This document shows, one piece after another, positions 1 through 22,167 of a stretch of DNA of 22,167 nt (positions are counted from its first letter, which is position 1; the number at the start of each line of letters is the position of its first letter). Where the stretch lies: IMG/VR virus record IMGVR_UViG_3300043426_000242, positions 1 to 22,167 of that record; one strand, 5' to 3'. Origin of the DNA: a virus. A model generated the notes under the pieces. It was not told the origin of the DNA. It did not search any database and saw only the letters and a program-made list of their open reading frames with translations. Position numbers and translations under genes: made by a program.

Positions 1-680
1 CGCTTCAACGCCACAGACGGGCTGAGCCCTTCTTTGTTCATCAGGGTCCGTTGCTTAGCAAGCACGAACTCAGTGATGTCGTCGTCGTACTCTTCCGACT
101 TGTCGTTGAGAACCGGGTGGTCCGCCTGCAGCTGAGCAACAACAAGGTTCAGGCGCTCTCGCTCAAGGGTCTCGGAGACTCGCGCGACTGCACGGGCCTC
201 ACCCTCTGCTGCAGCCAGTTGGCGCTCAGAGTGGCGAATCTGCTTCATCACCTTCGCCGCCTCGTCTTCGTTTCCATCAAGCAGCAGCTTCGTATGCTTC
301 TTCTCAAGCTCCGAGATTGCCTCTTCCATCTCGTCGAACTTGACGCTCTTCGCCTGCTCCGCCTCACGCTCGTTGAGCTTGCGCTCAGCCTCGGCCAAGC
401 GCTGCTCAGCCGCCTCACGGGCTGCGCGCTCCTTGCCCACCGCCTCGTCGAAACGCGACTTGGGGATCTTGGCCTCAAACTGACCCTTGTCATTCCGGGG
501 TTTGTCTTCGGGAGTGTCGTCGGCTTTCTCTTCGACCTTTTCTTCAACAGCCTCTTGCTTGAGGTCGGCCAGATCCTTCTCAGCCTGTGCGTCGGTGTCC
601 GTGCGGTCCGGCGCCTCTACAGCGCCCACTACGTCGTTACCACGGTCAGCTGTGTCCAGGTCAATGTCTTCCGCGAGCAT
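1..680 (-). CDS. Scaffolding protein, N-terminal part (runs off the window edge)
   Basis: The gene reads leftward from 680 and is still open at base 1, so only about 226 residues are seen. The N-terminal 70 residues are strongly acidic (many D and E), followed by a long charged alpha-helical stretch rich in A, E, K and R (about residues 75-190) that looks like coiled coil. Acidic, coiled-coil proteins directly downstream of a portal gene are typically the internal scaffolds that guide capsid assembly and are later removed. That role is inferred from position and composition; no catalytic motif is visible. The ATG at 680 is preferred because AAGAGGA lies six bases upstream. An in-frame ATG at 686 overlaps the portal stop as ATGA and would have no spacing to that site. 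The major capsid gene is expected beyond the left edge. Confidence 0.75.
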   Translation of the reverse strand, partial: MLAEDIDLDTADRGNDVVGAVEAPDRTDTDAQAEKDLADLKQEAVEEKVEEKADDTPEDKPRNDKGQFEAKIPKSRFDEAVGKERAAREAAEQRLAEAERKLNEREAEQAKSVKFDEMEEAISELEKKHTKLLLDGNEDEAAKVMKQIRHSERQLAAAEGEARAVARVSETLERERLNLVVAQLQADHPVLNDKSEEYDDDITEFVLAKQRTLMNKEGLSPSVALK

Positions 681-682
681 GA

Positions 683-3139
683 TCATTCCTCTTTTGTGGG
701 GGTGGGTTGAGAACTCTGACGAAGCGCGGCAGCCCGCTGCGCTTCCTGTTGTGCGGCGCTTTCGCGCGCACGCAGCTCAGCTTCCTGGGCTGCTTGGGCT
801 TGCTTGAGGGCGAATTCGCGCTCCATCTGCTCACGCTTGAGAGCGAACTCCTGATCCATCTGTTCGCGCTTAAGCGCCGCGTCTTGCTCAATCTTGTAGC
901 GTTCGAGGTCGAACTCCGCTTGCGGGTCTTGGTCGCCTTCTGGTTGCGCTTCCTTCTGAGCCTTGGCCTGCTTGAGCAGCACGTCGGCCTGCTTCGTCTG
1001 GACATCTGCTTCCAGGTTCGCCACGTTGGCTTCGTCTGCCCGCTGCTTGAGTGCGGCAGCGGCCTCATCACCGGCCATGCGCTTGATGATTTCCTGACGG
1101 CGCTGCAAGCGACTGTTCTCGATAAGCACGTCATCAGGGATCGCCACACCCATTTCACGGAGGGCTCGCGCCTGCTCGAACTGGCTATCTTCCAGGCTGT
1201 CGCGGTACGGCGTGGTGGTGATGACTATGTTGTACTCACCCAGCGTAAGGTCGTTCAGGATGGCCCCTGTGGAAGGGTCAGGCTGATTGACTGTGATCCG
1301 CTCAGCCTCACGGGTGACATCCTCGTGCGTGACGTGGATGACCCGCTCTTCGGTGTAATACTGCTGCACCAGATCCAGCACGTTCCTGGCCAGGATCCAG
1401 TCCGTGCGCTGCAGGTTGTCCATGACCTTGGTCAGATTGACCGAGCCCTGCTGGCGCTTGTACGCGATAGCCTTGGCAGCTACGTCCTCGCGGTCAAAGC
1501 CCTGCATCGAGTCACTGACGTTGCTGATCGTCTTGATGTGCTCTTCAGCCTTGTATGACACCCGGTCAAGACCTGTCGGTGTCTGATTTGGCTGGATCTT
1601 CTCAGGCGGCTGAGCACCTTTCTTGTATTCAATGACGAGCCCTGTCTGGGCACCGGAGACTTCAAGCTCTTCAACGCTCATGTTGACGAGGCTGTTTTCC
1701 TCAATCTTCCAGCCGCCGTTCGCTGTGCTGTTGACGATGTGCAGTTCCTGGCTGGAGACCTTGTTCAGTATCTCCTGTGGCCCGAGCAGATTCTCGACAA
1801 TGCCGACCGTGCGGCCGTAGCGGAAGTGGGGGAAGAAAGGCACGACGGTGAAGTGCTTGTACGGGCTCCAGTCGTCATGCAGCACGACGTTGCCTGCAGT
1901 GACCATCCAGCGGATGCGCTTGATGAGCTTCTTCACCGTTGAGATTTGACCACCTGCCTTCTCAAGCAGCGCAGCGATCCGGTTGCGGTCCCAGTCAAGC
2001 GGGATGGGGCGCATGTCACCCGTCACCACGTCGACAAAGTGCTCCTGCTTGTCGAGCTTGCGGTACTGGCGCTCCAGCACGCGGATATTCCGGCGCTCAC
2101 CTACCCTGTCGCCGACACCGTAGTAGCCGCCCATGGGTATGGCCCCGGCGAAGCGATCACGCACGCGCTCGATAGAGTCGTAGCCGTACGGGTAACCTGA
2201 CACGTCGAAGTCACGCAGGTACTCCGCGTCTTCCTCGTTGTAGAGGACCGCCACATCCTGCCAAGTGAGCCACTTGGTGATGAACACGTCATTCCAATAG
2301 TCCGGGTCGTATTCCTCGGCATCCGGGTCGACAATGACGTTCTTGCTGTTGAGCAGGTCTATGCTGACCTCACCCTGCATATCGTCAGCGAAGTCCATGC
2401 GGACATCGTAGAAGCCCCGTGAGCGGATGATGCCGTCGCAGAACACGTCAGAGCGTACCCAAGGCAGTTGGTTGTCCTGGCTGATCTGCATCCACACCTT
2501 GTTCAGCGCCTCAGCCACACCGTCCGGCGCACCGTTGGACGGGCGGAACAACACCTCAGTGCGGTTGTATATCTGCTCACCCAGGATCGTGCTGATCGTG
2601 GACAAAATCTTGTTCACAGTGATTGCCGGCCTGCGCTGTAGCTGCAGCGTGTTCAGATCCGTCTGGAGCCACTGCTCGCCAATGACGTACTTGTCACACT
2701 TGTCGGCTTTCTGGACGAAATCCAGATGCCCTCTGTCACGACAGTTGTGCGCGATCACCAAGCCTGTATCGCCAACCACTGCGAAACGCGCGCGAGGGCC
2801 GCAGTTCAGAATGTCGAACACCGATCTGGAACCCACGTTGAAGCGCAGCGCATAGTCACGGCCCAGGTGCGGGAATGTTTGAGCCTCCACCCACTCACCC
2901 TCTGATAACACCTTGTGGTCTGGGGTCATCTCTATGCCGTCAATTCGAACGCAGGGCTTCTCCCCTTTTGACACCACCCCGTCGCAAGCCACAAACTCCA
3001 CACCGTCAAATACCAAATGCTCAGCGGTTATGTTCTTCAAGGCCACGTAGCCCACGGAAGTGACCACCTTTGCCTCTCCAGATACGCAGAACTGGAATCG
3101 CGCCCACTGCTCGTTCGTCTTGTCGGCATCAATGGGCAT
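683..3139 (-). CDS. P22-type portal protein, interrupted by a mini-intein
   Basis: Precursor of 818 residues. Residues 18-132 are an intein (separate entry); removing it leaves about 703 residues, a usual size for P22-like portals. The portal forms the ring at one capsid vertex through which DNA is packaged and ejected and to which terminase and tail proteins bind. Recognisable portal text includes CRDRGHLDFV after the splice site, the RGFYDVRMDF region and the VDPDAEEYDPDYW region. The C-terminal quarter (about 690-815) is a repetitive, charged segment (EFALKREQM-type repeats), probably coiled coil, like the extended helical barrel of P22 portals. The ATG at 3139 overlaps the upstream small gene by 11 bases, and GGAAAG upstream can serve as ribosome site. 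The stop overlaps an ATG of the scaffold gene. Family assignment is by remembered similarity, not a search. Confidence 0.9.
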   Translation of the reverse strand: MPIDADKTNEQWARFQFCVSGEAKVVTSVGYVALKNITAEHLVFDGVEFVACDGVVSKGEKPCVRIDGIEMTPDHKVLSEGEWVEAQTFPHLGRDYALRFNVGSRSVFDILNCGPRARFAVVGDTGLVIAHNCRDRGHLDFVQKADKCDKYVIGEQWLQTDLNTLQLQRRPAITVNKILSTISTILGEQIYNRTEVLFRPSNGAPDGVAEALNKVWMQISQDNQLPWVRSDVFCDGIIRSRGFYDVRMDFADDMQGEVSIDLLNSKNVIVDPDAEEYDPDYWNDVFITKWLTWQDVAVLYNEEDAEYLRDFDVSGYPYGYDSIERVRDRFAGAIPMGGYYGVGDRVGERRNIRVLERQYRKLDKQEHFVDVVTGDMRPIPLDWDRNRIAALLEKAGGQISTVKKLIKRIRWMVTAGNVVLHDDWSPYKHFTVVPFFPHFRYGRTVGIVENLLGPQEILNKVSSQELHIVNSTANGGWKIEENSLVNMSVEELEVSGAQTGLVIEYKKGAQPPEKIQPNQTPTGLDRVSYKAEEHIKTISNVSDSMQGFDREDVAAKAIAYKRQQGSVNLTKVMDNLQRTDWILARNVLDLVQQYYTEERVIHVTHEDVTREAERITVNQPDPSTGAILNDLTLGEYNIVITTTPYRDSLEDSQFEQARALREMGVAIPDDVLIENSRLQRRQEIIKRMAGDEAAAALKQRADEANVANLEADVQTKQADVLLKQAKAQKEAQPEGDQDPQAEFDLERYKIEQDAALKREQMDQEFALKREQMEREFALKQAQAAQEAELRARESAAQQEAQRAAALRQSSQPTPTKEE
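2744..3088 (-). mobile_element. Mini-intein in the portal protein (115 residues, no endonuclease)
   Basis: Portal residues 18-132 form an in-frame insert that starts with Cys (CVSGEAKVV) and ends with VIAHN followed by Cys as the +1 residue. This is the classical Hint layout: Cys1 nucleophile, a block B motif with T-x-x-H (EMTPDHKV), a block F-like region (VFDILNCGPRARFAV) and the terminal His-Asn before Cys+1. All residues needed for standard protein splicing are present. Only about 115 residues separate the two splice junctions, leaving no room for a LAGLIDADG or HNH domain, so the element cannot home by itself. Excision would join FQF to CRDRGHLDF near the portal N terminus. Splicing activity is inferred. 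Confidence 0.88.
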
Positions 3140-3350
3140 GGATGATCACACTTTCCGGCTCGGCTGCAGCCTCTTCACGAGCTTCTCTCAGAGCCTGATA
3201 GAGAGCCTGAAGCTGGGGTTCTTCACAGTGAATAAGCCGCTCTCGCATCCACTCACCGCCAGAGGCCATACCTGCTCGCTCAGCTTCAACAGCCAGCAGC
3301 GCTGATGGGAAGCCAACGCCGACGATTGCGTCGATCAAGAGGGTTTTCAC
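3129..3350 (-). CDS. Small hypothetical protein between the helical phage protein and portal
   Basis: A 73-residue protein. The best start is a GTG at 3350 that overlaps the upstream stop as GTGA, with GAGG about nine bases before it. The same frame stays open to 3557, but that part lies antiparallel in phase under the upstream gene and looks like low-complexity shadow (Arg-rich). The real part reads as a helical, slightly hydrophobic N terminus (VKTLLIDAIVGVGFPSALLA) followed by a charged helix with EEPQLQALYQALREAREEA. It overlaps the portal start by 11 bases, so translation is probably coupled. I do not recognise a family; the position suggests a virion or head-assembly accessory role, which is inference. 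Confidence 0.55.
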   Translation of the reverse strand: MKTLLIDAIVGVGFPSALLAVEAERAGMASGGEWMRERLIHCEEPQLQALYQALREAREEAAAEPESVIIHAH

Positions 3351-3703
3351 TTGAGGTGCCTCAGCTTGTATAGCTTGGAGTCGATCAACGTCACGACGTT
3401 GTCGATCTCGTTCTGAATGTTCGTCTCGGCGCGGTCGACTTCCTTGTACCGGTTGTTCTTGACCCAGGCACAAAGCTCTTCGAGCATGGGAATTGGCTCT
3501 GCGGGCAGAGTGAAGCGGCCTGGGTACTCTGAAATGAGACCGTGCGCACCCTGCCATGCCTCGGCGATGGTGTCGGCCAGGCCTACGACCTCGTCGTAGA
3601 ACTCGTTGAGAGCCTTGTGTTGCGCGTAGGAGCGTGATTTCAAATGCAGGACGTGAGCTGCTGTCCGTGCATGAAACAACCGCATGATGAGTTCGCCGAT
3701 CAT
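3347..3703 (-). CDS. Helical phage protein, DUF5856/ferritin-like type
   Basis: A 118-residue, almost entirely helical protein. The N-terminal text (MRLFHARTAAHVLHLKSRSY, then AQHKALNEFYDEVVGLADTI) resembles a widespread group of 100-130 residue phage proteins that I associate with DUF5856, possibly with a four-helix, ferritin-like fold. Conserved-looking His residues (HARTAAHVLHLK, QHKAL) and acidic residues (EFYDE) could be metal ligands, but this is not demonstrated. The ATG at 3703 is preceded by AGAGAGG four bases upstream, a strong ribosome site lying inside the palindromic element at 3707-3745. The gene is therefore likely to start a transcriptional subunit of its own, separated by 78 bases from the large gene upstream. 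It overlaps the next gene by GTGA. Confidence 0.7.
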   Translation of the reverse strand: MIGELIMRLFHARTAAHVLHLKSRSYAQHKALNEFYDEVVGLADTIAEAWQGAHGLISEYPGRFTLPAEPIPMLEELCAWVKNNRYKEVDRAETNIQNEIDNVVTLIDSKLYKLRHLK

Positions 3704-3706
3704 AGA

Positions 3707-3759
3707 ACCTCTCTGTCAGAGTCCGTCAGAGTCTGACAGAGAGGTTTACGGCTTGTCAA
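3707..3759 (-). promoter_or_regulatory. Palindromic element with 10-bp-phased GTCAGAG repeats and possible promoter
   Basis: ACCTCTCTGTCAGA (3707-3720) and TCTGACAGAGAGGT (3732-3745) are a perfect 14-bp inverted repeat with an 11-base loop. Reading on the plus strand, GTCAGAG occurs at 3715 and 3725 and GACAGAG at 3735, a strict 10-bp period. On the minus strand TTGACA (3759-3754) lies 17 bp upstream of TCAGAC (3736-3731), giving a good -35 but a poor -10. The same type of element occurs before TerS and the primase gene, which argues for a shared regulator site rather than a terminator; there is no T-run after the stem on either strand. Confidence 0.5.
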
Positions 3760-3781
3760 GAAGCAGGTGGTTTAGCCTCCA

Positions 3782-6382
3782 CTAACTCTTAGCGCACGCT
3801 TGGAAAGCCCGCTGGACATCCGCGTAAAGACCGAACGACTTAAACAGCCCTTTTTCGCCCTCAACGTTATCTTCAGACCCTGTCGCACAAGCGAACCTGA
3901 TAATAGCGTTCTTCAGCTCCCCGCCGTCAAACGGGTACAGCACATCCCCTTGGAATAAGTAATACCGGTATCGGAAAGAAGTGCTAGTTACAGGGTTTAT
4001 CTTATTTTTACCCATTCGGGCGTGCTGGTTGTCATAAGGAACGCCAAATTCTTCGACGGGAGACCCGTCTGCTTTTAACAACCCTTGCCACCGCTCAAAA
4101 ATACACCTATGGTCCTTTGCGCTCCATTTCAAATGCAGAGTGCCGTAAACCACCAGATCTTCTTCCTGAGAGGGGTCTCCATACAATCCCCCGTTTTTTG
4201 TGCCGAACAACTCTAAAGTAATCCTTAAGCCGTCTGGGATACAAAACGCAACCGCCGAGTCCGTTAAGGGCTCAACTGGCCCTAACCGTTTCACCGGATG
4301 TGTAACTTGAGGTAGAAGCTCCACGATACTCGCCGGCTTGAAAGACAAAGAAGAGATATAAGCCGAAGAACTTGTGTTTATATAACTATCTCGGCTAGAT
4401 AACGAATACGAGTACCACCAGTCGCCTGAGATATCAAACTTACGGAATAGTTGATAAATCAGGTCGCTGGATAGAACCTTGGATGACGCCAAGTGGTCAA
4501 ACCTACCGTACACGTACTCGCCGCTCACTCGCCCTGGCGGGCAGATAGAGCTTTCGTCCTGCATGAATGAGGTGGACCACCACCCGCGCTTACGCTTGGC
4601 CCAAGATGCCGCGGATACGTCATGTGACTCAAAAAAATACACGTCTTCTGATGAACCAGCAGGTGGGGTGGGAAAATCATCAAACATCAGGCGGGGAGCG
4701 CTTCCGGTAACAGGATTCCCACCGGAAACAATCAAGGTGCCCCTGACCTCACAAACAAGCTTCGCTTCGCCGCTGCCCCAGCTCGGGCTCACCCCATCAG
4801 GTACAACCAATGCAGCAAACGCTTTTTCTGACATTTTACTTTTTAACGTCAAAGTGCTCACTGCTTCAAACTTAATCCACTCGTACGCTGGGACACTGGA
4901 TACTGGCGTCGAATACCTCGGGCCGTATTCAGCTACTGCAACCGAATAGTCCCACTCAGTCGATCCTTGCGCCAATTCGTACTTCGCCCTATCTACATAG
5001 TTGTCATACAAGTATTCCCTGCAAGTGTCTAACCACTTAGCTGGCGCCGACCCGTCTCGTAGCTGGTCCAGCACAACTTTAGTCGCCGTTACGCCCTGCT
5101 TTCTTCTTAGATCACGCACCGGTCCAATTGAGGTTCGTACATCTACCAAGTCGCCCGCAGCCAAATTCGCATTCCCGACAGGGGAAGTCGCCCCTGCCAT
5201 TTCGTCAAATGCGCTGTGTTCAAACGGCGTTCGCCACGACACGTTCGACTTGATTACCACCCCTTCCCCAACCGCGTCCTCCGTTTTTCTCAAAACCGTC
5301 GCCTTGCCGTTGAGCAACTTTATAAGTGGTGACGCGCACGGTAACCCCTTCTGTTTATTGAACGTAGTACGAGTGGGAAAGTCGCTATAAGTGACTTGAT
5401 CTAACGTGAGACCTTTTCCGTAAACCTTTTCGTCTGCTACGGAGGACTCCCACTCCACTCGCCCAACCACACTGGTTGTGGCCAAATTACCGGCATAACC
5501 ATAATAACTGGATGCCGCGCGCTCATATAACAGCGTAACTTCGTGAAAATTTTCGCCGCGCTGCTCGCTCATATCCTCCGGCCAAAGATGATAGCCCGCG
5601 TCACCCATCCAATCATTGGCGTACAACTCGCTTAGCGAATTCCGAAACAAGACTGCGTAATTGAAATTGTAAAACACGTCCTCGCGCAGAGGGACGGCTA
5701 TCTTTGTCGTGCCGCCGTTCCACTCAGTATCACTGCTGCTATAAGCAGGGTCGCTAGGGTACGCATACGTCCAATTGGCATATCTAAATGAACCGGGAAT
5801 CAAGTTTAGATCAGCTCGCCTATAGCTGTTCTCTGGCCCTGCTGAAGCAAGAGACTTGATGTTCTGAAACACCAAGCCGAAACCCTCAAGGTAGAAATCG
5901 TCGAAATACCAGTCTTCATACATGAAGCAAAATACGTCGTACAAGCGGCCGTCTATAGTTTGATCCATTCGCGTGACGACCTCAGCCAAAACCTCGCCCG
6001 TAGTCCCTACAACCAGACGAGTCACAAGGTCGTAATACTGATGGTTCGGGTATGTGCCTGTTGAAAAGAAACCCGCTACGTTTCCGCTTGTTGGCCGCAT
6101 GCTGCGCTCGATCATCAATTTCTTGTAAGGCGTTACGTCCGGCAAGTGTATGAACGAAGCATACCCGCCACCCTCCACCCTCACCCGCCCTGAGTCCTGG
6201 CCGTGCTGGTGCGTGGCCTCTACCATGACCTCGTAGCCGTCGTGCTCGATGACCTGCTTGCGCGAGCCGCCGCCAAGGAGCTTCAATGTGGCCACGAGCC
6301 TGCGCCAGAGGCCTACGCCGAGCACACCTGCTGCGACGGTCTCCTGCTCGCTATCCGGGAGTATCAAGCGCGGAAGGGTCAT
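3782..6382 (-). CDS. Large unrecognised protein (866 residues), possible virion component
   Basis: The start chosen is ATG at 6382, overlapping the upstream stop as ATGA and preceded by CGGAG about eight bases away. The frame is open further upstream to 6667, but that part lies over two real genes. The first 65 or so residues (MTLPRLILPDSEQE onward, with LLGGGSRK and HQHGQDSGRVRVEGGG) are GC-rich like the neighbours. From about base 6180 downward the gene is visibly AT-richer with different codon choice. The body is rich in Tyr, Trp, Phe and Ser (for example MYEDWYFDDFYLEGFG) and looks beta-rich with no transmembrane segment and no enzyme motif I can name. Size, composition and placement between packaging genes and portal would fit a surface, tail-fibre-like or decoration protein. 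I do not recognise the family and assign no function. Confidence 0.8.
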   Translation of the reverse strand: MTLPRLILPDSEQETVAAGVLGVGLWRRLVATLKLLGGGSRKQVIEHDGYEVMVEATHQHGQDSGRVRVEGGGYASFIHLPDVTPYKKLMIERSMRPTSGNVAGFFSTGTYPNHQYYDLVTRLVVGTTGEVLAEVVTRMDQTIDGRLYDVFCFMYEDWYFDDFYLEGFGLVFQNIKSLASAGPENSYRRADLNLIPGSFRYANWTYAYPSDPAYSSSDTEWNGGTTKIAVPLREDVFYNFNYAVLFRNSLSELYANDWMGDAGYHLWPEDMSEQRGENFHEVTLLYERAASSYYGYAGNLATTSVVGRVEWESSVADEKVYGKGLTLDQVTYSDFPTRTTFNKQKGLPCASPLIKLLNGKATVLRKTEDAVGEGVVIKSNVSWRTPFEHSAFDEMAGATSPVGNANLAAGDLVDVRTSIGPVRDLRRKQGVTATKVVLDQLRDGSAPAKWLDTCREYLYDNYVDRAKYELAQGSTEWDYSVAVAEYGPRYSTPVSSVPAYEWIKFEAVSTLTLKSKMSEKAFAALVVPDGVSPSWGSGEAKLVCEVRGTLIVSGGNPVTGSAPRLMFDDFPTPPAGSSEDVYFFESHDVSAASWAKRKRGWWSTSFMQDESSICPPGRVSGEYVYGRFDHLASSKVLSSDLIYQLFRKFDISGDWWYSYSLSSRDSYINTSSSAYISSLSFKPASIVELLPQVTHPVKRLGPVEPLTDSAVAFCIPDGLRITLELFGTKNGGLYGDPSQEEDLVVYGTLHLKWSAKDHRCIFERWQGLLKADGSPVEEFGVPYDNQHARMGKNKINPVTSTSFRYRYYLFQGDVLYPFDGGELKNAIIRFACATGSEDNVEGEKGLFKSFGLYADVQRAFQACAKS

Positions 6383-6570
6383 GCTGTGCTCCGCTCTCTG
6401 TACGCCCACAGCGCGTTCACCACGACCGACGGGGGTGTGGCGAAGTGCACCTGCTTCCAGCTCTCGTACGCCTCGCGCGGCGTGGGCCCCGCTCCCTCGT
6501 ACTCCGGGAGCCAGCACGTCGTGCAGAGCCAGCGCGAGCCCTGCTTGCGGATGTGGGGGAGTAGCCTCAT
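6379..6570 (-). CDS. Small protein with a single CxxC pair
   Basis: A 63-residue protein starting at ATG 6570, which overlaps the upstream stop as ATGA; its own stop overlaps the start of the large downstream gene in the same way. The upstream extension to 6612 is ignored because it overlaps a better gene. It contains WLCTTCWLPEYEG, a CxxC knuckle, followed by GPTPREAYESWKQ. This resembles small phage proteins in which a C-x2-C element is followed by G-x-T-P-x-E-A-Y-x-x-W. With only two Cys it might bind zinc as a dimer or use His residues (HIRK, VHF). Function unknown. Confidence 0.65.
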   Translation of the reverse strand: MRLLPHIRKQGSRWLCTTCWLPEYEGAGPTPREAYESWKQVHFATPPSVVVNALWAYRERSTA

Positions 6571-6761
6571 GGCTGCATGTCCTCGTAGCGCACAGAGGTG
6601 CGCTTGCCGCACACCGTCTCGAACTCCGCATGCTCATCCTCGAACCACACCATGAGCAGCTCGTCACGCGTAAACGCCCTCGACGAGTACCGCTTGACCA
6701 GGTTCAGCGTCTCTCTTGAGACCCCGTAGGTGTTGTCCAACTGCAGAGGCATCTGGTACAT
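6567..6761 (-). CDS. Small hypothetical protein downstream of terminase
   Basis: A 64-residue protein. ATG at 6761 is preferred because AAGGACAGGA lies just upstream; an extension to 6794 would overlap the terminase end and has no ribosome site. The sequence is mixed-charge with a central LNLVKRYSSRAFTRDELLMVWF stretch, of which the second half is acidic and hydrophobic. No motif is recognised. It sits 10 bases after the terminase stop and is joined by ATGA to the next gene, so it belongs to the packaging operon. Confidence 0.65.
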   Translation of the reverse strand: MYQMPLQLDNTYGVSRETLNLVKRYSSRAFTRDELLMVWFEDEHAEFETVCGKRTSVRYEDMQP

Positions 6762-6771
6762 GATCCTGTCC

Positions 6772-8589
6772 TTACGCTGACATGTGGGAGCCACCGGCCT
6801 CGCCGGTGTACTGGTTGAGCTTGTCCTTCCAGCTCTTCGTCTTGGGTTGTGTGTCCTTCTGCCTTGGCGCGGCGCGCGTGAGCGTGAGGCGCACGGCCCA
6901 GGCCATGGAATCTATGATGTCGTCGTGCTTGCCTGCCGGGAAACGCGTGAACTCAAAGAACAAGTCCCGGAACCAAGGTGCTTTTTCGTCGAAGTACACC
7001 TTGCCTAGCTGCATGCGCCCTCGCAGGGGGCTGGCCCGGACCATCTTGTCTGTCAGCGGTTTTAATACCTCGTAGCTGGGGTAGTAACGCAGTTCGTCGC
7101 AGCGCTTCAAGTACTGAGCTTCAAGCGTCTTCCATATCTGACCGTCCTCAAACCCCACCAAGGTGGCGTCGTGCTCGCGGGCGTACTCAACGAGTTGGTC
7201 CACGATGATGAGAGAGTTGTCCGAGCGGAACCGCCGCACGTCGAGCACGTACAGATTGTCGCGGTGGTCCTGGCCCAAGGTCACGCCCACGGTGTAGTCG
7301 CTCTCCTTGCCAGTGCTGATTGCGAAGTCCCATGCCTGATAGATGTAGAGATCCTGGCGCGGGGGCGGCGAGCCGTAATAGCGGAACATGTCCTTCGTGA
7401 AGAACAACCCTTCGTCTGGAGCGGGGCTCTGCTGGTATAGGGCTGACCACACCCGCTGCTGGCCGCTGGCGTACAGATTCCGCTTGATTCGCGTGACCGC
7501 CTCGGTGTCATAGCGCGCTGGATGTAGCGCCGTGCCATGTGCGCGGGTCAACCGCGCGCCCTCTGGCACAACATCAGGTGGAGCTATCTGCAAAATCCTG
7601 TCGTCAGGCAGGAGATACTCGTCGCCGTGGTCGTTGATGGCTGGGTAACGCACGATTTCAAACGTATCGCCGTCGCCCGTATCCATCGCTTGCATGATCT
7701 TTCCGGCCCAGTCTTCCTCATGCCAGTGGGTCAAAATCCCCAGCACTCCACCGCCTGGGGCGAGGCGGGTGTATGCCGTCGAGCAGTACCACTCCCAGAT
7801 GTTGTCGCGTATCGTCTGGGAGTCTGCCGACTCCATGTCTTTTACCACGTCGTCCACACAAAGGATATGACAGCCCCTTCCAGTAATCCCTGAGCCCACG
7901 CCAGCGGCCAAATACCCGCCACCCATGGTCAAGTTCCAGTTCTCAGTGCTCTGGCTAGACGGGTCCAACTTGCAGTCCGGGAACAGTGCGTGATATGCAG
8001 GATCGCGCAGAAGATCCCGAATATACCGACTGAATGAGAGGGTTAGGCTGGCGGTGTGGCTGGCAGCGATGATCTCCCAATCAGGATGCTGACCCAGCGC
8101 CCAAGGTACGAAGTGTCTTGATCCTATTTCCGATTTACCCAGGCGTGGAGGGCATAGGATCAACAAGCGGGGGCTTTTTCCAGCCTCAACAGCACGAAGA
8201 AACCTCTCCAGCCGACGACAAATGTCCTCGTGGACCCAGCCGGCCAGATACTTGGGCCGGAACCGCTTGATGAAGTGCATCAACCGGCGCCTGGCCAGCT
8301 CACGGGCAGCCAATTCCGCCTGTGGATTTGCCGCCGCTGCCGCGTTATCGAAGGCCGGGGGCGTGTATGGGGCGTCCGGAGCCGTTTGAGCGCCTGGAAG
8401 CGGTTCTGAGGGGCTTGGCGTGGGTGTTTCTGCCAGTTTTACAGAGGTAGACCGCTTCTGACGGGTCTTTTTGAGTGGCTCTTCTACAACAGCTGTTGCA
8501 TCTGTGCAAAAAGGACAGACCCCGTAGACCAGCGTGGCGCGGTCTCGCTGGGTGTGGCACACCGAGCACTCGCGGAATTCAGTGCTCAA
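6772..8589 (-). CDS. terL: Terminase large subunit (packaging ATPase and nuclease)
   Basis: About 605 residues. The ATPase half has a P-loop variant CPPRLGKS (residues 146-153), Walker B HILCVDD (241-247) and a coupling motif ILTHWHEEDW. The C-terminal RNase H-like nuclease has AWDFAISTGKESDYT, VGFEDGQ and KHDDIIDS, supplying the usual acidic metal ligands. It cuts concatemeric phage DNA and pumps it through the portal. The N terminus carries an extra Cys quartet (C8-x2-C11, C25-x2-C28), likely a zinc ribbon, followed by a Pro/Thr-rich linker. The frame has only TTG starts here. TTG at 8589 follows GGAG by seven bases and overlaps TerS by 11 bases, and is preferred to TTG at 8607, which lacks a ribosome site. 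Confidence 0.93.
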   Translation of the reverse strand: MSTEFRECSVCHTQRDRATLVYGVCPFCTDATAVVEEPLKKTRQKRSTSVKLAETPTPSPSEPLPGAQTAPDAPYTPPAFDNAAAAANPQAELAARELARRRLMHFIKRFRPKYLAGWVHEDICRRLERFLRAVEAGKSPRLLILCPPRLGKSEIGSRHFVPWALGQHPDWEIIAASHTASLTLSFSRYIRDLLRDPAYHALFPDCKLDPSSQSTENWNLTMGGGYLAAGVGSGITGRGCHILCVDDVVKDMESADSQTIRDNIWEWYCSTAYTRLAPGGGVLGILTHWHEEDWAGKIMQAMDTGDGDTFEIVRYPAINDHGDEYLLPDDRILQIAPPDVVPEGARLTRAHGTALHPARYDTEAVTRIKRNLYASGQQRVWSALYQQSPAPDEGLFFTKDMFRYYGSPPPRQDLYIYQAWDFAISTGKESDYTVGVTLGQDHRDNLYVLDVRRFRSDNSLIIVDQLVEYAREHDATLVGFEDGQIWKTLEAQYLKRCDELRYYPSYEVLKPLTDKMVRASPLRGRMQLGKVYFDEKAPWFRDLFFEFTRFPAGKHDDIIDSMAWAVRLTLTRAAPRQKDTQPKTKSWKDKLNQYTGEAGGSHMSA

Positions 8590-9043
8590 CGGGAGGCTCC
8601 ATGTCAATCGTGAGGGGTTCTTGGCCTGAAGCCATGAGCAGAAGCTCTTCGTCGGTCATGGAGATCAGCTTCGAGCGCACACGGGCCTGGCTCATGCTCA
8701 ATTCGACCTTCTTCACCTCTGGAGCATAGAAACCGAGCATCTTCGAGACCTCGGAAGCACCTTTGATCATCGACTGCGGATCAGCCAGGAGCCTGGCCAT
8801 GTCGATGGCATCCATCATCACTGACAGCATGTCGCCTCGGGTGATCTGTGCAGCGCTGGACAACTCGTTGCGTGCCTCGGCCAGCGCCCGCTTCACATCT
8901 GGAGCCATGAGCACTTGGCCGGCGGTACTTGGATGTGAGTACCCAGCAGCCTCTGCCGCCTGGGCAGGGGTCATACCGTCGAGCACTGCCTCTTTGAAGG
9001 CTTCCTGCTTCTCGGTGAGTACGGAGTTCTTGCGCTTGGCCAT
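8579..9043 (-). CDS. terS: Terminase small subunit
   Basis: A 154-residue protein with an N-terminal helix-turn-helix (LTEKQEAFKEAVLDG, then TPAQAAEAAGYSHPSTAGQV) of the kind used by phage small terminases to recognise the packaging site. Helical oligomerisation segments follow (ARNELSSAAQITRGDML, ASEVSKMLGFYAPEVKKVEL). It lies directly upstream of TerL and overlaps it. The ATG at 9043 abuts the repeat element at 9044-9074, whose CAGAG is the only ribosome-site-like sequence, so the element could affect translation as well as transcription. Confidence 0.88.
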   Translation of the reverse strand: MAKRKNSVLTEKQEAFKEAVLDGMTPAQAAEAAGYSHPSTAGQVLMAPDVKRALAEARNELSSAAQITRGDMLSVMMDAIDMARLLADPQSMIKGASEVSKMLGFYAPEVKKVELSMSQARVRSKLISMTDEELLLMASGQEPLTIDMEPPVEH

Positions 9044-9101
9044 CTCTGTCAGAGTGTGTCGGAGTTCGTCAGAGACTAGCGCAAGCCGAGTTCACCGTCA
9101 A
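9044..9101 (-). promoter_or_regulatory. Three 10-bp-phased GTCAGAG-type repeats before terS
   Basis: Reading on the plus strand, CTCTGTCAGAG (9044-9054) is a near-perfect palindrome, and its core GTCAGAG recurs as GTCGGAG at 9058 and GTCAGAG at 9068, spaced exactly 10 bp. On the minus strand TTGACG (9101-9096) is followed after 17 bp by TAGTCT, a weak sigma70-like pair. The arrangement closely matches the element at 3707-3745. The remainder of the gap up to 9259 is AT-rich and holds two other inverted repeats, AATTTTT/AAAAATT (9100-9116) and TCAAAGAGG/CCTCTTTGA (9165-9189), with no gene. Confidence 0.5.
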
Positions 9102-9259
9102 TTTTTTAGAAAAATTTTGAGAGGCCTGACTTTGGACGAGGTACGGGGTAGGTTGGGATTGGAATCAAAGAGGGAAATATCCTCTTTGAAGCTAAGTTCT
9201 AAATGTCATATTCTAGGTACGAAGTTCTGAGAAATTTGGGATGAAGTTGTTTGCGGTGC

Positions 9260-9832
9260 TCACCTACGCACTTTCGGTTCAGTAACACCCATGATTTCAA
9301 GCTCACCGTTGAAGCGGTTCCCTTTTGTGGAATTGGTATGAGCGCTCACCACCTGCAGGTTTTGACGAACATGTAACCCACAAACTGTTTCACCGTTAAT
9401 GGGGACAATGTGATCAACCACCCAACCCGGCCCTAAGATCGCCACCAGATCATAGAAAGGCATTGTGTCGGACTTATTTGCCCACCCAGGTACACGACCC
9501 ACTGCCCGCATGGCGCGCCATACGTTGTCAGCGTTTCTCCATGCAGGGTCATTGTCTTTACGCGTTCTTTGCGCCAAATACACGCGCTTCTTGTGCGAAG
9601 AGGAATGAGTTGCGTACCACCTTTTTGACGACTCTTTACCTTCATCAGTCTTTGCCCTGTCCCGAGAGCGCTGCTTAGCTTTGTCTCTGAATGAAACGTC
9701 TTCAGCGTACTTAGCTTTATCCGTTGCGCATCGGCAGTCTTTGCACGCGGCGTTAAGCCCGTCCTTTGACGCCCGCCTCACACTGAAGCAATCACTCGTC
9801 TTTTCAACCCCGCACCGCGTGCATTTCTTCAT
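9260..9832 (-). CDS. HNH homing-type endonuclease with N-terminal zinc ribbon
   Basis: A 190-residue protein. The N terminus has a zinc-ribbon module C4-x2-C7-x22-C30-x2-C33. A basic middle part rich in K and R follows, and then an HNH core with DH at 140-141 (WVVDHIVPI), H154, N158 (LHVRQNLQVV) and N167/K170/N172 (NSTKGNRF). Phage HNH proteins of this type nick or cut DNA and often spread as selfish genes. It sits between the divergent control region and terS, a common place for HNH genes near packaging sites; some phage HNH proteins also assist terminase, so either role is possible. The ATG at 9832 follows AAGAGA. The gene is flanked by non-coding DNA on both sides, consistent with an inserted element. 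Confidence 0.85.
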   Translation of the reverse strand: MKKCTRCGVEKTSDCFSVRRASKDGLNAACKDCRCATDKAKYAEDVSFRDKAKQRSRDRAKTDEGKESSKRWYATHSSSHKKRVYLAQRTRKDNDPAWRNADNVWRAMRAVGRVPGWANKSDTMPFYDLVAILGPGWVVDHIVPINGETVCGLHVRQNLQVVSAHTNSTKGNRFNGELEIMGVTEPKVRR

Positions 9833-9838
9833 TCTCTT

Positions 9839-9876
9839 ACACTCTCTGTATTTCGTATTTCGATTCTATCAGAGTG
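9839..9876 (-). promoter_or_regulatory. Divergent half of the GTCAGAG-type element before the HNH gene
   Basis: ACACTCTCTG (9839-9848) and TATCAGAGTG (9867-9876) form an interrupted inverted pair. The same arrangement, ACACTCTCTG followed by CTGTCAGAGT, occurs before the primase gene at 12846-12872. It lies directly upstream of the HNH start at 9832. A TAGAAT hexamer overlaps it on the minus strand, but no convincing -35 accompanies it. Confidence 0.35.
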
Positions 9877-9919
9877 AATTCCAAATATATAGCTCTAATT
9901 TATTCGCGGTACATCCCTC

Positions 9920-9988
9920 CCACCCCTTCTAAAAACGGGGTGGTGGGTTCGGATTTCGTTTTTGGATTCGGGAAAAGCACCCGAATCC
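9920..9988. repeat. Two inverted repeats in the divergent control region
   Basis: CCACCCC (9920-9926) pairs with GGGGTGG (9937-9943) around a 10-base loop, and GGATTCGGG (9964-9972) pairs perfectly with CCCGAATCC (9980-9988) around AAAAGCA. Neither stem is followed by a T-run on either strand, so intrinsic terminators are unlikely. They lie between the minus-strand and plus-strand operons, 50-120 bases before the first early gene, and may be operators or leader hairpins. The rest of the 206-base gap holds no gene that I can see. Confidence 0.5.
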
Positions 9989-10038
9989 CTTGATCTCTTG
10001 TTGTGTAGTTCCTTCTCAATCATCTGGAGATACACATC

Positions 10039-10245
10039 ATGGCTTACCTCAATCAAGTAGCGAAGACCGAAGAATCCCGTCCTTTGGATGCTGAGCAAGT
10101 AGCAAACGTTGCCGGCCTCATGATCCACAGCAGCATCAAGGCTACTCAGGCATCCGGTCGCGGCTTCTGGCAGGGACTGCGCGGCAACGTCTACATCCCT
10201 GACGACCAAATGCCTGCACCCAAGGCACGCGGCGCACGTCGCTAG
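10039..10245 (+). CDS. Small early protein, function unknown
   Basis: A 68-residue protein, first gene of the plus-strand operon. The ATG is preceded by TGGAG nine bases upstream. The N-terminal half is acidic to neutral and helical (RPLDAEQVANVAGLMIHSSI); the C terminus is short and basic, ending KARGARR, which could contact nucleic acid. No family is recognised. First genes of phage early operons are often small host-takeover or regulatory proteins, but nothing in the sequence demonstrates that here. The stop is followed after two bases by the next ATG. Confidence 0.6.
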   Translation: MAYLNQVAKTEESRPLDAEQVANVAGLMIHSSIKATQASGRGFWQGLRGNVYIPDDQMPAPKARGARR

Positions 10246-10247
10246 TC

Positions 10248-10439
10248 ATGGCCAAGATCTTCATGACTGAAGACGAGTTGGGCGAGGCTGCCCAGTTCGT
10301 CCTTGATCCAGCGGATGAAACGCTTGATCCGTTGCACATCCTGCTGGCGCGTGAAGAGGACGCTGACGAAGCGTTCTTCACCGCGCTGGCGGAGCTGCTC
10401 AAAGAGCGCACTGCTCGCAAACGCGTCACGTTCCACTAA
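10248..10439 (+). CDS. Small acidic early protein, function unknown
   Basis: A 63-residue acidic protein starting two bases after the previous stop, with no independent ribosome site, so translation is probably coupled. It contains TEDELGEAAQFVLDPADETL and AREEDADEAFFTALAELLKE, both acidic and helical, and ends with a basic ARKRVTFH tail. No motif is recognised. Strongly acidic small early proteins in phages are sometimes DNA mimics or inhibitors of host proteins, but there is no specific evidence for this here. Confidence 0.6.
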   Translation: MAKIFMTEDELGEAAQFVLDPADETLDPLHILLAREEDADEAFFTALAELLKERTARKRVTFH

Positions 10440-10450
10440 GGAGAAACACC

Positions 10451-10621
10451 ATGCACCTCAAGTTCACCATGCAAGGCTTCACTGCGAAGAAGGCCAGCGA
10501 AGGCGTTGACGTCAACGTTGGTCCAATTGATGTGGAAGTCGAGTACACGCCGGAAGAATTCACTGCTCTCGTCGAGAAGCAACCCGAGCTGATGGCACAG
10601 CTTGTCGCGCTACTCAAGTAG
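10451..10621 (+). CDS. Small early protein (56 residues), function unknown
   Basis: This short frame is supported by a strong AAGGAG nine bases before the ATG at 10451. The product begins MHLKFTMQGFTAKKASEGVD and continues with a VGPIDVEVEYTPEEF stretch that reads like alternating beta strands, then a helical C terminus ending LVALLK. Codon use matches the neighbouring early genes (many GTC, CTC, GAC and AAG codons). No family is recognised. The 143 bases that follow contain no convincing gene. Confidence 0.6.
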   Translation: MHLKFTMQGFTAKKASEGVDVNVGPIDVEVEYTPEEFTALVEKQPELMAQLVALLK

Positions 10622-10764
10622 TCACAGGAGATCGGTCATGACGTGGCCGTAGGATCACCTGCTCACCTCTACCCAACAGCCGTGCATCACAGCCCAACGG
10701 CGCTGGACGCTGTAACCAGCACATAACCTCATTACTACGTAAAGCAATCTCAAGGAGCTTCATC

Positions 10765-11736
10765 ATGACTGTACATATCGACATCAAGAACCTTGCCAAC
10801 AACCTGCCTGAACAAGCCAAGCGCACTGTTCTCTATGGCATCGTTGGTTCCCTCAACGCTCGTATCATCGGCGCCTGCTCGCGCATCGTTCAAGCTATCG
10901 AGCGTAACGACAGCGACGTGAGCACCGAAGTGGTCAACGGCTTTGCCAAGACCGCAGAGGACGCCATGCTCCGTGCTGAGCTGGGCACCGGCCACAACAC
11001 GTGGCACGACCTGCTCTGGCTCAGCGCACTGCGTGACGACTACCGCGAGATGCTCGCGCTGGAAGTCAACGACAACGAAGTCCTGCCCTTCAACGACACC
11101 ATGAAGTTCATGATCTCGGGCGAGGCACGTGCCATGCCCAAGGAAATGCTCGAAGGGCTGGCCGCGGCGCTCGACTGCGGTATCACCGCCGAGGATCTGG
11201 CTCGCCTCAACAGCATCGACCAAGCGCAACAACGCGCCGCACTCGCTGCCAAGCGTCACGACATCATGCAAGTGATCCAGTCCCTGCCTCGCCCTGGCGA
11301 CATTGGCTTCCTCTACGACGAGGATACCGACATGTTCGACCGGCTCTCGCACGACACGCAGGTCAGCGTGGTCAGCAAGCTGAGCGACTCGCTCAACAAG
11401 GCGCGTGACAACGCCCTGCTCGCAGTCATGCGTCGCAGCCGCGGTGCCTCGCTCTCCGACATCCCGCTGATCAACGCAGCGATGAAGGAAGTCGAGCTGG
11501 CTCTGAAGAACGCCGAAGGTCGCTTGCCGGCTAAGGTCGACGAAGAGATCAACCAGCAGAATGATGAAGAGTTCAAACTTCATCAGGAAGAGAAAGCCCA
11601 CCGCGTTCGTATCGAAGCAGCCATTGCCTCTGGCGACACGCTGTCTCCCAATGACAAGCTCTTGGCGAAGTCACTGGGAATCAAAGTGCCCACCAAGCGC
11701 ATCCGCGTCAAGACTGGCGAGGTTGCACTCAGCTAG
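10765..11736 (+). CDS. 323-residue early protein, function unknown
   Basis: The ATG has AAGGAGC seven bases upstream. The product is almost entirely helical, with no membrane segment and no enzyme motif that I can name. Features are NLPEQAKRTVLYGIVGSLNA near the start, a central DALDC-type region around GLAAALDCGITAEDLARL, a long charged helix before NEEF-like text (EEINQQNDEEFKLHQEEK), and a basic C terminus (TKRIRVKTGEVALS). The C-terminal part SGDTLSPNDKLLAKSLGI could be a small helix-turn-helix-like unit, but this is weak. Codon choice is very regular (CTC, GCC, GAC, AAC), suggesting high expression. A strong terminator follows immediately, so this gene ends the first early transcription unit. 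Confidence 0.8.
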   Translation: MTVHIDIKNLANNLPEQAKRTVLYGIVGSLNARIIGACSRIVQAIERNDSDVSTEVVNGFAKTAEDAMLRAELGTGHNTWHDLLWLSALRDDYREMLALEVNDNEVLPFNDTMKFMISGEARAMPKEMLEGLAAALDCGITAEDLARLNSIDQAQQRAALAAKRHDIMQVIQSLPRPGDIGFLYDEDTDMFDRLSHDTQVSVVSKLSDSLNKARDNALLAVMRRSRGASLSDIPLINAAMKEVELALKNAEGRLPAKVDEEINQQNDEEFKLHQEEKAHRVRIEAAIASGDTLSPNDKLLAKSLGIKVPTKRIRVKTGEVALS

Positions 11737-11744
11737 TTGTGACC

Positions 11745-11776
11745 ACTCACCACCAAGTTAATGGTGGTGAGTTTTT
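11745..11776 (+). terminator. Rho-independent terminator after the 323-residue gene
   Basis: ACTCACCACCA (11745-11755) pairs with TGGTGGTGAGT (11762-11772) around the loop AGTTAA, giving an 11-bp stem whose last base starts a run of five T (11772-11776). It starts nine bases after the stop codon of the 323-residue gene and is in the correct orientation. Confidence 0.88.
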
Positions 11777-11807
11777 GCATTGATCAACCGAACATGGGAC
11801 GGACATC

Positions 11808-12053
11808 ATGAACGCATTCCTCGCTCACATCGACATCATGCCCCTCATCTACGGCGTGGTGATCTTCTTCGGCATCTACTCCATGTGGTGGAAACTGCGT
11901 CGCTTGAAGCTATTCTCATTCTGCATAGAAGTTGGAATCTTTATTCTCGTTTTTTCGCTACATGGTGGAACCATGACAGGTGGCTTTTCAGCGACAGTCG
12001 CAGCACTTCTGGCTGGCATATTCATGGGACGACAGGCTACAGTGCGAAAATAG
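11808..12053 (+). CDS. Small membrane protein
   Basis: An 81-residue protein with three likely membrane-spanning stretches: MPLIYGVVIFFGIYSMW (about 11-27), FSFCIEVGIFILVFSL (about 37-52) and a weaker ATVAALLAGIFMG (about 62-74). A basic KLRRLK lies between the first two, as expected for a cytoplasmic loop. GGGACGGA upstream of the ATG is a plausible ribosome site. It stands alone between the terminator and the repeat region, so it probably has its own promoter. Location in the early half makes a holin role less likely; superinfection exclusion is one possibility, without direct evidence. Confidence 0.6.
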   Translation: MNAFLAHIDIMPLIYGVVIFFGIYSMWWKLRRLKLFSFCIEVGIFILVFSLHGGTMTGGFSATVAALLAGIFMGRQATVRK

Positions 12054-12058
12054 GCCGG

Positions 12059-12339
12059 TTCCGAAATGTTCCGATCTTTGTCCGCATTAGTATAGTAAAA
12101 ACAGAAAGTCCTTTTATTTTTCTTCACACATTAACTTATAAATTTCGGAACTTTTTGGAACTTCGGTACCAGCCTTACGCAGCAAGGCTCTCAGAGGTTC
12201 CAAAAAGTTCTAAAGTTCCGAAATTTGACCTGTTTTTGACCAGTTTTACTGTCAGATTGCACCTGACACTTTGTCAACTTGAAACTGACAGTAAAATCAC
12301 CCAAAGTTCCGAAATTTAGCCCAAATTTCGGAACTTTGG
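12059..12339. repeat. AT-rich inverted-repeat cluster, candidate replication origin or operator array
   Basis: This stretch has no gene. The word TTCCGAAATTT occurs at 12216-12226 and 12307-12317, its reverse complement at 12140-12150 and 12323-12333, and a partial copy at 12059. The pair at 12301-12317 and 12323-12339 is a perfect 17-bp inverted repeat with loop AGCCC. The pair at 12140-12162 and 12196-12226 forms a larger imperfect palindrome centred on a small hairpin (AGCCTT at 12171, AAGGCT at 12184). Between these, TTTTACTGTCAG (12244-12255) and CTGACAGTAAAA (12285-12296) are a perfect 12-bp inverted pair. Repeated words in AT-rich DNA next to a primase/helicase gene fit an origin; no T-run follows the stems, so they are not terminators. 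Confidence 0.6.
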
Positions 12340-12373
12340 TTCCAATCTGGTTCTAATATTTTTGGGGTTAAAA

Positions 12374-12598
12374 ATGACCAAAATCGACGCCTTACGCACA
12401 GCCTATGAAGAGCTTCTTCGAAGTGAATGGGAACCGGGAATAAGATACAACCTGAGCCAGACGTTTACCCGACACGCATACGAACTCATGCCCTATTTAC
12501 TCGAATGCGTGGCTGTCCTGCACAACAAGATGAATCCTCTACGAAATAACCAAGAGAATCACATCCGCGCACTGAATGTCTTGGAGCACTTGAAATGA
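12374..12598 (+). CDS. Small hypothetical protein upstream of the primase
   Basis: A 74-residue protein. ATG at 12374 is preferred to the in-frame TTG at 12362; TTGGGGTT lies just upstream of the ATG. The product is helical, with DALRTAYEELLRSEWEPGIR near the start and a C-terminal part around LMPYLLECVAVLHNK. No motif is recognised. The stop overlaps the next start as ATGA, tying it to the following gene. Codon use is less biased than in the early genes before it. Confidence 0.6.
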   Translation: MTKIDALRTAYEELLRSEWEPGIRYNLSQTFTRHAYELMPYLLECVAVLHNKMNPLRNNQENHIRALNVLEHLK

Positions 12599-12810
12599 AA
12601 ACCTGGATCAATACCAAATTTGAAGGCTTCTACCCTGTAGGAACATCAGCCGTGGTTGCAGCAAAAACAAAAACAAAAGAAGAAGCTGCAAATCTTTTGA
12701 ACAATGAACTGGTAAAAGTTGGATTAAAACCAACAGCCAAAGCTGCGGACTTTGAACATTTCCCAGTAAAAGAGCCAAATGTAAGAATACTGGCTGACGG
12801 AAACTACTAA
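12595..12810 (+). CDS. Small hypothetical protein (71 residues)
   Basis: Starts inside an ATGA overlap with the previous gene. The product begins MKTWINTKFEGFYPVGTSAV, has a lysine-rich, helical centre (AAKTKTKEEAANLLNNELVK) and ends VRILADGNY. The layout (short strand, helix with EEA-NLLN, then strand) resembles small phage proteins that modify or recognise sequence-like repeats, but no family can be named. It is 87 bases upstream of the primase gene and is separated from it by the element at 12843-12872. Confidence 0.6.
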   Translation: MKTWINTKFEGFYPVGTSAVVAAKTKTKEEAANLLNNELVKVGLKPTAKAADFEHFPVKEPNVRILADGNY

Positions 12811-12842
12811 CCCTCACCCAACTCTGTCCCCACTTTTCTTGT

Positions 12843-12872
12843 TTGACACTCTCTGATGCTTTCTGTCAGAGT
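12843..12872 (+). promoter_or_regulatory. GTCAGAG-type element and possible promoter before the primase gene
   Basis: TTGACA (12843-12848) is followed after 17 bp by TCAGAG (12866-12871). ACACTCTCTG (12846-12855) and CTGTCAGAGT (12863-12872) form an interrupted inverted pair. TTGACA with 17 bp and then TCAGAN also occurs before the gene at 3703 on the other strand, so the two may share a promoter or operator type. The -10 match to sigma70 is poor, which could indicate activator dependence or a different polymerase. Confidence 0.45.
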
Positions 12873-12897
12873 ACGAACCTCGCGCTGAGAGACTCCC

Positions 12898-15294
12898 ATG
12901 ATCAAACTCACCTTTCTTTACGCTTCTGTGCCGCTGACCAAGCGGATAGTGAAGAACCGTGATGGTTCAATCACGAAAGACAGCTACCCTCATGTAGCCA
13001 ACTTCACCAGCAAGACTCACACGGTGAAGTCTCTCAACGACATGTTTGAAGTCATCCAGGCGGCTGTGAATGACCCGGCCAAGCCATGCCTGCTCAAAGG
13101 CACTATCCAGCGGGAACTCAGAAACGAGTCACGTGCTGGATCAACCAGCAGTAACACCAACACAACATGGGTCTGCTTCGACCTGGACAAAGCGCCATTC
13201 AGCAGTCCTGAAGAGTTCATGCTGGCCATGAAGCTCGATGATGTGAGCTACATCATCCAGTACAGCTCCAGCTACAAGCTCAATCCCAAGGACAAAACCC
13301 TCAGCTGTCACATCATCTGCATGCTCGACAAAGCCATGCAACCGAGCCAGCTCAAAGCCTGGCTGATGTACAGCAACTTCACATTGAAGCCGTTGCGCAA
13401 CGCACTGACTCTGACAAACTCTGCCGGATCAGGACTGCACTTCAGCTTGGACATCACACTCTGTCAGAACGACCGCCTGCTCTACATCGCAGAGCCGATC
13501 TTCGTGAACATGACCAGTCCGATCAAAACCAGTGACCGGCTGAAGCTCGTAAAGAAATCACTGGCCACCCTGCCCCACACACGCATCGCACTCAAAGCAC
13601 TGGATGCGTTGACCAAGGAAAAACGCGAGATCTGGAACCAGCTGCGTGAAGCTGCTGGAATGAAGAAGATCGCAACAAAGAGCACACAGCAAGGCGAATA
13701 CACAATTCAGAAAGGCCTGGGGGAAGTTAACGGCTACGAAGTATTCGATAGCCTTGATAGTGAGTTCATCTACTACAATTTCATGCGCACTGACGGCACC
13801 ATGGGTGACTCTCGCGCTTACTACCATCCACGCAACAACTTCGAACTCATCCACAACTTCAAGGGCGAAGATTCAATGCTCATGAAGGAAGTGATGCCTG
13901 AGCGTTACGCAGAGCTGACACGTGAACTGAAAGGCGACCTCGCCTCAGTCTCTGAAGACGGCGATGTGATGCTGGCGTTCCGCAACAGCGAAGACAGTGA
14001 GTATTACAGCTGTCTCTGGAACGCAGAAGCTCATCAGCTCTGGCTCAAACGAGTCAAGAGCAAGGACGCACTCAACGACTGGGTGTTGAGCCATGGCAGG
14101 AACCCAGGGCCATTCATCCCGACATGGGAAATCACCTTCGACCCACAGTCAGACATCGTGGTGAATGTTGAAGGCAAAACCATCAACACTTTCATTTGTC
14201 CGCCACTCTTACGTTGTCACACAGAGTATGTAGGCAAGTCGTGGGATAGCGTCAGAGCACTGATCGAACATGTCCTCGGAGGGAACAAGGATTGTGTTGA
14301 GCACTTCTTGAACCACCTGGCTGTGGTGTTTCAAAAACGTGAAAAGCCGGGTACTGCATGGGTGTTACACGGCATAGAAGGCACAGGGAAAGGGATCTTG
14401 GTCAACGTCGTGCTCAGAGGAATCCTGGGCCACTACGTCGCCATCAAACCAGCTGGTCAGCTTGAAGATCAATTCAACGAATGGATTGAACGCGCTCTCA
14501 TTGGCTTCATCGACGAAATAGAAGCAGACGCTCTGACGAACAAGAGCACTGAAGGCATGCTCCGCAACATGGTGACAGAGCCTACGTTCAGCGTCAGGCG
14601 CATGCGTGAGGCGGCAAAGGAAGTCCGTAGCTACACCATGATCATCATGAGTGCAAACAGGCCACAGCCCGTACGCATCCCGCCGAATGATCGTCGCTAC
14701 AACGTGGGTGATTACCAGACAGTCATGCTCAAAGAAATGCTGAGCACGCGCTACAGCATAACCCCGGTTGAATTCATCAAGAAACTCCAAAGCGAGTTGG
14801 GTGCATTTACTCACTACCTGATGACGCGCAAAGCATGCGTCACCACGGCAACTACAGCACTGATGACCGAGGCGAAAGCAAAGGTTCAAGAGCTGTCACT
14901 CACCAGCATCGACGAAACAGCACGTGCGTTGCTCACAGGGGACTTTGAGCAACTACACAGCTGCATGCCAGACGAGAACCTGCTGATGGAGATGGGTGAC
15001 CAGAACATGATCGCCCGTGGGTATGCAGCCTTGATGAAACGCTGGAGCGAGGAAGCCATAACCCGCGCTACACGTGACGAGCTGGGTGTGATCTTCGAGC
15101 ACTGCTGTGGCGGCACACCACGTAGTCCGAACAAGCTCACAAGCATGCTTCGTCACCATGGCATCAGCACAAAAAAGATGAAGGTGGATAACGGCGCGTT
15201 CTATGGATTAGAAATTGAATGGCAGACGCCATCTCGTGAACGCAAGGCACTCATGCCCACAACACAACGTCAAACACTCAAGAGGGTTAAATGA
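12898..15294 (+). CDS. Primase-polymerase/superfamily 3-type helicase (replication protein)
   Basis: A 798-residue protein. The C-terminal half is a D5/DUF5906-like helicase: Walker A GIEGTGKG (residues 492-499), Walker B ALIGFIDEIE (533-542) and a sensor segment IIMSANRP (582-589). The N-terminal part has VCFDLD (residues 92-97, D95 and D97) and, about 40 residues later, SCHII (H138). This pattern is reminiscent of archaeo-eukaryotic primase catalytic centres, where a DxD pair and an SxH motif bind metal and nucleotide. Together this suggests a protein that both primes and unwinds at the phage origin. The primase half is less certain than the helicase. The ATG follows GAGAG by six bases. The candidate origin lies about 560 bases upstream. 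Confidence 0.88.
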   Translation: MIKLTFLYASVPLTKRIVKNRDGSITKDSYPHVANFTSKTHTVKSLNDMFEVIQAAVNDPAKPCLLKGTIQRELRNESRAGSTSSNTNTTWVCFDLDKAPFSSPEEFMLAMKLDDVSYIIQYSSSYKLNPKDKTLSCHIICMLDKAMQPSQLKAWLMYSNFTLKPLRNALTLTNSAGSGLHFSLDITLCQNDRLLYIAEPIFVNMTSPIKTSDRLKLVKKSLATLPHTRIALKALDALTKEKREIWNQLREAAGMKKIATKSTQQGEYTIQKGLGEVNGYEVFDSLDSEFIYYNFMRTDGTMGDSRAYYHPRNNFELIHNFKGEDSMLMKEVMPERYAELTRELKGDLASVSEDGDVMLAFRNSEDSEYYSCLWNAEAHQLWLKRVKSKDALNDWVLSHGRNPGPFIPTWEITFDPQSDIVVNVEGKTINTFICPPLLRCHTEYVGKSWDSVRALIEHVLGGNKDCVEHFLNHLAVVFQKREKPGTAWVLHGIEGTGKGILVNVVLRGILGHYVAIKPAGQLEDQFNEWIERALIGFIDEIEADALTNKSTEGMLRNMVTEPTFSVRRMREAAKEVRSYTMIIMSANRPQPVRIPPNDRRYNVGDYQTVMLKEMLSTRYSITPVEFIKKLQSELGAFTHYLMTRKACVTTATTALMTEAKAKVQELSLTSIDETARALLTGDFEQLHSCMPDENLLMEMGDQNMIARGYAALMKRWSEEAITRATRDELGVIFEHCCGGTPRSPNKLTSMLRHHGISTKKMKVDNGAFYGLEIEWQTPSRERKALMPTTQRQTLKRVK

Positions 15295-15295
15295 A

Positions 15296-15667
15296 ATGGG
15301 AAGCTACACAGAACTTGTGCTCAAAGCACGTGTGAAATCAATAATCCCTGACAACGTCGAGGCAATTTTGAACTTCATGTTTAACGACGCGGGGGAACCT
15401 GCTCCAGAAACATGGCCTGATCATCAATTCTTTAAGTGTGATCGCTGGCAGGCCCTTGGACGTTCGAACAGCTACTACCACGTGCCGTGGACGAACAGCC
15501 GATATGCCGACGGGTACATCTTCAGTCGCAGTGATTTGAAAAACTACGACGATGAGATTAGTCATTTCATCAATTGGCTGACTCAATATCTAGACGATGA
15601 GCCGGGCAATTGCATCGGTTGGTCGTGGTATGAAAATGAACATCAACCGACCTTGTTGGTGCTCTGA
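15296..15667 (+). CDS. Conserved phage protein of the MGSYTEL type
   Basis: A 123-residue protein. ATG at 15296 is just after the primase stop, with GAGGGTTAAAT before it; a longer frame from 15215 lies inside the primase gene and is rejected. The beginning MGSYTELVLKARVK, the centre DRWQALGRSNSYYHVPWTNS and the C-terminal GWSWYENEHQP resemble a group of small proteins seen in many tailed phages that often begin M-G-x-Y-T-E-L. No function is known to me. Aromatic residues are frequent, giving a compact globular impression with no membrane segment. Confidence 0.75.
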   Translation: MGSYTELVLKARVKSIIPDNVEAILNFMFNDAGEPAPETWPDHQFFKCDRWQALGRSNSYYHVPWTNSRYADGYIFSRSDLKNYDDEISHFINWLTQYLDDEPGNCIGWSWYENEHQPTLLVL

Positions 15668-15670
15668 ACC

Positions 15671-15820
15671 ATGCTGACCAAACTCAAGGCGCATCTCATG
15701 CGCAAATGGGCAACAGACTTCGGTCTGACCATCGTGAAGATCCGCATCATCGACGACACGGAATACCTCGTCTGTCATGACGGGCATATGCGCAAACTCG
15801 CTAAAAGGGAAAAGAAATGA
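15671..15820 (+). CDS. Small basic protein (49 residues)
   Basis: A short frame starting at ATG 15671, three bases after the previous stop, ending in an ATGA overlap with the exonuclease gene. The product is basic (MLTKLKAHLMRKW at the start, HMRKLAKREKK at the end) with a central strand-like part (LTIVKIRIIDDTEYLVC). The junctions on both sides support it as a real coupled gene. No family is recognised. Confidence 0.55.
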   Translation: MLTKLKAHLMRKWATDFGLTIVKIRIIDDTEYLVCHDGHMRKLAKREKK

Positions 15821-16344
15821 AGAACCTCATGATCGACCTGGAGACCATGGGTAACACACCCAATGCAGCCATCATCGCCATCGGCGCTGTGGAATTCGAC
15901 CCGGTCAAGATGAAACTCGGCAAGGAGTTCTACAAAGTCATCGACCTTGCATCCGCTGTTGAATACGGCGGAGCTATGGACCCGAGCACGGTACTCTGGT
16001 GGATGCAGCAGAGCGACGAGGCACGGGCTGCGTTCCAACGTAAAGGCGAGACCATGCCGGACGCACTCATCGCGTTCATGCACTTCGCTCTCGGCTGCGC
16101 AGTCAAGAAGGACATGGTTGTATGGGGTAACGGGGCTGACTTCGACAACGTGATCCTGGGCAGCGCGTTACGCAATTGCGGTATCGAACAGCCGTGGATG
16201 TTCTACAACAACCGCTGCTATCGCACACTCAAGAACATGAACCCAAGCATCAAGATGACGCGGAGTGGCACACACCACAACGCGCTCGACGATGCTAAAG
16301 ACCAGGTTCTGCACCTCTTCGAACTTTTCGATTCTCTGACTTAA
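15817..16344 (+). CDS. DEDD-type 3'-5' exonuclease (Rv2179c-like)
   Basis: A 175-residue protein with the three exonuclease motifs in order: Exo I IDLET (D7, E9), Exo II NGADFDNV (D108, D110) and Exo III with HNALDDAKDQ (H154, D159). The DEDDh arrangement and small size fit the Rv2179c-like group, which act as 3'-5' exonucleases on RNA or DNA ends. The text DPSTVLWWMQQSDEAR is also typical of this group. Likely roles are RNA turnover, primer removal or proofreading in phage replication. It overlaps the preceding small gene by ATGA and is followed directly by the structured-RNA region. Confidence 0.85.
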   Translation: MKNLMIDLETMGNTPNAAIIAIGAVEFDPVKMKLGKEFYKVIDLASAVEYGGAMDPSTVLWWMQQSDEARAAFQRKGETMPDALIAFMHFALGCAVKKDMVVWGNGADFDNVILGSALRNCGIEQPWMFYNNRCYRTLKNMNPSIKMTRSGTHHNALDDAKDQVLHLFELFDSLT

Positions 16345-16386
16345 CAACACGGAGGGGGCTAGCTATGTAGATCAAATACCAACAAC

Positions 16387-16473
16387 GGTGCTGGCCGTCT
16401 CCCCAGCACCTACAGAACTGCAACTGAGTGCCAATAATGTCGACTTGCGGCATTCGGATGCAGTTCTGTGGGT
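16387..16473 (+). repeat. RNA module 1
   Basis: Hairpin GGTGCTGG/CCAGCACC (16387-16394 with 16403-16410). Its flank ACCTACAGAACTGCA (16408-16422) pairs over 15 positions with TGCAGTTCTGTGGGT (16459-16473), all Watson-Crick except one U-G. The enclosed part has GAGTGCC/GGCATTC. The first three bases of the long stem are shared with the hairpin, so both cannot be fully formed at once. Confidence 0.75.
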
Positions 16474-16500
16474 AGGGCTAGATCCATCTAATTAGATGTG

Positions 16501-16581
16501 CCCACATGGCTTTGCAGGCTGGGAAGAAACCTGCCCCCACATGAGCGGGCGTACTCGCTAACCGAAAGCGCAAGTCTCATG
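16501..16581 (+). repeat. RNA module 2 (degenerate)
   Basis: CCCACATGGCTTTGC leads into hairpin GCAGG/CCTGC (16514-16518 with 16530-16534) with an 11-nt loop ending GGGAAGAAA. In modules 3 and 4 the same stem is GCTGG/CCAGC, a compensatory A-U to U-A change. The flank CCCCACATGAG (16535-16545) lacks a TGTGGGT partner; only CATGAG pairs, with CTCATG at 16576-16581. This module is therefore incomplete or folds differently. Confidence 0.55.
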
Positions 16582-16587
16582 AATCGG

Positions 16588-16698
16588 TGACTTTGCTGGT
16601 GGGAAAGAAACCAGCACCTACAAGCAAGCGCAGAAGACGCAGGCGTGCGTCGGAATGCCGACAACTGGAGTAGCGACCAGTGCGCTTGACTTGTGGGT
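16588..16698 (+). repeat. RNA module 3
   Basis: Starts with a 36-nt sequence (16588-16623) repeated exactly at 16818-16853. Hairpin GCTGGT/ACCAGC (16595-16600 with 16610-16615) carries a purine-rich loop. ACCTACAAG (16616-16624) pairs with CTTGTGGGT (16690-16698) and, after a small internal loop, AAGCGC (16626-16631) pairs with GCGCTT (16682-16687). Enclosed hairpins include GACGCA/TGCGTC and ACTGG/CCAGT. Confidence 0.75.
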
Positions 16699-16817
16699 AA
16701 AAGAGGATCGTTACAGGACGCTGTAACTATGTTTCGCAGGGCATGCCTGCGAGACTGAGCTAATCGACAATTATGCCAATCTGAGGAAGCACCTCGATGA
16801 TGAATAGGTCACCCACA

Positions 16818-16959
16818 TGACTTTGCTGGTGGGAAAGAAACCAGCACCTACAAAGCAGCACCCTTTTGGCGAGTTGCATACTGGCCTTGGAATCCGCAAG
16901 AGACCAAACAGACTTGCACGGTAGCCGTTCCGGCCGGAGAAGGGCGCTGCTTTGTGGGT
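16818..16959 (+). repeat. RNA module 4
   Basis: Begins with the exact 36-nt repeat. Hairpin GCTGGT/ACCAGC (16825-16830 with 16840-16845). ACCTACAAAGCAGC (16846-16859) pairs over 14 positions with GCTGCTTTGTGGGT (16946-16959), and after one A-C mismatch CCCTT (16861-16865) pairs with AAGGG (16940-16944). It is the longest of the module stems and encloses about 75 nt. Confidence 0.75.
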
Positions 16960-17090
16960 TAAGCACACTGAATCGCCTTACCTTGTACCTCCGTGCATTC
17001 GGATAAAGGTGCCGATGAAAGCAAGGACAGTTGTGTCGGATCAGGGGTTCCTAGTCGCCCACTCACTTCAACTTTAACGAGGACAAAGTC

Positions 17091-17531
17091 ATGCAAGTCA
17101 AAATCAAGAAGCTGCACCCCGAAGCAATCATTCCTACCTATGCAACACCCGGTGCAGCGTGCTTTGACCTACATGCCCTCTCATTGAGTGCAACATACCA
17201 TGTGGGTCAATACGCGCCTGATGTTATCGCCACAGGCCTGGCGTTCGAAGTTCCTCAAGATCACGTCATGCTGGTCTTTAGCCGCAGTGGCCACGGGTTC
17301 AACTACGGTGTGCGTCTGGCCAACTGCGTTGGTGTGATTGACAGCGATTACCGCGGTGAAGTGAAAGTGAAACTCACAGTAGACACACCTGATTGCGGCC
17401 TTCACATCAAACACGGCGACCGCATCGCCCAAGCCATGATCCTGCCCATCCAACAGGCGGTCTTTGAAGTAGTCGACGAACTCAGTTCAACTGAACGTGG
17501 CGCTGGCGGCTTCGGCCATACAGGCCGTTAA
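17091..17531 (+). CDS. dut: Deoxyuridine triphosphatase (dUTPase)
   Basis: A 146-residue protein with all five motifs of the trimeric dUTPase family: motif 1 PGAACFDLHA (D26), motif 2 FSRSG (65-67), motif 3 GVIDSDYRGE (D84, Y87), motif 4 GDRIAQ (109-114) and motif 5 RGAGGFGHTG (136-145). It converts dUTP to dUMP and pyrophosphate, keeping uracil out of phage DNA and supplying dTMP precursor. Motif 2 is followed by HGFNYGV rather than the more usual LA- or L-G-type text, and motif 5 has His in place of the usual Ser after GGFG; these are variants, not losses of catalytic residues. GAGGA upstream serves as ribosome site. It follows the structured-RNA region. Confidence 0.95.
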   Translation: MQVKIKKLHPEAIIPTYATPGAACFDLHALSLSATYHVGQYAPDVIATGLAFEVPQDHVMLVFSRSGHGFNYGVRLANCVGVIDSDYRGEVKVKLTVDTPDCGLHIKHGDRIAQAMILPIQQAVFEVVDELSSTERGAGGFGHTGR

Positions 17532-17533
17532 AC

Positions 17534-18037
17534 ATGCCGAGCAAAAATGACAATCGGCACAAGATTATCGGCGGAAGACATCGAGCGCTGGCACGTTATT
17601 ACATGATGTGCCACCGAGTGAAAAACACCCGTACGTCGAAGAACGCATCCTATAAAGGCGTTCAAGTGTTGGTATCAAAAGAAGATTTTGTTAAATGGTT
17701 CATGGCGAGAGATTTCGAGAGATGTTCTATTGATCGAATAGATAACAACGGCCACTACGATCTTTTAAATATGCAAGTTATACCTCTAACAGAAAACATC
17801 GCAAAAGACAAACGCTTAGCCAATAACGGGGTTTGTAGATGCTATGTGTGCAAACAACAAAAAACACTCAATGACTTCGTTTCTGACAACAGACGAACAA
17901 CCGGAAAATCCACGATCTGCAAAGCATGCGACTCAAAACGGGTAAAAAACGAAAGTCGTGAAGCAAGAGAACAGCGGCGTAAACGAGAAGCAGTCAGTTA
18001 TCAAAAACGAAAAGCATCGAAAGGTCTCTTAAAATGA
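17534..18037 (+). CDS. HNH-type endonuclease with C-terminal zinc ribbon
   Basis: A 167-residue protein starting three bases after the dUTPase stop codon begins to end the previous frame, and overlapping the next gene by ATGA. The core SIDRIDNNGHYDLLNMQVIP followed by LTENIAKDKR (residues 65-94) matches HNH-like proteins carrying the D-R-I-D-N-x-G-Y pattern. A C-terminal zinc module C103-x2-C106-x22-C129-x2-C132 follows, then a very basic tail. Base composition is clearly AT-richer than dUTPase and the nuclease on either side, a sign of recent insertion. It is most likely a free-standing mobile endonuclease. The zinc module has the same spacing as the N-terminal module of the HNH protein at 9260-9832. 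Confidence 0.82.
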   Translation: MPSKNDNRHKIIGGRHRALARYYMMCHRVKNTRTSKNASYKGVQVLVSKEDFVKWFMARDFERCSIDRIDNNGHYDLLNMQVIPLTENIAKDKRLANNGVCRCYVCKQQKTLNDFVSDNRRTTGKSTICKACDSKRVKNESREAREQRRKREAVSYQKRKASKGLLK

Positions 18038-18732
18038 ACGCGCCCCGCCCAAATCAAACAATCAAGTCCTGGTCCTACTCGCGCCTCATTGACTTTGAAA
18101 GCTGTCGTTTCAAAGCCTGGCTCAAGTACGGGGAACGCATCCCTGATCCAAGACCCAGTCCAGCCGCAGAACGTGGAACAGCCATACACCAACTGGCTGA
18201 AGACTTTGTCCGCGGCAAGATCAAGACCTTGCCGAAAGAACTGAACAAGTTCGCTGATGAATACAAGAGCCTGCGCGAGAAGTTCCTCGCCAAGCAAGCC
18301 ACATTGGAAGAAGACTGGGCGTTCAACAATCTGTGGACCCCACACGACTGGAAGACGGGATGGCTTCGTATGAAGCTGGACGCATCCGTCATGCTGAGCC
18401 CAACACACGCTGTGGTGATTGATTACAAAACAGGCAAGAAGTTCGGCAACGAACTCAAGCACGCCGAACAGCTGCAGCTCTATGCACTGGCCATGCTCTT
18501 GCGTAACGACAAGATCACCAAGGTGACGGCAGAACTCTGGTATCTCGACGCAGACGACATCACGACTCTGACACTCTCTCGTGAACAAGGCCTCAGATAC
18601 CTTAAGAACTTCGACAGACGAGGTCTTCGCATGACATCCGCGACGGACTTCAAACCAAACCCAAATGAGCACAGCTGTCGCTGGTGTCCGTACGGACCAG
18701 GCGGCACGGGCCACTGCAAATCAGGAGTCTGA
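18034..18732 (+). CDS. Cas4/RecB-like PD-(D/E)XK nuclease with predicted Fe-S cluster
   Basis: A 232-residue protein. Motifs in order are RGTAIHQLAEDF (H52), KLDASV (D116), VIDYKTGK (D130, K132) and EQLQLYA (Q146), the usual RecB/Cas4 nuclease set. One Cys near the N terminus (FESCRFKAW, C24) and three near the C terminus (C215, C218, C228 in SCRWCPYGPGGTGHC) are placed as in the iron-sulphur nucleases Cas4 and AddB. Such phage proteins act as DNA end-resecting exonucleases in recombination and replication. No CRISPR genes or array are near, so a CRISPR role is not indicated. The ATG overlaps the HNH stop; before that gene arrived, it would have followed dUTPase directly. Confidence 0.88.
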   Translation: MNAPRPNQTIKSWSYSRLIDFESCRFKAWLKYGERIPDPRPSPAAERGTAIHQLAEDFVRGKIKTLPKELNKFADEYKSLREKFLAKQATLEEDWAFNNLWTPHDWKTGWLRMKLDASVMLSPTHAVVIDYKTGKKFGNELKHAEQLQLYALAMLLRNDKITKVTAELWYLDADDITTLTLSREQGLRYLKNFDRRGLRMTSATDFKPNPNEHSCRWCPYGPGGTGHCKSGV

Positions 18733-18734
18733 AA

Positions 18735-18902
18735 ATGATCACCATCATCACAACTTTGGCCGGCGTATTTCTGCTGCTGGCGGTCCTCTTTGCACTAGCA
18801 GTCGTCGTGATCTCAACAACGATGTACATAGACCTCAAGCGCTCACAACAGGCTTACGAGCGCTGTATCCGCGAAGGATGGATCAAAGGCCCTGACGCAT
18901 GA
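18735..18902 (+). CDS. Small single-span membrane protein
   Basis: A 55-residue protein. ATG at 18735 follows AGGAG eight bases upstream; an in-frame extension to 18684 overlaps the nuclease gene and is rejected. It is dominated by one long hydrophobic segment (ITTLAGVFLLLAVLFALAVV, about residues 4-27) followed by a charged cytoplasm-like tail (DLKRSQQAYERCIREGW). It lies between a nuclease and a helicase gene with short overlaps, so it is in the same operon. Function unknown. Confidence 0.65.
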   Translation: MITIITTLAGVFLLLAVLFALAVVVISTTMYIDLKRSQQAYERCIREGWIKGPDA

Positions 18903-19099
18903 GCGCCAGATGCTTCGCAGTTAACGCTCGTAAATCACGTTGCTCTAAAGGTGCCACTCATGAACGCCAAGGCTGCCCGGTCTGCCAAACCCACTTCCAC
19001 AGTGCCAAGTTTATTCAAGCACCAGAAACAAAGTCTCGCGCTACTGAGAACTCAGCCCGAAGTTTTCGATATGAGCGACCCTGGGTGCGTGAGCGCTGA
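18899..19099 (+). CDS. Small Cys/His-rich protein overlapping the helicase start
   Basis: A 66-residue frame starting in an ATGA overlap with the previous gene. Its first half has C5, C15, C26-x2-C29 and H32 (RCFAVNARKSRCSKG, then GCPVCQTHFH), resembling small phage zinc-binding proteins with R-C-x(6-8)-C-x-x-H endings. The second half overlaps the helicase gene in another frame by about 140 bases and reads like shadow, ending just inside the intein. Either a genuine small zinc protein has been overlapped by the helicase start or only the helicase frame is used; the start context favours the former slightly. Confidence 0.45.
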   Translation: MSARCFAVNARKSRCSKGATHERQGCPVCQTHFHSAKFIQAPETKSRATENSARSFRYERPWVRER

Positions 19100-21329
19100 T
19101 ACTGAGTTCTTAACGCCAAACGGATGGAAAAGAATTGACGCCTATTCAAATGGCGACAAAGTAGCTCAGTTCTACCCCGACTCACGTGAAATAGAATTCA
19201 TTGAGCCAATTGCATACGTGAAACGCCCCTGCTCGAAAATGATAGCGATAGCTCCCGTGCGAGGTACATCGCAACGGTTATCACATGAGCATCGAGTGCT
19301 GTTCTATAAGCAAGACGGATCATACGACGTAATGAGTGCATCCGATTACAAAGCAGCACTGCATCAAAAAGGCCCTGGCCATTTTAACGCCAAGTTCTGC
19401 AGCACCTTCTCTGTTCGAGGACATAACGTGCTCGATTTAAGCGATGCGGATTTGAGAGTAATGGTCGCCGTAATTGCAGATGGGCACTTTGGCAGCAAAA
19501 CTCTGCGTTGTACGATGCGCTTGAAAAAAGCACGCAAAATCGTTCGGATTAAAGCGCTGCTTGAACAAGCAAATATCCCGTTCCACGAGCGCCAATGCAA
19601 TGGTACTCCTGATTTTCAAGTCATTACGTTCGAAGCACCGCGTAGGCAAAAAGAATTTGAATCAGATTGGTGGAGAAGCACGCAAAACCAACTTGAAGTA
19701 ATTGCAGATGAACTGCCTCACTGGGATTCAGCTGAAGACAAGCGCCCCAGCTCAGGAACACGTTTTAGCACGTTCATTGAATCAACAGCCAATTTTGCTC
19801 AGTACGCGTTTTCTGCAGCGAAACGCCCAAGCTCTTTGACGTTCAGTTATCGCGATAGAACAGCTGAAGGTCGTGGAAAAATGTTGGAGTATGTTGTTCA
19901 TGCTCGCGCTAAGGATCAGCTCATTGGTCCAGGACGGGCTACTTCTGTTTTTGAAATTGACAACCCAGAAGGATTCAAATACTGCTTCGAAGTCCCGACC
20001 AGTTTCCTGCTGCTGCGACACAATGGGTACATTTTTGCGACAGGTAACACGGGAAAAACAGCCGTTGAGATCGTCGACTTTGCAGAGCGCCGAAGTAAAG
20101 GCGCACCACCTGCAATCATCCTGGCTACGAAGTCACTGCTGACATCAGCTTGGCAGAATGACTTCACCACCTTCGCTCCAGACCTACGCACCTCAGTGGC
20201 GTTCGCAGAGAATCGTGAAGAAGCAATGTCTGTCGAAGCAGACGCGTACATCTTGAATCACGACGCAGCAAAATGGCTGGCGGATCAAAAATCAAAGTTC
20301 TGGAAGCGCTTTGAAGGGGGTACTTTTGTATGCGACGAAAGTACAGCTTTTAAACATCACACAAGCCAGCGTGCCAAGGCCTGCGCCAAGATTGCAGACT
20401 ACTTTGAACACCGTCGTCTGCTATCTGGAACACCAACACCTAACGGTGTTTGTGATCTGTGGCACCAAATGAAGATCCTTGATGGCGGCAAACGCTTGGG
20501 GACTTCATTCTTCAAATTCCGCGCAGCAGCCTGCGTACCTGAGCAAATTGGTCCAATGTCGAACATGGTCAAGTGGGTGGACCGCGACGGCATCGAGCAG
20601 ACCATCGCCACGCTGCTAAAAGACATCACAATTCGCCATCGCTTTGAAGACTGCGTGGATATTCCGGCCAACACACTACGTCGAGTAACGTTCAAACTGA
20701 ACAGCAAGCACATGCGCCTCTACAAAGAGATGGAAGGCACGCAGCTATTGCAACTTGAACACAAGACTGTCACAGCAATCAATGGTGCAGCCGTCTTCAC
20801 AAAATTACTTCAGATAGCAAGCGGCGGGGTATATGACCAGGACCGCGTAACGCAGCTCATCGACAGCGACCGCTATGAGCTTGTACTAGATCTTGTCGAA
20901 GAACGTCCACACTCAGTAGTGTTCTTCTTGTGGCAGCATCAGCGTGACGCCCTCGTAGAGCTTGCAGAGAAACGCGGGCTTACATTTGCCGTATATGACG
21001 GCACAACGTCTGACCGAGAGCGCACAGGTATCGTCAAGAGATATCAAGAAGGCGCTTACCGTGTGTTGTTTGCGCATCCTCAGTCAGCAGGCCATGGACT
21101 GACGCTTACCAAAGGCACAGCGACGATCTGGGCCTCGCCCACGTACAACTTCGAGCACTTCCAGCAAGGGCTCAAGCGCATTCACCGTATTGGTCAAACT
21201 GAACGCACAGAGAACATAGTCATCTGCGCAGACGACACATTAGACAACGTGGTGTGGGAGAAGTGCCAGGTGAAGGAAGCCCGAAGCAGCTCGCTGCTCG
21301 ATGAACTCAAGAAGATGATCCGGCGATGA
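18960..21329 (+). CDS. SNF2-like DNA helicase/ATPase interrupted by an intein in Walker A
   Basis: Precursor of 789 residues; intein at 43-363. The spliced protein of about 468 residues has FKHQKQSLALL (Q motif-like), Walker A DPG|TGKT restored by splicing, motif Ia ILATKSLL, motif II DEST (459-462), motif III LLSGTPTPN (487-495), and motif V/VI with HGLTLTKGTA and QGLKRIHRIGQT (735-747). This is the SNF2/superfamily 2 set common in phage replication operons, where such proteins remodel or translocate on DNA. ATG 18960 is chosen because AAAGG lies eight bases upstream; an alternative is GTG at 18951. It overlaps the following zinc-ribbon gene by ATGA. Without splicing the ATPase site would be cut in two, so activity depends on the intein. 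Confidence 0.9.
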   Translation: MNAKAARSAKPTSTVPSLFKHQKQSLALLRTQPEVFDMSDPGCVSADTEFLTPNGWKRIDAYSNGDKVAQFYPDSREIEFIEPIAYVKRPCSKMIAIAPVRGTSQRLSHEHRVLFYKQDGSYDVMSASDYKAALHQKGPGHFNAKFCSTFSVRGHNVLDLSDADLRVMVAVIADGHFGSKTLRCTMRLKKARKIVRIKALLEQANIPFHERQCNGTPDFQVITFEAPRRQKEFESDWWRSTQNQLEVIADELPHWDSAEDKRPSSGTRFSTFIESTANFAQYAFSAAKRPSSLTFSYRDRTAEGRGKMLEYVVHARAKDQLIGPGRATSVFEIDNPEGFKYCFEVPTSFLLLRHNGYIFATGNTGKTAVEIVDFAERRSKGAPPAIILATKSLLTSAWQNDFTTFAPDLRTSVAFAENREEAMSVEADAYILNHDAAKWLADQKSKFWKRFEGGTFVCDESTAFKHHTSQRAKACAKIADYFEHRRLLSGTPTPNGVCDLWHQMKILDGGKRLGTSFFKFRAAACVPEQIGPMSNMVKWVDRDGIEQTIATLLKDITIRHRFEDCVDIPANTLRRVTFKLNSKHMRLYKEMEGTQLLQLEHKTVTAINGAAVFTKLLQIASGGVYDQDRVTQLIDSDRYELVLDLVEERPHSVVFFLWQHQRDALVELAEKRGLTFAVYDGTTSDRERTGIVKRYQEGAYRVLFAHPQSAGHGLTLTKGTATIWASPTYNFEHFQQGLKRIHRIGQTERTENIVICADDTLDNVVWEKCQVKEARSSSLLDELKKMIRR
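19086..20048 (+). mobile_element. LAGLIDADG intein in the helicase P-loop (321 residues)
   Basis: The insert begins with Cys (CVSADTEFLTPNGWKRI, block A) and has a block B-like LSHEHRVLF with the catalytic His. It ends with a block F-like KYCFEVPTSFLLL and ATGN before Thr as +1 residue. The penultimate position is Gly rather than His, a known variant. The middle contains an endonuclease of LAGLIDADG type: DLRVMVAVIADGHFG (about residues 164-178 of the precursor) is a clear first motif. A second, degenerate motif is EVIADELPHWDS, followed by RFSTFIESTANFAQYAFS, typical downstream text. The insertion point lies between Gly and Thr of the P-loop, a favoured site for inteins. It is more AT-rich than the flanking helicase. 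Confidence 0.9.
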
Positions 21330-21502
21330 AGAAGCTGACTCAACGCTGCGAGAACTGTGGTGAGTTCGCTCATTGTTACGACAGCCGCAAGTTGCGCCGG
21401 ACAGTAACTCGCAAATACAAATGCTCACATTGCGGCACGTTATTCACAACTGCAGTCGTCATACCAGGAGATCGCCCATCATGGCTGAAACTAGCGCAAT
21501 AA
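21326..21502 (+). CDS. Small zinc-ribbon protein
   Basis: A 58-residue protein starting in an ATGA overlap with the helicase stop. It has RCENCGEF (C8-x2-C11), further C17, and YKCSHCGTLFTT (C33-x2-C36 by count), forming a zinc ribbon with a basic linker (SRKLRRTVTRKY). The pattern CxxC, then R-x-Y-x-C-x-x-C-x-x-x-F-x-T recalls small phage activators of the Ogr/Delta type, although the match is only partial. It could be a transcription factor or a nucleic-acid-binding accessory protein. Its end overlaps the next gene by 22 bases. Confidence 0.6.
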   Translation: MKKLTQRCENCGEFAHCYDSRKLRRTVTRKYKCSHCGTLFTTAVVIPGDRPSWLKLAQ

Positions 21503-21765
21503 ATTTCCTTGAACAAGCCGCCAAACACATGCGTGACCGGGCTGCAACCTATGACAAACCAGAAGGCGAGCGCAGCATGGCTAACACCGTGGCCGCGTTC
21601 AACACCATCACAGGCCACAGCTTGACCGAAGCTGAGGGCTGGTTACTCATGCAAATCCTCAAAGACGTACGCCAATGGAGCAACGAAGCGTTTCACCAAG
21701 ACAGTGCTGAGGACTGTATAGCGTACGCGGCGTTGAAAGCAGAAGCGCTAGCAAAAGCACCATGA
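21481..21765 (+). CDS. Phage protein of DUF6378 type
   Basis: A 94-residue protein. ATG at 21481 is preceded by CAGGAGATCG; the longer frame from 21373 lies in the zinc-ribbon gene and is rejected. The text AAKHMRDRAATYDKPEGERS followed by MANTVAAFNTITGHSLTEAEGW and LLMQILKDVRQWSNEAFHQDS is what I recognise as the DUF6378 family, small helical phage proteins of unknown role. Its DRAATYD...D pattern with EDCIAYAALKAEA near the end resembles all-alpha nucleotide pyrophosphohydrolases, so a nucleotide-handling role is possible but unproven. It continues the operon, overlapping the next start by ATGA. Confidence 0.75.
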   Translation: MAETSAINFLEQAAKHMRDRAATYDKPEGERSMANTVAAFNTITGHSLTEAEGWLLMQILKDVRQWSNEAFHQDSAEDCIAYAALKAEALAKAP

Positions 21766-21923
21766 ACCTCGACACGCCACTCTCAGAGCTTGACGACGCG
21801 GCTCTCAAGCAGCGCATGGACGCCCTGAAAGAAATCCAGGCGGAATGCTGCAAGGCGATGGACAAGGTAAATAAAGAGCGCAAGCGGAGGCAGCGGGCGC
21901 AGAGAGGAAAGAGTGATGAGTGA
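21762..21923 (+). CDS. Small basic coiled-coil-like protein
   Basis: A 53-residue protein starting in an ATGA overlap. It is a single long helix by appearance (LSELDDAALKQRMDALKEIQ, then AECCKAMDKVNKERKRRQRA), acidic at the start and strongly basic toward the end. Adjacent Cys residues (C29, C30) could form disulphides or bind metal. The next start overlaps by eight bases, so it is part of the operon. Function unknown. Confidence 0.55.
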   Translation: MNLDTPLSELDDAALKQRMDALKEIQAECCKAMDKVNKERKRRQRAQRGKSDE

Positions 21924-22167
21924 AGAATGCAAACTATGCGGTGGAGTTGGTCGAGTGGTTATTCTAGTACCTAACGTCGCCCCTGAGAAAGGTAAAGCGT
22001 ATTCCGACTGCCCTTGCTGTATTGAGCGGATATGGGTTGAGGAAGAAGGGGAGGCGGAAGCCCGCATTGCCGAGCTTGAAGCACAGCTAGAGAACGAGCG
22101 GATTAGGTTGTCTGCTTGCGGCGCTGCGGCACTTGGGTATTTTGAAGGGTGCAAGGATGAATATAAA
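21916..22167 (+). CDS. Cys-rich zinc-knuckle and coiled-coil protein, start only
   Basis: The frame is open to the window end, giving 84 residues without a stop. It has C5-x2-C8 (ECKLCGGVG) and a second group C32-x-C34-C35 (SDCPCCIERI), consistent with a zinc ribbon, then a charged helix EEEGEAEARIAELEAQLENE that looks like coiled coil, a layout seen in small phage proteins. GAGAGGAAAGAG lies upstream. The remainder lies outside the window. Confidence 0.6.
   Translation, partial: MSEECKLCGGVGRVVILVPNVAPEKGKAYSDCPCCIERIWVEEEGEAEARIAELEAQLENERIRLSACGAAALGYFEGCKDEYK

Follow-up and report, generated by a model that had tools for sequence, protein, structure and literature searches.

The locus and its predicted fold

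The window, the whole stretch of DNA that was analysed, is an IMG/VR record of 22,167 bases with genes for terminase, portal, primase, exonuclease, dUTPase, RecB-like nuclease and helicase. The presence of terminase, portal and primase genes in a virus record indicates a phage or prophage origin, and Pseudomonas phage KPP25 is its nearest characterised relative by primase (34% identity). Within the replication gene cluster, a gap at 16345-17090 separates the exonuclease and dUTPase genes. No plausible gene was found in it, the longest open frames being 52-68 amino acids, all on the minus strand. The initial annotation had described this stretch as gene-free, with which we agree, and a coding stretch was rejected for 16348-16995. 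The RNA domain lies on the plus strand, as do both flanking genes. The KPP25 annotation shows no comparable gap 3′ of its exonuclease gene, and the window RNA is therefore regarded as an accessory piece.

The core hairpin of the window modules is designated T2 (consensus UGACUUU-GCnGGU-GGGAAAGAA-ACCnGC). Bit scores and E values below are from covariance model R3, built from 17 T2 rows with the window rows left out, one row (L084) being identical to module 4; calibration of the covariance models was short. The features of the locus are as follows.

15817-16344, plus strand: exonuclease gene upstream (phrog_255, PF16473; PHROG and Pfam family match)
16348-16995, plus strand: whole RNA domain, closed by an 8-bp end helix; z -10.2; no Rfam match
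16387-16473, plus strand: module 1, hairpin GGTGCTGG-CCGTCTCC-CCAGCACC (ACC common to hairpin and stem) and a 15-bp long stem; z -7.2
16501-16506, plus strand: strand c, CCCACA, a possible partner of TGTGGG 16467-16472 as an alternative to the upstream CCTACA 16409-16414 (putative role)
16506-16541, plus strand: module 2, divergent T2 hairpin followed by CCCACA (16536-16541); R3 26.8 bits, E 4.8e-4
16587-16698, plus strand: module 3, T2 hairpin 16587-16618 and long stem; R3 53.3 bits, E 1.8e-9; z -5.7
16699-16811, plus strand: linker domain that forms two stable hairpins (16710-16727; ~16731-16755); z -2.9
16812-16817, plus strand: strand c, CCCACA, fully complementary to TGTGGG 16692-16697 (putative role)
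16817-16959, plus strand: module 4, T2 hairpin 16817-16848 and long stem; R3 54.4 bits, E 1.1e-9; z -5.4
17091-17531, plus strand: dUTPase gene downstream

Compared with 20 dinucleotide shuffles, the plus strand of 16348-16995 folded with the z-score listed above, and the minus strand was weaker (z -6.8). The predicted pairing of the domain ends by a perfect 8-bp helix (CACGGAGG, 16348-16355, with CCTCCGTG, 16988-16995) was present in both the MFE and centroid folds. All four GCTGG-type hairpins reported initially were located, with arms GCTGG 16390-16394 / CCAGC 16403-16407 in module 1, GCAGG 16514-16518 / CCTGC 16530-16534 in module 2, GCTGG 16595-16599 / CCAGC 16611-16615 in module 3 and GCTGG 16825-16829 / CCAGC 16841-16845 in module 4. 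However, the module 1 loop (CCGTCTCC) differs from T2 and the T2 model has no match there. The A-U to U-A swap described between the hairpin of module 2 and those of modules 3 and 4 is present in the sequence.

Long stems of 14-15 bp had been claimed for three modules. This holds for module 1 (15 bp, 16408-16422 / 16459-16473) and module 4 (14 bp, 16846-16859 / 16946-16959), but module 3 has 9 bp (16616-16624 / 16690-16698), then a bulged A and ~7 further pairs. Module 2 lacks such a stem, and its fold alone is not significant (z -1.2). Three stems of at least 11 bp were observed in the region against a mean of 0.42 in shuffles, a count reached in only 2 of 200 shuffles, and the long stems of modules 3 and 4 each had p 0.005 against shuffles. 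The three long stems differ in sequence with pairing kept, as had been noted, and each contains one U.G wobble, which fits an RNA read on the plus strand. What had been called strong internal covariation is weak evidence alone, as the copies lie within one molecule; the stronger evidence comes from relatives in other phages.

The position among replication genes and the long inverted repeats might also suit a DNA element (a replication origin, packaging or recombination site) in which the repeats act as DNA. We consider this very improbable, as G.U pairs in the stems become A.C on the opposite strand and the plus strand folds better.

No Rfam family matched the window at gathering score, and a search of the gap stretch at E up to 10 gave three matches only, weak and unrelated. 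The initial annotation had been reminded of GOLLD and ROOL and had proposed HEARO as a further model for comparison. The GOLLD covariance model scored below gathering in the window, without a weak match even at E up to 10, and the ROOL and HEARO models gave no match; identity with GOLLD, ROOL or HEARO is therefore unsupported. ARAGORN and Rfam detected no tRNA, tmRNA or CCA end in the window RNA, and with no tRNA-like domain, tag reading frame or covariance model match, a degenerate tmRNA was rejected. A blastn search with the whole region as query found no match among INPHARED phages. The only full-length relative was an identical contig, not an independent one, and the overall fold thus rests on one sequence together with its shared modules.

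The T2 hairpin in other phages

Phages with related dUTPases mostly lacked the RNA. Only one of these relatives (L011) had T2, far from its dUTPase gene, and synteny was therefore no guide. Its hairpin shares 31 identical bases with that of the window, lies next to phage tRNAs and is followed by its own 18-bp long stem of different sequence. Pattern scans of IMG/VR placed T2 in ~18 distinct settings in otherwise different phage contigs, and T2 loci include Gordonia phage Orchid and a prophage-like locus of Paludibacterium denitrificans. Other scan matches (L103-L105, L107, L109-L111, L113, L114, L117, L119-L122, L125-L127, L129 and L132-L139) were set aside as chance matches because the TGAC and loop context of T2 is missing from them, and several appear to be coding sequence. 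Among 398 sampled genomes from the phylum of L140, T2 occurred only in the genome already known.

Among 18 distinct sequences, the T2 stem had a covariation score of 0.240, compared with 0.104 in shuffles and no more than 0.095 when slid, and four pairs were changed on both sides. Model R3 recovered three T2 copies in the window, with the E values given in the feature list. A possible pairing between CUUU, 5′ of the stem, and AAAG in the loop was kept in all T2 sequences; since its pairs are almost invariant, this candidate pseudoknot has no support from covariation. Taken together, the fold, the lack of a gene, the compensatory changes in T2 and the shared strand with the flanking genes support the initial view of a large modular structured RNA in a phage replication operon, and the structure of the window RNA is well supported.

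T2 loci occupy gaps of ~0.4-1.5 kb without convincing genes, commonly near tRNA or tmRNA genes. Long upstream frames were co-oriented with T2 in 15 of 20 loci, with the strands close in several; this orientation, together with the many genome positions occupied, also argues against a DNA element. Downstream neighbours vary and include dUTPase, tRNA and tmRNA genes and others, which suggests action in trans rather than in cis.

A cis-acting alternative is an RNA that modifies RNA polymerase, similar to the put antiterminators of phage HK022, allowing passage through the operon and through tRNA islands. In HK022 put RNA, two stem-loops stand side by side and a 5′ strand forms pairs with the loop of stem I (PMC9378689). 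We located putL in the HK022 genome (25 of 25 published positions). T2 followed by a long stem is loosely similar to put in order and topology, and T2 often lies just before tRNA genes; the companion module described below is also located downstream of pR′ in the late leader of HK620. However, comparison by eye revealed no evident sequence similarity or shared motif between T2 and putL, the loop lengths are unlike, the window RNA is ~9 times as long as put and has several modules, and no sigma-70-like promoter was found near it. Such a cis-acting role appears unlikely.

A long stem exceeding shuffled controls directly follows T2 in window modules 3 and 4 and in L011/L084, L085, L088, L091 and L097, and a matching stem was absent from about half of the T2 loci. 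In L092, L106 and L115, T2 directly precedes a tRNA, which takes the place of the long stem. T2 may therefore serve as a building block of different RNAs. Being short and also present inside a phage tmRNA, it could instead be a generic stable motif, a compact hairpin or pseudoknot recruited by several unrelated RNAs, and the window RNA would then be single and isolated. The loci with a tRNA directly after T2 and those lacking a matching stem are consistent with such recruitment. On the other hand, T2 and its long stem reappear together as a unit in L084, L085, L088, L091 and L097, and RNAs common to T2 and its companion module exceed chance, leaving a generic motif a doubtful explanation, if somewhat less so than the cis-acting one.

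The tmRNA in question (L128, 1580-1913; tag GNYNTYNVAYA) contains the T2 hairpin between its tag frame and acceptor end. This occurrence and tRNA-like surroundings are the likeness between T2 RNAs and tmRNA, normal and permuted (RF00023, RF04321).

In phage Orchid (L099), a Pistol ribozyme match was detected at 2350-2423 (36.9 bits; gathering score 34.5), just upstream of the T2 hairpin, tRNA-Leu and tmRNA genes.

A companion module and a shared strand order

A second module, T1, was found in the same gap as T2 in L088, L097 and L140, with a weak T1 match in L091 (three to four loci), and the two modules share RNAs more often than expected by chance. T1 is a three-way junction in which one stem covaries heavily and a kissing loop is predicted; its sequence is TGTTGGTG-AA-T-GCGC-AGGCTGAT-GCGC ... 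AAGCCGG-AGATCAGCA-CCGGC-CACCAACA. Its loops are complementary (GCTGAT / ATCAGC) and mostly invariant, from which the kissing loop is predicted. In 109 modules, identified by a search anchored on the loops only, a mean of 7.25 of 8 outer-stem positions were paired, compared with 4.84 for shuffled partners (maximum 5.26 in 1,000 shuffles), and 33 different fully paired sequences were found. Among 20 T1 sequences, 98.3% of cells were paired versus 87.4%, with a covariation score of 0.308 versus 0.103; the T arm, which was set by the search pattern, is invariant in this count. G.U exceeded A.C mismatches in T1 modules by 23 to 7 (p 0.005), a bias that fits RNA on that strand and conflicts with a role as DNA.

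T1 is widely distributed. It was present in at least 120 IMG/VR contigs among the pattern-scan matches listed and in 236 INPHARED phage records, and the HK620 form or a near relative occurred in 153 of 5,426 complete E. coli genomes. Nine genomes in the 398-genome sample had a match, ~5 of them strong. In HK620 and HK633, T1 lies in the late leader, with pR′ on one side and the holin gene on the other, and in swi2 it precedes tRNA-Met. Phage P1 carries two T1 modules between tRNA-Thr and tciA, and T-arm-like GGGTTCGAATCCC pieces occur in the P1 relative. Rfam gave no match at the T1 position in the scanned loci.

Two doubtful P1 genes, plp and upl, are annotated antisense over the T1 RNA (L340, 1155-1724) and may be spurious.

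In T1 RNAs, two alternative pairing partners are available to a strand b (e.g., TGTTGG), strand a upstream of it and strand c downstream. Exact copies of strand a were present within 350 bases upstream in 35 of 103 T1 modules, compared with 11 for permuted words. A hairpin precedes strand a in 19 of these 35, and 9 of the 19 have either a GAAAGA loop in a sequence-variable stem or the T2 loop. The window shows the same order of strands pairable both upstream and downstream, repeated, as CCTACA, TGTGGG and CCCACA. In L281, a T1 module is enclosed by a stem (ACCTACAAAG / CTTTGTGGGT) similar to window module 4.

The window RNA itself lacks the T1 kissing-loop module; with filters off, the T1 model found no T1 in the window, the best score being 7 bits. 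The window RNA is thus linked to the T1 RNAs of P1, HK620, HK633 and swi2, which are outside Rfam, through T2, present in the same RNAs as T1 in L088, L097 and L140, and through architecture, not through the T1 model. We tentatively suggest that these RNAs could belong to one widespread, unnamed superfamily of large modular phage RNAs that includes those of P1 and HK620 and folds by strand exchange, within one RNA or in an oligomer, although at present we would sooner doubt than assume so broad a grouping.

The frequent association with tRNA genes raises another possibility, a tRNA mimic or decoy for tRNA-processing enzymes or tRNA-cutting defence nucleases, whose hypervariable parts would result from an arms race. 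In L097 (5030-5102, minus strand), the 5′ acceptor strand of a predicted tRNA-Val doubles as the 3′ strand of a T3-type long stem; because one strand serves both, the two folds exclude each other. This overlap and the T-arm-like pieces in the P1 relative make a tRNA-related decoy conceivable, and stems and inserts are indeed hypervariable. However, the window RNA has no tRNA, tmRNA or CCA end, the T1 hairpins differ from canonical D and T arms and their loops pair with each other, and GOLLD and ROOL, too, commonly have tRNA neighbours (PMC12286853). A decoy function is, in our assessment, improbable.

A candidate trans-acting phage RNA

We propose, with a probability of about 0.6, that 16348-16995 encodes a transcribed, trans-acting large structured phage RNA, whose transcription and function we infer. 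Most likely it is similar in kind to GOLLD and ROOL and represents a separate, apparently undescribed family. GOLLD (RF02032) and ROOL (RF03087) are large (600 nt and more), modular RNAs of phages and prophages, commonly near tRNA islands, with hairpins and kissing loops and with unknown function (PMC12286853). These are the nearest kinds to the window RNA, which is similar in size, modularity and phage setting. On the other hand, neither the window nor the related loci had a covariance model match, and T2 and T1 have their own consensus. We found no earlier description of these RNAs in a literature search conducted mostly outside subscription journals, so one may exist.

The RNA would be read on the plus strand together with the replication genes. 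In the modular design proposed, T2 is predicted to stack via one unpaired base on the long variable stem, and the CUUU strand perhaps forms a pseudoknot with the loop. TGTGGG would exchange between its CCTACA and CCCACA partners. The conserved hairpins may make tertiary contacts, and the variable stems and loops would carry phage-to-phage differences. Acting in trans during infection, the RNA might serve as a folded particle or scaffold, as is assumed for GOLLD and ROOL; any oligomer would be a putative form.

Few large structured phage RNAs are known, and their role is an open question. If the link to T1 RNAs is true, there is another set of such RNAs, and its companion module sits in P1 and in HK620-like E. 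coli prophages, in which deletion, RNA mapping and structure work are routine, and function would thus become directly testable. Such a link would also account for gaps left without annotation, and for some doubtful small genes, in phage genomes.

Several other features of the window were observed. An intein (CVSGEAKV ... VIAHN before C) seems to be present near the start of the portal frame (683-3139, minus strand), whose portal-family match is limited to residues 138-804. The helicase (18951-21329, plus strand) appears to be interrupted within its Walker A loop (DPG / CVSADTEF ... FATGN / TGKT) by an intein of ~320 residues, with helicase domains starting at about residue 352. Two small genes, 9260-9832 (minus strand) and 17534-18037 (plus strand), resemble free-standing HNH endonucleases; the former was judged by eye, and the latter, directly 3′ of the dUTPase gene, has weak PHROG matches.
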